DNA of 64,000 nucleotides from a candidate division FCPU426 bacterium (GTDB lineage Bacteria > Oederibacteriota > Muellerivitia > Muellerivitales > Muellerivitaceae), in NCBI GenBank assembly GCA_030041545.1, contig JASHNQ010000028.1, positions 1 through 64,000 of the forward strand, in the 5' to 3' direction. Below the pieces are notes generated by a model that was not told the origin of the DNA, did not search any database, and was given only the letters and a program-made list of their open reading frames with translations. This document shows, piece by piece, positions 1-64,000 of the stretch. Position 1 is the first letter of the stretch. Each line of letters starts with the position of its first letter. The position numbers were made by a program, and so were the translations under genes.

Positions 1-2397
1 AACCGAGACGCCCACCAATACCGCCACCAACACTCCCACGGTCACCCCCACCAACACCCCGACGAATACCCCGACCAACACGGCCACCCCCACCGCCACC
101 AATACCCCCACCCAAACCCCCACGGACACGGCCACCAACACCGCCACGAGCACGGCCACCAATACGGCGACCCCGACCTCCACCAACACCTTCACGCCCA
201 CGGCAACCCCCACCAACACGGCCACGCCTACGGCTACCAACACACTGGTGAATACCGCCACCCCGACCAATACCCCCACGAATACGGCCACCAATACGCC
301 CACGGCCACTCCCACGAACACCTATACCCCCACGGCCACGGATACGAATACGCCCACTAATACGCCCAGCCCACGCCCACGAATACCTATACCCCCACGA
401 ACACGGATACCAACACACCCACTAATACGCCCAGCCCCACCCCCACGGCGACTTTCACGGCCACCCTCACGCCCACCAACACGGCGACCCCAACCGCCAC
501 AAATACATCCATCAATACCCCCACCAATACGGCCACGAATACGCCCACCCCGACCCCCACCAACACCTTCACCAACACCGCCACCCCCACCAATACGCCC
601 ACGAACACGGCGACCCCAACCCCCACCAATACCTTTACCGCCACGGCCACGCCCACCAATACGGCCACTTCGACCGCCACCAACACAGCGACCTCGACGG
701 CCACGGACACGAATACCCCCACCAACACGCCCACCAACACCCTGGCCAACACCGCCACCAACACGGCCACCCTGACGCCCACGGCCACGCCCACCAACAC
801 CCCCACCAACACCGATACGGCCACCTCCACCAACACGCCGACGGATTCGACTACGGCGACGCCTACGTCGTCGCCCACGCTCACCGCTACGCCTTCGCCT
901 ACGCCAACAGCCACCCATACGGCCACCCCGACCTACACCTTCACGGCCACCCTCAGCCCCACCAACACCTGGACCCCGACGGCGAGCTTCACGGCCACCA
1001 AGACCCCCACGAGCACGGCCACCTCCACGGCCACCTTCACCGCCACCTTGACCGCCACCTCCACGGCCACCTTCACTCCCACCAATACCGCCACGCCCAC
1101 GCCCGTGGTGGAGGTGGCCCTGGCCAAGACCGTGTCGGAGGCCTCGGCCCAATCGGGCGACACGCTGACCTACGACCTGAACCTGACGGTGACGGGCAAC
1201 AGCGATCCGGGGCTGGTGGTGACGGACATCCTGCCCTCGGGGGTGTCCTACGTGGGGCCGGGGACCAACACGCCCGCCGGCCTTCCCACGCCCAGCTACA
1301 ACCCGTCGAACAGCCAATTGACGTGGAACCTGCCCTCGCCCCTGGCGGTGGGGAGCTACCAGCTGGCGTACCAGGCGCAGGTGGGCAACTTAGTGGCGGG
1401 CGGGACAACGCTGATGAACAACGCGCAGGCCTCGTCGCCGGAGACGGCGCCGGTATCGGCCAGCGTGGGGGTTTTGATGATTGGGGAGTACACGGTGAAG
1501 ATCGGGGTTTACAACTCGGCGGGTGAACTGGTGGAGTCCATCTCCTCGGAAGAGCTTTCGCATCCCCTGAACAACATCACCCTGGGGTCCAGCAGCGCCA
1601 TCACGAGCCTGAACGGGGCCGGCAGCGCGGTGACGGTCTATTACGACGGGCAGCCGGTGACGGTGTGGAACGGCCTGACTTCCAACGGAACCCCTGCCAC
1701 GAACGGGGGCTATTACCTCCAGGTGACCAACGTCGGCTCCACGGGGGTGGTGACCAGCGTGACCCAGCAGGTGACGGTGAACCGGGCGATCGAGGAATAC
1801 ACCATTGATGTCTACAACGAGGCGGGGGAGGAAGTGAAGGACCTTTACACTTTCCTCGGCGACACCGGCCCATCCGGAGTGCCGAACATGCAATTGTCCA
1901 GTTCGATGATCGAGCCCGGGGCGCCGTCCGGGGGGACGCCCAGCGAGCTGACCATCACGCTGAGCAACGGGACGACGGTGGTGTGGGACGGGACGAGCAA
2001 CAGCGGGGCCTACGTGCAAAGCGGGCAATATTTCGTGGAGGTGCACGCGACGGACGGCAACAACGCGGAGACGACGGTGGTGGAGCAGGTGTCGGTGGAG
2101 AACCGGGGGGTTTCGGACGCGGGCACGGTGGCGGCCTGGCCGAACGTGGTGAAACCGGGGTCCACGACGGTGACCTTCAGCGACAATACCTCCCTGAACC
2201 TGGCGATGAGGGTATCGCTTTACACGGTGGCGGGGGAGTTGTTCAAGGTGGTGGAGGGGGACAACGGATCCAACCCGCCGCAATGGAACGCCGCGGGGGT
2301 GGCCAGCGGGCTGTACTTCGCGGTGGTGGAGATGCGCAACAACGCCAACAACGGCCTGGTCGGCCGGCAGGTCGTCAAGGTCATGGTGCTCCACTGA
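1..2397 (+). CDS. Thr/Pro-repeat surface protein with DUF11-like and FlgD/T9SS-like C-terminal domains (5' truncated, frameshifted)
   Basis: The gene enters from the left edge. Bases 2 to about 1104 encode a low-complexity stalk of TPTNT/TATPT words, read in frame 2 up to about 368 and in frame 1 afterwards. A single missing C near 366-372 (AGCCCACG where later copies read AGCCCCAC) explains the shift, because the stalk text continues unchanged. From about 1108 there is a DUF11-like domain ([19 protein letters not shown]), then two FlgD-like Ig modules ([24 protein letters not shown]). The end module finishes [10 protein letters not shown]...KVMVLH, which resembles FlgD-like or type IX secretion sorting domains. 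It is presumably a secreted or surface-anchored stalk protein. The second copy at 39574-42240 has the same plan. The stop TGA at 2395-2397 is clear; the true start lies outside the window. Confidence 0.8.
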
Positions 2398-2457
2398 GGG
2401 CTAAGTGAAGCGAATCATAAATTCGTTCCGGGTTTTCCCCTACACTTCCCCCCTTTG

Positions 2458-2574
2458 AAAGGGATTTATATACTTACTGACGTTCACATATTAGGGTGAC
2501 ACCAAACGCTATATCTGGAAAAGCGTTCGGTGTCACTCAATAATGCGAACATCAGTAAGCATATAAATCCCTTT
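2458..2574. repeat. Long imperfect inverted repeat (53-bp arms, 11-nt loop)
   Basis: Arms 2458-2510 and 2522-2574 match at 45 of 53 positions around an 11-base loop. Several mismatches (A against C, C against A) would be G-U pairs in the minus-strand RNA, so the fold is better in that direction. A T7 run at 2572-2578 ends the right arm, so it could stop transcription of the upstream surface-protein gene. Size and symmetry also fit a MITE-like insertion. The rest of the 2398-2776 gap shows nothing else I can name. Confidence 0.75.
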
Positions 2575-2776
2575 TTTTAAGCCTGAGCCGTGGGCTGTGA
2601 GCCGTGAACCGTAGCGCTCGTTTACCCCCGCCTATCGTGGTGTTCACCTTCTTGAAATATCCGCAAAAAGAGGAGAGATGCCATAATCAACCCTTGCCAT
2701 GGGGGTTAAAAAAAAGGAAGATAAAAGCCCCTTTGAACTTCTAGCATTTTAGTCCAATTTTGATTGGGAGGCGTTT

Positions 2777-3532
2777 ATGCCCCGAAAGAAAAAAGCCGAA
2801 ACCGAACCTTCCACGCCCAAAACCTCCCCTAAACCTAAAACCGCCGCCAAAGTGAAGACCGCGCCCAAAGCCGCCCGGGCCACCGCCCGGAAAACCGAAA
2901 CGGCCAAGCCCCCCCAAAAAGAAGCCGCCGTCCCCAGGGGGCGGAAGGCCGCCCCGGCCCCCGTCCCCCCCGCCGCTGCCGACCCGGCATGGAAAAAGCC
3001 GCACCGGCAAGGGGAAACCCAGATGGTGGCTTTCATCCGGGACCCCCACTGCATTTTCACTTATTGGGAAGTCACGCCTGAAAGCATCGCATCGGTGAAA
3101 AGGCATCTGATGGAGGAATACAAGGACAGCACCATGGTTTTAAGGGTTTTCCGCACAGGCGTGGATGGGCAATCCGAATTGATCCAGGAAATCCGCGTGG
3201 AGCCCGGGGAGATGAACCGCTATGTCGAACTCCAAGAGGGGGTCCAGGGCGGTTATTTCGTCGAGATCGCCCAAAAGACCGCTTCGGGACGGACCGTGGT
3301 TTATGCCCGTTCCAACAAAGTCCTCACTGGCGCGGCCTTGGCATTCCCCGGCCCAGGAGGGGGCCCCGCCCAGTGGGAAGCTCCCGCCGGCCTCCTGGAG
3401 TATTTCGCCGAGACGGAAGGGGCCGTCGACCCCGAGGCCCTTCGCGGCCTTTCCTCCGCGGAAGCCCACCGACGGGCCCTGCTCCTGAAGCAAAAGCACA
3501 TGGGCCGCTATTCCGCCTCCAAGAGCGGCTGA
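2777..3532 (+). CDS. DUF4912 domain protein with basic Lys/Ala/Pro-rich N-terminus
   Basis: 251 aa. The ATG at 2777 follows GGGAGG (2766-2771). Residues 1-75 are Lys/Ala/Pro-rich and histone-H1-like (KTAAKVKTAPKAARATARK), probably disordered and nucleic-acid or polyanion binding. Residues about 78-200 form a DUF4912 domain: MVAFIRDPHCIFTYWEVTPE at its start, then VLRVFR and GGYFVEIAQK. DUF4912 has no proven biochemical role. It is often encoded beside GH57 branching enzymes, as here (the gene at 3647 follows), which suggests a part in glycogen or storage-polysaccharide handling. That role is inference. Confidence 0.85.
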   Translation: MPRKKKAETEPSTPKTSPKPKTAAKVKTAPKAARATARKTETAKPPQKEAAVPRGRKAAPAPVPPAAADPAWKKPHRQGETQMVAFIRDPHCIFTYWEVTPESIASVKRHLMEEYKDSTMVLRVFRTGVDGQSELIQEIRVEPGEMNRYVELQEGVQGGYFVEIAQKTASGRTVVYARSNKVLTGAALAFPGPGGGPAQWEAPAGLLEYFAETEGAVDPEALRGLSSAEAHRRALLLKQKHMGRYSASKSG

Positions 3533-3538
3533 AAACAA

Positions 3539-3640
3539 ATTTTGAATTCTAAATTTTAAGTTTTAAGTTGTTGAAGATTTTCCGATCTTTCAGGTCGGAA
3601 AATTTCCGTCATTTAAAATTTAACATTTAAAACTCAAAAT
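3539..3640. repeat. TTTTGAGTT-type palindromic element with hairpin core, copy 1
   Basis: AT-rich arms (ATTTTGAATTCTAAATTTTA on the left, reverse complement ATTTTGAGTTTTAAATGTTA on the right) enclose a hairpin core at 3576-3604 (ATTTTCCGA/TCGGAAAAT). It fills the gap between the DUF4912 and GH57 genes and ends a few bases before the next start. It belongs to the family also seen at 5370, 12912, 20816, 54574 and 58024. Confidence 0.8.
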
Positions 3641-3646
3641 GATCGA

Positions 3647-5290
3647 ATGAAGGTCAGCTTGCCCGACACACCTCCATCACCGAATCCCCCGCAGTCGTCT
3701 CCCAAAGGATATCTCGCGTTGGTGCTGCACTGCCACCTCCCCTTCGTGCGGCATCCCGAGCACGACCATTTTTTGGAGGAGAACTGGTATTACGAGGCGC
3801 TTTTCGAGACCTACCTTCCCCTCCTGGCCGCCTTCGAGCGGTTGTCCCGCCAGGGGATCCCCTTCCGGATGACCTTGTCGGTCTCACCCACCTTCCTTTC
3901 CATGTGCCTGGACCCACTGCTGCAACGCAGGGCGGCGCGCTACGCCGAGGAACTCACCGGCCTGGCGCGCAAGGAAGAACAAAGGGTCCAATCCCACCCC
4001 GAATTCCAACCCGCGCTCCGGATGTACCTGGAGAAATTGGACCGTTACCGGCGGGATTTCCTGGAAAACTACCGTTGCAACGTGGCGGAGGGCCTGCGGA
4101 AATTCCAAGGGTCGGGCCATTTGGAGGTCATCACTTGCGCCGCCACCCACGGTTTCCTGCCGCTTTTGGGCGTGCGGGAGGCGGCGGTGCGGGGGCAGGT
4201 GGATACCGCCCTGCGCCTGCACCAATCCTTCTTTGGGCGCGAACCGGCGGGCTTTTGGCTCCCGGAATGCGGATACCAACCGGGGATGGACCAGATCCTG
4301 GGGGAATACGGCCTCCGGTATTTTTTCGTCGAAACGCACGGCCTCTTGGAGGCCCAGCCGCGGCCCGCCTATGGAACCTTCGCCCCGGTCCGATGCCCCT
4401 CGGGGCTGGCCGCCTTTGGGAGGGACATGGAAAGCTCCAAGCAGGTCTGGAGCTCCAAGGAAGGCTATCCGGGCGACCCGGACTACCGCGAGTTTTACCG
4501 CGACGTGGGTTTCGACCTGACCGAAGGCGAACTCCATCCCTACCTGCAGCCCGAGGGTATCCGGCGGTTTACCGGCCTGAAATACTACCGCGTGACCGGT
4601 CCCGGGGAACCCAAGGAGCCCTACGACCCCGGGCGCGCCCTGCAAAAAGCCCGGTTCCACGCCGCCGACTTCCTTTCCAAGCGGCGCCGGCAGGCGGCGA
4701 TGGCTTCCCCTTGGATGGACCGGCCCCCCTTGGTGACCTGCATGTACGACGCGGAGCTTTTCGGCCACTGGTGGTATGAGGGGCCCGATTTCCTTTATTC
4801 CCTTTTTGAACAGAACCACCGCGAGGGGGGCGGCCTTACCTTTACCACGCCCTCGGCTTACCTGGAGGCGTTTCCCGAAAACCAGCCCAGCCAGCCCGTT
4901 TTTTCCTCCTGGGGATTGGGGGGCTACGCCGAATTCTGGCTCAACGAGGCCAACGACTGGCTCTATCCGCCCTTAAGCGCGGCTTGCGACGAAATGACCC
5001 GGCTGGCCGGCCAATTCCAATGGGAAAAGGGGCCCACGGAGAGGGCGCTGCGCCAGGCCGCCCGGGAACTTCTTTTGGCCCAAGCCAGCGATTGGGCCTT
5101 CATGATGAAGACGGGAAACCACCGGACTTACGCCGAAAGACGCTTCAAGACCCATTTGAGCCGGTTCCAACAGCTGTCCCAGCAAATCCGCCGAAGGCGG
5201 ATACAGGAAAACTTCCTTTCGGATTTAGAGGAAAAGGACAACCTTTTTCCGGAAATCAACCCCTTGGTTTATCGAAGCCAGGATTCCTAA
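3647..5290 (+). CDS. GH57 family 1,4-alpha-glucan branching enzyme
   Basis: 547 aa, the usual length for GH57/DUF1957 branching enzymes, which make alpha-1,6 branches in glycogen. Visible motifs: HCHLPF (28-33, family motif 1), ATHGFLPLL (motif 2), GFWLPECGY with the likely nucleophile Glu207, and MYDAELFGHWW with the likely acid/base Asp368. The C-terminal part has SDWAFMMKTGNHRTYAERR, typical of the DUF1957 helical domain. The ATG at 3647 directly follows a palindromic element and has only a weak ribosome site. The first 20 residues are Pro/Ser-rich and may not be conserved, so a later start is possible. Together with the DUF4912 gene and the ROK kinase it forms a small carbohydrate-storage group. 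Confidence 0.9.
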   Translation: MKVSLPDTPPSPNPPQSSPKGYLALVLHCHLPFVRHPEHDHFLEENWYYEALFETYLPLLAAFERLSRQGIPFRMTLSVSPTFLSMCLDPLLQRRAARYAEELTGLARKEEQRVQSHPEFQPALRMYLEKLDRYRRDFLENYRCNVAEGLRKFQGSGHLEVITCAATHGFLPLLGVREAAVRGQVDTALRLHQSFFGREPAGFWLPECGYQPGMDQILGEYGLRYFFVETHGLLEAQPRPAYGTFAPVRCPSGLAAFGRDMESSKQVWSSKEGYPGDPDYREFYRDVGFDLTEGELHPYLQPEGIRRFTGLKYYRVTGPGEPKEPYDPGRALQKARFHAADFLSKRRRQAAMASPWMDRPPLVTCMYDAELFGHWWYEGPDFLYSLFEQNHREGGGLTFTTPSAYLEAFPENQPSQPVFSSWGLGGYAEFWLNEANDWLYPPLSAACDEMTRLAGQFQWEKGPTERALRQAARELLLAQASDWAFMMKTGNHRTYAERRFKTHLSRFQQLSQQIRRRRIQENFLSDLEEKDNLFPEINPLVYRSQDS

Positions 5291-5321
5291 AGCCCCGCGC
5301 GCCGTTCCCCGCTGAATTTTT

Positions 5322-5350
5322 TTGCCTAAAAATCCCCCCGCCGTTACAAT
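5322..5350 (+). promoter_or_regulatory. Predicted sigma70-type promoter for the ROK kinase
   Basis: TTGCCT (5322-5327), a 17-base spacer and TACAAT (5345-5350). The transcript would have a leader of about 125 nt that contains the palindromic element 5370-5461. Prediction from sequence only. Confidence 0.45.
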
Positions 5351-5369
5351 AACGCCGCTCTCAAAAGGC

Positions 5370-5461
5370 AGTTTTGAGTTCTGAGTTGTGGTTGTTTTTG
5401 GATTCGCAAACGGATCCAAAAAATTCATTAACTCAAAACTAAAAACTCAACACTCAAAACT
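5370..5461. repeat. TTTTGAGTT-type palindromic element with hairpin core, copy 2
   Basis: Left arm AGTTTTGAGTTCTGAGTT, right arm reverse complement AGTTTTGAGTGTTGAGTT. The core hairpin is TTTTTGGATTCG (5395-5406), loop CAAA, CGGATCCAAAAA (5411-5422). It lies between the predicted promoter and the TTG start of the ROK kinase, so it would be in the 5' leader. Confidence 0.85.
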
Positions 5462-5480
5462 TATTTTGAAGGGGGTTTTT

Positions 5481-6416
5481 TTGAAAACCGTCATCGGCGT
5501 GGATTTGGGCGGGACGAACATCGTCTCCGCCGTGGTGGACGAAAAAGGAAAGGTGGCCGGCAAGGACAAACGCAAGACCCTGGCTTCCCTGGGGGCGGCG
5601 GGGGTCCTGGACCGCATCGCCGAAAGCGTCCGTGCCGCGAGCCGGGCCAGCGGCCTGCCCTGGAAGTCCCACTTGGCGGTGGGCGTGGGCTCGCCCGGCC
5701 CCCTGGACCCCGGCAAGGGCGTCGTGATCTTCACCCCCAACTTGGGCTGGAAAAACGTGCCCGTGGTGGCCATCCTCCGCGAAAAACTCGGAAAAAAAGT
5801 CGTCCTCGAGAACGACGCCAACCTGGCGGCCCTGGGCGAAAGCTGGATCGGCGCGGGAAAAGGCGAAAAGGTCGTCCTTTGCGTCACCCTGGGAACGGGC
5901 GTGGGAGGGGGGCTTATCGTGGACGGCAAGATTTTCCAAGGGGCCACCGGCGTCAGCAACCATATCGGCCATATCGTCGTGGACCCGGACGGGCCCCGGA
6001 CACCTTACGGCAACAGCGGCGTCCTGGAGCAATACGTCTCGGCCACGGGGATCGTGCGCCTGGCCACCGAAGCCGGTTTGAAACCACCGGCGGGGGAACC
6101 CCTGGAGGCCTACAGCTTCCAGAAAATGGCCGCCTCCGGCAACCGGAAGGCCCTGCGGGTTTACGAGCAAGCCGGGCGCATGTTGGGCGTGGGCCTGGCT
6201 TCCGCCATCCACCTTTTGAACCCCGGCATGGTGATCTTAAGCGGCGGCGTGGCCGGGGCGGGGGATTTGCTGGTGAAACCCATGATGAAGGAACTTCGGA
6301 AACGCTGTTTCAAGAGCCATTTGAAGGGCTTGAAATTCCGCATGGCCAAACTGGGAGACAACATGGGCGCGGTGGGAGCGGCACGGCTGGCCTGGCAATC
6401 CTTGAAAGTCAAATAA
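5481..6416 (+). CDS. ROK family sugar kinase (glucokinase-like), zinc-site cysteines missing
   Basis: 311 aa from a TTG at 5481 preceded by GAAGGGGG; the open frame runs further upstream but only through the palindromic element. ROK motifs: GVDLGGTN (phosphate 1), LENDANLAALGE with the catalytic Asp, VTLGTGVGGG (phosphate 2), and GHIVVDPDGP. ROK proteins normally follow this with a zinc-binding CxCGxxGC; here it reads RTPYGNSGVLEQ, so all three cysteines are replaced by Thr, Tyr and Val. The His of GHIVV is kept. It probably phosphorylates glucose or a related sugar with ATP, but loss of the zinc site makes the exact substrate uncertain. A terminator follows directly. Confidence 0.88.
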   Translation: MKTVIGVDLGGTNIVSAVVDEKGKVAGKDKRKTLASLGAAGVLDRIAESVRAASRASGLPWKSHLAVGVGSPGPLDPGKGVVIFTPNLGWKNVPVVAILREKLGKKVVLENDANLAALGESWIGAGKGEKVVLCVTLGTGVGGGLIVDGKIFQGATGVSNHIGHIVVDPDGPRTPYGNSGVLEQYVSATGIVRLATEAGLKPPAGEPLEAYSFQKMAASGNRKALRVYEQAGRMLGVGLASAIHLLNPGMVILSGGVAGAGDLLVKPMMKELRKRCFKSHLKGLKFRMAKLGDNMGAVGAARLAWQSLKVK

Positions 6417-6427
6417 AGTTTTGTTGG

Positions 6428-6453
6428 AAAAAGGCCCTTTCCGGGCCTTTTTT
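6428..6453 (+). terminator. Rho-independent terminator after the ROK kinase
   Basis: AAAAAGGCCC / GGGCCTTTTTT hairpin with a TTTCC loop and a run of six T, 11 bases after the stop codon. Confidence 0.85.
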
Positions 6454-6466
6454 CCGAATAAAAAAG

Positions 6467-6495
6467 TTGCGTTTGGCGGGGGCTGTGCCTAAAAT
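6467..6495 (+). promoter_or_regulatory. Predicted sigma70-type promoter for the small exported protein
   Basis: TTGCGT (6467-6472), a 17-base spacer and TAAAAT (6490-6495), placed right after the terminator. The spacing matches the other promoters proposed in this window. Confidence 0.5.
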
Positions 6496-6544
6496 ACCGG
6501 CTTTCAACGGCCTGGCGCTTGGGCGTAGGGCCGTTGCGTTGTTG

Positions 6545-6566
6545 AAATAGTGGTCGACCACTATTT
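6545..6566 (+). promoter_or_regulatory. Perfect 22-bp palindrome in the 5' leader
   Basis: AAATAGTGG-TCGA-CCACTATTT followed by TTAC, seven bases before the AAGGAGG ribosome site of the next gene. A larger imperfect stem (TTTCAACGGCC near 6502 with GGCCGTTG...TTGAAA near 6529-6547) overlaps it, so two alternative folds are possible. It could be an operator, an attenuator or an RNA stabiliser. Confidence 0.5.
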
Positions 6567-6587
6567 TTACTTTTAAGGAGGCTTTTA

Positions 6588-6815
6588 ATGAAGCGTTTCT
6601 TTGCTGCGTTGATGGCTGTGATGTTCCTAGGCGTGACCAGCGTGGTTTTGGCGGATGATACCGCCGCTGCCCCGGCCAGCGCTTCGGCCCCGGCCCCTGC
6701 CGCTACTCCGGCCAAGGCCAAGAAAAAGAAGAAGAAGAAAGCCAAGAAGACCGCCACTCCGACCGCGGATTCTTCTTCGGCTGCTCCGGCTGCTGCTCCG
6801 GCTTCCGCCCAGTAA
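6588..6815 (+). CDS. Small exported Ala/Pro/Lys-rich protein
   Basis: 75 aa with a strong AAGGAGG site at 6573-6579. Residues 1-22 are a clear Sec signal peptide (MKRFFAALMAVMFLGVTSVVLA). The mature part is an Ala/Pro linker, then a block of lysines (KAKKKKKKKAKK), then a second Ala/Pro/Ser tail. There is no known domain. Own promoter, structured leader and strong terminator suggest a well-expressed single gene. The polylysine patch could bind the outer surface, peptidoglycan or anionic polymers; this is a guess from composition only. Confidence 0.75.
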   Translation: MKRFFAALMAVMFLGVTSVVLADDTAAAPASASAPAPAATPAKAKKKKKKKAKKTATPTADSSSAAPAAAPASAQ

Positions 6816-6869
6816 TCACGGCGCCAAGTCCGTTGTGGTTTCAGGTTGCATGACCTGAAACTCCAAATC

Positions 6870-6903
6870 ATCGGGCGGACCGCAAGGTCCGCCCGATTTT
6901 TTT
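6870..6903 (+). terminator. Rho-independent terminator
   Basis: ATCGGGCGGACC-GCAA-GGTCCGCCCGAT followed by T6: a perfect 12-bp stem. From here to 7124 I see no gene; 6950-6992 carries a short remnant (CTCACCACGAAG...AGAGGTTCTAAGT) of the repeat found complete at 23833-24040. Confidence 0.9.
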
Positions 6904-7124
6904 GCGTTCTTCCATCCCAGCCTTCCTCCCTGACTGGCCTAAGAGTCCCTAACAAAAAACGCTCACCACGAAGTGGTAGAGGTTCTAAGTCTACCCCGCG
7001 TGATTTGACAAATTTCATCGTTTGGGAGAAAATCAATGGATTAAGGTTCTATAAGTCATTCAACGCCTTGCCGCGACCATTGCCCTAAAGATGCGGATTC
7101 TTGGGGTTTTTTTAGGAGGTTTTT

Positions 7125-7424
7125 TTGTATCGTTTACCTTTCTTTGCCTTCCCGCTATTTCTTTCCTACGGTTTGTCCTCCTGCTATGACTGGGCTTATT
7201 ACCAGCAAAACCAACAAATGAACCAGACCCAACCCTCCCCTGATTCAACCGTCATCCAGGACACGGTTTACTTGAACGATGGTTCCATCATCCACGGAAA
7301 AATTATCGAGGAAATCCCGGATACCAGCCTCAAAATCCAAACAGCCTCCGGAAATGTGTTCACGTACCAAATGAGCGACGTGCAGAAGATCACCCATACC
7401 CGGGTGCCGGCGGACGGAAGTTAA
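7125..7424 (+). CDS. Small putative lipoprotein with a VYLNDGSIIHG domain
   Basis: 99 aa from a TTG at 7125 preceded by TTAGGAGG. The N-terminus is hydrophobic and contains LSSC, a possible lipobox, with the cysteine at about residue 20. After a Gln/Asn/Pro-rich linker, residues about 46-92 form a compact beta-rich module (VYLNDGSIIHGKIIEE, then LKIQTASGNVFTYQMSDVQK). The same module is at the N-terminus of the next gene, so the two are partial paralogues. Function unknown; probably outer-membrane or periplasmic. The alternative is a simple signal peptide without lipidation. Confidence 0.7.
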   Translation: MYRLPFFAFPLFLSYGLSSCYDWAYYQQNQQMNQTQPSPDSTVIQDTVYLNDGSIIHGKIIEEIPDTSLKIQTASGNVFTYQMSDVQKITHTRVPADGS

Positions 7425-7540
7425 GAAGGCCGGAACTTCGGGTGGGAAACTTGGGACGCCTGAGGGTGGATTGGGCCCAGGGCGGAAGGGCCGCCAGCGG
7501 CGGCTTCAAGGCTGGGAATCAAACTAGTGGGAGGGGTTTT

Positions 7541-8434
7541 ATGGGGAAGTGGGGAAAGTTTTTGGCGTTTTTCGGTTTTATAACGATTTTGGGAGCCTAT
7601 GGAATCGCCAAGGCGGAGGACGTGGTTTACCTGAAGGACGGCTCGATCATCCATGGGATGATCATCGAGGAGGTGCCGGGCGTTTCCATCAAGATCCAAA
7701 CCAACGACGGGAACGTATTCGTTTATAAGGTCAAGGACGTGGAGAAAATCACCCACAGCGCCGAGAATACCGGCACGGGGAACAGCCCAGCGGTCCTACC
7801 CAAAGCCCTGGTACGGGACCCCAACGCCAGGTTCAACAAATTCGGCCTTTTCTTCAGCGGGGGTTTTTGGGCCCCCGGCGGCACACAGCAGTTCAACAAT
7901 GACCTTGAAAGCGCGAGCGGCAGCGACGATTACGATTATCTTCCGGGTTGGTTCAAGTTTGGTTTGGGGTTTGGCTGGTACACCAATAATTTCGCCTTGA
8001 AATGGGATTTCCAGGGAACCATCCAGCCCAATGATTACTTCCTCGACGATGAGACGATAGACACTTACATTCTTTATGGCGGGATGGAATTGGAAGGCGA
8101 TGTGGGTATTGATATGATCACAAATAAGGACAATGTTTTCACAGTATACCTCCCCTTCATCGTCGGCGTTTGGGGCGAGGAATACTCAGCCTCCGGCACT
8201 GTTGCCAGCGACACCTACGACGGTGTCTGCACGGACTTTGGAACGGGCGTCGGAATCCGGGGATTCGATACCAGCAACTTCCTTTGGGACTTCCAAATGG
8301 TTTACCGCTTTTCCGACGGCGGTTACCTCAAGGACGCCAACGGTTCTGAAATCCCATACGTGGACGGAAAATACATCTATGCCGACGTCGCCGGGCTCGA
8401 CTTGAATTTCCAGCTCGGGCTTTTGTTCCAGTAA
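7541..8434 (+). CDS. Exported beta-barrel-like protein with an N-terminal VYLKDGSIIHG domain
   Basis: 297 aa. I chose the ATG at 7541 because GGGAGGGG lies just upstream and the protein then begins with a signal peptide (MGKWGKFLAFFGFITILGAYGIAKAE). Residues about 27-72 repeat the module of the preceding gene. The rest alternates hydrophobic and polar residues with many aromatics (FGLFFSGGFWAPGG, FKFGLGFGWYTNNFALKWDF) and ends LDLNFQLGLLFQ, with a terminal aromatic-rich strand as in outer-membrane beta-barrels. Likely an outer-membrane protein of unknown role, cotranscribed with its small paralogue. Confidence 0.75.
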   Translation: MGKWGKFLAFFGFITILGAYGIAKAEDVVYLKDGSIIHGMIIEEVPGVSIKIQTNDGNVFVYKVKDVEKITHSAENTGTGNSPAVLPKALVRDPNARFNKFGLFFSGGFWAPGGTQQFNNDLESASGSDDYDYLPGWFKFGLGFGWYTNNFALKWDFQGTIQPNDYFLDDETIDTYILYGGMELEGDVGIDMITNKDNVFTVYLPFIVGVWGEEYSASGTVASDTYDGVCTDFGTGVGIRGFDTSNFLWDFQMVYRFSDGGYLKDANGSEIPYVDGKYIYADVAGLDLNFQLGLLFQ

Positions 8435-8448
8435 GTCCTTTTGCCGTG

Positions 8449-8484
8449 AAAAAAGCCGTGGGGCGCCCGCCCGACGGCTTTTTT
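8449..8484. terminator. Bidirectional rho-independent terminator
   Basis: AAAAAAGCCGT / ACGGCTTTTTT stem around a GC-rich loop. It serves the exported protein on the plus strand and ilvD on the minus strand, both of which end towards it. Confidence 0.85.
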
Positions 8485-8521
8485 GTTTCGCGGGAACCCG
8501 CCGGGCCGGTGGTCGGCGCCC

Positions 8522-8648
8522 GAAATCGTCGGTCACCGCGCCCTGGCCCTTCGATGCGCTTCGCTTACTCAGGGCATTCCCCAAGCCCTTCTTTCAATGG
8601 CCGATCCGGCTGGCACCTAATTAGAAATCGTCGGTCACCGCACCCTGG
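8522..8648. repeat. 25-bp direct repeat: copy of the ilvD 3' end
   Basis: Bases 8522-8546 repeat 8624-8648 with one change (G for A). The second copy is the last eight codons of ilvD (QGAVTDDF); the first copy stops at the last sense codon and lacks the stop. The 77 bases between contain a CCCTTCGA...CTCAGGG repeat of the type also found at 31889. It looks like a tail duplication made by an insertion. Confidence 0.8.
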
Positions 8649-10303
8649 CTCGCCGAGGAAACCAAGCGGACGTATTTGCCCAGCACTCCCTTGGGGTAAG
8701 GCGAAGGGATGGGCTTCCACTTGGCCTTGCGCTTCTTCAACTCCGATGCGGCCACGTGGAGCTCCAATTTCTTCTTTTCAGCGTCAATGGTGACCTTGTC
8801 GCCGTCCTTAATGAGGCCGATGGGCCCGCCCACCTGGGCCTCGGGGGCGATATGACCGACCACCAGGCCATGGGTGCCTCCGCTGAAGCGCCCGTCGGTG
8901 ATAAGCCCCACCTTTTCCCCCAACCCTTGGCCCACCAGGGCCGCCGTAATGGCCAGCATTTCCCGCATGCCGGGGCCGCCCTTGGGGCCCTCGTAACGGA
9001 TGACCACCACGTCGCCCGCCTTGATCCTTTTCTTTTGGATGGCCTCGAAGGCCGCTTCCTCGCCGTTGAAAACCTTGGCTGGCCCCGTGTGGGTGACGGC
9101 CTTCAACCCGGAAATCTTGGCCACCGCGCCTTCCGGGGCCAAATTGCCCCTCAAGATCACCATGGGGGCGGTGGGGTAGAGGGGTTTGTCCAGGGGGCTG
9201 ATGATGGGCTGGTTTTTCGAAAGGGGTGCGGCCAGCTCCAGGTTCTCCGCCACCGTCTTGCCGGTGACGGTCAGGGAGTCTCCGTGCAGGAGCTTCGCCT
9301 CCAGGAGCAGTTTCATGACCGCGGGGATGCCGCCGATGCGGTCCAGGTCCGCGGCTACGTGTTTTCCGCTGGGCTTCAGGTCCGCCAAGTGGGGGACCTT
9401 CTTGCCGATGCGGTCGAAATCCTCCAGCGTGAGCTTGACACCCACGGCCTTGGCGATGGCGATCAGGTGCAGCACGATGTTGGTGGAGCCGCCCAGGGCA
9501 AAGCCCACGGTGATGGCGTTCTCAAAGGCTTTTTTGGTCATGATGTCCCTGGGGCGGATGCCCTTCTTCAGGAGCTCCACCACGGCCTGGCCGGCCCGGT
9601 CGCAGATCAGGCGCTTGGGCTCGCCCACAGCGGGCTGGCAGGAATCGTGGGGCAGGGCCATGCCCATAGCCTCGATGGCCGAGGCCATGGTGTTGGCCGT
9701 GTACATGCCGCCGCAGGAGCCGGGCCCGGGGATGGCGCATTTCTCGATCCGCTCCAGCTTGTCGTGGCTGATCTTATGGGAACTGTATTGGCCCACCGCC
9801 TCGAAGACGGAGACAATGTCGATGTCCTTGCCGTCGCACTTGCCGGGAAGGATAGTGCCACCGTAGATGAAGATGGCGGGAATATTGAGGCGCCCCATGG
9901 CCATGAGACAGCCTGGCATGTTCTTGTCGCAGCCGCCGATGGCCACCAGGCCGTCAAAGCGCTCGGCGTTGGAAACCACCTCAATGGAATCGGCGATGAC
10001 CTCGCGGGACACCAGGGAGAACTTCATGCCCTCGTGGCCCATGGCGATGCCGTCGGAAACCGTGATGGTGCCGAAAACCTGGCCGAAACCTTCGGCGGAA
10101 ATCACCCCCCGCTTCACCCGGTCGGCCAGCTCGTTCAAGTGCATGTTGCAGGGGGTCACCTCGCTCCAGGCCGAAGCCACGCCGATGATGGGCTTCTGGA
10201 AGTCCTCGTCCTTGAACCCCACGGCCCGCAGCATGGCGCGGTTGGGGGCCCGTTTGTCCCCCTCGGTCATCATCGATGAACGCTGATTGAGCTTGGTCTT
10301 CAT
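8621..10303 (-). CDS. ilvD: Dihydroxy-acid dehydratase
   Basis: 560 aa, full length. It dehydrates 2,3-dihydroxy-isovalerate and -methylvalerate to the 2-keto acids in valine, leucine and isoleucine synthesis (cytoplasmic iron-sulfur enzyme). The three cluster ligands are visible: Cys52 (TPCNMH), Cys125 ([10 protein letters not shown]) and Cys197 ([12 protein letters not shown]). The C-terminal [20 protein letters not shown] motif is intact. The ATG at 10303 follows AGAAAGGA. A palindromic element (10338-10433) separates it from bcp. No other branched-chain gene lies nearby. Confidence 0.97.
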
Positions 10304-10337
10304 GATTTCCTTTCTAAATTTGAAATAAAGGCTTTTT

Positions 10338-10433
10338 AACCACCAAGCACACCAAGGTCACCAAGAACGGCTAAGAAAAAATAGAATTTTTGGTTGAAAG
10401 CTTTTCTTGGTGGTCTTGGTGACCTTGGTGGTT
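10338..10433. repeat. ACCAAG-word inverted repeat
   Basis: Left arm 10338-10367, right arm 10404-10433. Read from the outside, both arms are AACCACCAAG-N3-ACCAAG-N3-ACCAAGAA, with the N3 spacers CAC,GTC on the left and GTC,ACC on the right. The framework pairs while the spacers vary. The centre contains AAAAAT-AGA-ATTTTT. It fills the gap between bcp and ilvD. Confidence 0.85.
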
Positions 10434-10440
10434 CAAATTC

Positions 10441-10881
10441 CTATAAGTATTGAAGCACTTCCTGGCTGTGGCCTTCGGGGTTGACCTGGGGAAATAATTT
10501 CTTGATCTTGCCATCCTTGCCGATGACGGCCGTCACCCGGGCGCTGTTGCCCTTTTCCATCCGGAAAGCGTCGTAGGCCTTGGAAACGGCACCGCCCATG
10601 TCCGACAGCAGGGGGAAGTTCAGGTGGAATTTCTCCGTGAAGGCCTTGTGGCTGGCGTTGTCGTCCACCGACACGCCCAGCACCACCGCGTCCTTGGCCG
10701 TGATTTGGGAGATGTCGTCCCTAAAGCTGCAGGCCTCCTTGGTGCATCCCGGCGTGTCGTCCTTGGGGTAAAAGTAAAGCACCACGTTTTTCTTGCCCTT
10801 GAACTGGGACAGTTGGACGGTGCTCCCGTCGGTGGCTTTGAGACTGAAATCGGGAGCGGGGCTTCCTTCTTGGAGCGGCAT
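10441..10881 (-). CDS. bcp: Thioredoxin-dependent thiol peroxidase (Bcp-type peroxiredoxin)
   Basis: 146 aa, family length. It reduces peroxides with electrons from thioredoxin. The peroxidatic Cys46 and resolving Cys51 are in TPGCTKEACSFRD, the spacing of the BCP/PrxQ type with two cysteines in one helix. YFYPKDDTPGC and the downstream VSVDD are also typical. The ATG at 10881 has an AGGAGG-like site upstream. Single gene between two inverted-repeat elements. Confidence 0.95.
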   Translation of the reverse strand: MPLQEGSPAPDFSLKATDGSTVQLSQFKGKKNVVLYFYPKDDTPGCTKEACSFRDDISQITAKDAVVLGVSVDDNASHKAFTEKFHLNFPLLSDMGGAVSKAYDAFRMEKGNSARVTAVIGKDGKIKKLFPQVNPEGHSQEVLQYL

Positions 10882-10958
10882 GCGAACCTCCTGGGATCGA
10901 AATGAGAGGGCATTTTAGTGCCGGTGTCGAACGGACTCAAGAAGGACAAAAAGTTTAT

Positions 10959-11047
10959 GAACCACAAAGACACAAAGGGCACTAAGGAAGAATAAAAATC
11001 TTTAAATTCTTAGGTCTTTCGCTGTTCTTGGCGCCTTGGCGGTGAAA
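10959..11047. repeat. CACAAAG/GCCAAG-word inverted repeat
   Basis: Left arm GAACCACAAAGACACAAAGG (from 10959), right arm reverse complement TTTCACCGCCAAGGCGCCAAG (to 11047). The pairing is imperfect but keeps the AAG words in register, and an AAGAAT...ATTCTT stem sits in the middle. Same architecture as 10338-10433. Confidence 0.65.
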
Positions 11048-11052
11048 GTGTC

Positions 11053-11955
11053 TTAGCCTTTTCGGGGGGCGATTTTCTCGAGGGACTGCAGCAGTTCGCC
11101 GGTAACCGTACCCAGGCAGATTTCCTCCACGGGCCCGCGCATGGTCAGCTCGAAATCCCTGCCGACCTTGAGGAAAAGGTCGCCGCCGGGCATGTGCAGG
11201 GTCAAATCCCCGTCGGTTTTCCCGGTCTTCACGCAGACGGCGGCCACGGCGCAGGAGGAGGAACCGGAGGCCAGGGTGTAGCCCGCCCCCCGCTCCCAAA
11301 TGCGGATGGAAACTTCTCTGCGGTTGTCGACCACCGCGAATTGCACGTTGGTGCGGTTGGGAAAGAGCGGGTGTTTTTCCAGGATGGGCCCGATCTCATG
11401 GGCCCACTTCTCAGCCTCAGCGATGTCCTTGGCGAAGACCACGCAATGGGGATTGCCCATGGAAACGCAGTTGATGGCCAAGCCGTCACCGCCCGGGGAA
11501 AGAGGGATTCGCTTATCCAGGACCTCGGCTTCGGCATTGGGAACGTTGACCGGGATCTTAGCGGCCTTGAACTCCGCCTTCCCCATGTCCACGGTGACGG
11601 CCGCGGCCTTGCCGACCACCAAGTGCAGCTGGGCCTGGACCTTGCCCCCGGCGGTCTCGATCTCGAAAAAGGTTTTTTCCGTATAACCGTGCTCAAAGAG
11701 GAATTTGCAGAAGATTCTCAGGCCATTGCCGCTTTTTTCCGCCTCGCTGCCGTCGGGGTTGTAAATCCTCAATTTGGCGAGCGAGGAGTTGGATTTTTCC
11801 AGGGCCAAGATTCCGTCCGAGCCCACGCCCGTATTGCGGTTACAGACGCGGATGATGTTTTGGGGAGTCAGTTCGAAAGAAAGCGCGGCGGGGTCCATGA
11901 CGAGATAATCGTTGCCCAGGCCGTGGGACCGGACAAATTGGTTTTTTGAGAGCAT
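11053..11955 (-). CDS. Diaminopimelate epimerase homologue with both catalytic cysteines replaced by serine
   Basis: 300 aa from the ATG at 11955, which has AAAGGA upstream; an in-frame TTG at 11982 is less likely. The fold signatures of DapF are present: SHGLGNDYLVMD, VGSDGIL, NPDGSEAEKSGNGLR, MGNPHCV and ERGAGYTLASGSSSC. In active DapF the two catalytic cysteines are in CGNG and ACGxGxC. Here they are Ser75 (KSGNG) and Ser230 (ASGSS), and the Glu of GAGET is Tyr225. DapF converts LL- to meso-diaminopimelate for lysine and peptidoglycan; this protein may do that differently, act on another substrate, or be non-catalytic. No other dapF is in the window. Confidence 0.85.
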   Translation of the reverse strand: MLSKNQFVRSHGLGNDYLVMDPAALSFELTPQNIIRVCNRNTGVGSDGILALEKSNSSLAKLRIYNPDGSEAEKSGNGLRIFCKFLFEHGYTEKTFFEIETAGGKVQAQLHLVVGKAAAVTVDMGKAEFKAAKIPVNVPNAEAEVLDKRIPLSPGGDGLAINCVSMGNPHCVVFAKDIAEAEKWAHEIGPILEKHPLFPNRTNVQFAVVDNRREVSIRIWERGAGYTLASGSSSCAVAAVCVKTGKTDGDLTLHMPGGDLFLKVGRDFELTMRGPVEEICLGTVTGELLQSLEKIAPRKG

Positions 11956-11982
11956 TTCAAATCCTTTGACATAAGTTATCAA

Positions 11983-12888
11983 TTAATCCTTTGAATAAGG
12001 ATAGGCTCGCCGCCGAAAATCCGTTTTCCCCTTAACACAAAATAAATTCGTGTAATCCCCGCTGCCGCCCCACTTGCGTTTCAACAACTGGGCGGCGGCG
12101 ACCGGCTTGACCGTTTTTTCCTTCTCGGAGATTTCCAAGAGACGGAATCCCAAGGCCTGAAGGTCCCGCAGGTACTTGCGGGGGTCGCTTCCGAAGGCCT
12201 TCAGGGCGCCCGGCGAGAATTCCGTCACCAGCTTCAGGCCCTTGTTTTTCCGGATCAGCCCTTTCATGCCGTCCAGGGCCGCGGCCTCGGCGCCTTGAAT
12301 GTCCATTTTAATGAAATGCACTTCCGGGCCCCATTTTTTAAGGTATTCATCCAGGGCCAGGGTCTCGATGGCCACCGATTCGCGCCCGTCGCGTGGGTTG
12401 TAAATGCGGTGGTCGCCCCGATTGACGGGGTTCAGGTAGAGCCTGGCCGATCCGCCCTTGTTGGAGAGGGCCTTGCTCACCATCACCACGTTGCGGTGGT
12501 AGCCGTTGGCCGCCGTGTTTTTTTCCAGGAGCTTGAAGTTGGCCGGGTCGGGCTCGAAGGCGTAAACCCGGCCCTTGGGTCCCACCGCCCTGGCCGCCAG
12601 GAGCGTGTAATAGCCGATATTGGCACCCACGTCCACGAAAGTCTGGCCGGGCTTGAGGTATTCCCTTAAAAGGGCCGTTTCCATGGGTTCATAAACCCCG
12701 TGAACCGCCAGCTCCAGGGTGTCCTTGTCGTCCAACCACATGCGGTGGCCCTGCACCATCACCGATTTGGGCTTCAAAAGCTTAAACAACGTGTCATAGG
12801 CCCAGCGCAGGACCTTGATGCGGCCCAGGCCGTGGCCGCCCATTTGATAGTAAATGCCCTGAAGCAACGAGAAAAAAGGGTTTCGCAA
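11983..12888 (-). CDS. FkbM family SAM-dependent methyltransferase
   Basis: 301 aa. FkbM enzymes methylate hydroxyl groups of sugars or secondary metabolites using SAM. Motif I is TFVDVGANIGYYT (DVGANIG at 86-92), followed by VYAFEPDP, and the FkbM hallmark FIKMDIQGAE is near residue 200. The start is probably a TTG at 12888 with GAGG about 12 bases upstream; an ATG at 12843 would remove 15 residues. It is 27 bp upstream of the dapF-like gene and follows the polysaccharide operon, so sugar O-methylation of a surface glycan is plausible. Confidence 0.85.
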   Translation of the reverse strand: MRNPFFSLLQGIYYQMGGHGLGRIKVLRWAYDTLFKLLKPKSVMVQGHRMWLDDKDTLELAVHGVYEPMETALLREYLKPGQTFVDVGANIGYYTLLAARAVGPKGRVYAFEPDPANFKLLEKNTAANGYHRNVVMVSKALSNKGGSARLYLNPVNRGDHRIYNPRDGRESVAIETLALDEYLKKWGPEVHFIKMDIQGAEAAALDGMKGLIRKNKGLKLVTEFSPGALKAFGSDPRKYLRDLQALGFRLLEISEKEKTVKPVAAAQLLKRKWGGSGDYTNLFCVKGKTDFRRRAYPYSKD

Positions 12889-12911
12889 GTGTCCGAGCGC
12901 CTCAAATTATG

Positions 12912-13002
12912 AATTTTGAATGTTGAATTTTAAATTATGGGCGTTTTCAATCAAAGATTGAAAACTTTCATCAATTTAAAATTTGAAACTTAGAATTCAA
13001 AA
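12912..13002. repeat. TTTTGAGTT-type palindromic element with hairpin core, copy 3
   Basis: AT-rich arms (ATTTTGAAT... against reverse complement ATTTTGAATTC...) around a perfect core GTTTTCAATC-AAA-GATTGAAAAC at 12943-12965. It lies directly after the stop codon of the YfhO gene and before FkbM. Confidence 0.85.
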
Positions 13003-13006
13003 TGGG

Positions 13007-15121
13007 TCATCTCCGTACCCATTGGGAATAGAGAAAAGCGATACAGGTTATCAACGCCCAAAGCGCCAGCCCCACCCTTATGGGCGTCCACCAGGCCGGC
13101 TCAAACTTGAACTCCACCTCATGGTGTCCGGCGGTCAAATCAAGGGAGCGGAGGATTTTGTCGGCGGTGGTAAGGACGGCCGGTTGTCCGTCCACCCAAG
13201 CCTTCCAGCCGGGATACATGGTTTCGGTGAACGCCACCTGGCCGGCTTGGGGCAGGTCCACCGAGAAGAGCTGGCCCTCGGTTTCATCCTTTTCCAGCCC
13301 GCATTGAATGGAAACGGGCCCCAAAGCCAGGGCGGGGGATTCCCTATTCCGGTAAAGAAGGTAAGGCGGGAAGGATTCCTTTTTAAAACCCGGAACGGGC
13401 CCGAAGTCGGTCTGGGTCAGGAATCCGCCCACCGCGCCCAACCGAACCACCACCGGGAAGGGCAGGGCGCCGACGTCCATCTTGGCCTGCAATTTGAGGG
13501 GGTCGTATCCGCCGAGATCCTTGATGCCCAAGGCGCAGGCGGCGTTTTGGGGATAGTTCACGAGGTACTTTTTGCCTTCCACTTCAATGGGATAGTACAT
13601 CTCCTCATTGATGAATATAAGGCGGCCAGGTTTCACCGAATCCGCGGCCCGCAGGATGGCCTGGGATTTTCCCGCGAAATCGAAATTGGAGGCGGGGCCG
13701 GGCACGAAATCAGCCCAGCCGCTCAACAGGAGGGGCAGGGAAAGGGAGGCCAGGACCAGCCCTCTTCCAAACCGCTTCAAGCGGGATAGGACGTGAATTT
13801 CCAAGCCGATCAATCCCATCCCCAGGGCCAGGATCTCCCGCCCGTTTTGGGCGGGCCTCCCGAGGGCCAAGAGGCACAGGACGAAAGCATAGGACAAGGG
13901 GGACTTCCAACCGATGGCCGCCTTCGAACCGCCCGAAAAGAAAAAGTCCCAGCCCAAGGCCGCCAGGGCGGAGGCGGCCAAGACATAGAGGTAAAGAAAG
14001 CGGTAGGGAACCCGGACCAAGGAAAAACCCGGCAGGACGGCGGAAACAAAGAGGTGAAGCGGCGTGAACCGGCCTAAGCCATAAAGCAAAGACAGGCCGG
14101 CGAAGGCCGAGAGAAAGGCGGGCAGGATTTTTTCCCTGGCCCTCCAGGCGCCCCAAACGAAGAAGGGAATCCAGGCGCCGAGGTAACCCCAGTTAGCGGC
14201 CATGGGGAAATCAGGCTTGTCCTGGCCGGGCTGAAGCGCGACGGCCATATCCTCATCCTTCTGCAAGGTCATGCGGGGGAAAAGGAATTGGCCGAGGGTG
14301 GCGGGATTCAGGGACAATTTGGAATTTAATTTCTCCGATTGGGAGTCAGGTGTGTATCGGTCGCTCAACCGGGCGAATTCCAAGGTGGGGATGAATTGGC
14401 CCAAGAGCGGCAAGGCGCCCCATAAGGCGAACAAGGCCAAAAGCGGAAAGGCGTGAAAGGTGAAAAGGGAATGGATTTTACCGTGCTGAAAACAGCGGAA
14501 GAGGAAATAAGCCAGGCCGCCGTAAAGAGCCCCGACGGTCACTTGGAAACTTCCACAAAGAAAAAGCATCGCAAAGCAAAAACCCGCGAGAAAGGCGTTT
14601 AAGGGTTTTAGATTTTTGACTAAATGCTCCAAGCGGGAAAAGAGCCAGGGCAGCCAGGCAAAGGCCGCCAGCACGGGCGGGTGGATGATTTCCAGCCAAA
14701 AGAAGCCGGAAAGGGAAAACAACAAAGCTCCCACGCGGCAGGCGTTTTCGGAAAGGCCCAGCGACCTCAGCCACAGGTGCATCCCCAGGGCCGCCAGGGC
14801 CATGTGGAGGAAAAAGAAGACGCTTAAACCCATTGGCACGGAAAAGGGAAGGGTCGGCCAATTCAAGGGGTACAGCATCATGTTCTGCAGGTCGGCGAAA
14901 AAGGGCTGGCCGCCCAGCAAATAGGGGTCCCAAAGGGGGAAACGGCCTGCGGCCAGCTGGATCCTCAGGAAGGCGCGCCAAGGGCCGAATTGGGCCAAAA
15001 GGTCGTTGTCGAAATAGGCTTGGCCCCGGAAGAGGCATGGGAAAAAGGCGGCCAAGGCGACCACCAGGTAAAGGCCGATGGTGAGGATGGCCGGGGGCGG
15101 GTTAAGCTTGGGCGGCTTCAA
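13007..15121 (-). CDS. YfhO family membrane protein (1)
   Basis: 704 aa. The open frame extends to 15406, but that part is the wrong frame of the next gene. I take the TTG at 15121, which has GGAAAGGG upstream and overlaps the preceding stop by 20 bp. About 10-12 membrane segments make up the first two thirds (for example LTIGLYLVVALAAFFPCLF). A periplasmic C-terminal domain carries the YfhO signature YPGWKAWVDGQ and GHHEVEFKFEP, then a last helix. YfhO proteins are thought to glycosylate lipoteichoic acid or related polymers from undecaprenyl-phosphate sugars. It is the last gene of a four-gene operon. Confidence 0.85.
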   Translation of the reverse strand: MKPPKLNPPPAILTIGLYLVVALAAFFPCLFRGQAYFDNDLLAQFGPWRAFLRIQLAAGRFPLWDPYLLGGQPFFADLQNMMLYPLNWPTLPFSVPMGLSVFFFLHMALAALGMHLWLRSLGLSENACRVGALLFSLSGFFWLEIIHPPVLAAFAWLPWLFSRLEHLVKNLKPLNAFLAGFCFAMLFLCGSFQVTVGALYGGLAYFLFRCFQHGKIHSLFTFHAFPLLALFALWGALPLLGQFIPTLEFARLSDRYTPDSQSEKLNSKLSLNPATLGQFLFPRMTLQKDEDMAVALQPGQDKPDFPMAANWGYLGAWIPFFVWGAWRAREKILPAFLSAFAGLSLLYGLGRFTPLHLFVSAVLPGFSLVRVPYRFLYLYVLAASALAALGWDFFFSGGSKAAIGWKSPLSYAFVLCLLALGRPAQNGREILALGMGLIGLEIHVLSRLKRFGRGLVLASLSLPLLLSGWADFVPGPASNFDFAGKSQAILRAADSVKPGRLIFINEEMYYPIEVEGKKYLVNYPQNAACALGIKDLGGYDPLKLQAKMDVGALPFPVVVRLGAVGGFLTQTDFGPVPGFKKESFPPYLLYRNRESPALALGPVSIQCGLEKDETEGQLFSVDLPQAGQVAFTETMYPGWKAWVDGQPAVLTTADKILRSLDLTAGHHEVEFKFEPAWWTPIRVGLALWALITCIAFLYSQWVRR

Positions 15122-17393
15122 CCGCGCCCTTTCCGGCCCGCATCCGCCAAACCCCCAAGCCGGCCACGGAAAGGATCCAGAGAAGGCCCGCCACCAGGCA
15201 CGGCTTGGCCCAGACGGGCTGGTAGTCGAACTCCACCGTATGGCCACCGGCGGGCACAACGACGGCGCGGAACACGTGGTCGGCGGTGAAAAGCGGGACG
15301 CTTTGCCCGTCCAAGTAGGCCCGCCAGCCGGGGAACATGACCTCCGAGAAAACCACCAAGCTGTTTTTGTCCAACCGCACCTGGAAGGCCTCCCGGTTGG
15401 GCTCATCCAGCGTGTGATCGTAGGTGAGTTGGGCCTTTTGGCCGTCCAACTGGGACGCGATGTTGGAGGGCAGGGCTTCGGACAGCACGGCCTGGTCCGC
15501 GGGGTTGAAACCCGGGGCTCCCAGGGCCGCCAGCCGCTGGGAGTCGTCCGGGACGACGGTGATTTGGGAGGGCGCGTTCACGTAGGGGTGGGGCTCGTTG
15601 ATCTCATAAAGGTAGCTGCCCTGGAAGGACATCCGGGTAAATTCCTTGGCTTCCCCCCGGTCCTGGCCGAAAAGCAGGCCCCGGATGGCCATCAAGCGCA
15701 GGAAAGCGCCCATGGGAAGCTTTTCGACCTGGGAGGTGCTTTTCAAGGACATAGGGTTGTAGCCGTTGCTCATCCGGACTCCCTCGGCCATGGGGGAATC
15801 CACGGGGAACCCTTCCAGGTATTCCCGCCCTTGTCTTTCCTGGGGATAGCTCAGTTGCGGGTCAAAATAGTACCGGCAGTCCTTGGCGTGTTCCTTCAGG
15901 TAGGAAAAGGCAGGGAAACGGCTTTCCCAGTCGTAATTGGAAGCGGAACCCCAGCCGTAAGCCGCGCTCCAGCCGTTCAAGAAAAGCGGCACGATGAGGG
16001 CGGCTTGGAACGTCCAGCGGCCCAGGGACCGCCAGGACTGAGTGAATCCCCATAAAGCCAGGCCCGCCGAACCCAGGGCCAGGGCGATTATTTCCGGCCA
16101 GGATTCGTCCGGGCGGAGGAAGGCCAGGAGGAACAGGAAGAAGGCGTAAATCAGCCCCGCCAGCACCGGTCCCCCGGAGGAAGGCCGTTCCTTTTCCGAC
16201 AGGGTTCGTTCCAGCGCTTGGTACCCGAAGGCGGCCAGGAGGGTGGTGAAGGCGTCGTACACCGCGATGTAACGGGCCGGCACGCGGCTTAAGCTGAGGG
16301 TGGGAAGGACCTGGCAAAGAATCCGGTGGAGCGGGAAATATTTCCCCAGGGCCGTCAGCAGCGAAAGAACGGCGAAGGCGAGGAAGAAATAAAGGAGCTT
16401 TCTATCCTTGCGGCGGAAGGCCTGGAAGGCCAGCAGGGGCACCCAAACGCCCAGGAAACCATAAACCCCCATGTAGGCGATGTCCACGGTGACGGGCGCC
16501 AGGCATTGCTCGATGGTGCGGCCCGGCGGAACGCCCAGGGTGGGGAAAAAGAGCTGGTACAGGGATTGGGGTTGGAGGGAGAACTGGGAATTAAAGTTGT
16601 CATAACCCAGGCTGGACTCGGTGCGGTCGGAGAGGTTGGCGAATTGATAGGTGGGCGCCAGCTGGAGGAACAGGGGGAAGGCCCCCCACAACCCAAAGAG
16701 CAGGATGCCGGCCGCTTTTTTCCAGGTCCAGCGCCGGGGTTCCCCCTCCGACGGGCCGCCGCCGATGAAAAGCCGCCCCAAGAAATAAAGGGGGCCGGTG
16801 TAATAAAAACAGCTGGTCAGCTGGAAGTTGCCGCACAGGAAGATGGCGGCGGCGGCCAGCCCCACGGGGAAGGCCCGGGAGGGGGAAGGCCTCTGGGCCA
16901 GCCGCTCCAGGGCCCACATGAGCGCGGGAAACCAGGCGAAGGCCCCCAGGATCGTCAAGTGGATCAGCTCCCACCAGAAAAAGCCCGAGAGGGCGTACAC
17001 CAGCGCGAAAAGCCGGCAGGCCGCCTCGGGCAGGCGCAGGGACTTGAGCCAGCCGTGCATGCCCAAGGCGGCCACCACCATGTGCAGGAAAAAGTAAACA
17101 CTCAGTCCGTAGGGTAAGGAAAAGGGCAGGGTGAGCCAGTTCAGGGGGTATAACAGTTCGTTCTGCAGGTCGGCGAAAAAGGGCAGGCCCCCGAAGTAAT
17201 AGGGGTTCCAAAGGGGGAAATGGCCTGCGGCCAGCTGGTTCTTGAGGAAGGCCCGCCAGGGGCCGAACTGGGCCAACAAATCGCCCATGGAATAGGCCTG
17301 GCCCAGCGCCAGGCAATGGAAAAAGGCGATGAAGGCCGCGGCCGTGAAGAGCCACCAATGGGCCTTGGATTTCAGGAAGCCGGTCCAGTTCAA
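15102..17393 (-). CDS. YfhO family membrane protein (2)
   Basis: 763 aa and a close paralogue of its neighbour: both begin with GQAY...DLLAQFGPWRAFL and continue LAAGHFPLWNPY. It has about 12 transmembrane segments, then the extracytoplasmic module with MFPGWRAYLDGQSVPL and GGHTVEFDYQP, and a final helix. The ATG at 17393 overlaps the GT2 stop by 4 bp (ATGA), so the two are translationally coupled. Likely transfers sugar from a polyprenyl carrier to a cell-envelope acceptor. Tandem, diverged copies suggest different sugars or acceptors. Confidence 0.88.
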   Translation of the reverse strand: MNWTGFLKSKAHWWLFTAAAFIAFFHCLALGQAYSMGDLLAQFGPWRAFLKNQLAAGHFPLWNPYYFGGLPFFADLQNELLYPLNWLTLPFSLPYGLSVYFFLHMVVAALGMHGWLKSLRLPEAACRLFALVYALSGFFWWELIHLTILGAFAWFPALMWALERLAQRPSPSRAFPVGLAAAAIFLCGNFQLTSCFYYTGPLYFLGRLFIGGGPSEGEPRRWTWKKAAGILLFGLWGAFPLFLQLAPTYQFANLSDRTESSLGYDNFNSQFSLQPQSLYQLFFPTLGVPPGRTIEQCLAPVTVDIAYMGVYGFLGVWVPLLAFQAFRRKDRKLLYFFLAFAVLSLLTALGKYFPLHRILCQVLPTLSLSRVPARYIAVYDAFTTLLAAFGYQALERTLSEKERPSSGGPVLAGLIYAFFLFLLAFLRPDESWPEIIALALGSAGLALWGFTQSWRSLGRWTFQAALIVPLFLNGWSAAYGWGSASNYDWESRFPAFSYLKEHAKDCRYYFDPQLSYPQERQGREYLEGFPVDSPMAEGVRMSNGYNPMSLKSTSQVEKLPMGAFLRLMAIRGLLFGQDRGEAKEFTRMSFQGSYLYEINEPHPYVNAPSQITVVPDDSQRLAALGAPGFNPADQAVLSEALPSNIASQLDGQKAQLTYDHTLDEPNREAFQVRLDKNSLVVFSEVMFPGWRAYLDGQSVPLFTADHVFRAVVVPAGGHTVEFDYQPVWAKPCLVAGLLWILSVAGLGVWRMRAGKGAVEAAQA

Positions 17394-18415
17394 GGACGCC
17401 CCTTTCCCTTGATTTCAGTCAAACGGGCCTTGCCGCCCTTGAAAAGGGCCTTGAAGACCCGGATGGGGCCGTCCTGGCGCTTCGGGATGGGGGTCAAGAG
17501 GCCAGCCAAGAGGCCGATACCGTAAAAGCAATGCCGCAGGAAGATAAGGAAGGGCACCTTCAAAATGTCCAGCGGGTCGCGGTCCCAGGAAAGCACGGAT
17601 ACGGCCGTGCCGAAGGATAAAAGAAGGAAAAGATAAAGGGGGAAGTACCAATAGGCGGCCAGGGCCGCAAGCCCGGGGGGATCCTTGGGCAGGGCCAGGG
17701 GGGCCGGAAGGGACAGCACGTAAAACAGGAAAAAAGCGGGAATCAGGTGGACCATGTCCGACAAGCAGGGGTAAACCTTCATTTGCTGGGCGCGGCCCCG
17801 GCCGTAGCGGAAGGCCTGGTGGCAGAAAGCCCCCAGGTTTTTGCGGCGGTGCCGGAACACCACCGCGCCGGGGTCGTAGACCAGGCGCTTTTGGGAGTGC
17901 ATCAGGCGGTTCAGGAACTCATTTTCTTCGTTGGGGTAGAGATCCTCGCGGAACCCGCCCTCGGAGAGGAAAGCCTCGCGGCGCACCATCATGTTGCAGA
18001 GGATCAGGTCCTTCTCCGTGGCCTCCTTGACCCCCCCGATGGCCGCGTAACGGTTGCGCACGCTGAAACTGCCCATCCAGGAGGCCAGCACCGCGTTCAC
18101 GGATTTCTCGAAGGGCGAGGCGTCCGGGGGCACCAGGTTGGGGCCGCCGGCCACGGCCGTGCGCGGGTCCCCGAAATGGGGGGCCAGGTGGCTGACGGTG
18201 CCGGGGCACACCACGCTGTCGTCGTCCAAAAAATAAACCAGCTCGGTTTGGCATTGCTTGACGCCCCGGTTGCGCTGGCGCGAGGGGTTGCGCCCGACGC
18301 AGACGAAGACTTCCCTGGGGCGATCGGGGGCCGGCAGCCGGGAAAGCCCCTCGAGGGAAGCCAGGGGCTTGTCGGGGCGGTCCACCGCGATGACGGCGCT
18401 GTAATCAAGACGCAT
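17390..18415 (-). CDS. Glycosyltransferase family 2, membrane-associated
   Basis: 341 aa. The GT-A fold is visible: SAVIAVDRPDKPL at the start, YFLDDDSVV (Asp64-66, the DxD metal/nucleotide site), GGVKEATEKDLILCNMMVRR and FREDLYPNEENEFLNRL. Two or three hydrophobic helices close the protein (LIPAFFLFYVLSLPAPLAL and later), so the catalytic domain is probably held at the inner membrane. It may load undecaprenyl-phosphate with the sugar used by the two downstream YfhO proteins. Overlaps its neighbours by 4 and 11 bp. Confidence 0.88.
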   Translation of the reverse strand: MRLDYSAVIAVDRPDKPLASLEGLSRLPAPDRPREVFVCVGRNPSRQRNRGVKQCQTELVYFLDDDSVVCPGTVSHLAPHFGDPRTAVAGGPNLVPPDASPFEKSVNAVLASWMGSFSVRNRYAAIGGVKEATEKDLILCNMMVRREAFLSEGGFREDLYPNEENEFLNRLMHSQKRLVYDPGAVVFRHRRKNLGAFCHQAFRYGRGRAQQMKVYPCLSDMVHLIPAFFLFYVLSLPAPLALPKDPPGLAALAAYWYFPLYLFLLLSFGTAVSVLSWDRDPLDILKVPFLIFLRHCFYGIGLLAGLLTPIPKRQDGPIRVFKALFKGGKARLTEIKGKGRP

Positions 18416-19376
18416 GGGGATGGGATTCCTTGGGGAACATGTGGAGGGCCGCAGGGATGCCCACGACCGCGGTCAAGATCGGCCCCGAAACCACGTTGAG
18501 GAGATCGAACGCAAAGAGATCCTCCTGACGCACGACGCTGGTGGTGAAGAGCACGAACATGGCCATTTCCCGGGGGCCGAAGCCGAGGATGGAAATCGGA
18601 AGCAATTCTACCACGATAGCGATGGGCCATAAGAAGGCGAATTTGCCGTAAGCCAGGGGTATCCCCAAAGCCACCACCAACAGGTAGGACCTCAGGATGG
18701 CGGCTTGCCAGGCCAGGACCGAAAGGACAAAAGGCCCGAAAATCTTAAAGGAGGGGATGAGCAGGGAATGCAGGGAGGAATTGAACTCGCCGGCATGGTG
18801 GGAAATCTTGGACGCCAGGTTCTTGGGCAACAATCCGGCGACGATGGGTTTCAGGACGAATTTTATCCAGCGGGGGTTGATGAGGGCCAGGATGAGGAGC
18901 ATTCCACAGAGCATTCCGATGAAGGTGCCCAGGGCCGAGCTTTCCCCCGAGAAGGTCGAAATATAGTAGACCAAACCCATGATGCCCAGGAAGACGATGG
19001 CCGCCAGGTCGTAAATCCTGTCCGCCACGTGCACCGCCAGGGCCACCGGCATGGAGACCTTGCCGAGGCGGTTCAATAACACGATGCGGCTCACGTCCCC
19101 CAATTTGCCGGGGGTGACCGAGGCCAGGGGCTGGCCCGACAGGAAAGTCAGGATGGATTGCTTGACGGAAAGATGGGACTTGGCCCGGGCGACAAAGGAG
19201 CGCAGGCGAAGCGACTTGAAAAGATACTCCGGCACGCCGCCCACGACCGCCAGCAAGAGCAGCCAAGGATTGAGCTGCTTGAGCCGGTCCCAGGAGGATG
19301 GAAGGTTGAGCTTAGAAACGACATAAACGATGAGGGCAATAAAGATGAGGAAAGCAAAAGGTCTCAAGCGTTTCAT
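18405..19376 (-). CDS. Lysylphosphatidylglycerol synthase TM region/UPF0104-like membrane protein
   Basis: 323 aa with about 8 membrane helices. Family features: SGQPLASVTPGKLGDVSRIVLLNR in the first half (the SxTPGKxGE-type motif of the LPG_synthase_TM family), a periplasmic/cytosolic loop and ILGFGPREMAMF near the end. Members without the synthetase domain are usually linked to lipid-linked sugar transport or flipping. First gene of the four-gene operon running to 13007. The ATG at 19376 follows a run without an obvious promoter. Confidence 0.8.
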   Translation of the reverse strand: MKRLRPFAFLIFIALIVYVVSKLNLPSSWDRLKQLNPWLLLLAVVGGVPEYLFKSLRLRSFVARAKSHLSVKQSILTFLSGQPLASVTPGKLGDVSRIVLLNRLGKVSMPVALAVHVADRIYDLAAIVFLGIMGLVYYISTFSGESSALGTFIGMLCGMLLILALINPRWIKFVLKPIVAGLLPKNLASKISHHAGEFNSSLHSLLIPSFKIFGPFVLSVLAWQAAILRSYLLVVALGIPLAYGKFAFLWPIAIVVELLPISILGFGPREMAMFVLFTTSVVRQEDLFAFDLLNVVSGPILTAVVGIPAALHMFPKESHPHAS

Positions 19377-19839
19377 GGGCGGAAGGATCGCCTTTCCGTT
19401 CGGTCGATAAAGGGGGCCTAATCTTTTACCAAATATGGACGCGCCTGGGGAGGGTTTTTTATAGAATACGGTGGTCGCATAGGCTAGGTTTTAATCCGGT
19501 AAACGCTGGAAAAGCGATGGTTCCGCATTGTAATTGTTTGTGCGAATGGAATCACCCTCACCCTACCCTCCCCCCAACGACGCTCATAGGGAAGGACCCC
19601 TATGTACCCACAAAACCAAGGCGTCAAGGGAGGGGGAAAGAATTTCCAAAAACGCGTATATCTCCTGATGCCCTCGCCCCAAATGGTGAGCCTGTCGAAC
19701 CATTGCGGGAGCCCTTCGAGAGCCTCAGGGCAGGAGGGTAGGCTTGCGGTGAGCGACCGAAGGGAGTCGAACCAGGTGAGGGGTATCGTTCGGAAATGAG
19801 TTTTTTAATATCCTGAAAGGGATTTTTAAGGAGTTTAGG
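19377..19839. other. Intergenic region with nested inverted repeats
   Basis: No gene seen. At 19556-19640 CCCTACCCTCCCCCC and GGGAGGGGG arms enclose a CATAGGG/CCCTATG hairpin (19584-19603). At 19700-19783 lies an 84-bp repeat whose second copy, inverted and about 95 percent identical, is at 30511-30594. Divergent promoters for the flanking genes are expected here but I cannot place them. Confidence 0.6.
19700..19783 (+). repeat. 84-bp dispersed repeat, copy 1
   Basis: Begins CCATTGCGGGAGCCCTTCGA and ends GAGTCGAACCAGGTGAGGGG. Contains the GAGCCCTTCGAGAGCCTCAGGGC word that also occurs at 31889-31930. The inverted partner is at 30511-30594 with about four mismatches. No ORF of its own. Confidence 0.85.
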
Positions 19840-20817
19840 ATGGTCCGCAAGAAAGCCTTTGTCACGGGGGGCAGCGGGTTCGTGGGCGCCAACCTGGTGC
19901 GCGAACTGGCGGCCCAAAAATGGGACGTCACGGTCTTCCACCGGCCCGGATCGGACCTGTGGCGCTTGAAGGGTTTGCCCCTGAAGCTCAAGCAAGGGTC
20001 CTTCGAGGACCCAGCCTCAGTGGAAGCGGCCATGCCGAAGGGTGTGGACGCGGTTTTCCACATGGCCGCCAAGGTCAGCTTTTGGCGTGGTGACGACCGG
20101 CTGATGGAGCGTGACAATGTGGAGGCCACGAAGGCGATGGTGGACGCGGCCCTGAAGCGCAAGGCCAGGCGGTTTATCCACACTTCCACGGTCTCGGTTT
20201 ACGGGTTTTCCGACAAGCGGATCAACGAAATCTTTCCCCATGACGGTTTGAATTCCCATATCGGGTATTTGAGGACCAAGGCCCAGGCTGAAGAAGTGGT
20301 GCGTGAGGGCGTGAAACGCGGACTGGACGCGGTGATCCTGAACCCCTCCAACGTGGTGGGGCCTTTCAAACGGGACAGCCTGGCCCGGTCGATGCTCAGC
20401 CTAAAGCCGGGAATGACGCTTAAGGCTCCGCCGGGGGCCACGTCTTTCGCCCACTCTGTAGAGGTGGCTAAGGCCCATGTCGCGGCGGTGAAGCGGGGGA
20501 AGAAAGGCGAGAATTACATCCTGGCCGGCGCGGATGCGGACTGGGTCGAGGTTTATTCCGCCATTCCCAAGGTCGTCGGCGTGGAAGCCAAGGTCAAGGT
20601 CTTTCCGAAGATCCTGCTTCAGGTCGGCGCACAAGCCTTTCAGGCGCTTTCCCTCGTTACCCGGAAGGCGCCCTTCGTGACGCCGGAGTTGGTGGAGTGG
20701 CTTTCGGCCAAGATGACCTACGACTCCCGGAAGGCCGTGAAGGAACTGGGATACAAGGTGAGGCCGCTGAAGGACATGCTGAAAGACCTATGGGAAAGCC
20801 TACCTCAAAAAGAATAG
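19840..20817 (+). CDS. NAD(P)-dependent extended SDR / dihydroflavonol-4-reductase-like epimerase
   Basis: 325 aa. The ATG at 19840 follows AAGGAG. The Rossmann motif is TGGSGFVG (9-16). The catalytic residues are near HTSTVSVYG (113-121) and Tyr143-x3-Lys147 (IGYLRTK), giving the extended-SDR triad. NPSNVVGP is also typical of the dihydroflavonol reductase/HpnA-like group. The substrate is unknown: nucleotide sugar, sterol-like or hopanoid precursors are all possible in this family. Single gene with a large palindrome after its stop. Confidence 0.88.
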   Translation: MVRKKAFVTGGSGFVGANLVRELAAQKWDVTVFHRPGSDLWRLKGLPLKLKQGSFEDPASVEAAMPKGVDAVFHMAAKVSFWRGDDRLMERDNVEATKAMVDAALKRKARRFIHTSTVSVYGFSDKRINEIFPHDGLNSHIGYLRTKAQAEEVVREGVKRGLDAVILNPSNVVGPFKRDSLARSMLSLKPGMTLKAPPGATSFAHSVEVAKAHVAAVKRGKKGENYILAGADADWVEVYSAIPKVVGVEAKVKVFPKILLQVGAQAFQALSLVTRKAPFVTPELVEWLSAKMTYDSRKAVKELGYKVRPLKDMLKDLWESLPQKE

Positions 20818-21009
20818 TTTTGAGTTGTTGAATCCGTCGTTGCGAGGAATGCCCACCGAATAGGCGGGTGGTTATGACGAAGCAATCCCAGTTGCAAAAT
20901 AAAGTGGTTTTGCCCAAGGCAAAACCAACAGCTTTAAACCACCCATGGACTGAGATTGCTTCGTCGCAAAATTCGCTCCTCGCAACGACGGATTCAACAA
21001 CTCAAAACT
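20816..21009. repeat. Nested palindrome with perfect 33-bp TTTTGAGTT-type arms
   Basis: Outer arms 20816-20848 and 20977-21009 match at 33 of 33 bases. The second tier is GACGAAGCAATCCCAGT (20876-20892) with its near-perfect partner at 20949-20965. The innermost hairpin is GGTTTTGCC-CAA-GGCAAAACC (20906-20926). The outer arms start with the same AGTTTTGAGTTGTTGAAT word as the other family members; the middle tier has the CGTTGCGAGGA/GACGAAGCAATC motif also present at 56383. It lies between two convergent genes. Confidence 0.92.
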
Positions 21010-21013
21010 TCTT

Positions 21014-21853
21014 TCAGCCGTTCCCCCGCATTTTCCGCCAGAAGGGGTTTCGGTCCCTCAGCCAATCCCACAAAAAGTCCCCGCCGCCCGGGAAAAGCCG
21101 CGCCACGGCGTCAATGACGTAAGCGTCCAGGCTGATCAAAATCCGCGGTTTTCCTTTCTGAATGCCCGCCACGATCACTTGCGCCGCGTGGGAAGGGTCG
21201 GATTTCAGCTTGGCGCTCATTTCATCCGTGGTGCGCTTCACTTCCTCCTTGGAAAGGGGGTATTCCTTGATGGCCGAATGCTGGATGCGGGTCTTCATGC
21301 CGCCGGGGAAAACCGCGATGACGTTCAAGGGGCCGCCTTTGACCTCCATCCGGAGGGCTTCGGTGAAGCCCCGCACCGCGAACTTACTGGCGGAATAAAT
21401 GGCCTGGCCCGCGAAACCCTTCAAGCCCCAGGTGCTGCAGATGTTCACCAGGGCGGATTCGGGGCGTTTCAAGAGTTGCGGCAGGAAGGCCTGGGTCATG
21501 TGGATCACGCCCCAGACGTTGACATCCACGATTAATTTCATGTTCTCGTACCGGGCGTCCTGCACCCGGCCATAGGAATCGATCCCCGCGTTGTTGAGAA
21601 GCAGGCCGGCGGGCCCTAGTTTTTTCTCCACATCCCGGGCCAGGCGGTCCACGGCCTCCCGGCGGGTAATATCCGCGGTCCAGGTTCCGGTTTTGGCGGC
21701 CTTTAAAAGGGACAGGGTTTCCTTGAGGCCGGCCGGGTTCTTGTCCACCAGGGCCAGCCGGCAGCCCTCGGCCGCCAGGGCTTGGGCCAAGGCCCGGCCC
21801 AGGCCGGACCCGGCGCCGGTAATCACGGCCACTTTATCCTTGAGGTTTTTCAT
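21014..21853 (-). CDS. Short-chain dehydrogenase/reductase
   Basis: 279 aa from the ATG at 21853, which has AAAGGA upstream; the frame stays open to 21919 without a better start. TGAGSGLG (12-19) is the cofactor motif, NNAG at 87-90, and Ser140, Tyr153 and Lys157 form the catalytic triad. The C-terminal extension (YVIDAVARLFPGGGDFLWDWL) is typical of membrane-associated classical SDRs with lipid-like substrates. The exact substrate is unknown. Convergent with the epimerase gene across the palindrome. Confidence 0.9.
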   Translation of the reverse strand: MKNLKDKVAVITGAGSGLGRALAQALAAEGCRLALVDKNPAGLKETLSLLKAAKTGTWTADITRREAVDRLARDVEKKLGPAGLLLNNAGIDSYGRVQDARYENMKLIVDVNVWGVIHMTQAFLPQLLKRPESALVNICSTWGLKGFAGQAIYSASKFAVRGFTEALRMEVKGGPLNVIAVFPGGMKTRIQHSAIKEYPLSKEEVKRTTDEMSAKLKSDPSHAAQVIVAGIQKGKPRILISLDAYVIDAVARLFPGGGDFLWDWLRDRNPFWRKMRGNG

Positions 21854-22030
21854 GGGTGGTTCCTTTCTTGCCCGCTGAGGATAGCAAAAAGGGGGGGGTG
21901 TTGTCCCGCCCTGGCTCACGGGAGGATTAAATCATGGGCAGCCCTTTGAATTTCAGGGGACTTTTTGGGCAAAATATCCCCGCTCTGTGTGCCCTGTGGT
22001 TCAAATGGTCTTTAATGGAAAGGGCCGGCG

Positions 22031-22642
22031 ATGATCAAGATTGAAGTCCTGGTGGGCAGCGTGCGGCAGAACAGGTTCTGCGACAAGCCCGCGAATTACC
22101 TTTGCGGGGAATTGAAAAAAGAAGAGAACGTGGAAGCGGAACTCGTGGACTTGAAGGAATGGGACCTCCCCTTCTTCAATGAGCCCATCACCCCCGTCGC
22201 CTCAAAAGGGGAATATAAGAACCCCTTGGTGAAAAAATTCGCGGAAAAGATATCCGAGGCGGACGGGTTTGTGATCGTCACCCCGGAATATAACCACGGC
22301 TACCCCGGGGTGCTCAAGAACGCGCTGGATTGGATCTATTATCCCTGGAACCAGAAACCGGTCGGCTTCGTGAGCTATGGCGGAGCGGGAGGGGCGAGGT
22401 CGGTCGAGCAATTGCGGCAGGTCGTCATCGCTCTCCATATGCATCCCATACAACCTTCGATCACCATTCCCCTCGAGATTCTCAGGGCCTTCCAACAGGG
22501 CAAAGCCGCGGACTTGCCCCTTTCCGAGCTGTTCCGGCCCCTCCGGGAGGGACGGGACCTGATCCACCCATTTTTCTCGGAGCTGGTCAAATTAACAACG
22601 ATTTTGAAGAATGCCCAGGGGGAGCCGTCTTCGAAGGGATGA
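22031..22642 (+). CDS. NADPH-dependent FMN reductase family protein
   Basis: 203 aa. Flavodoxin-like fold: EVLVGSVRQNRFCDKPANYL (phosphate loop for FMN), then VIVTPEYNHGYPGVLKNALDW, the hallmark of the FMN_red family, and SYGGAGGARSVEQLR. It probably reduces quinones, azo compounds or metals with NADPH. AAAGGG lies before the ATG. It is followed after 125 bp by the pirin gene; both are often linked to redox stress, so shared expression is plausible. Confidence 0.92.
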   Translation: MIKIEVLVGSVRQNRFCDKPANYLCGELKKEENVEAELVDLKEWDLPFFNEPITPVASKGEYKNPLVKKFAEKISEADGFVIVTPEYNHGYPGVLKNALDWIYYPWNQKPVGFVSYGGAGGARSVEQLRQVVIALHMHPIQPSITIPLEILRAFQQGKAADLPLSELFRPLREGRDLIHPFFSELVKLTTILKNAQGEPSSKG

Positions 22643-22767
22643 GCCGCCGTGGTGAAATTCGTGGAGGCTCCACGGATTGCGCCACTCTCCACCCAAAATT
22701 CTTGGCTGAGCCAAGAATTATTAAAACCTAAAAATGAAATCGTCATTAAGATTTGAGGGAGGGAGCC

Positions 22768-23796
22768 ATGAATAACCAAGAAACAACCGGAGCCGTGAAA
22801 CGGATCAAAAACCTGGGATTTCCCTGGGAAACAGCCGACCCCTTCCTTTTTTGCGTGTATCACCTCGACGCTTATCCGGCGGGCAACGACCAATTGGGCC
22901 CCCAGGCCTCCCTCAAGGGCCGCAACCTGGGAGACGATTTTGAGGGTATCGACGGCTGGCGCATGTACCACGGGCATACCGTGCCGGGCTTCCCCCAGCA
23001 CCCCCACCGGGGCTTCGAGACCGTCACCGTGGTCCGCCGGGGCTTCATCGACCATTCGGATTCCTTGGGCGCCAGGGCCCGTTTCGGCCCGGGGGATACC
23101 CAATGGCTCACGGCGGGCAAGGGCATCAACCACGCGGAAATGTTCCCCCTGCTGAACACCCAGGACCCTAACCCGGTCGAATTCTTCCAAATTTGGCTCA
23201 ACCTGCCCAAGGCGGGCAAGATGGTCGCGCCTTACTTTTCCATGCAATGGGGGGAGAAGATCCCCAAGGTCACCGCCACCGACGAGGCGGGCCGGAAGAC
23301 CGAAATCACCCTCAGCGCCGGGCAATGGGGGGACGTGAAGGCCCTGCCCCCGCCGCCCGATTCCTGGGCCGCCCAACCCGAAAGCGACCTGGCCATTTGG
23401 ACCATTCGGATGGTCCCCAAGGCCCGGTGGGGCCTGCCGAGGGCCAAGAAGGGAACGAACCGCACCCTTTATTTCTTTAAAGGGGATTTGATCGTGATCG
23501 GGGGCGTGACGGTCAAGTCCAAACAGGGTGTGGAGTTGGAGCCGGATGTGGACGTGTTATTGGAGAACGGCGAGACCGAAGGGGAATTACTGCTGCTGCA
23601 AGGCCGCCCTATCGGCGAACCCGTTGTCCAGTATGGGCCTTTTGTGATGAATACGAGGGCGGAGATCCAGCAGGCTTATGAGGACTACCAACGCACCCAG
23701 TTCGGCGGCTGGCCCTGGAAGTCGGATGATCCGGTTCATCCCCGAGGGGAAGGGCGCTTTGCCAAGCACGCTGACGGCCGTATCGAACGACCCTAA
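22768..23796 (+). CDS. Pirin family protein
   Basis: 342 aa from the ATG at 22768, which has GGGAGGGAG upstream. Bicupin fold. The metal ligands of pirins are present: His78 and His80 in QHPHRGFETVTVV, and His122 and Glu124 in AGKGINHAEMF. It is longer than typical pirins (about 290 aa) because of extra N-terminal (FPWETADPFLFCVYHLDAYP) and C-terminal (YEDYQRTQFGGWPW) segments usual in the larger subgroup. Some pirins have quercetinase activity and others are regulators; neither can be chosen from sequence. Confidence 0.92.
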   Translation: MNNQETTGAVKRIKNLGFPWETADPFLFCVYHLDAYPAGNDQLGPQASLKGRNLGDDFEGIDGWRMYHGHTVPGFPQHPHRGFETVTVVRRGFIDHSDSLGARARFGPGDTQWLTAGKGINHAEMFPLLNTQDPNPVEFFQIWLNLPKAGKMVAPYFSMQWGEKIPKVTATDEAGRKTEITLSAGQWGDVKALPPPPDSWAAQPESDLAIWTIRMVPKARWGLPRAKKGTNRTLYFFKGDLIVIGGVTVKSKQGVELEPDVDVLLENGETEGELLLLQGRPIGEPVVQYGPFVMNTRAEIQQAYEDYQRTQFGGWPWKSDDPVHPRGEGRFAKHADGRIERP

Positions 23797-23832
23797 GGTC
23801 AATGTTCGCCTAAAATAGGCTCAAACAAAAAT

Positions 23833-24011
23833 CTCTCACCACGAAGTACACATGCCGACCTTCCATAAAGTTGTTAAAGAGGTCGGTATAGTACCGATTT
23901 CATTAACTCCTTTAAGGTGAATCGGCACAAAGGACACCAAGTTAAAACATGTTGTTTTATCGAGTGTTTTTATGGCTCGCTTCGTGTACTTCGCGCCCTT
24001 TGTGGCAAGAG
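23833..24011. repeat. CACCACGAAG-type inverted repeat with inner hairpins
   Basis: Outer arms CTCTCACCACGAAGTACAC (23833 on) and, as reverse complement, CTCTTGCCACAAAGG...CGAAGTACAC (to 24011), with one extra word in the right arm. Inside are CCGACCTT/AGGTCGG and CCGATTT.../AATCGG stems. The right flank AGAGGTTCTAAGTGG (24024 on) and the left flank match the short remnant at 6950-6992. Confidence 0.7.
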
Positions 24012-24066
24012 TTTGGGTTTTTGTTAGAGGTTCTAAGTGGTTTTCCCCGCCGTCTTACCGCCTATC

Positions 24067-24408
24067 CTACCGGTAACGTTCCGGCGGGTATTTCGCCCGA
24101 TGGTCCGCGTAATGGGCCCAGGGCTTGCCCCGATCCGCCTTCAGGGACACGTGACGGCCCAGGTGGTGAAACCGCGGCGGCAAATGGGCGGTCCGGACCC
24201 AGTTAGGACCGTTCTGGTAGAAATAAACATGGGCCCTGTAATCGTAATAGACCCCAAAAGCGGGATAGTACCAGTAGCTATAGGCTGGGGCTGGCGCCGG
24301 GGCGCCGCCGCCAATATTGACGGAGATCGACGCTTGGCCGAATCCGCCGGTAGGCGCCAGCAAGGCGAGGGGAATGAACAAACCGACTAAAAGCAAAAAA
24401 CGTTTCAT
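24067..24408 (-). CDS. Small secreted Tyr/His-rich protein
   Basis: 113 aa from the ATG at 24408 with a perfect AAGGAGG site; the longer open frame upstream has no such signal. Residues 1-27 are a signal peptide (MKRFLLLVGLFIPLALLAP). The mature protein has a SISVNIGGG start and a dense aromatic stretch (YSYWYYPAFGVYYDYRAHVY), then a basic His/Arg tail ending KYPPERYR. It resembles small periplasmic proteins with WYYP repeats known mainly as hypothetical. Function unknown; aromatic and basic residues suggest binding to the envelope. Confidence 0.75.
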   Translation of the reverse strand: MKRFLLLVGLFIPLALLAPTGGFGQASISVNIGGGAPAPAPAYSYWYYPAFGVYYDYRAHVYFYQNGPNWVRTAHLPPRFHHLGRHVSLKADRGKPWAHYADHRAKYPPERYR

Positions 24409-24958
24409 CGATTCCTCCTTAAAAATGGGGTCGAAGGTGGAAAGGTCGGAAGGCGATAAAGACCCTCTCTCCGGTCCGAAGTGAACGACAATGGCGGGTT
24501 CAGCGGCCTTTGCCGCTTTCCCTGTCTTTATCTTCGGCCCATGTTCCTTCAAAAAACAACCCTGGCCTGACATTTTGTTTTTCTATAGTTAAAGACGTTT
24601 TTATCAGGGTTAATGTGTTGGAAGCATGATGGATTGGAAGATTGGCGATTTGAAACCCAGCCTGCCTATTGGGCCTCACTGGTATTTAGTGGTGATTATC
24701 GAAATGGCAACCTGTGGCCCGGTATGGGCTCAACCCAAAATTTCATTTTTTATGTTCTTCGGAATTGATAAGACCTCTAAAATATCTTTTTTAACTTCTG
24801 CCTTTATGGTTTGCATAATTCCTCCCTCGGAATCTTTACTATTTGAAACCTATTTTATTAATCGGAACTATGCACTTGGCATAACTTGGATGTTAAGCCT
24901 TTGCTTTTCCCCCTCTCCCTTGAGGGGAGAGGGCCGGGGTGAGGGTGATTATCTTTTT
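24409..24958. other. Non-coding stretch with dispersed repeats
   Basis: No convincing gene. It contains TCGGAACTATGCACTTGGCATAACTT at 24862-24887 (dispersed repeat, see 30312) and a perfect CCCTCTCCC/GGGAGAGGG hairpin at 24911-24933. An open frame at 24626-25036 on the plus strand runs through these repeats and is not supported. Confidence 0.6.
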
Positions 24959-25117
24959 TCAGGCCTGACCCCGTTCACTGGCGATGCCACCGGCGACCGT
25001 GATCCCCGCGTTTGTCCCCGGGAGTTGGTTGGTTAAAAACAACGGCGAGCAGGCGGTGATTCCGCCCCTGGATGCATCCTTCAGCATTTTCCAAATCACA
25101 TCTTTTTCCAGCGTCAT
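24959..25117 (-). CDS. Possible small protein of 52 aa
   Basis: The ATG at 25117 is preceded by a perfect AAGGAGG (25124-25130) at normal spacing. The reading begins MTLEKDVIWKMLKDASRGG and ends GGIASERGQA before a TGA. There is no signal peptide or known domain. The stop falls 26 bases before the hairpin at 24911-24933, so the C-terminus may have been replaced by repeat insertion. It is either a genuine small gene or the 5' remnant of a longer one; the ribosome site is the main support. Confidence 0.4.
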   Translation of the reverse strand: MTLEKDVIWKMLKDASRGGITACSPLFLTNQLPGTNAGITVAGGIASERGQA

Positions 25118-25461
25118 ACCCTACCTCCTTAAAAGTTTTACCCCTGTTACGTTTATTCCCGGTCAAGCTCCGGAACCAAGGGCTTGGCCTGCAAACGACA
25201 CAATGAAAAAGAGGGCTCGGACCAGCACGCTAAACCGCTGATAGCCCGGTGGAACGGGGCGTGGGCAAAGAGCGGACCGGCGTTCCGCGGCTTTTCGCAC
25301 CGGCGGCGGGCGGCCTGAGCCCGAGGAAGGATAGGACTTTTTCCGTCACATCCGGGCTTTCCCAGTAATCCCGTGGCCCAACTGGTTGAAAGGCGCGTCC
25401 TGCGCCTGCGTCCGGCCCCCGGTAAACGGTCCAGCGGCCACCCTGGAACCTTAGGCCCCAT
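25118..25461. other. Intergenic stretch, nothing identified
   Basis: GC-rich sequence with an open minus-strand frame (25153-25461) rich in Arg and Pro, without a ribosome site or recognisable motif. I see no gene, repeat or terminator I can support. Confidence 0.4.
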
Positions 25462-27174
25462 TTATTTGAAAGCCAGCATGTCCGGCGCCAATTTGGGCTT
25501 CCCGATATCGGGCCCCTTGTCCACCGTCCACATTTTCCCGTCCCCCTTGACCGACCATATTTTTTCGGCGATATGCTCGCCCAGCTTCCGGTAGCCTTCC
25601 CATTCCTCCTCGGAATAAAACTGGTTCACGGTGGATTCCTGCGGGAAATCGCCGTGCTGTTGCCGGTAACTAGCCAGGTCCAGGGGTTCATCCCCGGTCA
25701 GGCCGGGCTTGAGGATGAGGATCAGGCTGTGTTCCTTATCCGGCCTCCCGGGATAACCCACCCAGGCCAGGAGACCGTGCTTTTTGCACTCGGGCTGGTC
25801 CGACCCCGGCGCTTTCACGGTGAAGTTATCCAGGGAACCCAGGAAGTTCTCCACTAGTGTCGGGTCCACGTTGTCTATAAGGTCCTGTTGGCTGTAGAAG
25901 GTGATTTCCGCCTGGAAGTCGTTGCGCGCCTTCAGGACCATCCGGGCGAAGTCCTCGAACTGGTACTGGGGGTCCTCCCCGGTATCGCAAAGGATGATGA
26001 AAGGGATCCGCCTGCGGATTAGCTCGTAGCAAGCGGTGTTCTCGAAATGGCCCCCGTCCGAGAGGTTCCAGAACCGCCGGGCCGGGCCATGGAAACGGGC
26101 TGACAGCTCGTCTAGGAGGTTGTGCTGGACCGGAAAATACTTCTCCAAATAAGTGGAAATTTTGGACCAGAGGCCTTTCGGGTTCCGGTTCTTCTGGGCC
26201 GCGGCGGATAGCCGGCTGTTCCACCAGTAGCCTAGGCGGATATTGGCCAGGCCCAAAAGCAGGCTGTAAATGGGGTTGGTTTGGTAGCCTAACCCGGTGC
26301 CCATGGCCGCGCCCGAGATGGAAACCCAGGACCCCAAGGTGGGGGATTCGACGGGCTGGTAAAGGTCCGCCGGGGTTCCTTTCCTGTGTCCGAAGGTTGC
26401 GATCCGAAGAAGGAAATCCTTGGTTTTGGTCCAGGCCGTGGCGTACCACGGGTTGTCGGTTTCGAACACATGAAACTGGTAATTTCTGTCACCGGGTTTG
26501 CTGTCGGATTTTTCGATCATGATGGGGCTCAGTCTTTCATAGGAGGGATGCAGCGGGCCCCCTTCCCAGAGGGAATGGTGGCGGATGTCGACGGTCAGGC
26601 CGCAGGGACCCACCGCCAGGGACAGGCCTTTGCGGTCCTGCTCCTCAACCCTCGATTTTTCGTTGATGGTTTCATTGAGGGTGGTGTTGATGATGTGGAG
26701 CGGGCCCCCGTTATCCGCCGGGGAGTATCGGCTCATCTCCGTGTCGTCCCGGTACAGGTCGACCGGGGAATCCTGCTTGGAATCGTCCTTGCAGTCCGCG
26801 GCCCCTAGGTAGGCGTTGACCAGCCTGGAACGGTAGAGCGGATGCTGGGAGGAGTAGTTCAGGAACGTGACCGTGTTTCCGATGCAGTAACAGACGACCC
26901 CCAAAAACGGCCAGACCAGCCAGGAATACCAAAGACTGTCATGGAAGTAGGATTGCTCCAGGTAATGCACCGACAAGGTGACAAAGGCCACGATCAAAAG
27001 GAACCACGCGGCGGCGATGATCCCCAGGATCACCAGCTTCAAGACGCCCGGCATTTTCGCGTTTTTGTCCTTCATTTGCGCCGTGATTTGGTTGCCGATG
27101 AAAGAAAGGGCGGCCGCGAGGAGGGGCGGGACCGTCAGGCTGGTGACATTGTGTTCGGAAAAAAATTCCACCAT
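25462..27174 (-). pseudogene. Patatin-like phospholipase, C-terminal part (reached by -1 frameshift)
   Basis: 570 aa of open frame. It begins with three membrane segments, then a soluble region with two conserved patatin-family blocks: WVSISGAAMG...GYQTNP with LANIRLGYWWNS, and NLSDGGHFENTACYELIRRR, whose Asp would be the second member of the Ser-Asp dyad. The nucleophile Ser is not here but in 27711-28190. The frame overlaps the middle part (27135-27704) by 40 bp; a run of seven T (27159-27165, minus strand) lies in that overlap, and a -1 slip there joins the frames. The ATG at 27174 could also start it separately. Together the three parts reach about 920 aa, the length of intact large patatin-like proteins. 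Confidence 0.75.
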
Positions 27175-27704
27175 TTATCTTCGACAAATTTTTGACCAAA
27201 CCAGTCCGCCAGGGCCCAGGCCAAGGTCGCCAAGAGAAGGAGGCACCCCAACCAGAAGGTCCCGGTGAAGGAAGACCTTAAGCCCCCCCAGAAATCGCTA
27301 TTAGGGTCCTTAAGCTTGCGCCGGATACCCTGGATCACATACAGGATCATGTAAACGAAGCTCATCCAGCAGACGGCCGCCACGACCCAGGAAGCGTACC
27401 GGAGGCCGTCGACCGGGCAATTGACCCCGAAGCAACTGCAAACGATAGCCATGACGGCTATGCCTGCGGAAGGCCCGAGCAGGATGGGCTTTCCAGGATC
27501 CCCCAGGCAGAGCCAATAGCCCAAGCCGGCGGGCAGGACCCAGAACAAAAGGAAAATCACCGGCAGGATCAGCAAGGAACTGCAAGGCAGATCCCCCGTA
27601 TTCCAGAGGAGCCAGAGTTTGTTGACCGGCTCGTTAATGTAGGCCGCGAGCATCATGCCGCTCTGCGCGATGAAAAGGCCGAACAGGAGGTACACGACGT
27701 TCAC
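27135..27704 (-). pseudogene. Patatin-like phospholipase, middle membrane part
   Basis: 189 aa from a GTG at 27704, in the same frame as the N-terminal part and separated from it only by a TGA at 27711-27713 and two codons. It has five or six hydrophobic helices (NVVYLLFGLFIAQSGMMLAA, LLILPVIFLLFWVLP, WVVAAVCWMSFVYMILYV). Large bacterial patatin-like proteins have such a membrane block between catalytic Ser and Asp. It ends in the T7 region, where a -1 shift leads into 25462-27174. Confidence 0.7.
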
Positions 27705-27710
27705 GGTCGC

Positions 27711-28190
27711 TCAATTGCGGAGGCAAATCGCCAGGTCGACGAACAGGCTGATGGAACCGCTCGGGGCGAGGTACCGGCCGTGGTCGCGCAGCCATTTCAA
27801 GGGCGGGGAGGTATTGTCCGACAGGATTTCTTTGACCTGGCCGGGCGTGTCCTGGTGAACCTCGAAGAGTTTCCTCAGGAATCCTCCGAAATAGCCGCCT
27901 CCCGAGACCGTGGAAAGCCAGTCGATTTTTTTCAGGTAATCCAGGCGCGCGAAAGTTTGGAAGATCCCCAGGCTGAGGGTGGCGCTGCGGATTCCCCCGC
28001 CCGAAAGGGCCACACCGATGGCGGGACCCCTCCGCTTCTTTTCTTCTTTTTCCCATTTTTCCCGGCGCTTCTCAATCAGGCTTTCCTCCCATGTCTTTAA
28101 GTCTTTGGGATAATAAGAGTTCGGGTATATATCCTCGTAAGGAGGCGCGACCGCCTTTGTCGAAGGATTTTCTTTTTCGGATGATTCCAT
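27711..28190 (-). pseudogene. Patatin-like phospholipase, N-terminal catalytic part
   Basis: 159 aa from the ATG at 28190, which has GGGAGGG upstream; a second ATG at 28202 is possible. After a Lys/Glu-rich helix (EKRREKWEKEEKKRRG) come VALSGGGIRSATLSLG, the oxyanion-hole motif, and DWLSTVSGGGYFGGFL, with the nucleophile Ser in the GxSxG-type turn. It stops at an in-frame TGA right after YLAPSGSISLFVDLAICLRN, a place where related proteins continue into membrane helices. Patatins hydrolyse acyl chains from membrane lipids; here activity would need read-through plus frameshift, or assembly of split subunits. Confidence 0.75.
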
Positions 28191-28264
28191 GTTCCCTCCC
28201 ATCGGTTTTTTAGGTTTCCTGGAATTATTTTGTGGCGGCTATTTATTTTGCCCTTACTGGCTTT

Positions 28265-28336
28265 TAAAAAAGGGGCTTGCCACCATCCAACACTTTAAGT
28301 TGTCCAAGGTGTTATGTGTTGGCCTGGCCCCCTTTT
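28265..28336. repeat. CAACACTTT palindrome, copy A
   Basis: Left half AAAAAGGGGCTTGCCACCAT then CCAACACTTT; right half GTGTTATGTGTTGGCC then GCCCCCTTTT. Shares about 70 percent of positions with 28638-28695. Confidence 0.7.
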
Positions 28337-28637
28337 GTGTACAGGGATCGTCAAAGCCGTCCATTTTCGCTCAAAAAATTTTATTGATAAAATGTCCCTA
28401 TTTTAGGAATCGAATGATGATTTTAAAAGTTAATTCCAAATAAAATTCAAAACAGGACACCTATAGTGCGATTAAGCGTTTTATCCAAAAGCGTTTCCAT
28501 GGGTGATAGTGTCATACATCACTTAGAAGTCATTTCTTCGAGATAGGTTCTAGTTTCCCCTCGCCCTACCCTTTCTCGCAAGCAGCGAGGGTTTTGGTAC
28601 TTATGAAATGACTTCTCATCAACAAAAAGAAAAGAAC

Positions 28638-28695
28638 AAAGGGGCCACTATTCAACACTTTGGGGCGCTCCAAAGTGTTATGGGTTGGCCTACCC
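28638..28695. repeat. CAACACTTT palindrome, copy B
   Basis: GGGGCCACTATTCAACACTT and its partner CCAAAGTGTTATGGGTTGGC form a stem of about 20 bp around GGCGCT. Second member of the pair with 28265-28336. Confidence 0.75.
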
Positions 28696-28904
28696 TATCA
28701 ACTTTTTTTGTTAACCATTGGCCTTGAGGGCTAGAATGGCCCCAGGAGGTCAGCCAATGCGCCTGAACGGCCGCGGGGACCAAAAAGGGGAACTGGATTT
28801 CGACAGCAAAGATCCTAGGATATTTTTTTCAAATAAGCCACAATTGAAATAGCTGGTTGCAAAAGCGAAAGTAAATATCAAACGGGGGAAAAGGTTAAAA
28901 AGTT

Positions 28905-30254
28905 ATGGCCGATAGCAAACCGGGACGTCGTTATGTAGAAACAGGTTTTGATAAATTTCTCAAGTTCTTTTCGATATTTTTTACTTTTTATTCGATCTTC
29001 ATTGCCGGTTGGGCTTGTAATCTTGGAATTCACAAATTGGAAAATCAGCAAGGGTATTTCGCAAAAGCTTCATGGTTTTTATATCCTTTATGGTATTGGA
29101 GCGCTTTTCTTTTCGCGATATGGATTTCTCACCGGTTTAAAGACGCGTGGGTGAGTTTTTTTGATAAGAAACACGGAATAATTTACCAGGGGAAAAAACG
29201 AGGCGCCGATCCCCAGGCGAATGCCGATTTAGAAAAGGTTGTTGAAACTTGGCGTTGGATATTAATGTTGGTGGGTCTTGTTTTGGGATCCGGGATAGTT
29301 TGGTTTTTTGGCTATGTTCCGCTCAGCAATATCCCTGATAAATTCGACCGAATTGGTATAGATACTTCTTCAATCGACCTCAAAATTAATAAGCAGGACT
29401 TGGATGGCGGGGCAATTCTGTTGCCGGTTAATTCCCTGGACAAGCAGGATGGCAAATCGGATTCAAAGATTATTAAAGGTACCCTCCAAATAGTTGGTCA
29501 CGCCGAAAAAGCCGTAACAATGGTTTGGATGGACTCCAATGACTTTATGAGTTTGAAAAGCGAAAAGAAACAATATGTCCGTTGGTTCATGATTCAAAAA
29601 GATAAAAATGACATTATCAAAGACACTCAACCCAGGTACCCGCTTGATTTCGAGACCTATGGCCTTATCACTAATGACTCTTCTCGGAAACCCGAATTCA
29701 GGAGTTTTAATTTATTCGCGCAAGTACAAGAAATAGCCATCTTCGTGGTTGGAATTTCAGCGTTATGGAGTCTCTGTATCAACATTATCCTGTTTTTTTG
29801 CTTTGACCGGACCAAGATTCATAAAAAATACAACCTGGCCATGTCGCTCGATTATCAATCCCCTTTCAAGGAATTTGGCCTGGAACACTGGAACAACGTA
29901 TTTAACGATATGTATCTCATAGCCGCGATAGGTTTGTTTGTCCCAATCATTTCGCGCGCTGATTTTATAAAAGGCACAGCGGGAGTTGGAATACAGGATG
30001 CCATGGATGTATGTATCGTGGTTTTTGTTTTTGCCCCACTCTTGGCGGAGATATTCCTGCGGCGGATTAAGGTGCGGGAAGCCTTTTCCGCGATGAAAAA
30101 GAAGGAAACAAAAGAGAATTCCCAGAAATTCATGGACCAAACTCTTTGGCCATTTGACCGGGACTATGCCGGGAAAATTGGGTTTCTGGCTGTTTTATTC
30201 GAAGTCTCTTATCTTTTAACTGGTATGTGGGGGAATATTTTTGGGATATTTTAG
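28905..30254 (+). CDS. AT-rich multi-pass membrane protein, unknown
   Basis: 449 aa. I recognise no family. Hydrophobic segments lie at about 15-38 (FLKFFSIFFTFYSIFIAGWA), 58-77, 117-140 (LMLVGLVLGSGIVWFFGYV), 277-300, 337-352, 358-385 and 428-447. A soluble domain of about 130 residues separates the third and fourth (DKFDRIGIDTSSIDLKINK). Codons are clearly more AT-rich than in neighbouring genes (many TTT, AAA, ATT), which suggests recent transfer. It lies between palindromes, next to the broken patatin gene and the Fic cassette, so it is part of the accessory stretch. Confidence 0.8.
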   Translation: MADSKPGRRYVETGFDKFLKFFSIFFTFYSIFIAGWACNLGIHKLENQQGYFAKASWFLYPLWYWSAFLFAIWISHRFKDAWVSFFDKKHGIIYQGKKRGADPQANADLEKVVETWRWILMLVGLVLGSGIVWFFGYVPLSNIPDKFDRIGIDTSSIDLKINKQDLDGGAILLPVNSLDKQDGKSDSKIIKGTLQIVGHAEKAVTMVWMDSNDFMSLKSEKKQYVRWFMIQKDKNDIIKDTQPRYPLDFETYGLITNDSSRKPEFRSFNLFAQVQEIAIFVVGISALWSLCINIILFFCFDRTKIHKKYNLAMSLDYQSPFKEFGLEHWNNVFNDMYLIAAIGLFVPIISRADFIKGTAGVGIQDAMDVCIVVFVFAPLLAEIFLRRIKVREAFSAMKKKETKENSQKFMDQTLWPFDRDYAGKIGFLAVLFEVSYLLTGMWGNIFGIF

Positions 30255-30311
30255 GGAGAAATAAATAAGCCATGGTCGTGGATGTAATTCGATTTTGGGT
30301 ATTTCATTTTT

Positions 30312-30636
30312 TCGGAACTATGCGCTTGGCAAAGCAGGCTACGGCACTATCGCGAAGAAACAACTTCCCCCTCTGAAAGAGGGGGATGAGAGGGGAAGTT
30401 AGCCTTTGCCGATGGTTCCGACAAAGACTAATACCCCCCTGCCCCCTTTTTCAAAGGGGGGAACTGGGCTTGCTTTGCCAAGTGCATAGTTCCCTTCGGG
30501 AATTTAAGCCCCCCTCACCGGGTTCGACTCCCTTCGGCCGCTCACCGCAAGCCTACCCTCCTGCCCTGAGGTTCTCGAAGGGCTCCCGCAATGGGCGAGG
30601 GTTTTTGGTAAGTTATGCCAAGCGCATAGTTCCGAA
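30312..30636. repeat. Cluster of GGAACTATGC(G/A)CTTGGC repeats
   Basis: Plus-strand copy at 30312-30335 and two inverted copies at 30471-30493 and 30611-30636, all variants of GGAACTATGCGCTTGGCA; another plus-strand copy is at 24862-24887. Between them are CCCCCTCTGAAAGAGGGGG-type hairpins and the 84-bp repeat (30511-30594). The copies can pair with each other, so the whole 30312-30636 block can fold as nested stems. The gap 30255-30788 contains no gene. Confidence 0.75.
30511..30594 (-). repeat. 84-bp dispersed repeat, copy 2
   Basis: Inverted copy of 19700-19783 with about four mismatches, placed inside the cluster of GGAACTATGC repeats. Confidence 0.85.
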
Positions 30637-30716
30637 AAACAATTATTAGAGGTACCCTTAATGGATTGGAATCAGAAGAATTTAATCCGAACAAAAAAGC
30701 GGAGTGCCGGTTTGAA

Positions 30717-30764
30717 TCAGCTTCCTGTGTCCAGGCGGTACTTGGCGAAGGACTACTGGGCAGG
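30717..30764 (-). repeat. Gene-tail copy R3
   Basis: Copy of the 3' end of the gene at 32887-33555, 44 of 48 bases identical, starting exactly at its stop codon (TCA on the plus strand). Reading gives PAQ-stop-SFAKYRLDTGS: one nonsense and one missense change, so it is no longer coding. It bounds the Fic gene on its downstream side. Confidence 0.85.
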
Positions 30765-30788
30765 CTACGCCCGGCGGATTCCCAACCC

Positions 30789-31772
30789 CTAACTCTGCCC
30801 CATTTTCTTCCTAATCTCCCCAAGTGACAACCTTTCGCTTTGAAGCTCCCGGATGCGCTTGGCGTGGTCCACGGCCTCCGGTGGGTAGAGGGTATAACCT
30901 GAATCTGTATGGCCGGCTGTTGGGAGGAGGCCTTCCTTGGTCCAGTGGCGCAGGGTGGCCACGGTTTCACCGGTCTTTTTAGATAGTCCGCCAATACGAA
31001 GCAATTTGGAAGCGACGGTGCTTGCCTTGGGGCTCTTTCCCCTAGCGGCCTCCAGGTAAATGTCCAGGGACCGGTCAATGGCTTTGACCATCAGCTTTTC
31101 ATAGTCCACCAGGCTTCTCCCTAACTGAGCTTTTTCCAGGCTGTTCAAGTAGGTCACGCGTTCCCGGGGTTGGATAAAGGCGGGGGGATAACCACCGCGC
31201 ATCAAAAGCAGGTTCATCAAAAGCCGGGCGGTGCGGCCATTGGCATCGATGAAAGGATGGATGCTCACCAGCCGGTAATGGGCCTGGGCGGAAAATTCGG
31301 CGGGGTGCATGGACGGATGGGATTTGAGCCAGTCCGAAAATTCGGCCATGAGCTCGGGGACCTTCCGGGGATTGGGCAGGACCACGGTAGAACCCGCTAT
31401 CCGGACCGGCATGGAGCGGTACCGGCCGGCGTTGGCGTCGTCGATGTCCCGGAGGATGATTTCGTGAAGCGCGAGGATTTCTTTTTCGCCGACGGGGTGT
31501 TTGGGGGAGGCGGCCAGTTCCTTGACCCAATCCAGGGCCTTCGCGTGGTTGGAGGCCTCCAGGTGCTCCTTGAGGGTTTTGCCGCCGACCGTCAGGCCTT
31601 TTTCCAAAACGACCGCTGTTTCCTGGCGGGTCAGGGTGTTGCCCTCGATGGCGTTGCTGGTATAAGTGAGTTCCACCCGGAACCATTCCTCCAGGTTTTT
31701 CACCAGTTCCGGCTTCAGGGGCCTCAGGGCGTCGAGGCGTTTTTTCTTGGGGTTGAGGCTATGCCAGTTCAT
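30789..31772 (-). CDS. Fic family protein with C-terminal MerR-type DNA-binding domain
   Basis: 327 aa. Fic enzymes transfer AMP or other phosphate-containing groups to target proteins. The inhibitory helix motif SNAIEGN (Ser39-Asn45, S/TxxxE(G/N)) is N-terminal, and the core is HPFIDANGRTAR (172-183), with the His and Arg needed for transfer. Residues about 257-326 (LLRIGGLSKKTGETVATLRH, then GYTLYPPEAVDHAKRIRELQ) look like a MerR winged helix, not the usual Fic C-terminal domain, so it may regulate its own expression. It lies between the gene-tail copies R2 and R3. Start ATG at 31772; no strong ribosome site. Confidence 0.88.
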   Translation of the reverse strand: MNWHSLNPKKKRLDALRPLKPELVKNLEEWFRVELTYTSNAIEGNTLTRQETAVVLEKGLTVGGKTLKEHLEASNHAKALDWVKELAASPKHPVGEKEILALHEIILRDIDDANAGRYRSMPVRIAGSTVVLPNPRKVPELMAEFSDWLKSHPSMHPAEFSAQAHYRLVSIHPFIDANGRTARLLMNLLLMRGGYPPAFIQPRERVTYLNSLEKAQLGRSLVDYEKLMVKAIDRSLDIYLEAARGKSPKASTVASKLLRIGGLSKKTGETVATLRHWTKEGLLPTAGHTDSGYTLYPPEAVDHAKRIRELQSERLSLGEIRKKMGQS

Positions 31773-31888
31773 AGCCTAAAGTATAAAGTGTAACGTTATG
31801 GTTTACAAGGTTCGGCGGCGGGGTCGTTTGGCTAAGGAGGGGAAGTGGTTGGGTTAAGGAAGAATCCGTTAACTCGTCACTCCCAACC

Positions 31889-31930
31889 CTTCGATTTTAC
31901 TCAGGGCCCTGAGGCTCTCGAAGGGCTCCT
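31889..31930. repeat. CCCTTCGA/CTCAGGG palindrome
   Basis: CCCTTCGA...CTCAGGGCCCTGAG...TCGAAGGG: perfect ends and a perfect CTCAGGG-CCCTGAG centre. It shares GAGCCCTTCGAGAGCCTCAG with the 84-bp repeats. It lies beside tail copy R2 in the gap 31773-32016. Confidence 0.75.
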
Positions 31931-31948
31931 AATTCCTAACTTTGTGTA

Positions 31949-32000
31949 TCAGCTTCCCGTGTCGAGACGGTACTTGGCGAAGGCCTGCTGGGCGGGATCA
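31949..32000 (-). repeat. Gene-tail copy R2
   Basis: Copy of the 3' end of the gene at 32887-33555, 48 of 52 bases identical, again starting exactly at the stop codon. It encodes NDPAQQAFAKYRLDTGS, the same peptide as the resident gene; the differences within this peptide (GAC/GAT, CGC/CGT, CTG/CTC) are synonymous, so it evolved as coding sequence. The reading can be followed upstream for a few residues (VRDFL) before it runs into the end of the gene at 32017. Confidence 0.88.
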
Positions 32001-32016
32001 TTCAAGAAATCCCGGA

Positions 32017-32277
32017 CTAAAGGGGAAACGCTCTTTCAATATGACGTAAAATCCTATCGGACTCCTCCGTCGTAAAATCCGACCCGTAAAACCTCAAAAA
32101 AAGCCTGCGGCGCATCTCCTTGGGATCGTCCCGGCCTAACTCCTTCCGGATGCCCGCCATGGCCAGTTCCTTCGCGGCGGAAAACATCTCGCGGCCCATC
32201 CGGAAACGCTTCGCTGGGGCAATCTTTTTCCAAACCTCCATATACCGTTTTTCCATTTCGGGGGAAGTATCGTTCAT
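32017..32277 (-). CDS. Small basic helical protein paired with a nucleotidyltransferase
   Basis: 86 aa. Starts MNDTSPEMEKRYMEVWKKIA and has FRMGREMFSAAKELAMAGIR and RRRLFLRFYGSDFTTEE, mostly predicted helix. Its ATG overlaps the stop of the preceding nucleotidyltransferase gene by 4 bp (ATGA), so the two are translationally coupled. Such pairs (short helical protein with a minimal or AbiEii-like nucleotidyltransferase) often behave as toxin-antitoxin systems. The family is not one I can name; the role is inference from pairing. Confidence 0.7.
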   Translation of the reverse strand: MNDTSPEMEKRYMEVWKKIAPAKRFRMGREMFSAAKELAMAGIRKELGRDDPKEMRRRLFLRFYGSDFTTEESDRILRHIERAFPL

Positions 32278-32822
32278 GGCTTTAATTCCTCAAGCTGCCG
32301 GGAGATGCCCAGGGCCAAGGCCCATTTGTTGAGATAAGCATAATCCAGGTTGTGGGTCAGAGCCAATAAACTCCGGACGTCCCGTTTTTGAAAGTCCGAA
32401 CCCGTATTTTTTGCCCATTCCAGTTTGGAGAGAATAAGGTCCTCGGGAGCGGCAACGAACAATTTGGAACCATCTTCTAATTCCATTTGCCGTCGGCGAA
32501 GGAATTCCGTTTTACGGTACTCAAGGTCTTTTCGGATGATAAAGTCGACCTTGCTTGCCCATTTTTCGTGGATGGCGTTAAACATGGTATGGCCCTCAAC
32601 GGCCCTCTTGACCTCGGATTCATCCAAGTAAAATTCGGGGGAAAAAAGCCGGTGAAATTGTGGAATATGGTAAGAATCCAGCTCAACTACAAGGTCAATA
32701 TCGCGGGTCATACGAGGTTGGGCATAGAAATCCAACGCCGCCGACCCGGTGAGCATGTAGGGAATTCCAGCCCTTTCTAAAAGAGAAACGACGAGCTTGA
32801 TGAGCTCTAGCTGTTCATTCAT
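32274..32822 (-). CDS. Nucleotidyltransferase (DUF6036/AbiEii-like)
   Basis: 182 aa. Nucleotidyltransferase core: MLTGSAALDFY (Gly26-Ser27), TRDIDLVVE with metal-binding Asp41 and Asp43, and KVDFII with a third Asp at 92. The C-terminal half (LFVAAPEDLILSKLEWAKNT, then RDVRSLL) is typical of the DUF6036/AbiEii-like group. Likely transfers a nucleotide to RNA or protein and may be the toxic half of the pair with the 86-aa protein. It lies between gene-tail copies R1 and R2. Confidence 0.8.
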   Translation of the reverse strand: MNEQLELIKLVVSLLERAGIPYMLTGSAALDFYAQPRMTRDIDLVVELDSYHIPQFHRLFSPEFYLDESEVKRAVEGHTMFNAIHEKWASKVDFIIRKDLEYRKTEFLRRRQMELEDGSKLFVAAPEDLILSKLEWAKNTGSDFQKRDVRSLLALTHNLDYAYLNKWALALGISRQLEELKP

Positions 32823-32886
32823 GGAAGAATATTAGCACGCCTGGGAAAGAGGGGCACTAATGATGGCCGGCGAAAGCTTTTAAAGC

Positions 32887-33555
32887 TCAGCTTCCCGTGT
32901 CCAGGCGGTACTTGGCGAAGGCCTGCTGGGCGGGGTCGTTGGAGTCGTCCCTCAAGTCCTGCCAGCGCTGCAGGTGGTTGGAGTAATCCAGGTCCCTCAG
33001 GACCATCTCGGTGGGGCCGTCGTTGAAATGCCATTCCTTCAATAGCACGTCGTTGCCCAGGGGCTCGGGATTGCCGGTGGATTCCTTGTTCCACCGACGG
33101 TACTGCTTGGCCCACTGCTCGATGGGTTCCGCCTTGGCGTTATCCCCCTCCCACATGGCCGAGATGAAGTAAAGCTTGCCGCTGGGAATGTGGAAAAGGA
33201 GGTCCAAGGTGGTGGCCCCGGTCACCCCTTCGGAGGCGTCCAGCGAGGCGATTTGGAACTGCGGATCGTTGTTGAAGGACCTCAGCTTTTTTTTGATATC
33301 GGGGAACTTTTGGGCCACCTCGTCCAAGGTCATGCCCAGGGTGAGGCCGTCCGTTTCGCGGGGAAGGGGGATTTTGGGGCCGGCGAAAAATTCCTTGAAA
33401 ACCCCCGTGCCCCAGATGGCGCCGAGGATGAGCAGGGCGAACAAAAACCCAATGGCCTTGCCCTTCCATTGCCCGGGCGTGGGAAGGGGCGCGGAACCAG
33501 GTTTTTCGGCGGCGGGCGTCTCGGCGGCCGGAGGATGTTTGCGTCGTTGGGGCAT
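32887..33555 (-). CDS. Membrane-anchored protein, unknown; 3' end copied downstream
   Basis: 222 aa from the ATG at 33555 (an in-frame TTG at 33576 would add seven residues). After a Pro/Ala-rich start there is one membrane helix (GFLFALLILGAIWGTGVF) at about 34-52, then a soluble domain: ETDGLTLGMTLDEVAQKFPD, LDLLFHIPSGKLYFISAMWE, QWAKQYRRWNKE. The domain layout (GMTLDEVAQKFPD) resembles small periplasmic modules that begin with a GMSxxEV motif, but I cannot name a family. Its last 16 codons (NDPAQQAFAKYRLDTGS) occur again at R2 and R3, so the downstream region was built by repeated events at this gene's end. Confidence 0.75.
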   Translation of the reverse strand: MPQRRKHPPAAETPAAEKPGSAPLPTPGQWKGKAIGFLFALLILGAIWGTGVFKEFFAGPKIPLPRETDGLTLGMTLDEVAQKFPDIKKKLRSFNNDPQFQIASLDASEGVTGATTLDLLFHIPSGKLYFISAMWEGDNAKAEPIEQWAKQYRRWNKESTGNPEPLGNDVLLKEWHFNDGPTEMVLRDLDYSNHLQRWQDLRDDSNDPAQQAFAKYRLDTGS

Positions 33556-33632
33556 CTGTGTTACGGTCCTGTTCAAAATATAAAGAAATTCAACCTACAA
33601 AAAAATGCAACTCATATCCCGTCCCAGCGGGG

Positions 33633-34634
33633 TCATATTCTACCGCGATAATACTCAATCGTGTATTTTAAACCTTCCCTGAGCGGAATTTTCGGCTCCC
33701 ACTTCAACGCCTTTTTGGCCCTGGAAATATCCGGCTTGCGCTTGATCGGGTCGTCCTGGGGCAGGGGTTTTTTGACAATTTTAGCGCCGGGCCTGCCGCA
33801 AAGGTCCCTCACCACCTTGGCGAATTGGAGGATGGTGGTCTCCTGGGGATTGCCCAGGTTGAAGACCTGTCCTTCCGTTTGGGGCGTGGACATGGCCAAC
33901 CAAAGCCCCCGCACCAGGTCCGCCACGTAGCAGAAACTGCGGGTTTGGGAACCGTCACCATAAACCGTCAAGGCATCCCCCTTCAAGGCCTGCGTGATGA
34001 GGTTGGAAACCACCCTCCCGTCGTTTTCGTTCAGCCGGGGACCGTAAGTGTTGAAGATGCGGACCAGCCGGGCGTTCACCCGATATTTGTTGAAATACTC
34101 ATACACCAGCGCCTCACCCAGCCGCTTGCTTTCGTCGTAACAGGACCGGGGGCCGAAGGAGTTCACGTTGCCCCAATAGGTCTCCACTTGGGGATGGACC
34201 TGGGGGTTGCCGTAAACCTCCGACGTGGAGGCGAAAAGGAACTTGGCGCCCTTTTTTCGGCAATATTCCAAAAGCCGGTAGGTCCCGATGGAATTGGTGA
34301 GGATGGTCTCGATGGAGTTCTTCATATAACCGATAGGCGAGGCGGGGGACGCGAGGTGAAAGACGTAGTCGGCCTTGGGCAGGAAGCGGGGGAAGCCCCG
34401 GGTGATGTCCCTCAGGAAACGCGGAAGGGCCAGGAAACGGGGCAGTCCCTTGATCACGTCCTGGCGGATGAACCGGAAATGGGGATGGCGCCTCAAATGG
34501 GCGATGTTTTCCAGCTTTCCCGTGATAAGGTTGTCCAGGCAGACCACCCAGTGGCCTTGGGAAATCAAGAAGTCGCAGAGGTGGGACCCGACAAACCCGG
34601 CGCCGCCGGTGACCAACGAATGCAGGCGTTTCAT
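33633..34634 (-). CDS. UDP-glucuronate decarboxylase / UDP-sugar epimerase family (extended SDR)
   Basis: 333 aa from the ATG at 34634 with GAGAGG upstream. TGGAGFVGSH (9-18) binds NAD; Thr137/Ser138, Tyr166 and Lys170 (SCYDESKRLGE) are the catalytic set, and YGPRLNENDGRVVSNLI follows. The SCYDESKR motif is characteristic of UDP-xylose synthase (UXS), which makes UDP-xylose from UDP-glucuronate. Residues 63-85 are an extra segment with three PRFL words (GLPRFLALPRFLRDITRGFP) that UXS proteins lack. Supplies nucleotide sugar for surface polysaccharide. Confidence 0.88.
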   Translation of the reverse strand: MKRLHSLVTGGAGFVGSHLCDFLISQGHWVVCLDNLITGKLENIAHLRRHPHFRFIRQDVIKGLPRFLALPRFLRDITRGFPRFLPKADYVFHLASPASPIGYMKNSIETILTNSIGTYRLLEYCRKKGAKFLFASTSEVYGNPQVHPQVETYWGNVNSFGPRSCYDESKRLGEALVYEYFNKYRVNARLVRIFNTYGPRLNENDGRVVSNLITQALKGDALTVYGDGSQTRSFCYVADLVRGLWLAMSTPQTEGQVFNLGNPQETTILQFAKVVRDLCGRPGAKIVKKPLPQDDPIKRKPDISRAKKALKWEPKIPLREGLKYTIEYYRGRI

Positions 34635-34880
34635 GAAACCTCTCAAGCTTTAATTTTTAAGGATGCCCTCGTTCCCACTCTTTAAATATCGGGCTGCGCC
34701 CGATGAAGGAAATGAGGGCGACCCCGTTTTCCGTGTGGGGCTGAAGCCCATTTCAAATGGACAAACTGTGGGAATTATGGTGAATTTTGGATGAGTTAGC
34801 CACCGAAAATTTAAGGCGGCCCTTTTTCCCAGTTGGGAAAAAGGACTTCTTCGCCTGTTGAAATCTGGGGCTCAGGTGCT
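34635..34880. other. Intergenic region with hairpins
   Basis: GCCCTCGTT...AATGAGGGC encloses a perfect ATCGGGC-TGC-GCCCGAT hairpin at 34688-34704. At 34821-34844 is the hairpin CCTTTTTCCC-AGTT-GGGAAAAAGG with ACTTCTTCGCC beside it, one unit of the family found in tandem at 36099-36290. Confidence 0.7.
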
Positions 34881-36062
34881 TTAACGGATGGGAAACCCGG
34901 CGCCCCCATAGGGTTCGACGTCCACGGGGGTGGGTGTGGCGGTCGGCGGGGGGGTGGGCGTGGGGGTGTACTGGCTCTCCGACGGCTTGACCACCGGCTT
35001 CAAACGGAGGATGACGTTGTTTTGGATGTCGGTGACGTAAAGGCTGTTTTGCGCGTCGGAGGCGATGCCCCGGAAGCGGGGCACATAGTTGGAATTAAGG
35101 ATTTCGTCCTTAGCCCGCCATTCGCCCAGGAAGTCGAAATCCCCGTTCCGGCTATTGTAGAAAACCACCCGGCCGCTGGTGCCGTCCGCGATGGCCGCTA
35201 TACCGGAAGGCGTGATGGCCACGCCCGAGGGTTCCTTGAAGACATAGGCGCCGTCGTCGCCGTACCAGCCCTGGATGGTCATGGGTATCCCCCCGTCGTT
35301 GTACACTTCCATGCGGAAGTTGCCGGTGTCGGCCACGATGGCCTGGTCGATGTTATTGAGCGCGAACCCCAAAGGCAAGTTAAACACCGCGGTCATGGTG
35401 TTGTCCGTGGCGTCGGTGCCAAAGGAGCCCCAGGTGGAATTAAAGAGTCCTAGCTTGCTGAAGATCTGCACGCGCGAGTTGCCGGTGTCCAGCACCCAGA
35501 TGTCGCCGTAATGGTCTTCGCCAAGGGTGCGGGGCAGGTTGAACTGGCCGGCGCTCACCCCCTGGCTTCCCCAACTGCTGACCACCAGCCCCTTTTCATC
35601 CATGACGACAATGCGGCTGTTCAAGCTGTCGGAGACGTAAACCTTCCGGTCGGGATAGACAAAGACGCCCGCCGGGTGGTTGAACTGGGGCGGGTTGCGC
35701 CAGTCCGCGCGGCTTCCGAAGGCGCCGTAAGAGGTTACGGGTTCGCCGTAGGAGTTCCAGACCAGGATGCGGTTGTTGCCCGTGTCGGCGATAAAGATGT
35801 CGCCGTCGGGCCCGATCGCAATGCCCTCGGGGTCGTTCAATTGGTTCAACCCCGAACCCTTCGACCCCCACATGGCGTCGAAAGTATAAATTTTGGGTCC
35901 GGAGGAAGGGATGGGGGTGGAGGTGGGAGTGTTGGTGGGGGTGTCGGTAGGGGTCTGGGTTGGCGTCGGCTTGCGGTGCTGCCTGGCCCCAAGCGCGGTG
36001 GGAAGGGCCAATGCCGCCATGAGAAGGAAAAGAAACGGTGGGTTACGGCCAAAGGAAGTCAT
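34881..36062 (-). CDS. Secreted NHL-repeat beta-propeller protein
   Basis: 393 aa from the ATG at 36062; the start has no strong ribosome site. Signal peptide (PFLFLLMAALALPTALGA), then a [18 protein letters not shown] linker like the stalks of the large surface proteins. Five or six NHL repeats follow (NDPEGIAIGPDGDIFIADTG, NHPAGVFVYPDRKVYVSDSL, DIWVLDTGNSRVQIFS and others), forming a beta-propeller. The C-terminus is another Thr/Pro tail (TPTPTPPPTATPTP). NHL propellers bind proteins or ligands and can be enzymes; outside the cell a binding role is most likely. Confidence 0.85.
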   Translation of the reverse strand: MTSFGRNPPFLFLLMAALALPTALGARQHRKPTPTQTPTDTPTNTPTSTPIPSSGPKIYTFDAMWGSKGSGLNQLNDPEGIAIGPDGDIFIADTGNNRILVWNSYGEPVTSYGAFGSRADWRNPPQFNHPAGVFVYPDRKVYVSDSLNSRIVVMDEKGLVVSSWGSQGVSAGQFNLPRTLGEDHYGDIWVLDTGNSRVQIFSKLGLFNSTWGSFGTDATDNTMTAVFNLPLGFALNNIDQAIVADTGNFRMEVYNDGGIPMTIQGWYGDDGAYVFKEPSGVAITPSGIAAIADGTSGRVVFYNSRNGDFDFLGEWRAKDEILNSNYVPRFRGIASDAQNSLYVTDIQNNVILRLKPVVKPSESQYTPTPTPPPTATPTPVDVEPYGGAGFPIR

Positions 36063-36098
36063 AGGAATCAATGCTACTATAAACTCAAAACCGCTTTT

Positions 36099-36290
36099 CA
36101 GGCGCACCCGTTTTCTTTATACATTCTTGAAAATGGGAGACTTCTTCGGCTGTTGAGAATGCGCCTCAGGCGCACCCATTTTCTTTATTGAAAATGGGTA
36201 CTTCTTCGTCGTTTGAGATTTTTCGACTCAGGCGCCCTTTTTCCCCTTTGGGAAAAAGGACTTCTTCACCTTTTGAAAATTGCGGCTCAG
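36099..36290 (-). repeat. Tandem hairpin units downstream of the DksA-like gene
   Basis: Three units read on the minus strand: GCGCCTGAG, a short spacer, GAAGAAGT, then a hairpin. The hairpins are CCTTTTTCCC/GGGAAAAAGG (36236-36259), CCCATTTTC/GAAAATGGG (36175-36198) and CCCGTTTTC/GAAAATGGG (36107-36137). The stems differ while both arms change together. The first GCGCCTGA is the actual end (GGC GCC TGA) of the dksA-like gene. A fourth unit is at 34821-34875 after the NHL gene. Confidence 0.8.
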
Positions 36291-36757
36291 GCGCCTTCCA
36301 GGCGGCTTTGACAGTTGATGCACCGGGTGGCCCAGGGGATGGCCTTGAGGCGGGTCATGGGGATGGCCTTTTCGCAGACCTCGCATTGGCCGTAGATGCC
36401 GGATTCGATGCGGGAAATGGCCTTCTCGATGCGGTCCAGTTCGATGCGGTCGTTCTCCATGAGCGTGACCGATAAGTGCTGGCTCAATTCGCCCGAACCG
36501 TGGTCGGCCATGTCACCAGGGATGTTCTGGTTGTCGGCGATTTCCTCCCTCAAGTCCTGCTCCAAGTGGTTCACCTGGCCGGTGATCTCGTTGCGGCGGT
36601 GCTGCAGTCTTTCCAGCAGGGGCTGGAAAGTGGGGTCCACGCGAAGCTTTTTCTTGGCGGGCTTGGCGATCAGGATGGGTTTAGCCGACTTTAAGGCGGC
36701 GGCCTTCTTGGGGTGGGAAGCGGATTTTTTCGCGGTTTTTTTCTTTTTGGGAGCCAT
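36287..36757 (-). CDS. DksA/TraR-type zinc-finger protein
   Basis: 156 aa with GGAGGAAACC before the ATG at 36757. The N-terminal 40 residues are Lys/Ala-rich (KKKKTAKKSASHPKKAAALK). A coiled-coil part follows (RLQHRRNEITGQVNHLEQDL and DRIELDRIEKAISRIESGIY). The zinc finger is Cys125-x2-Cys128-x17-Cys146-x2-Cys149, the DksA/TraR pattern. The group binds the RNA polymerase secondary channel and adjusts transcription, often with ppGpp; whether this member does so is unclear because the acidic coiled-coil tip (DxxDxA) is not obvious. Confidence 0.88.
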   Translation of the reverse strand: MAPKKKKTAKKSASHPKKAAALKSAKPILIAKPAKKKLRVDPTFQPLLERLQHRRNEITGQVNHLEQDLREEIADNQNIPGDMADHGSGELSQHLSVTLMENDRIELDRIEKAISRIESGIYGQCEVCEKAIPMTRLKAIPWATRCINCQSRLEGA

Positions 36758-37032
36758 GGTTTCCTCCGGGAGTATGGGGTCGTTCGGAACGGGTGCCCGT
36801 CCAGGGCGTTGAAAAGGATAGAAGATTATCGGAGGGGTTTAAAACTGTCAAGGATTAAAGGGCGCAGAACCCCAGGCCACAAGGACCGGCTTTTATTGAT
36901 GTCTGCCAAAATAATCGAATAGAGGAAAGCCAACTTTTACCATTTTAAAGGCAAATGCCCCCTGTCTCGGCCCATGAAATGGCCCTATACTTACCCTGCT
37001 TTTGCCGTTCCTTTATCGAAAGGGGTTCGTCT
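36758..37032. other. Intergenic region between divergent genes
   Basis: No gene or repeat identified. Promoters for the DksA-like gene and LemA should lie here; I cannot pick one with confidence. AAAGGGG precedes the LemA start. Confidence 0.4.
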
Positions 37033-37599
37033 ATGGCCGCCATTGGAATCGTTGTGCTGCTGTTCATCCTTGGAATCGCCCTCCTGATCCTCCTCTACCT
37101 GGTTTCCGTCTACAACCAGCTGGTCCGCTACCGCGTGGAAGTGGACAATTCCTTCAGCCAGATCGACGTCCAGCTCAAACGCCGCCACGACCTGATCCCC
37201 AACCTGGTGGAGACGGTCAAGGGCGTCATGGATTTCGAGAAAAGCACCCTTACCCAGGTCATGCAGGCCCGCGTCGCGGCCATGGGCGCCGCCAACCCCA
37301 ACGACCGCCTCAAGGCCGAGAACGACATCACCAGCGGCCTGGGGCGCCTTTTAGCCGTGTGGGAAAACTATCCCTCCCTCAAGTCCAACCAGAACGCCTC
37401 CCAACTCCAGGAGGAACTGAGTTCCACGGAAAACAAGATCGCCTACGTGCGGGGGCACTACAACGACATCGTGGCCAATTACAACGCCATCACCCAACAG
37501 TTCCCCTCCAACCTGGTGGCCGGGCCCTTCGGGTTCACCCAGCGCGAATTCCTGAAGGCCGCCGACGCCGATAAGGAAGTCCCACAAGTCAAGTTTTAA
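37033..37599 (+). CDS. lemA: LemA family protein
   Basis: 188 aa from the ATG at 37033 with AAAGGGG upstream; the frame is open further back without a better start. One N-terminal helix (AIGIVVLLFILGIALLILLYL) then a helical domain with the LemA signature VDNSFSQIDVQLKRRHDLIP and NLVETVKG, then YNAITQQFPSNLVAGPFGF and a C-terminal REFLKAADADKE. LemA proteins are membrane-anchored, with the helical part outside; function is poorly known. The M48 protease after the inverted repeat at 37606 forms the common LemA-HtpX-like pairing. Confidence 0.93.
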   Translation: MAAIGIVVLLFILGIALLILLYLVSVYNQLVRYRVEVDNSFSQIDVQLKRRHDLIPNLVETVKGVMDFEKSTLTQVMQARVAAMGAANPNDRLKAENDITSGLGRLLAVWENYPSLKSNQNASQLQEELSSTENKIAYVRGHYNDIVANYNAITQQFPSNLVAGPFGFTQREFLKAADADKEVPQVKF

Positions 37600-37605
37600 A
37601 CATTT

Positions 37606-37714
37606 TTACCGCGAAGGCACGAAGACCGCGAAGAAAAGCTTTAGAATTTGAGGGAGAATCTTTTGAATTAAAATCGATCTCTTCTTCTCGCGTTTTTCGC
37701 GCCTTCGCGGTTGA
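37606..37714. repeat. GCGAAG-word inverted repeat
   Basis: Left arm ACCGCGAAGGCACGAAGACC (from 37608), right arm reverse complement AACCGCGAAGGCGCGAAAAA (ending 37712); pairing continues to AAGAA. Same layout as 10338-10433 but with GCGAAG words. It separates lemA from the M48 gene. Confidence 0.85.
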
Positions 37715-37728
37715 TCTTGAGGTTTTTT

Positions 37729-39426
37729 ATGTTTTACGCGCTGCCGGCGGAGACGGTTTTCGAAGAAAGACAACGCACGCGCCGGGCCACCTTCTACTTG
37801 TTCGCCCTGCTGGCGGGAATCTACGTTGTTTTCGCCAACCTACTCACCCTGTCCGCCTATTTCTTCCTTTTTACAACCCATCCTGCCCGCCTCGACCCAA
37901 CACCCGCGCAGGCTTACGACATGTTCTTGGTCGCGGCCAATACGACCTTTGGGGCGGCCCTCCTGGCGGCGTTTCATTTCCTTTTCGTGCGGGCCAAGTC
38001 CCTGGAGGACATGCTCTCTTCCCTCGGGGCCAAACCCGCGGATGAGAAGGACGACTACCATCGCGTCCTCATCAACCTGGTAGGGGAGGCCGAGGCGGCC
38101 ACGGGCCTCAGGGGCATCCGCGCGGTGGTGATCGCCAATCCGGGGTGCAACGCCTTTTCCCTCCTGGACGGCCGGGGCCGGGCGGCCATCGGCGCCACGG
38201 AGGGGCTTCTAGCCAAGCTCACCCGCGCCGAACTTTCCGCGGTCGTGGCCCATGAGGCCGCCCACCTGGTGCACGAGGATTCCCGGCTTGTGGCCACCGC
38301 CTGCTTCCTTTTTTCCTTCTTCGGACAGTTGAATTCGGCCCTGGGCGCGGCCCTGGAGGGTATTTCCTATGGTTCCTACGGACAGCGCTCCACCCGGCGC
38401 GACGGGGGGCTGCTGGCGGGAATCCCTTTGTTATGGGTGATTTCGGGAGCGGGATACCTGATGACCCGGCTGATATCCATGGCCATCTCGCGCGAAAGGG
38501 AATACCTGGCCGACGCGGATGGGGTTTCCATATGCAAGGACCCCTTTGCCATGGCTGAGGGCCTGGACAAGATTTCCCGGCGCTACCGGGGGAACATCCC
38601 GGACACCTATGCGGCGCTTTTCATCCTCAACCCCACCGATTCGGCCCTGGACGAGCAGGAAGGCTTCTTTCCAACCCTTTTCAGCAACCACCCCCCGGTT
38701 TCCAAGAGAGTTTCCAAGCTTTTGGACTGGGCCAAGTCGGACCTCATCGCCCTGCGGGAGGCGGAAGATGGGGAGGAGAAAGCCGCTCAAAAGGCCGCAA
38801 TATCCGTCATCCCCAATGGCGAGGCTGCCGCTTCCTTCATGCTCTACCAGGACAGCCAATGGGCGGGGCCCTATACCCCCTCCCAACTGCTGGCCTTGGG
38901 GTTCATGACGCCGGCCACCTGGGTCTGCCCCGCCGGAAGCCAGGCGGTTTCCCGCGCCTGCGACCTTCCCGAGCTTCTCCCCCTGTTCCAGAAGCAGGTC
39001 CGGGGTTCGGTTTCCCCCCAAGCCTGCCCCAGGTGCAAGGTGCCGCTGGTGGAGGCGCGATATGAGGGAGCGCAGGTGGAGCAATGCAGCTTTTGCAAAG
39101 GTTACCTGCTGAAGGCCGGGGTTTTGGAGCGCATGATCGCCCGGGAAGAGATGGTTTTTTCCCCCGAGGAGGTCCAAAAAGCCAGGATCTGGCGGGACTC
39201 CCAGCGCGGCCCCTTGAAGGACCTTAACTCTTTCCCGTTGATTCAATGTCCCTTCTGCGGCAGTCTCATGGGCAAGGGCATCCATTCCATACTGACCCAG
39301 GTGGTCATTGACCATTGCTCGAATATCGACTGTGGGGCCGTCTGGTGCGACGGCGGGGAACTGGAAACCATCCAAATGCTCATCCAGGACGCCCAAGCCC
39401 GCCCCATAACGTTTAGCTCCGCTTAG
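37729..39426 (+). CDS. M48 family metalloprotease with GYF-like and zinc-ribbon C-terminal domains
   Basis: 565 aa from the ATG at 37729. Two membrane helices (FYLFALLAGIYVVFANLL; TTFGAALLAAFHFLFV) precede the HEAAH zinc site (His175, Glu176, His179) and SREREYLADADGV, with the third ligand Glu; a helix pair lies around 225-255. The C-terminal third is unusual: a GYF_2-like segment (MLYQDSQWAGPYTPSQLLAL, about 365-415) then two zinc ribbons, CPRCKVPLVEARYEG...CSFCKG and CPFCGSLMG...CSNIDCGAVWCDGGE, of the zf-TFIIB type. HtpX-like proteases degrade membrane proteins; the extra domains may recognise substrates. Confidence 0.9.
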   Translation: MFYALPAETVFEERQRTRRATFYLFALLAGIYVVFANLLTLSAYFFLFTTHPARLDPTPAQAYDMFLVAANTTFGAALLAAFHFLFVRAKSLEDMLSSLGAKPADEKDDYHRVLINLVGEAEAATGLRGIRAVVIANPGCNAFSLLDGRGRAAIGATEGLLAKLTRAELSAVVAHEAAHLVHEDSRLVATACFLFSFFGQLNSALGAALEGISYGSYGQRSTRRDGGLLAGIPLLWVISGAGYLMTRLISMAISREREYLADADGVSICKDPFAMAEGLDKISRRYRGNIPDTYAALFILNPTDSALDEQEGFFPTLFSNHPPVSKRVSKLLDWAKSDLIALREAEDGEEKAAQKAAISVIPNGEAAASFMLYQDSQWAGPYTPSQLLALGFMTPATWVCPAGSQAVSRACDLPELLPLFQKQVRGSVSPQACPRCKVPLVEARYEGAQVEQCSFCKGYLLKAGVLERMIAREEMVFSPEEVQKARIWRDSQRGPLKDLNSFPLIQCPFCGSLMGKGIHSILTQVVIDHCSNIDCGAVWCDGGELETIQMLIQDAQARPITFSSA

Positions 39427-39456
39427 CCCCGGGAAATGGCTATTTTATAACGGCTT

Positions 39457-39486
39457 TTGCGTTTTCCGGAAAACAAAAGGTATAAT
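39457..39486 (+). promoter_or_regulatory. Predicted promoter for the second surface protein
   Basis: TTGCGT (39457-39462), an 18-base spacer and TATAAT (39481-39486). It leaves a leader of about 80 nt before the gene at 39574. Confidence 0.5.
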
Positions 39487-39573
39487 TGCCTTGCTTTATT
39501 TTAGCGTTTTGACGGAGAAAGGCGATTGAAGTGTCGGGTTCCCGTCCGTGAAGGGATAGGGCTTTGACAATCG

Positions 39574-42240
39574 ATGTTTTTTATGAAGCCATCCTCTTGG
39601 AAACCCATTTTTATTGTCTTTTGCGCCTTTACCTGCCTGGGAGGGGCAAGGAACGCTCAAGCCCAAATCGCCCTGACCAAAACCGTCAACGTCACCAGCG
39701 CCACGCCGGGCAGCCCCATCACTTACATCCTTAACTATTCCAACGCCAGCGCGCCCACCACCTGCTCGGACAGCTTCGAGGGGGATACGGTGGGGGCGGC
39801 GCCCCCCGGGTGGACCGAGTCCGCCGCGGACTGGACCGTAATCAGCGACACCAGCGATACCCCCGAAACCCAAGCCGTCAAGGGGGTGGCCCCCAACGGG
39901 GATTACCCCAACCTCCTGGACGCCTGCGCGGGCCAGGTGGGAGACGGATATATGCAGGCAGACATGAAGCTGGCGGCCACGGGGAACACGGGAGTCCTCC
40001 TCTGGCGGTTCACCGGGACCGACTCCCCCTCGGTCGTGAACGGCTCCAACTACCAGGCGGATATCACCACCGGCACCACCGGCAACGTCTCCGTGAATTA
40101 TTACGACCTGGGGGACAATACTTTCACGCCCGTGGCCACGGGAAATTTCACCATCAGTGCCGGCACCTGGTATACGGTCCTGTTCCAGGTCACCGGCACG
40201 GGCGCGGCGGTCACCCTCTCCCTTTCCATCAACGGGACCCAGGTGATCGCGCCCACTACGACCACTTTCTCCATCGGCTCGGGCCAAGCGGGGCTCCAGG
40301 CCAACAGCGGCTCCACGGTGGAATTCGACAAGGTTTCCATCGCCAAGTTCACCCAAACCTACGATGTGACGGTCAGCGACACCCTGCCCGCGGGATTCAC
40401 CTATGCCTCCTCCAGCGGCTCCCCCTCGGTGAACGGCCAGGAAGTGGTCTGGAACCTGGGCACCCTGGCCAACGGAGCTTCCGGCTCCCTGACCGTCTCG
40501 GGCACGGCCAATAACTGCGGCATAACCCTCGTCAACGCCGGGGAAGCGGACAGCGGCCTTCCCCAGTCCAGCGTGGTTTCCGCGCCGGTCTCAACGTCCC
40601 TGGCCGCCTGCACGGCCACGCCCACGGATACCGGTACCCACACGTCGACCGCCACCCTCACGGTGACCTCCACAGCCACTTCCACGCCCACGGCAACGGC
40701 TACGGCGACTCCCACTGGCACTGCTTCCCCAACGCCGACGAGCACGGCCACCCTGACGTCGACCAATTCGGCCACTTCCACGGCCACCCCTACAGTCACC
40801 TTGACTCCGACCGATACCGCCACGCCGACCAACACGGCCACCCTCACGGCAACGGATTCGACTACGGTTACGCCTACGCTCACCGTCACGGCGTCCCTCA
40901 CCGCTTCGGCTACGCCTACGCCGACGGCTACTTCGACAGCCACTTCGACGGCCACGAACACGGCCACCCTCACGGCGACGGACTCGATGACGCCTACGGA
41001 TTCGACTACGGCTACGCCTACGCTCACCGTCCCGGTGTCACCGACCGCTTCGGCTACGCCTACGCCGACAGCTACTTCGACGGCTACTTCCACGGCGACT
41101 AACACGGCCATCTTGACGCCGATCAATACCGCTACCCCGACTTCAACGGATACCGCCACCCCGACGAACACAGCTACTCTCACGGCAACGGATTCGATGA
41201 CGCCTACGGATTCGACTACGGCTACGCCTACGCTCACCGTCCCGGTGTCACCGACCGCTTCGGCTACGCCTACGGCTACTTCGACAGCCACTTCCATGGC
41301 CACATCCACGGCCACTGACACGGCGACGCTGACGCCGATCCATACCGCCACCCCGACGAACACGGCCACCCTCACGGCAACCCTATCCGCCACTTCGACG
41401 GCCACCCCTGCGGACACTTCCACGCCGACTCTTACGCCGACCCACACCTTGACGGCTACGCTTTCCTCTACTCCCACGCCAACGGGAACCCGCCTCCCCA
41501 CTGGCACCCCGACAGCCATGGCTTCCTTGACCCCCACGGGCAGCCCCACCGCCACGGGAACCCCGACCTTGGTGAACACGGCGAGCCCCACCTTAAGCCC
41601 GACCAGCACCCTCACGCCGTCCCTCAGCCCCTCTTGCGCGTCCGAGGCCGTGAGCATCTTCGATGAGCGGGGCGAATGGGTGGCCACCCTTTGCGGGGAC
41701 CTGCCGCCTATGGCGTCCCAGGACCTGAAATTCACGGCTTCCACCTTTGTTCCCAGTACTTCGGGGCCGGGAGGCGCCGTGACGCTTTACTTGAACGGCC
41801 AGGTCCTGGCGGTATGGAACGCGACGGGTAGCAACGGCCAAGTCGTGGCCAACGGCTTCTACCACCTCACCCTCACCCAGGCCTTCACCGACGGCGCCCA
41901 AGTGGTTTTAAACCAGGCGGTGTTCGTGGACCCCTACGCCCTCACCGCCCGGGTAGCCATGACGGTGGCGCCCAACCTGGTTTATTCGGGCGGCTCGGTC
42001 CAAATGGCCGCACAGGTGGAGGGGAGCCCGGTCCAGGGCGCCGGGGCTTTCAAGATTTACACGGTCAACGGGGAAAGGCTGAGGGCGTTGGACGCGGTGA
42101 ACGGGCAAGCCACTTGGGACTTGGCCAACCAGCAAGGGGAACAGGTCGCCTCCGGCCTTTACCTGGTCGTATTAGACGTGATGGACCCCGTGACGGGCCA
42201 GCCAGCCCATAAGATCGCCAAGGTGGTGGTTTTGAGGTAA
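39574..42240 (+). CDS. Thr/Pro-repeat surface protein with split DUF11 and FlgD/T9SS-like C-terminal domain
   Basis: 888 aa. The ATG at 39574 or the in-frame ATG at 39583 starts a signal peptide ([18 protein letters not shown]). Residues 32-55 open a DUF11 domain ([20 protein letters not shown]) that is interrupted by a jelly-roll-like module ([15 protein letters not shown] to FDKVSIAKF, about 65-265) and resumes with [16 protein letters not shown]. Residues about 349-686 are a Thr/Pro stalk ([15 protein letters not shown]) in which a block of about 95 bp (40975 and 41188) is duplicated. The C-terminal module, [16 protein letters not shown] to KVVVLR, matches the end of the protein at 1-2397. 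Likely secreted and attached to the surface. Confidence 0.88.
40618..41633 (+). repeat. Degenerate Thr/Pro tandem-repeat DNA
   Basis: Coding tandem repeat of ACN-CCN-ACN-NNN type. Within it a block of about 95 bp containing GATTCGATGACGCCTACGGA occurs at 40975-41063 and again at 41188-41275. Such repeats can change length by recombination or slippage. It is the counterpart of the repeat at 2-1104. Confidence 0.8.
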
Positions 42241-42290
42241 GCGGGACCGACCTTTCCATGACGGGTTTGAAAGGCCATTAGGAACCCTTC

Positions 42291-42910
42291 GAGGAACTCA
42301 AGGCCCTTCGCCTTTCCCTATGGAGCGATCCCTTCTACTTTCCGTCCTTTGCTTTTTCCGAAACAGAACGGGATCGACATGATCTTCCTGCGCAAGGCAC
42401 AAAACGCCAACAAACCCACCCTTGGCATGGAATTCTGGTACGAGCCCTTCAAGGTCCTGGACAGCCTGCCCGAGCCGGAGCAGGTCTATTATCTTTTCGG
42501 GGCCTCGGCGGCCAACCGGAACCGGGTGCGGTACATAGGCGAGATCTTCGCGGATTGGAAGACCGGCAACACGGCGGACCTTGAATTTCTCTCCTACAGC
42601 GGCCTCCCACCGGACGATAAGGTAGTGTCTCAGTTTGAATGGCCTAATCCAACTTCACCCTCACCCCTCCCTCTCCCCTCAAGGGAGAGGGGGAAATACC
42701 CGCAAAAACCCTCGCCCCTTGGGGGAGAGGGTAGGGTGAGGGGTGTCTGGGATTTTTGTTGAAACGAAACTGATGCACTACCGACGATAAGGCCATCATG
42801 GCCAAGATCCTCAAGGAACGGAATGAAGTCTGGGCCCTCCAGATGTGTTTCTTCTCTACAGCCAGGATCTGGGCGGGGCACCGGGTGGCCCGCCGAAAGA
42901 CCTTCCTTCT
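42291..42910 (+). pseudogene. Unknown gene broken by a MITE (and probably a frameshift)
   Basis: Protein-like reading from the ATG at 42379: MIFLRKAQNANKPTLGMEFW, YEPFKVLDSLPEPEQVYYLF, RVRYIGEIFADWKTG, LSYSGLPPDDK. It is cut at 42620 by a 162-bp insertion and continues at 42791 as AIMAKILKERNEVWALQMCF before it runs into repeat sequence. Upstream, 42291-42370 reads ELKALRLSLWSDPFYFPSFA in another frame, which suggests a further frameshift near 42365. I do not recognise the family. The end is not defined. Confidence 0.6.
42621..42782. mobile_element. MITE-like insertion, 162 bp, with target-site duplication
   Basis: Terminal inverted repeats GGTAGTGTCTCAGTTT and, as reverse complement, GGTAGTGCATCAGTTT (14 of 16). 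The 8-bp GACGATAA occurs on both sides (42613-42620 and 42783-42790), a target-site duplication that restores the interrupted reading frame when removed. Inside are CCTCTCCC/GGGAGAGG and CCCTCGCCCC/GGGGGAGAGGG hairpins. No coding capacity; it needs a transposase from elsewhere. Confidence 0.88.
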
Positions 42911-42919
42911 CCAAGCGAC

Positions 42920-42960
42920 TTTTGGTTTTCTTCGCGTTCTTCGCGCTTTCGCGGTTAAAA
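42920..42960 (+). repeat. Half of a GCGAAG-word repeat
   Basis: TTCTTCGCGTTCTTCGCGCT then TTCGCGGTTAAAAT: matches the right arm of 37606-37714, with no left arm. It ends nine bases before the GT9 start. Confidence 0.6.
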
Positions 42961-42969
42961 TATCCCGCT

Positions 42970-44013
42970 ATGGAAATCCTCCTCTTGCGCCTGGACCGCA
43001 TCGGCGACTTCATCCTGGGCATCCCCTCTTACCGCGCCTTAAGGCAGGCCCACCCGGAAGCCCGTATTTCCGTGGTGGTTCCCTCGCCGGTGGCCGAACT
43101 GGCCAAGGTTTGCCCCTATTTCAACGAAGTTTACCTCTTCGACGCCCTCTGGCTCCTGCCCGGGCACCCGCCCCTTGCCCGGTGGAAGTCCGCCTGGCAG
43201 TTGGTGAAATTCCTCCGCTCCAAGCCCATCGACCTGCTTTTGGACTTCCGCTACCAAAGCCGGCTGGATCCGCTGGTGGCGGGCCTTTCGGGCGCGAAGG
43301 AAAGGGTGGGTTTTGACCTGGGGTGGGTGAGTTGGTTCCTGACGAAAAAGGCCCGCAGGCCCGCCAAGGAACTGCACCAAGTGGACCGGAATTTGCAGCT
43401 TCTCCAGGCCGTCGGCGTCGCCGCGGCCGACCGGAAACTGGAGATGTGGTTCGAGGAACGCGACCATAAGACGGGGGAAAACTACCTGCCGGCCCAGGGG
43501 CTTTTGCCCGGCGTGCCCCGCATTGCGGTGCATATCGGGGCCGCCACGCCCTCCAAGCGGTGGCCGGAGGAGAGCTTCGAGGTCCTCATCCACGAGCTGC
43601 ACGCCAACACCCAGGCCGATATCGTGGTCATGGGGGGGGAAAGCGACCTGGGTTTCGCCCAGGAAGTGGTGGACGGGCTGGAATGTCCCATTATTAATTT
43701 GGTGGGAAAGTTGACGCTCCGGCAGACGGCAGCCCTGATGAGGGATTGCCGGGTTTTCATCGGCTGCGATTCGGGCGCCACCCACCTGGCCGCGGCCTGT
43801 GGGGTGCCCGTGGTCTGCCTTTTCTCGGCGGCCAACGAGGCGGAGGTCTGGAAGCCGTGGGGGACCAAGGTCAAGGTGTTGACCCAGCACCCTCCCTGCT
43901 CACCCTGCAAAGCCCACGAATGCCTTCGGACAGACGGTTATTTCTGCATGGCGGAGATCAAACCCGAGGACGTCCTGGCGGAAGTGAAAATGATATTAGA
44001 AGAACACCCCTAA
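42970..44013 (+). CDS. Glycosyltransferase family 9 (heptosyltransferase-like)
   Basis: 347 aa from the ATG at 42970; the frame is open upstream but the family N-terminus (MEILLLRLDRIGDFILGIPS) is at this ATG. GT9 features: RLDRIGDFIL, HIGAATPSKRWPEESFEVLI, VGKLTLRQTAALMRDCRVFI, and GCDSGATHLAAACGVPVVCL. The Cys cluster CSPCKAHEC is typical of LPS heptosyltransferases. It transfers a heptose or other sugar to the lipopolysaccharide core at the inner membrane, which suggests a Gram-negative envelope. Its stop overlaps the convergent gene by 4 bp. Confidence 0.92.
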   Translation: MEILLLRLDRIGDFILGIPSYRALRQAHPEARISVVVPSPVAELAKVCPYFNEVYLFDALWLLPGHPPLARWKSAWQLVKFLRSKPIDLLLDFRYQSRLDPLVAGLSGAKERVGFDLGWVSWFLTKKARRPAKELHQVDRNLQLLQAVGVAAADRKLEMWFEERDHKTGENYLPAQGLLPGVPRIAVHIGAATPSKRWPEESFEVLIHELHANTQADIVVMGGESDLGFAQEVVDGLECPIINLVGKLTLRQTAALMRDCRVFIGCDSGATHLAAACGVPVVCLFSAANEAEVWKPWGTKVKVLTQHPPCSPCKAHECLRTDGYFCMAEIKPEDVLAEVKMILEEHP

Positions 44014-44576
44014 GACAGGTGAACAGCCAGGTTTTCTTCTTCATGTTTCGATAAAAACCGCCACTTGCCCGATTCCACATCCAGCCTTAAACCGCCGATT
44101 TGGAAGCGTTTCAACTCCAGCACCTTGAGGGGCGTGCCGAACTTGGGGTCCTTGAGCGCCCCGAACATGCGGCGGATGTGGCGGTTCTTGCCTTCGTCGA
44201 GTTCCACCACCAGCCGGGTCTTAGGGCCCGCGCCGCCTTTGATTTCAATCCTTATTGCTTTGAGCAGTTCCTTTTCAACCCTTATCCCTTCCAACATTTC
44301 CCCTATTTGTTCTTTCGAAACCATTCCCCTCACCCAAACCTCGTAAACCTTGCGGCAGGAGCCGGGCCGGGTGAGCCGGTCGGCCAGCTTGCTGTCCCTG
44401 GTAAAAAGAAGAAGGCCCTTGGAATCCAGGTCCAGACGGCCCACCGGCATCCAGCCCTCGGCGTAGGCCCATTCGGGAAGAAGGCCATAGACGGTCCCGC
44501 GGCCCTTTTCGTCCGAACGTGTGACCACGTAACCTTTGGGTTTGTTCAACATGAGGAGCCGGGAAGATTGATCCAT
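44010..44576 (-). CDS. Pseudouridine synthase, RluE/RsuA-like, without S4 domain
   Basis: 188 aa. LMLNKPKGYVVTR at the start and GRLDLDSKGLLLFT with the catalytic Asp are the RsuA/RluB/E/F family motifs; KNRHIRRMFGAL is the conserved C-terminal one. There is no S4 domain at the N-terminus, as in RluE. It converts a uridine in rRNA to pseudouridine; the exact site cannot be deduced. Convergent with the GT9 gene and just downstream of the VapC-like gene (6 bp). Confidence 0.9.
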   Translation of the reverse strand: MDQSSRLLMLNKPKGYVVTRSDEKGRGTVYGLLPEWAYAEGWMPVGRLDLDSKGLLLFTRDSKLADRLTRPGSCRKVYEVWVRGMVSKEQIGEMLEGIRVEKELLKAIRIEIKGGAGPKTRLVVELDEGKNRHIRRMFGALKDPKFGTPLKVLELKRFQIGGLRLDVESGKWRFLSKHEEENLAVHLS

Positions 44577-44582
44577 GGGAGG

Positions 44583-44957
44583 CTATTTTTTGCGACGGAA
44601 CTTTATTTCGGGCAGGCCCTCAAAATCAGAATCCTGGGTCCAAACTTTTGCCCCATGGGAAATGGCCGTAGCGAGGATGATGCTGTCAGCCGCGGGGAGC
44701 TGGTGCTTAAGACTTAACGCGGCGGCTTGAAAGGCGATGGGAACCGTGAGATGAACCACTAATCCCTGACGCATCATAGCGGTTTTCTCTAAAGCTTCTG
44801 CTTTTCCAACCTGGCGTTGAATGGATTTAAAAACCTCATAAAGACAAAGGGTCGGAACCACTAACTCTTTCTGGTTTTCAATAACGGGAGCGAAGAAATC
44901 AGCATTGTTGCCGCCGGCAAAATACTCCATCCACCCGGAAGAATCCACCACGTTCAA
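44583..44957 (-). CDS. PIN-domain VapC-type toxin
   Basis: 124 aa. Acidic PIN residues: Asp5 (VVDSSGW), Glu41 (LYEVFK), Asp91 (PAADSII) and Asp109/Asp111 (TQDSDFEGLP). PIN toxins are RNases that cut tRNA or rRNA when free of antitoxin. The ATG overlaps the stop of the AbrB gene by 4 bp. The base composition is more AT-rich than in its neighbours, consistent with mobile toxin-antitoxin cargo. Confidence 0.92.
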   Translation of the reverse strand: MNVVDSSGWMEYFAGGNNADFFAPVIENQKELVVPTLCLYEVFKSIQRQVGKAEALEKTAMMRQGLVVHLTVPIAFQAAALSLKHQLPAADSIILATAISHGAKVWTQDSDFEGLPEIKFRRKK

Positions 44958-45163
44958 ACGAGGTCTTCCTTTTCACGAATGATGGCCGTGTCGATCCCCC
45001 GCAGAGAACCCCGTAAGGAACGGACATCTTTGATAGGCACTAATTCCAGGCAACCCTCAAAAATAATGACCTCGAACTTTTGTCCGGGTTTAATGTGCAT
45101 TTCTTTTCGGATCTCCTCAGGAATGACGACCTGGTATTTTGAGGAAACAGTGACGGCGCTCAT
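44954..45163 (-). CDS. AbrB/SpoVT-like antitoxin (VapB-type)
   Basis: 69 aa. SSKYQVVIPEEIRKEMHIKP is the AbrB swapped-hairpin DNA-binding motif; the C-terminal tail (RGSLRGIDTAIIREKEDLV) is the likely toxin-binding part. It neutralises the PIN toxin encoded next and represses the shared promoter. GGAGGCC lies before the ATG. Confidence 0.92.
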   Translation of the reverse strand: MSAVTVSSKYQVVIPEEIRKEMHIKPGQKFEVIIFEGCLELVPIKDVRSLRGSLRGIDTAIIREKEDLV

Positions 45164-45217
45164 GGGGCCTCCTTCGATAACCTATACGTTCAACGATAGC
45201 ATGATCGATCCGGCAAT

Positions 45218-46621
45218 TCAAGACGTTTGCCCTATCCGTTCAGCGGCCGACTGTCCGGCCGTGATGGTGTCAGGAATGCCCACACCCCTCAAACCGTTGC
45301 CCGCCAGGTAAAGCCCCTTGGTTTCCGAGGCCTTCCGCTCCAAGCGAGCAACCTGATCCAGGTGGCCGGGCCGGAAGTAGGACATGGACCCTTCGTATTT
45401 CGCCCAATGGTCCACAATGGGGGAACCCTTGAGATGGAGAACGGGCTTTAATTCCCCCAGCACCTTCTCCAAAACGGCGGATTCGCCCCGGCTCTTAATA
45501 TCCTTTACCGCCTCGGCCCCCAGGAAAACCCTCAACAACACGCACTCCTCCGGCGCGCGGCCCTCGAACTTTTGGCTGGCGAAGGTACAGCCCACGATGA
45601 GTTTCTTTTCCCGGGCCGGCACCACGAAGCCGAAACCGTCCAGGGGATGGCCCACGTCCTTGCGGCGGAAGCCCAGGTTCAAGGTGGCCGAGTCATGGGC
45701 CGGGATGGTGGATAAAAGCTTGTCCCATTCGGGGCCTAAAGGACCCAAAAGGGGCCGCATCTTTGCGGGCTGGATGGCCAGGACCACCGCGTCGGCCTCC
45801 AAGGTGCGGCCCTGGGCGGCCACTTCCCAAGTGCCGTGGCCGGTGGGCTTAAGGGACTGGACGAGTGAATCCAGCCAAAGCGACTCGGGGAGGATTTGGG
45901 AAGCGAGAGCCTGCGCGAAGGTTTGCATGCCTTTTTTAAAACTCACGAAAAGGGAATAACGGGCGCCGGAAACCCGGGCTTGGGTGTTCAGCCGCCGGGC
46001 GGCCAGGGCTTTCAAGAGGGAGCCGTATTTCAGCTCCATTTCCCTGAAGCGGGGCACGCAGGCCGCCACGCTCAATTCGTCCGGATCGGCGTTATAGACG
46101 CCACCCACCAGGGGCTGGGCCAGGGCGTCCAGCACTTCCCGCCCCAGGCGGCGCCGGACGAAATCCCCCACACTTTCATCCGGGGGGTCTTTTCGAACCT
46201 TCACCAAGGGCTCCAAGGCGGCCCGTAGCTTGCCCATGGGTGAAAGAAGGGGGGTGGTCATCAAAGGCATCAGGCGGGAAGGCGCCAGCATATAGAAACC
46301 ATCGGGGATGGGATAGAGTTTGGTTCCTTTTAATAATATGAAGGATTGTTCGAGACCCGGGTTGGTTTTGATCAACTGGCCTTCCAGACCCAGTTTCTTG
46401 CACAATTCCAGGGCGGCGGGCTTTTCCGTGATGAAACAGTCGGGCCCTTCCTCCATTAAGAAGCCGTCCTGCTCCACGGAGGCCAGGGTGCCCCCGGGCT
46501 TGTCCCCCGCGTCCAGGATGTTCAATTCCAAGGGAATGTTTTTTTCCTTGGAGAGTTCCTGGAGGCGTATGGCGCAAGCCAAACCGCTTACGCCAGCGCC
46601 GATGATGATTACCCTTAACAT
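45218..46621 (-). CDS. hemY: Protoporphyrinogen/coproporphyrinogen oxidase, HemY/HemG type
   Basis: 467 aa FAD enzyme. GAGVSGLACAIRLQE (8-22) is the FAD dinucleotide motif, followed by LDAGDKPGGTLASVEQDGFL and EEGPDCFI. The C-terminal LYLAGNGLRGVGIPDTI is also typical. It oxidises protoporphyrinogen IX (or coproporphyrinogen III in the other route) in haem synthesis. It is the last gene of hemDE-hemH-hemY on the minus strand. Which haem route is used cannot be told without HemN/HemQ, which are not in the window. Confidence 0.93.
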   Translation of the reverse strand: MLRVIIIGAGVSGLACAIRLQELSKEKNIPLELNILDAGDKPGGTLASVEQDGFLMEEGPDCFITEKPAALELCKKLGLEGQLIKTNPGLEQSFILLKGTKLYPIPDGFYMLAPSRLMPLMTTPLLSPMGKLRAALEPLVKVRKDPPDESVGDFVRRRLGREVLDALAQPLVGGVYNADPDELSVAACVPRFREMELKYGSLLKALAARRLNTQARVSGARYSLFVSFKKGMQTFAQALASQILPESLWLDSLVQSLKPTGHGTWEVAAQGRTLEADAVVLAIQPAKMRPLLGPLGPEWDKLLSTIPAHDSATLNLGFRRKDVGHPLDGFGFVVPAREKKLIVGCTFASQKFEGRAPEECVLLRVFLGAEAVKDIKSRGESAVLEKVLGELKPVLHLKGSPIVDHWAKYEGSMSYFRPGHLDQVARLERKASETKGLYLAGNGLRGVGIPDTITAGQSAAERIGQTS

Positions 46622-46642
46622 TTTAAAATCACTTTCATCACA

Positions 46643-47596
46643 TCAATGACAGCTATTTTGTGAAGCTGACGCTTCTTCCACTAATGAAGAAAGCATCGCA
46701 ATAAAAGCGGGGTGGGTCCCCACCGTCTTGGCGCGCACCATGTGCAATCCCTTCCATTTGGCCTTTTCGGCCGCCTTTACGTCGATGTCATACAGCACTT
46801 CCACGTGATCGACGAGAAAACCAACGGGCGCCACCACGCAGGCGGACAAATCCTCGTAAGTGCGCCGGTCGATAAACTCGGTCAAATCCGGCTCCAGCCA
46901 GGGTTCCTCGGGCCGGCCCGAACGGCTGATGAAGGCCGCCTGGTAATAGGGCATGCCCACCTTGTGGGTGACCAGCTGGCAGGTTTCGTCGAGCTGGCGG
47001 GCATAAGGGGATTCCTGGGCCATTTTCTTGGAGATGCTGTGGGCGGTTAAAATCAACTCTGCGCGATGGCGAGCCTTTTCCGCGGCGGACAATTGCGCAT
47101 AACCTTCCTTGACCCTGTCGGCGATGGCGTTGATGAAACCCGGCCGGTTGTGCCACTCGAGCGCGTAGGTGACTTGGGGCAGGGGCAGGCCCTGGGATTG
47201 GATGGACGCCAGGGCTTCCTCCGCCTTTTTCACGTACTTGTCGAAGGAAGCGGGGCTGCGGTGAGGCGCCATGATAATGGCGAAGACATTGGTTTTACCG
47301 GTGCGGGCGAGGCTTTCCAGCGTATCGGCAATGCGGGGGGAGGAATGGGCAAAACCCACATGAACGGGAACCTCCAGGCCCCGGGAGCTTAAAAGTTTTT
47401 GCAGGGCTTCGGCTTGCTCGCGGGTGAGTCGGTTGTAGGGTGAAACACCGCCGATTTGCTCGTATTGCTTGGCCACCAGCTTGAGCCGTTCGGGCGGTAC
47501 GCCCCGGCCCGCGGTGACATCTTCCAGGAAAGGAACCACGTCCTCCGGCTTTTCCGGCCCCCCAAAACCGATGAGCACCACAGCGTCGAAATTCAA
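46643..47596 (-). CDS. hemH: Ferrochelatase
   Basis: 317 aa. Inserts ferrous iron into protoporphyrin or coproporphyrin. GFGGPEKPEDV near the start, PHRSPASFDKYV, LTAHSISKKM with the catalytic His186, and VAPVGFLVDHVEVLYDID (with Glu) are the family motifs; the usual SDHVET reads VDHVEV here. It ends ...ASQNSCH. It sits 21 bp upstream of hemY and 106 bp downstream of hemDE, from which it is separated by an inverted repeat. Confidence 0.94.
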   Translation of the reverse strand: MNFDAVVLIGFGGPEKPEDVVPFLEDVTAGRGVPPERLKLVAKQYEQIGGVSPYNRLTREQAEALQKLLSSRGLEVPVHVGFAHSSPRIADTLESLARTGKTNVFAIIMAPHRSPASFDKYVKKAEEALASIQSQGLPLPQVTYALEWHNRPGFINAIADRVKEGYAQLSAAEKARHRAELILTAHSISKKMAQESPYARQLDETCQLVTHKVGMPYYQAAFISRSGRPEEPWLEPDLTEFIDRRTYEDLSACVVAPVGFLVDHVEVLYDIDVKAAEKAKWKGLHMVRAKTVGTHPAFIAMLSSLVEEASASQNSCH

Positions 47597-47618
47597 AAGA
47601 TATCCCTAAAAAAATGAT

Positions 47619-47697
47619 TTAACCGCGAAGGGCGTTAAGAAGGCCCAAGTATAACGAAATTTTTTCTTTTCTCCGCGAACTTCGGGCTCCGCGGTGA
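47619..47697. repeat. CCGCGAAG-word inverted repeat
   Basis: Left TTTAACCGCGAAGGGCG (from 47619), right reverse complement TTCACCGCGGAGCCCGAAG. It lies between hemDE and hemH, so it would be inside the haem operon mRNA. Confidence 0.65.
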
Positions 47698-47702
47698 AGG
47701 AT

Positions 47703-49631
47703 TCAAGGTTTCCAGTTTTTGACCGTGTCGATCATGGCCCGGACGTTCTCCAGGGGCGTCTGGGGCAGGATGCCGTGGCCCAGGTTGAAGATGTGGCCGG
47801 GCCGCCCGCCCGCCTGGCGCAGCACATGTTCCGTTTCCATCTTCACCCGGATGGGTTCGGTCAGCAGGATTTCGGGGTTCAAATTGCCCTGAATAGCCAC
47901 GTCGCCCAACTGTTTCCAGGCCTTGCCCAGGTCCACGCGCCAATCCACGCCGATGACCGTGGCGCCGGTTTGCCTGAGGTAGGGGTAAAAAGGCGCGGTC
48001 TGGGTCCCGAAATAAACGACGGGGATGCCCGGCTTGAGGCCTTGGATGAGGGCCTTCAGGTAGGGGAGGGCCAGGCGCTGGAACTCCTCGGGGGTAAGGA
48101 TGCCCACCCAGGAATCGAACAACTGCACGGCCTGGGCCCCGGCGTTGATTTGGGCGTTCAGGTAGGAAACCGTGGCCTCCACCAGCCGCCTCATGAGCCC
48201 GTCCCAAACCTTGATGTCCGCCATGACGGAGCGGGTATGGTAATAGTCCTTGGAGCCGCCGCCTTCGATCAAGTAAGAAGCCAGCGTGAAAGGGGCGCCC
48301 GCGAAACCGATAAGGGGGATGTCGGGCTTCAGGCCGGAGCGGATCAGGCGCACGGCCTGCATCACGTAACCCAGGTCGAATTCGCCATCCACCGGCTCCA
48401 GCCGAAGGAGATCTTCCGGCGACCGGAAGGGATTGTGGATCTGGGGCCCGCTGTTCTCCTCAAAGGTGAGCTGGAAACCCAGCGGCTCGGCGATCAGGAG
48501 AATATCGGCGAAGAGGATGGCGGCGTCCACGTCCAGGGCCTGTTGGGCCGTGACGGTCACTTCGGCGGCCAGTTCGGAGGTCTTGCACAGTTCCATGAAC
48601 GAAACCTTGGCCCTCACCGACCGGTATTCGGGAAGGTACCGGCCCGCCTGGCGCATGATCCAAAGCGGCGTGCGGGACGTGGGCTCCTTGCGGCAGGCCT
48701 TCAGGAAGAGGCTGTTCTGGATGGTCGTGGGGACGGTCCGCGTTTCGCCGGGCTGGACGCGGACGGAGGCGGCGATTTTATTTTGGCGGAGCTCCTGGCA
48801 TTTTTCCGCGACTTCCTTGACCAGGAAGCCCATTTTGGGGTGCTCGGGCTCCAAATCCACCGTCAAGCCCGCTTCCCGCAAGGCTTCGCTGCAAACCGAT
48901 CCCACGGAAGCCACCACCATCCGGTTCAAAGCGTCCCTGACCTTTTCCTCCAAGCCGATTCCCTTGGCCACCTGGAGGACGTTTTGGATCTGGTTGGCGC
49001 TCGTAAACAGCGCCACCGCCGCTTCGCCCGCCACGATGGATTCCACCAGGTGGATGAGCGGCCGGGTGTCCTGGGGCAGGGCCCATTTATAAACCGGCAC
49101 GCTCACGATGTCCCTCGCGCCCCGCGCGCGAAGGGCGTCGATGAATTCAGGGTTGGAAACGCCGTATTCCTGGACGGCCACGTTAAGCCCCTTGACCGGG
49201 TGCTGGTGGTCCATGGCGTCCAAAATCTCCCGCCAAGTGTTGGGTTCGGACACCACCACCGAGGGCCGCATCTTCCTTTCCGAAAGCGCCTTGACCGACT
49301 TGGGCCCCCGTGGCACCAGGGTGGCGTGTTTGAAGGCTTTTTGGATGCGGGAAGGCGCGTAGTTGGATTCCAGGGCGTCAAAGAGGATGCGGGTACCCAC
49401 GCCGGTCATGAAGACGATGACATCCACGTTGCCCTGCTGGAGGCTTTCGAAAAACCGGAAGGCGGGCTTGTTCTCCGAAAGGGGGACTTCCCTCATCGAG
49501 GGCGCCACCCGCGGCACGCCGCCCTGGCGGGTGATCAGCTCTTCCATCTCCTTGGCCATGCGACTTTCGAAAGCCGCGACGACCAGGCCCTCAAAGCCAT
49601 GGGTTTCGGTTTCATTTGTGGTTGGGTTCAT
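47703..49631 (-). CDS. hemDE: Fused uroporphyrinogen-III synthase / uroporphyrinogen decarboxylase
   Basis: 642 aa from the ATG at 49631; the open frame to 49865 has no homology. Residues about 10-270 are a HemD domain (GLVVAAFESRMAKEMEELIT, VFMTGVGTRILFDAL, VALFTSANQIQNVLQVA), which closes the hydroxymethylbilane ring. Residues about 300-642 are HemE: PLWIMRQAGRYLPEYR (RQAGRY 327-332), FADILLIAEPLG, GFAGAPFTLASYLIEGG and FNLGHGILPQTP, which removes four carboxylates to give coproporphyrinogen III. The intermediate could pass directly between domains. First gene of the haem operon. Confidence 0.93.
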   Translation of the reverse strand: MNPTTNETETHGFEGLVVAAFESRMAKEMEELITRQGGVPRVAPSMREVPLSENKPAFRFFESLQQGNVDVIVFMTGVGTRILFDALESNYAPSRIQKAFKHATLVPRGPKSVKALSERKMRPSVVVSEPNTWREILDAMDHQHPVKGLNVAVQEYGVSNPEFIDALRARGARDIVSVPVYKWALPQDTRPLIHLVESIVAGEAAVALFTSANQIQNVLQVAKGIGLEEKVRDALNRMVVASVGSVCSEALREAGLTVDLEPEHPKMGFLVKEVAEKCQELRQNKIAASVRVQPGETRTVPTTIQNSLFLKACRKEPTSRTPLWIMRQAGRYLPEYRSVRAKVSFMELCKTSELAAEVTVTAQQALDVDAAILFADILLIAEPLGFQLTFEENSGPQIHNPFRSPEDLLRLEPVDGEFDLGYVMQAVRLIRSGLKPDIPLIGFAGAPFTLASYLIEGGGSKDYYHTRSVMADIKVWDGLMRRLVEATVSYLNAQINAGAQAVQLFDSWVGILTPEEFQRLALPYLKALIQGLKPGIPVVYFGTQTAPFYPYLRQTGATVIGVDWRVDLGKAWKQLGDVAIQGNLNPEILLTEPIRVKMETEHVLRQAGGRPGHIFNLGHGILPQTPLENVRAMIDTVKNWKP

Positions 49632-49764
49632 GCCGCCGCTCTTACGGAAATATCCAAAGGAGTGACCTGTCTTTCCGGAACGGTCCTTCGAGGGGGCCGG
49701 GGAAAGGGGCAGGGGCAGTATAGCAGACAGTGAAGAACGGCTAAATCCATTGTCCAACACCCGG

Positions 49765-51903
49765 TTAAGGGGAGGGGGCGGGGTTTCCCGATAAACGCCG
49801 GCGCAGGACCTGAAGATTGCCGGCGGGCGTTGAAAAAGAGGGGTTGGCTTGGACAGCCTCCTCAAAGGCTTTTTCAGCCTCGGGATAAAGGCGCATGAGC
49901 GTCAAGCAGCTCCCATATTCGTTCAGCAGGTGGGCCGCGGGATAACCCCGCCCTAGGGCCTGGCGCAAGGCTTGGAAAGCCGATTCGAAATCCACCCATT
50001 TTTGCCTGTCGCCAAAGGCGCCGTTTTGAAAATAGAGGTAGTAGGTTTTTTCCCAATAACAGGATTCCAGGAAAGGGTCGCCCCGCATCAAATTGTAAGA
50101 TTGGGTCAAGGCTTGAAGGGGCTTGGAATAATCCGTTCCCGTGGGCCGGTTGAGGAAGGCGTAAGCGACTTCCCCGAAGGCGTTGTTCGCCTTGAACCAG
50201 GCTTCCAGGTCCGGGCCGGGGATGGAAGCCAGGGGGAAAATCCCCAAGCCCAACCCGCCGTCCGGCCGGTCCAAGTCCCCGGAGAGCTGGAACCACCGCC
50301 CGCCGGGGAAACGCCCCAGAAGGAATGGCCGGTAGTTGTCGTTGGCCAAAACCGCGAACCACCGGGGATGGGAGAAATGGATTTGGGGATTTATAAGCAA
50401 ATTGAAGGGATAAGACGCCACAGTCAAGGAGGGGTCGGACATGTCGCAAGGGAAATTTTGGAAAAGGTATCCCGGGCCCCAGGCGCCGGCCGCCTGTTGC
50501 AGGATGCGGTAAGCCCTCTCGTTTTCGGGTGATTTGTAGAAACTCCAGGAAGGGCCGGGGTTTTCCCAATGGCGCTGGCAGGGGCCCAAGAGATGGTAAC
50601 CGTTGAGGGCGGCCACGGCCGTGAGGGTCATACCGAAAAACCAAGAACGATACCGGGATTTCAAGCTCAAGGCCAGGCTTTGGCAGCCCGCCGCGGCCAG
50701 AAACAGGACAAAGGGAAAGACCAGGAACACGCGGAAAAATTCCAGGTTGCCGGAGAGCATTCCCGGAAGCAGGGACAAGGCCATGACGGCGCCCGTCCAT
50801 TTCCAGGTTGGATTTTTCCGGTCGCGCCAAGCATGGCGGATTCCCATGAAGAACAGGGCCGAGGTAAGGGGATCGAAAAGGCCGCCCCAATAGGGCCCAT
50901 AATAATCCCCCTCCGTTTTTCCCCAGAAAAGGCCGGTTAGATAGGAAGCGGAAACAAGGAACTGATGGGAACTTAAAGAAGAAAGATTCCCCTCTTTGAT
51001 GGTTCCTATATAACTCCCGTAATGTTCCTGAAGCGCGCTGAAGAGGAAGGGGAGGGCGGTTACAGAAAAAGAAACGGCAAGAACGGACAAGGAACGGATG
51101 TCTTTGTGGAACTTGGCCCCAGCTGTCGCCAAAATCCATAGGGCCAAGGGCAGCCAAGCGGGGGGATAGATATAAAAACCCAAAGCCAGGACAACACCGA
51201 AGAGGGCCGCGGTTTTTCTTGAGAACTTGGCCGAACCTCCGGCCAGGACTTTCCCAAGTAAAAAAAGCGCCCCCAGTTCAATGGGCGGGACAAAGATGGT
51301 ACTGATGCCGATTCTGCCGCTATATAGGCCCCAAAAAGCCAAGGACGCAAAACATGTCAAAAGGAGGGAAAAATCCCTGGGAAAAAAAGATCGCGCCGCA
51401 AGGTACCACAGCGGAAGGGTGAGGGCCGAAAGGAGGGCGGGGAGGCTCCACAAGGTCCCGAGGGAGAGCCCAAAGCATTTGATCCACAGGGCCAAAACCC
51501 AGGGATAGGGGAAAGTAATTTGGGATGATGTGTAAAAGAAATGCCAGTCCCAATGGCGGCTGATATAGAGGCCAACGGCTGCGGTGCGGGATTCGTCCGG
51601 GGTGGGCCAGGTGGAAAAGGCCGTTAATTTATAAAAGCGCAGGAAAAGGCCCACACCCATAAAAAGAAGTCCCAGCCAAACCGGGAAATTGAAAGCGGAC
51701 TCCGGCGGGTTTCCGGACGTTCCGGCGCTGCCCCTTTGGGACTTGGAGAAAAATGAAAGGAAAATCAAGGCCAACAAACCCGCCGCCCCGATCCACAGCT
51801 TGGTCACCAGGGAAAAGGGGCCCAGAGCCAAAAGGACATTGAGAATGAGGAAAAAAGAAAAACAAAGCCAGTCGGCCCATGGCGCGGGAAAACGGGGTCT
51901 CAT
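49765..51903 (-). CDS. GT39-like membrane glycosyltransferase with C-terminal TPR segment
   Basis: 712 aa; the ATG at 51903 is taken although the frame extends to 51984. About 11 membrane helices (WLCFSFFLILNVLLALGPFS and others) with a PMT/ArnT-like extracytoplasmic start loop (FSTWPTPDESRTAAVGLYIS, including the Asp-Glu pair). It probably uses polyprenyl-phosphate sugar to glycosylate lipid or protein. The last 60 residues (HLLNEYGSCLTLMRLYPEAE, KAFEEAVQANPSF) look like one or two TPR repeats. It is 42 bp from the transglutaminase gene but its link to that cluster is unclear. Confidence 0.85.
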   Translation of the reverse strand: MRPRFPAPWADWLCFSFFLILNVLLALGPFSLVTKLWIGAAGLLALIFLSFFSKSQRGSAGTSGNPPESAFNFPVWLGLLFMGVGLFLRFYKLTAFSTWPTPDESRTAAVGLYISRHWDWHFFYTSSQITFPYPWVLALWIKCFGLSLGTLWSLPALLSALTLPLWYLAARSFFPRDFSLLLTCFASLAFWGLYSGRIGISTIFVPPIELGALFLLGKVLAGGSAKFSRKTAALFGVVLALGFYIYPPAWLPLALWILATAGAKFHKDIRSLSVLAVSFSVTALPFLFSALQEHYGSYIGTIKEGNLSSLSSHQFLVSASYLTGLFWGKTEGDYYGPYWGGLFDPLTSALFFMGIRHAWRDRKNPTWKWTGAVMALSLLPGMLSGNLEFFRVFLVFPFVLFLAAAGCQSLALSLKSRYRSWFFGMTLTAVAALNGYHLLGPCQRHWENPGPSWSFYKSPENERAYRILQQAAGAWGPGYLFQNFPCDMSDPSLTVASYPFNLLINPQIHFSHPRWFAVLANDNYRPFLLGRFPGGRWFQLSGDLDRPDGGLGLGIFPLASIPGPDLEAWFKANNAFGEVAYAFLNRPTGTDYSKPLQALTQSYNLMRGDPFLESCYWEKTYYLYFQNGAFGDRQKWVDFESAFQALRQALGRGYPAAHLLNEYGSCLTLMRLYPEAEKAFEEAVQANPSFSTPAGNLQVLRRRLSGNPAPSP

Positions 51904-51944
51904 CGGGAAAAGTATAAATTTGAAAGGGGATTTAGAGGAGGAAT

Positions 51945-52814
51945 TTAACGCGCGGAATTGACCTTGGGGGCTTCGTCCAGGCATTCCATCTCGATGCGGT
52001 AATCCAGCTTGGAAAGCACGTCCGTGCCCCGGAAGGTGCCCGAAACGGGGGCCGCGTCGGCGGGCAGGGGCCCGGAGGCCAGCGGAATATGCAGGTCGGA
52101 GACGGCCAGCCCTAAGCTGGGGTCATAACCCCGCCAGCCCGCGCCGGGGAGGTACACTTCCGCCCAGGCGTGGAGCTCCCGGGCATCCTTGGCGCCGGGC
52201 TCGAACTTGTACCCGCTCACGAAGCGCGCGGCCAAGCCCATGGAGCGGCAGATATCCACCAGCAGGACCGCCAGGTCACGGCAGGCGCCCTCGCGGCGCC
52301 TCAGGGTCTTGTGGGCGGGCAGGGCCTCCCCCGAGGACCGGAGGGTGTGTTGGAATTCCCGGAAGAGGTGATCGGTGGCTTGGAAAAGGAAGTTCAGCGC
52401 GTTGTCGTCGCTTTCCCTCAGGAGCTCCTGGGCCAGGTTGGCCACCGAGGGGTCGGGCGCGGGCTTGAGGTAGGAGGCGAGGATAGGCTGCTCGGACCCG
52501 TACTTGGCGGGCAGGCGAAGGACCATGGGATCGGTGATGAGGTAGTTGAAGGGGTTGCTCAGGGTGGTCTCCACCTTGAAGTGGGTTTGGACCGCGAAAG
52601 CGGAATGCTTGCCCGAGAACCAGGCCAGGGCCTCGTGGTTATTGTACAAATCCAGCGACTCGGAGAGCCCGATGGGCGCGGGATCCACCCGCAGGCCGAA
52701 GGACTCGACGGCCTGGCTGAAGTCGCCCCGGGGTTTCAAGCGGATGGAGGTCGGCTCCAGGAACACTTCCTTGCTGTAGGTGTAGCGCAGCTGGTGGCGC
52801 ACCTCAAACCGCAT
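51945..52814 (-). CDS. Transglutaminase-like cysteine protein of the Anbu cluster
   Basis: 289 aa. N-terminal beta-sandwich (MRFEVRHQLRYTYSKEVFLE, the bacterial transglutaminase-like N domain), then the catalytic core with Cys178 (GACRDLAVLL), His215 (ELHAWAEVYLPG) and Asp231 (GYDPS). Likely a peptidase or transglutaminase acting on an isopeptide or peptide tag. Its start overlaps the Anbu gene by 11 bp, and the whole set ATP-grasp, alpha-E, Anbu, transglutaminase is a recurrent bacterial neighbourhood. Confidence 0.93.
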   Translation of the reverse strand: MRFEVRHQLRYTYSKEVFLEPTSIRLKPRGDFSQAVESFGLRVDPAPIGLSESLDLYNNHEALAWFSGKHSAFAVQTHFKVETTLSNPFNYLITDPMVLRLPAKYGSEQPILASYLKPAPDPSVANLAQELLRESDDNALNFLFQATDHLFREFQHTLRSSGEALPAHKTLRRREGACRDLAVLLVDICRSMGLAARFVSGYKFEPGAKDARELHAWAEVYLPGAGWRGYDPSLGLAVSDLHIPLASGPLPADAAPVSGTFRGTDVLSKLDYRIEMECLDEAPKVNSAR

Positions 52815-53556
52815 GGCTTTCCCCCCATTTGCGCGGCAGCTTGCCCAGCGCGGTTTCGGCCCAGGCTGCGGGGCATAGCTCCACGGTTTCCCGGACGCGT
52901 TTCTTCCACCACTCGGTCACTTCCCTCAGGTCCTCACGGTCATACCTCGTCTCGGTCATGCGGTTGGTGCCCTTGCGGTACAGCACCATGTCGATGGGGA
53001 AATCCACGTCGGTGGCGCTGGTGCGGGTGGCCTCGAAGGCCAGGTAACCCACCTTCATGGCCACCTCCATCGTCGAATCGTAATGAAGCGCCCGGTCCAA
53101 AAGCGGCTTGCCGTAGGCGGACTCGCCGATGGCGTAATAGGGCGTGCTTTCGGTCACCTCCACCCAGTTGCCCTGGGGGTAGATGAGGTAAAGCTTGTGC
53201 TCGGCGTCGTGCGAGAGCTGGCCGCCCATGATGGAAAAAAGGTTGAAGCCGTAGCCCGCCTCCTCCAGGGCCGCCTTGTCCTCCCGGATGACCCGCCGCA
53301 CCTGCTCGGCGAAGGCGTTCACCGCGTGGTAGAGGTGGTGGTAGGGTTCCTTCTCGCCCTCCAGCCGCTCGTTGAAATAGGTCAGGGCCTTGTCGCGCGC
53401 CGAGCGCAACCCCGAGGTCATCAGGAAAAAGGCGTGGTTCCCGTTCTGGTGCAGCGAGACCTTGCGGCCCGTGATCTGCTCGGTGCCGCTGGTGATGCGG
53501 GTATCGGCCAGGGCCACCAGGCCCTCCTTCACTTTCATGGCGAGGCAAAAGGTCAT
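52804..53556 (-). CDS. Anbu-type proteasome-like peptidase
   Basis: 250 aa. MTFCLAMKVKEGLVALADTR: removal of Met exposes Thr2 as nucleophile, and the Asp of ALADTR and Lys of RKVSLHQ are in the expected places. Anbu (BPH) forms helical or ring assemblies related to the 20S proteasome; no general substrate is known. It overlaps the alpha-E gene by 4 bp (ATGA) and the transglutaminase by 11 bp. Confidence 0.93.
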   Translation of the reverse strand: MTFCLAMKVKEGLVALADTRITSGTEQITGRKVSLHQNGNHAFFLMTSGLRSARDKALTYFNERLEGEKEPYHHLYHAVNAFAEQVRRVIREDKAALEEAGYGFNLFSIMGGQLSHDAEHKLYLIYPQGNWVEVTESTPYYAIGESAYGKPLLDRALHYDSTMEVAMKVGYLAFEATRTSATDVDFPIDMVLYRKGTNRMTETRYDREDLREVTEWWKKRVRETVELCPAAWAETALGKLPRKWGESHAV

Positions 53557-54548
53557 TGGTCCATCCTTTCCATCGCGAGATCGGGCCCTGGAGCCGCCGG
53601 GGCCTGGGGCAAAAAATAAACCGTGAAAAGCGCGTCCCCCAAGGCGTTCAGTTTGGCCTCGAAGGCGTCCAGATACTCGTGCAGACCGGCGGCGATGATG
53701 CCGCCGATATCGGCGTACTCCAGATCGGACTTCAGGCGCCCCAGCCGCTGCTCCGCCAGGTTGGCGTAGGTGCCCGGGGCCGACCCGGTGAGGGCCCGCA
53801 GCGACTGCTCGGCCTGGATGAGGCAGTGGCGCATGGAGCGGGGGAATTCCCGGTCCAGGACCAGGAACTCGGCCACCTTCACGGGCTGAAGCCGGCCGTG
53901 TTTCTTGCGGTACATCTCGCTGGCGCTGGCGGACTTCAAGAGCGCGGTCCAGAGGATGTCGTCGTAGGGCGTGCCCACGTCCTCCACCTTGGGCAGCAGG
54001 ATAAAGTACTTCACGTCCAGGATGCGGGCGGTCTTGTCCGCCCGCTCCACCAGGCGGCCGATGTTGAAGAAGTGCCAGGCCTCGCCGTGGGAAAGGGTGG
54101 CGTCGGTCACGCCCGAAAAAAGGTGGCTGAGCATCTTCACGTTGCGGCAGAAGGTCTCCAGGGTTTCCAGGCCCGCGCCGGGTTTGTGCGCCATGCCCTG
54201 CACCATCAGGTAAAAGCTGTTAAGCTGCTCCCACATCTCGGAGGAAATGACCTCGCGCATGGTGCGGGCGTTCTCGCGGGCCTTCTGGAGGCTGGAGTAG
54301 ATGGAGTTGGGGTTGTCCGCGTCGAACATAAGGAACTGGATCACGCTGTCGCGGGCGGGCTCGCCGTAACGCCGCTCGAAATCCTGCGCGTCGCCGGTGG
54401 TGACCACCAGCGGCTGCCACTGCTGGTGGCCGTTCAATGGCGTGTCCAAGATCAGGTTCAAGTTGACGCCGATGAAGCGGGCCACGTTCTCGGCCCGCTC
54501 CACGTAGCGGCCCGTCCAGTAAAGGGAATCGGCCAGGCGGCTCAACAT
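53553..54548 (-). CDS. Alpha-E domain protein (DUF403)
   Basis: 331 aa, all helical. Begins MLSRLADSLYWTGRYVERAE, the alpha-E signature; EARENARTMREVISSEMWEQ-like text and HGEAWHFFNIGRLVERADKT follow. The biochemical role is unknown; it always accompanies a circularly permuted ATP-grasp enzyme, here at 54697-56160, and is thought to act with it in making a peptide or amino acid conjugate. The preceding 148-bp gap is filled by a palindromic element. Confidence 0.93.
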   Translation of the reverse strand: MLSRLADSLYWTGRYVERAENVARFIGVNLNLILDTPLNGHQQWQPLVVTTGDAQDFERRYGEPARDSVIQFLMFDADNPNSIYSSLQKARENARTMREVISSEMWEQLNSFYLMVQGMAHKPGAGLETLETFCRNVKMLSHLFSGVTDATLSHGEAWHFFNIGRLVERADKTARILDVKYFILLPKVEDVGTPYDDILWTALLKSASASEMYRKKHGRLQPVKVAEFLVLDREFPRSMRHCLIQAEQSLRALTGSAPGTYANLAEQRLGRLKSDLEYADIGGIIAAGLHEYLDAFEAKLNALGDALFTVYFLPQAPAAPGPDLAMERMDQ

Positions 54549-54573
54549 AAAGACACCCTGACGCCCAGTGCGG

Positions 54574-54666
54574 AGTGAGGAGTTAGAAGTGAGGAGTTTT
54601 TGATAATTTTCAGCAAAAGCTGAAAATTTACATTCACCCCTAACTCAAAACTCCTAACTCCTAACT
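54574..54666. repeat. TTTTGAGTT-type palindromic element with hairpin core, copy 5
   Basis: Left AGTGAGGAGTTAGAAGTGAG, right reverse complement AGTTAGGAGTTAGGAGTTTT. The core is a perfect AATTTTCAGC-AAAA-GCTGAAAATT at 54605-54628. It separates the ATP-grasp gene from the alpha-E gene inside an otherwise overlapping operon. Confidence 0.85.
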
Positions 54667-54696
54667 TGCTTGAATGAAAATTTTCACCCAGCTCCA

Positions 54697-56160
54697 TTAG
54701 TTCGTCTCTTTCTTGCCCGGCATAGGGGGCTCGTCCAAAACCCACGTGTCCTTGCTGCCCCCGCCCTGGGAGGAATTGACCACCAGGGACCCTTTTTTCA
54801 AGGCCACCCGCGTGAGGCCACCGGGCATGACATAAACCTCCCGGCCATAGAGGATATAAGGCCGCAAGTCCACGTGGCGGCCCTCGAAGTGGTCCTCCAC
54901 GATGACCGGCACGCGGGAGAGGGCCAAGGTGGGCTGGGCGATATAGTCCCGCGGGTTGGCCTCGATCATGGAGGCGAACCTTTCCTGCTCGGCCTTGGAG
55001 GAATGGGGCCCCACCAGCATGCCGTAGCCCCCCGCCTGGTTGACGGCCTTCACCACCAGCTTGTCCAGGTTGTCCAGCACGTGGCGCCTCTGGGCGTCCT
55101 CCCAGCACACGTAGGTGGGCACGTTGGGTAGGATGGGGTCCTGCTGCAGGTAGTACTTGATCATGTGGGGCACGTAGGCGTAGATGCCCTTGTCGTCGGC
55201 GATGCCCGTGCCCAGGGCGTTGGCCAGCGTCACCCGGCCCTTGCGGTAAACCTCCATGAGGCCGGGCACGCCCAAGGTGGAATCGGGGCGGAAGGCGTTC
55301 GGGTCGATGAAGTCGTCGTCCACGCGGCGGTAGATGACGTCCACCCTCTCGAGGCCCTTGGTGGTGCGCATCTTCACGGTGCCGTCCACCACGGCCAGGT
55401 CACGGCCCTCCACCAACTGGGCCCCCAGCTGCCGGGCCAGGAAGGCGTGCTCGAAATAGGCGGAGTTGTAGGGGCCGGGTGTCAAGACCACCACCTTGGG
55501 CGGGTCGGCGCCAACCGGCGCCACGTAGCGCAGGGTGTCCAGCAGCCGATGGGGGTAGTCGTCCACGGGTTTGACCCGCATGTCCTGGAAGGCTTGGGGC
55601 AGGGTGCGCTTCAGGACGTTTCGGTTCTCCAGCACGTAGGACACGCCCGAGGGACAGCGCAGGTTGTCCTCCAGCACGTAGTAGCGGCCGTCCTTGTCGC
55701 GCACCAGGTCGGTGCCGGTGATGTGGATCCAGATGCGCTTGCCCGGGTTCAGGCCGACGCACTGCTCGTGGAAGCCGAAAGAGGAGGCCACCACCTCCTT
55801 GGGCACGGCCCGGTCCGAAAGGATAAGCTGGTCGTGGTACACGTCGTCGATGAAGAGGTTCAGGGCCTGGATGCGCTGGATGAGGCCCCTTTCGATGACC
55901 TTCCATTCGGGGTTTGGCACGATGCGGGGGATGATGTCGAAGGGGAAAATCTTCTCCGTGCCGTCCTTATTGCCGTAAACGGTGAAGGTAATGCCCATCT
56001 GCAAAAACTCGGATTCGGCGGCCTTCTGTTGGCGGGTCAGGTCCCCGGCGGGCATGGACTTGATCCGGTCAATCAGCGGCGCGGCGCTGGTTCGGGGTCG
56101 CCCGCCGATTTCGAAAAGCTCGTCGTAATAGGAATCGGTTTGGTAATTCTCGAAGTTCAT
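54697..56160 (-). CDS. Circularly permuted ATP-grasp protein (DUF404/DUF407)
   Basis: 487 aa with AAAGGAG before the ATG at 56160. Typical text: YYDELFEIGGRPRTSAAPLI, FPFDIIPRIVPNPEWKVIER, HITGTDLVRDKDGRYYVLED (ATP/metal site), LTPGPYNSAYFEHAFLARQL, VYRRVDDDFIDPN and VVKAVNQAGGYGMLVGPHS. ATP-grasp enzymes of this kind join carboxylates to amines, and this group is predicted to make short peptides or tags. First gene of the four-gene Anbu cluster, all on the minus strand. Confidence 0.93.
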   Translation of the reverse strand: MNFENYQTDSYYDELFEIGGRPRTSAAPLIDRIKSMPAGDLTRQQKAAESEFLQMGITFTVYGNKDGTEKIFPFDIIPRIVPNPEWKVIERGLIQRIQALNLFIDDVYHDQLILSDRAVPKEVVASSFGFHEQCVGLNPGKRIWIHITGTDLVRDKDGRYYVLEDNLRCPSGVSYVLENRNVLKRTLPQAFQDMRVKPVDDYPHRLLDTLRYVAPVGADPPKVVVLTPGPYNSAYFEHAFLARQLGAQLVEGRDLAVVDGTVKMRTTKGLERVDVIYRRVDDDFIDPNAFRPDSTLGVPGLMEVYRKGRVTLANALGTGIADDKGIYAYVPHMIKYYLQQDPILPNVPTYVCWEDAQRRHVLDNLDKLVVKAVNQAGGYGMLVGPHSSKAEQERFASMIEANPRDYIAQPTLALSRVPVIVEDHFEGRHVDLRPYILYGREVYVMPGGLTRVALKKGSLVVNSSQGGGSKDTWVLDEPPMPGKKETN

Positions 56161-56599
56161 GACGGCTCCTTTCCCCCGGAGAAATCCCCCCTCTTTTATT
56201 CATTCAAAGCAAGGACGGGGCCAAGGAAAGGGCTGAAAATAGGCGCTAAAATCGCGGTTTTCGTAAACGATCATTACACAATTTTGGGAACGCTCCACAA
56301 AATTGTCGCTGGAACGAATCGGACGTTTTCACAGGGAATGCGCCGTGGCTTAAGATGAAGTGCGCCCGCGGCCGGATAAAAGGTGTCATTGCGAGGAGCG
56401 GCCCGCGAATGCGGGGCGGTTACGACGCGGCAATCTCAGTTTTAATAAGCCTCTTCCCAAGGAAGTTATTTTGGAACGGCGGTTGCTTCCCCCGTCGCTC
56501 TTTAAGCTTCGGGGGACAAGTCGTCATCCAATTCCCTTGCCTGGCGTAGCCTTGGCGAAGCCAGGTCGCAACGACGGCATTGAATCCTAAAGAGTCGCC
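56161..56599. other. Divergent intergenic region with palindromic repeat
   Basis: No gene. 56383-56580 contains the TCATTGCGAGGAGC...GACGCGGCAATCTCAG word shared with the palindrome at 20816-21009, and ends with CCTGGCGTAGCCTTGGCGAAGCCAGG (56540-56565), a hairpin whose GCGTAGC(C/T)TT(G/A)GCGAAG core is found again at 58445-58462. The complementary outer arms (TTGCGA / TCGCAA) are short here. It looks like a decayed relative of the 20816 element. Confidence 0.65.
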
Positions 56600-57166
56600 A
56601 TGAAAAAAATCGTCCTCCTATTTCTCAAGGGCATCGGCCTGGGGCTGGGCCTCGGACTTTGCCTGGCGGGGGCTGCGGGGCTCCTTTACCAGACCGCTCA
56701 CAATAGACAGTCGGTAGGCCACGCGCTGGTTTATCTTTTTGTGGTCGGCGGCATCATGGGCATCATCGGCGGCTGGATTTTGTCCCTCGAAATGGTCCTG
56801 GGGAACCTGCTGGCGTCCTTGTTCATGAAAATAGCTGATCTTGTGCCCTTGCCCGCCCAGGCGGTCGGGGAGGAGTGGGCCCAAAAAATGGAAACCTTCT
56901 TCCGGGAGATCATCCAACCCTTTCCAGGCTTCTTTCGGAAGTTCATCGAGTGGATTTTTATTTTGAGATTCGAGGATTACGGCCGCATCAACCGGGCCTT
57001 GGACAAGGCGAAACGAAAAAAGCACGACCAGGGCACGACCACCCAATGGGCGCTCATGGTCATCCTGCATTATCTCTTGGAGCCGCTTTGGCTCCTCTTC
57101 TACGCGGGCTATGGTATCCTTTTTATCTTGAGTTGCAGTTTGTGGAGTTTGGCGTTTTTTAGATAA
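56600..57166 (+). CDS. Small multi-pass membrane protein, unknown
   Basis: 188 aa. Starts MKKIVLLFLKGIGLGLGLGL, with helices at about 5-28, 43-65 and 150-185 and an amphipathic middle (KMETFFREIIQPFPGFFRKF, RINRALDKAKRKKHDQ). I recognise no family. It is 21 bp upstream of the methyltransferase gene, so the two are probably cotranscribed and may act on the same membrane-linked substrate. Confidence 0.8.
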   Translation: MKKIVLLFLKGIGLGLGLGLCLAGAAGLLYQTAHNRQSVGHALVYLFVVGGIMGIIGGWILSLEMVLGNLLASLFMKIADLVPLPAQAVGEEWAQKMETFFREIIQPFPGFFRKFIEWIFILRFEDYGRINRALDKAKRKKHDQGTTTQWALMVILHYLLEPLWLLFYAGYGILFILSCSLWSLAFFR

Positions 57167-57187
57167 GTTTTTCCCAGGAAAAATTTT

Positions 57188-57970
57188 ATGACCGACTCTA
57201 ACTACCATAAATGGAAATCCCTCCAGGCGCACTGGGACGACGACGAGTTCCTCAAGTCCCTGACGCCCTTGATGAAGCTGCGCTACCGGCGGCTGGACGA
57301 AAAAGTGGAGGCCATCCTGGATCGTGCTTTCCACGTTTCGGGGGCCTTCAAGGAAAGGCCGCTGATACTGGATATCGGCGCGGGGCGTGGGGAATTCGCC
57401 TTGTTTCTCCAAGGCCGGGGAAGGGCGCGGGTTTGGAATTACCTTGGGTTCGAGCCTTCCGCCGAGCAGTTAAAACAGCGGGACATCCAGGAGTTCGGCA
57501 TGGGATTCGTGCAAGCCTTGGCCGAACAAATCCCCATCCAGGACATGATGGCCCATGGTGTCGTTATTAAAGAAGCCATTGACCATTGTTACGACCCGGC
57601 CAAGGTCTTCGCGGAGGCCAAGCGGCTTTTGAAACCGGGAGGTGTTTTGGTTGTAACGGTTACCAACGACAAGTCCTATTTCAAACGGCTCCTGCCCTTC
57701 ATCAACAACGCCCGAAAGGCACAACAAACCGACCATCTTTTCTTCTTCGGGCCCGAAGAGCTGAAGAAATTGGCTGAAGGGGCCCACTTTGACAGCGTTT
57801 CGGTGGAAACTTATAATTACCTGAAGTTACCAAGTCTTTTGGAGCGGTTCTTGGGGTTTCTAGGCGCCTCACTTAGCCGTGCAATCCTCCATTTTACGGA
57901 TATAATCGGCAGGCTTCTTCTCCCCCGCATGGGCGGCGGTATTGTTCTGGTGGCTAAGATTTCAGCTTAG
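57188..57970 (+). CDS. Class I SAM-dependent methyltransferase
   Basis: 260 aa. Motif I LILDIGAGRGEFAL at about 59-72, then YLGFEPSAEQLKQRDIQEFG (motif II region), AHGVVIKEAIDHCYDPAKVF and AKRLLKPGGVLVVTVTNDKS (post-motif III). This is the Methyltransf_11/12 type often found in polysaccharide clusters. The C-terminal helix (SLLERFLGFLGASLSRAILH) may touch the membrane. The substrate is unknown. Cotranscribed with the membrane protein before it. Confidence 0.9.
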   Translation: MTDSNYHKWKSLQAHWDDDEFLKSLTPLMKLRYRRLDEKVEAILDRAFHVSGAFKERPLILDIGAGRGEFALFLQGRGRARVWNYLGFEPSAEQLKQRDIQEFGMGFVQALAEQIPIQDMMAHGVVIKEAIDHCYDPAKVFAEAKRLLKPGGVLVVTVTNDKSYFKRLLPFINNARKAQQTDHLFFFGPEELKKLAEGAHFDSVSVETYNYLKLPSLLERFLGFLGASLSRAILHFTDIIGRLLLPRMGGGIVLVAKISA

Positions 57971-58023
57971 TATTCTTGGAAACAGCCTAGCCCTAGACTG
58001 CAGTTTGATGTCGAACGAGTTCT

Positions 58024-58117
58024 AAGTTTTGAGTTACGAGTGTTGAATTTTGGACGAGTTTTTAATCGAAGATTAAAAACTAACCTTAACTTGAAACTTC
58101 AAACTCCCAACTCAAAA
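58024..58117. repeat. TTTTGAGTT-type palindromic element with hairpin core, copy 6
   Basis: Left AAGTTTTGAGTTACGAGTGT, right reverse complement ATTTTGAGTTGGGAGTTTGA. The core is a perfect AGTTTTTAATC-GAA-GATTAAAAACT (58057-58081). It lies between the methyltransferase and Trm112-like genes. Confidence 0.85.
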
Positions 58118-58168
58118 TGTATCCAGCAGCGTGTTTTGCGTCTCCCGGCTACATGGAAAGAAGCAAAA

Positions 58169-58333
58169 ATGATTACCCCCGACCTCCTCAACATTTTGAT
58201 CTGTCCCGCCTGCGGCGCGGCCGTGCGCGAAAAGGACAACGCCATCGAGTGCACCGCCTGCAAGAACCGCTATCCCATCGAAAACGGCATCCCCGTGATG
58301 CTCGTCGACCGTGCCGAAAAGCCTAAAAAATAG
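58169..58333 (+). CDS. Trm112-like zinc protein (UPF0434 type)
   Basis: 54 aa from the ATG at 58169, with GGAAAGAAG upstream; an upstream open extension is repeat sequence. MITPDLLNILICPACGA and IECTACKNRYPIENGIPVML give a four-cysteine zinc site (Cys12, Cys15, Cys28, Cys31). The Trm112/UPF0434 family assists methyltransferases and other enzymes; the methyltransferase encoded just upstream is a possible partner. Confidence 0.9.
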   Translation: MITPDLLNILICPACGAAVREKDNAIECTACKNRYPIENGIPVMLVDRAEKPKK

Positions 58334-58346
58334 AACCTCCCAATTG

Positions 58347-58430
58347 AACCACCGAGTTCACAAAGGACGCAGAGGAAGGCATGAAATTTTCTTCTGAAAC
58401 CATGGATTTAACTCTGTGACCTCTGTGCGT
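58347..58430. repeat. ACCACCGAG/CTCTGTG-word inverted repeat
   Basis: Left AACCACCGAGTTCACAAAGG then ACGCAGAGG, right AACTCTGTGACCTCTGTGCG. Imperfect pairing, same layout as the other word-type elements. It is followed by a GTCGCC...GGCGAC stem that contains GCGTAGCTTTAGCGAAG. Confidence 0.6.
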
Positions 58431-58475
58431 CGCCGACCTGCCCAGCGTAGCTTTAGCGAAGACGGGAGGCGACCT

Positions 58476-64000: not shown

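Follow-up and report, generated by a model that had tools for sequence, protein, structure and literature searches.

Displaced copies of gene 3′ ends bracket accessory modules in an uncultured bacterium related to candidate phylum FCPU426

Introduction

Att sites that lie in gene ends are used by CIMEs, SCCmec and e14 in icd, where the insert restores the 3′ end of the gene and the old end is displaced. Homology-facilitated illegitimate recombination, which has been described in Acinetobacter, S. pneumoniae and P. stutzeri, and also in E. coli (PMC3240628), likewise resembles the process proposed here in that foreign DNA is attached to a single homologous anchor and neither an integrase nor a transposase is involved. 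In the C-terminal displacement of Rhs and T6SS effectors, a new 3′ end and an accessory gene are recombined into the conserved part, while the old end is shifted downstream and displaced ends stack repeatedly, an arrangement like that described below; a circular intermediate has been proposed for rhs (PMC2935791, PMC5361080). Restriction–modification systems of Helicobacter pylori are reported to insert with a long duplication of the target (Nobusato et al. 2000, as cited in PMC1643837 and PMC3031569); as far as the citing accounts go, addiction-type modules and long, variable direct repeats of the target are features shared with our locus. Mobile ORFs of fungal mitochondria (Allomyces atp6; Glomus atp6, atp9, cox2 and nad3) bring a foreign C-terminal coding end and an ORF that become fused to the resident gene, with synonymous divergence (PMC3630166); the native C-terminus is displaced and matches the sister species, as found here at gyrB and metH.

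The route by which chromosomal toxin–antitoxin modules spread from one genome to another when no plasmid, phage or transposon carries them is an open question. Here we analyze a window of 64,000 nucleotides, together with searches of its 3.81 Mb genome, from an uncultured bacterium whose relatives belong to candidate phylum FCPU426.

Results

The window contains a resident gene, X, to which no Pfam or NCBIfam family could be assigned and whose homologs, in a search of 98 genomes, are confined to its own family and order (G001–G006 and G008). The last 48–68 bp of X are present three times on the same strand, each copy terminating at TGA (Table 1). Coordinates, self-BLAST (E-values 2e-15 and 4e-12) and a pattern search all agree with the original prediction on this point, and a degenerate pattern allowing up to 3 mismatches located no copy in the 3.8 Mb genome beyond these three.

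Table 1. Features of the X locus and of ilvD within the window.
Feature	Position	Strand	Remarks
Gene X (resident)	32887..33555	-	222 aa membrane-anchored protein
Tail 1, working 3′ end of X	32887..32944	-	58 bp identical to G002
Cassette 1 gene a	32274..32822	-	AbiEii/DUF6036-type nucleotidyltransferase, below Pfam cut-off
Cassette 1 gene b	32017..32277	-	Small partner ORF (86 aa) whose TAG stop directly adjoins tail 2
Tail 2, displaced X 3′ end	31949..32016	-	68 bp in register
REP-like repeat	31884..31928	.	Genome-wide repeat; between tail 2 and Fic gene
Cassette 2	30789..31772	-	Protein with Fic domain and MerR DNA-binding domain
Tail 3, further displaced X 3′ end	30717..30765	-	About 49 bp; carries a nonsense and a missense change
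MITE-like repeat	30308..30639	.	24-bp perfect terminal inverted repeats; adjoins tail 3
ilvD	8621-10303 (span 8522..10303)	-	Copy of last 26 bp downstream at 8522-8547

Tail 1 is identical to the G002 sequence over 58 bp, compared with an identity of 92.7% for the whole gene, and this clean terminal run has a permutation p of 0.012; on sequence comparison, tail 1 was possibly imported along with the nearest cassette. Tail 2 matches the gene end at 48/52 positions over 31949–32000, as predicted, although its length had been understated, since the match continues in register to 68 bp. Its final 52 bp are almost intact, while the 5′ part is decayed and G001-like: over the additional 16 bp, tail 2 agrees with the congener G001's X allele at 14/16 positions but with resident X at 9/16, and this stretch bears nonsynonymous changes. 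The three synonymous differences noted earlier in the 52-bp part (GAC/GAT, CGC/CGT and CTG/CTC) were also found, but the proposal that this copy had been maintained as coding sequence is too strong on their basis and was set aside, because C-to-T changes in the X tail are mostly synonymous anyway (12 of 21 possible ones), and two of the three differences are C-to-T. In tail 3, which matches at 44/48 positions (30717–30764), the predicted nonsense and missense changes correspond to CAG to TAG and GCC to TCC.

The two gaps hold the expected cargo, namely the nucleotidyltransferase pair in cassette 1 and the Fic–MerR gene in cassette 2. A homolog of the nucleotidyltransferase, 49% identical, occurs in G018, where its partner gene is of the same type as in cassette 1. 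The DNA downstream of X differs between the genome under study (G000), G001 and G002, which bears out the variability anticipated among relatives. G002 has a single X tail followed directly by the promoter and MerR remnant of a similar, decayed Fic–MerR gene, and a clean empty site at X was found in none of the relatives. Searches of IMG/VR viral contigs with the X core tail pattern gave no match, and the 2.3 kb region of the X locus gave nothing but weak Fic matches in a plasmid collection.

In a scan covering 1.48 of 3.81 Mb (39% of the genome), the 3′ end of 10 genes was found again downstream of the gene, with the copy ending ≤6 bp from the stop codon; this count includes the weak matches C100, C22 and ilvD and excludes the C49 matches, which belong to a paralogous family. 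Shifting the gene positions 200 times gave a mean of 1.8 genes and a maximum of 6. Tails at gene ends, for which a wider search had been proposed earlier, are not peculiar to X; 0.8 Mb from four other genomes gave 0 cases. The affected genes include gyrB, metH, guaA, comM and a helicase, and the targets (these five, X and C69) are mutually unrelated in sequence. Tails range from 26 to >420 bp, with one of 290 bp and many of 42–54 bp. Coding cargo between tails is mostly toxin–antitoxin-like, with the Pfam families PIN, HEPN, NTP_transf_2, Fic and antitoxins, and no recombinase was recognized in the inserts. No common motif was evident by eye at the junctions between cargo and displaced tail, some of which carry about 20–100 bp of extra sequence. 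Displaced tails show graded decay. Within ≤10 codons of the stop, those of X, gyrB and metH have 0 nonsynonymous versus 10 synonymous changes, compared with 8 versus 8 farther in (Fisher p = 0.008, a post hoc contrast), as expected if the 3′ part was recently the functional end of the recipient gene. An assembly chimera was rejected, as the same structures and junctions occur in the separate genomes G001, G004, G005 and G007.

At gyrB, the sister species G001 provides a clean empty site with about 0.1 kb between gyrB and the next gene, where G000 carries VapBC. The displaced tail matches G001 at 27/30 bp and its flank at 31/40 bp, whereas tail 1 gives 22/30 and 10/40; tail 1 is thus an allele unlike that of the sister species, whereas the gene body aligns. 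The DNA behind the displaced tail is the native G001 gyrB spacer, which identifies the displaced copy as the original end and the working tail with VapBC as the insert, so that the working copy is the foreign allele.

In G000 and G004, a FitA-like and PIN pair lies between the metH tails, and the displaced tail begins just past the toxin stop codon. The G007 order is metH, a DUF4258/MqsA-like pair, a displaced tail and the same FitA/PIN family, showing sequential insertion. One toxin–antitoxin family is therefore found at metH in three genera, with a further insertion ahead of it in one genus, as at X, and the junction of the FitA/PIN cassette is identical in two genera. The displaced metH tail ends AGG-TGA, that of relatives AGG-TAA and the working tail CGG-TAG. 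At both X and metH (G000, G004 and G007) the displaced tail abuts the last stop of the cargo, which random end-joining does not predict.

Only one guaA tail is present in G002, and the DNA behind it is orthologous to the DNA behind the displaced guaA tail in G000. Relatives thus support the predicted arrival of a new tail and displacement of the old one at gyrB, guaA and metH, while X itself is without a clean empty site. Within a genome, the guaA tails are 41/42 and the comM tails 49/49 identical, a near-identity that simple target-site duplication would also give; in G005, all 6 codon differences between the guaA tails are synonymous and 0 are nonsynonymous. Each of the inserts at guaA and comM has the same junction in three species. 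A mirror case was found at an addA-like helicase, where a displaced 157-bp 5′ head begins at ATG with a Phd/PIN pair in between. A 4-kb helicase insert has a methylase-like ORF.

Discussion

The X tails are probably displaced gene ends left by successive insertions of small modules that were joined to a foreign 3′ end and entered by homologous recombination. Each accessory module would arrive fused to a foreign allele of the 3′ end of its target, and homologous recombination within the conserved gene would splice the foreign end and cargo on, the resident gene remaining functional and its old 3′ end persisting as a scar beyond the cargo. Homology would end at the stop codon because the intergenic DNA of donor and recipient differs. 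A finished cassette would have gene-end homology on either side (tail 1 and the displaced tail) and could therefore enter relatives by double crossover, or by single crossover as a circle, whatever the downstream DNA. Cargo of the toxin–antitoxin-like or methylase kind would be retained, since cells that delete it by recombination between the direct tails would be penalized. Both the agency of homologous recombination and addiction as the cause of the cargo bias are suggested by sequence patterns. More tentatively, these may be integrase-free cassettes with housekeeping-gene-end homology arms on both sides, installed by the recombination machinery of the recipients, with one lineage per gene, stackable and retained by addiction. 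Examples of such lineages would be FitA/PIN at metH and the hairpin elements at guaA and comM; an Rfam search of guaA loci that carry the conserved hairpin gave no match.

A tyrosine recombinase acting in trans could instead use att sites at the 3′ ends of genes to insert mini-elements that have no integrase of their own, in the manner of CIME- or SCC-like tandems. The genome has nine tyrosine recombinase genes, one of them inside 41-bp perfect direct repeats, the common tail length of 42–54 bp is usual for att sites, and the stacking at X and at G007 metH resembles tandem att integration. In addition, guaA is a classic integration target. We nevertheless consider this explanation unlikely, and do not favor the att analogy of the original prediction, because the targets are unrelated, the tails range from 26 to >400 bp with no constant core site or fixed crossover point, and one case lies at the 5′ end of a gene; the X core pattern is also missing from viral contigs and the cargo contains no recognized recombinase. 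Decay of tandem full-length paralogues into 3′ stubs between accessory genes, the alternative raised at the outset, would fit the decayed comM 3′ fragment of >420 bp downstream of comM in G001, but is very improbable: the 98 genomes contain no second full X (apart from the homologs, the search matched just tail 2 of G000), gyrB and guaA have empty sites, that of gyrB in G001 being clean, and the stop codon is the end point of every independent stub, although their flanks are mutually unrelated. Integron gene cassettes were rejected, as the repeats are locus-specific coding tails of host genes, the X-tail pattern is confined to X and no attC-type site is shared.

Long target-site duplication, in which captured DNA becomes enclosed as a staggered break of about 25–100 nt near a gene end is repaired by fill-in and joining, would account for the matching comM and guaA tails within one genome and for arbitrary insert content (repeats, hairpins and gene pairs). 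Its long direct repeats, single-copy at empty sites, are indeed present, gyrB being empty in G001 and guaA single-tailed in G002. This origin is quite improbable given that the gyrB tails are different alleles, the displaced one matching the sister species, that the guaA tails of G005 have diverged at synonymous codons only, and that the metH junction is common to two genera. It is unlikely that every insertion was an independent event of homology-facilitated illegitimate recombination, with one homologous crossover and one end-joining and no later cassette transfer. Such events have precedents (PMC3240628, PMC5361080) and agree with the variable tail lengths and the extra sequence at some junctions, and the homologous junction expected on one side is found, the gene-to-tail-1 side being seamless coding sequence. 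However, the junctions shared by the metH cassette in two genera and by guaA and comM in three species each, together with the gradation in how far displaced tails have decayed, suggest either that cassettes were transferred again by homologous recombination or that they descend from a common ancestor. Because other genera have the cargo-to-displaced-tail junction too, homologous transfer or inheritance is the probable source of the present copies.

Homology-anchored insertion of cassettes that carry a gene end is therefore the best explanation. It is akin to homology-facilitated illegitimate recombination, to the displacement of Rhs tips and to insertion with long target duplication, although each precedent differs. 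Homology-facilitated illegitimate recombination is known as rare laboratory events, whereas here it would be recurrent genome-wide at the ends of housekeeping genes that stay intact, and finished cassettes would occur in more than one genus. In Rhs systems, a single polymorphic toxin gene is involved and its displaced ends code for different toxins; here, a housekeeping gene has a functionally unchanged end and a pair of separate genes forms the cargo. The H. pylori case, as cited, concerns restriction–modification systems rather than mostly toxin–antitoxin-like pairs, and differs from our loci in that the repeats here stop where the gene does and the working copy of gyrB has the foreign allele. 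Insertion of the fungal mobile ORFs is driven by a homing endonuclease that they encode (PMC3630166), whereas Pfam recognized no DNA endonuclease in the cassettes searched, a set that excludes the 4-kb helicase insert. CIMEs, SCCmec and e14 depend on one conserved att site per integrase, unlike the unrelated targets, variable repeats and inserts with no recognized recombinase seen here.

If gene ends are portable homology arms, modules can cross genera using host recombination machinery alone and leave a readable scar. Displaced-end scars would form a simple sequence signature that could be searched for in all genomes and would order insertions in time, and the model would explain why accessory gene pairs are sited just behind conserved genes. 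It predicts that transfer depends on RecA and gene-end homology and is independent of integrase.

Some findings weigh against the model. X has no clean empty site, the comM and guaA tails are near-identical within a genome, and the displaced tails at X and metH abut the last stop of the cargo. The inserts at guaA, comM and ilvD are just 68–88 bp and carry no addiction cargo, and at comM and pirin G001 has inserts other than toxin–antitoxin genes. In the weakest case, ilvD, the tails are separated by an insert of about 75 bp with a REP-like repeat, which is absent from four relatives.

Gene X and its displaced ends

Gene X, which encodes a 222 aa membrane-anchored protein, ends in a working tail still joined to the gene (tail 1), and two displaced copies of this 3′ end (tails 2 and 3; E values of 2e-15 and 4e-12) lie beyond inserted DNA, here called cargo. 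In every copy the homology runs up to the stop codon and no farther, and a genome-wide search found no X tails outside the X locus in G000, the 3.8 Mb, metagenome-type assembly of 115 contigs to which the window belongs (contig C63). The nearer copy, tail 2, is longer than originally noted, with 16 further bases in register with X. These agree with the allele of the relative G001 at 14/16 positions and with the resident allele at 9/16; a match to the G001 allele this good is reached by only 8 per million 16-mers of the window. Tail 3 is separated from the next conserved gene by split ORFs of patatin type and the gene of a membrane protein, for which a search of 43 other genomes gave no homolog.

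Features at the X locus (contig C63) and elsewhere; C-numbers are contigs of G000, L-numbers stretches of DNA from G000 or relatives
Feature	Position	Strand	Remarks
Gene X	33555-32887	-	ends in tail 1 (own 3′ end)
Nucleotidyltransferase and small partner ORF	between X and tail 2	-	
Tail 2	31949-32016	-	copy of X's 3′ end
REP-like palindromic repeat	31884-31928		between tail 2 and Fic-MerR gene; about 28 other places in genome
Fic-MerR gene	between REP-like repeat and tail 3	-	
Tail 3	30717-30765	-	copy of X's 3′ end
MITE-like element	30308-30639		24-bp perfect terminal inverted repeats; matched in part at about 70 genomic sites; related copies in C69 and C22 inserts
Patatin-like split ORFs and membrane protein	25462-28202 and 28905-30254		
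Stem-loop repeat units (about 70 bp)	36098-36297 and 34814-34882		
AriA/AriB-like pair, G001	L023:7866-9693		
addA/UvrD-like helicase	C91 17776-21117		
Tyrosine integrase gene between 41-bp direct repeats	L085:6115-11433		
guaA hairpin insert	L139:1921-2030, L137:1400-1505		3′ flanks
comM hairpin insert	L166:234-320, L167:1-65		
comM region, G001	L168:48-5356		

The original prediction of successive insertions at the end of X, each supplying a new working tail, is partly supported by the relatives: the contents 3′ of X differ among G000, G001 and G002, and no relative has a second X, as full-length tandem paralogues would require. In G001, an AriA/AriB-like pair (PARIS defence system) lies immediately downstream of X. 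The G002 gene (95% protein identity) has a single tail. Between this tail and the next conserved gene lie a promoter palindrome and, after it, the remnant of a MerR domain similar to that of the Fic-MerR gene. The last 58 bp of X are identical in G000 and G002 (whole gene, 92.7%). Tail 1 may have come from a G002-like donor, but this is no more than suggestive: the permutation p is 0.012 when the run must be terminal and 0.45 when a run of this length may lie at any position. Stem-loop repeat units occur 3′ of two further genes, one DksA-like and the other with NHL repeats. Every unit opens with a copy of the final codons and stop of the DksA-like gene; G001 and G002 have related repeats in the same place.

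Recurrence across the genome

Scanning 1.48 Mb (39%) of G000, taken in stretches, for direct repeats within 10 kb with one copy over an ORF's 3′ end revealed 10 genes with a displaced end, X among them; shifting the gene positions in 200 trials gave 1.8 such genes on average and never more than 6. None was found in 200 kb each of G005, G006, G014 and the unrelated G091, where the frequency seen in G000 would predict about 5.4 (P = 0.0045, a single region per genome). Further cases are comM and pirin in G001, metH in G004 and G007, and guaA in G005.

Displaced 3′ ends at other genes of G000
Gene	Tail	Insert	Grade
guaA	42 bp, 98%	68-bp hairpin	clear
comM	49 bp, 100%	88 bp with hairpins	clear
ORF on C69	45 bp	MITE and NTP_transf_2/HEPN pair	clear
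gyrB	about 50-57 bp	MazE-type/PIN pair (named VapBC in this analysis)	clear
DEAD helicase	290 bp	RadC fragment and methylase-like ORF	clear
metH	102 bp	FitA-like/PIN pair	clear
ilvD (in window)	26 bp		weaker
ORFs on C22 and C100			weaker

A mirror arrangement was found at the addA/UvrD-like helicase gene, where a 157-bp copy of its own 5′ end, from the start codon, lies 1.07 kb upstream of the gene, with a Phd/YefM antitoxin and a PIN toxin as the insert; 3′ ends are therefore not the only targets of the process. The general 5′-end scan, noisier than that for 3′ ends, gave no second case equally clear.

Which copy is original

About 0.1 kb separates gyrB from its downstream neighbour (gyrA, judging by position and start) in G001; in G000 this interval holds the MazE-type/PIN pair. 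The G000 displaced tail and the DNA beyond it align to the G001 gyrB end and spacer over 140 bp (80%), with 27/30 matches in the last 30 bp of the tail and 31/40 in the next 40, versus 22/30 and 10/40 for the working tail. The displaced tail and its flank match better, so at gyrB the displaced copy is the original end and the working one was brought in with the cargo. The single guaA tail of G002 is followed by DNA that in G000 stands after the displaced tail, and the metH stop context is AGG-TGA in the displaced tail, AGG-TAA in relatives and CGG-TAG in the working tail.

Within 10 codons of the stop, the displaced tails at X, gyrB and metH carry 10 synonymous codon changes and 0 nonsynonymous ones, versus 8 and 8 farther upstream (Fisher p = 0.008; Mann-Whitney p = 0.024, both with doubtful junction codons dropped; a small, post hoc comparison of three loci). 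The guaA tails of G005 show 6 synonymous differences and no nonsynonymous sense changes, and the G001 comM tails are similar. This pattern fits a displaced tail of which the 3′ part recently still served the recipient as its functional end and the 5′ part travelled in the cassette.

Stacking and common cassettes

The metH FitA/PIN cassette is present in G000 and G004, of different genera, and in both the displaced tail starts directly after the toxin stop codon. In G007, of a third genus, the order after metH is a DUF4258/MqsA-like pair, a displaced metH tail immediately behind the final stop codon of this pair, and then the FitA/PIN pair (PIN 67% identical to that of G000), which is the same stacked layout as at X. 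The guaA insert occurs in G000, G001 and G005 and is absent in G002, and the comM insert occurs in G000, G001 and G002; each keeps one junction across species. The conserved guaA hairpin (TATAGTRCCGAY...) lies between the two guaA tails, has a left arm complementary to the start of the displaced tail, and had no match in Rfam. The conserved 88-bp comM hairpin insert is flanked by two tails that in each species resemble one another, as gene conversion would produce. Downstream of comM in G001 come HTH, TetR, NAD(P)-binding and GAPDH genes, and beyond them a comM 3′ fragment of >420 bp with a frameshift.

Known systems and mechanism

The same geometry is seen in Rhs and T6SS tip displacement (PMC2935791, PMC5361080), homology-facilitated illegitimate recombination (PMC3240628), fungal mitochondrial C-terminal mobile ORFs (PMC3630166) and, as cited in PMC1643837, PMC3031569 and PMC4978471, restriction-modification system insertion with long target duplication. 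The novelty lies in the combination of housekeeping genes whose ends stay functionally unchanged, toxin-antitoxin-like cargo, use of both gene ends, stacking, and cassette families that genera of an uncultured phylum have in common. A search largely confined to open literature found no published description of it.

Gene ends in G000 are displaced by insertion, recurrently and in stacks, and at gyrB the displaced copy is the original end. The agent would be homologous recombination within the gene, either with a finished two-armed cassette, entering by double crossover or as a circle by single crossover, or through a one-sided event completed by end joining. A recombinase acting in trans is a less probable driver. 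The originally noted lack of an integrase holds for the cargo tested, in which no integrase or DNA endonuclease was recognised, and 9 tyrosine recombinases are encoded elsewhere in G000; one lies between 41-bp perfect direct repeats 5.3 kb apart, probably as a genuine integrated element. The evidence nevertheless speaks against such action in trans, as the targets are unrelated, tail lengths vary and the addA/UvrD-like helicase gene has a copy of its 5′ end. The bias of the cargo towards toxin-antitoxin pairs and methylases plausibly reflects survivorship: as direct repeats, the tails would be lost by deletion wherever their loss carried little cost. The start of a displaced tail often coincides exactly with the last stop codon of the cargo, and some inserts consist of hairpins of 68-88 bp and carry no cargo.
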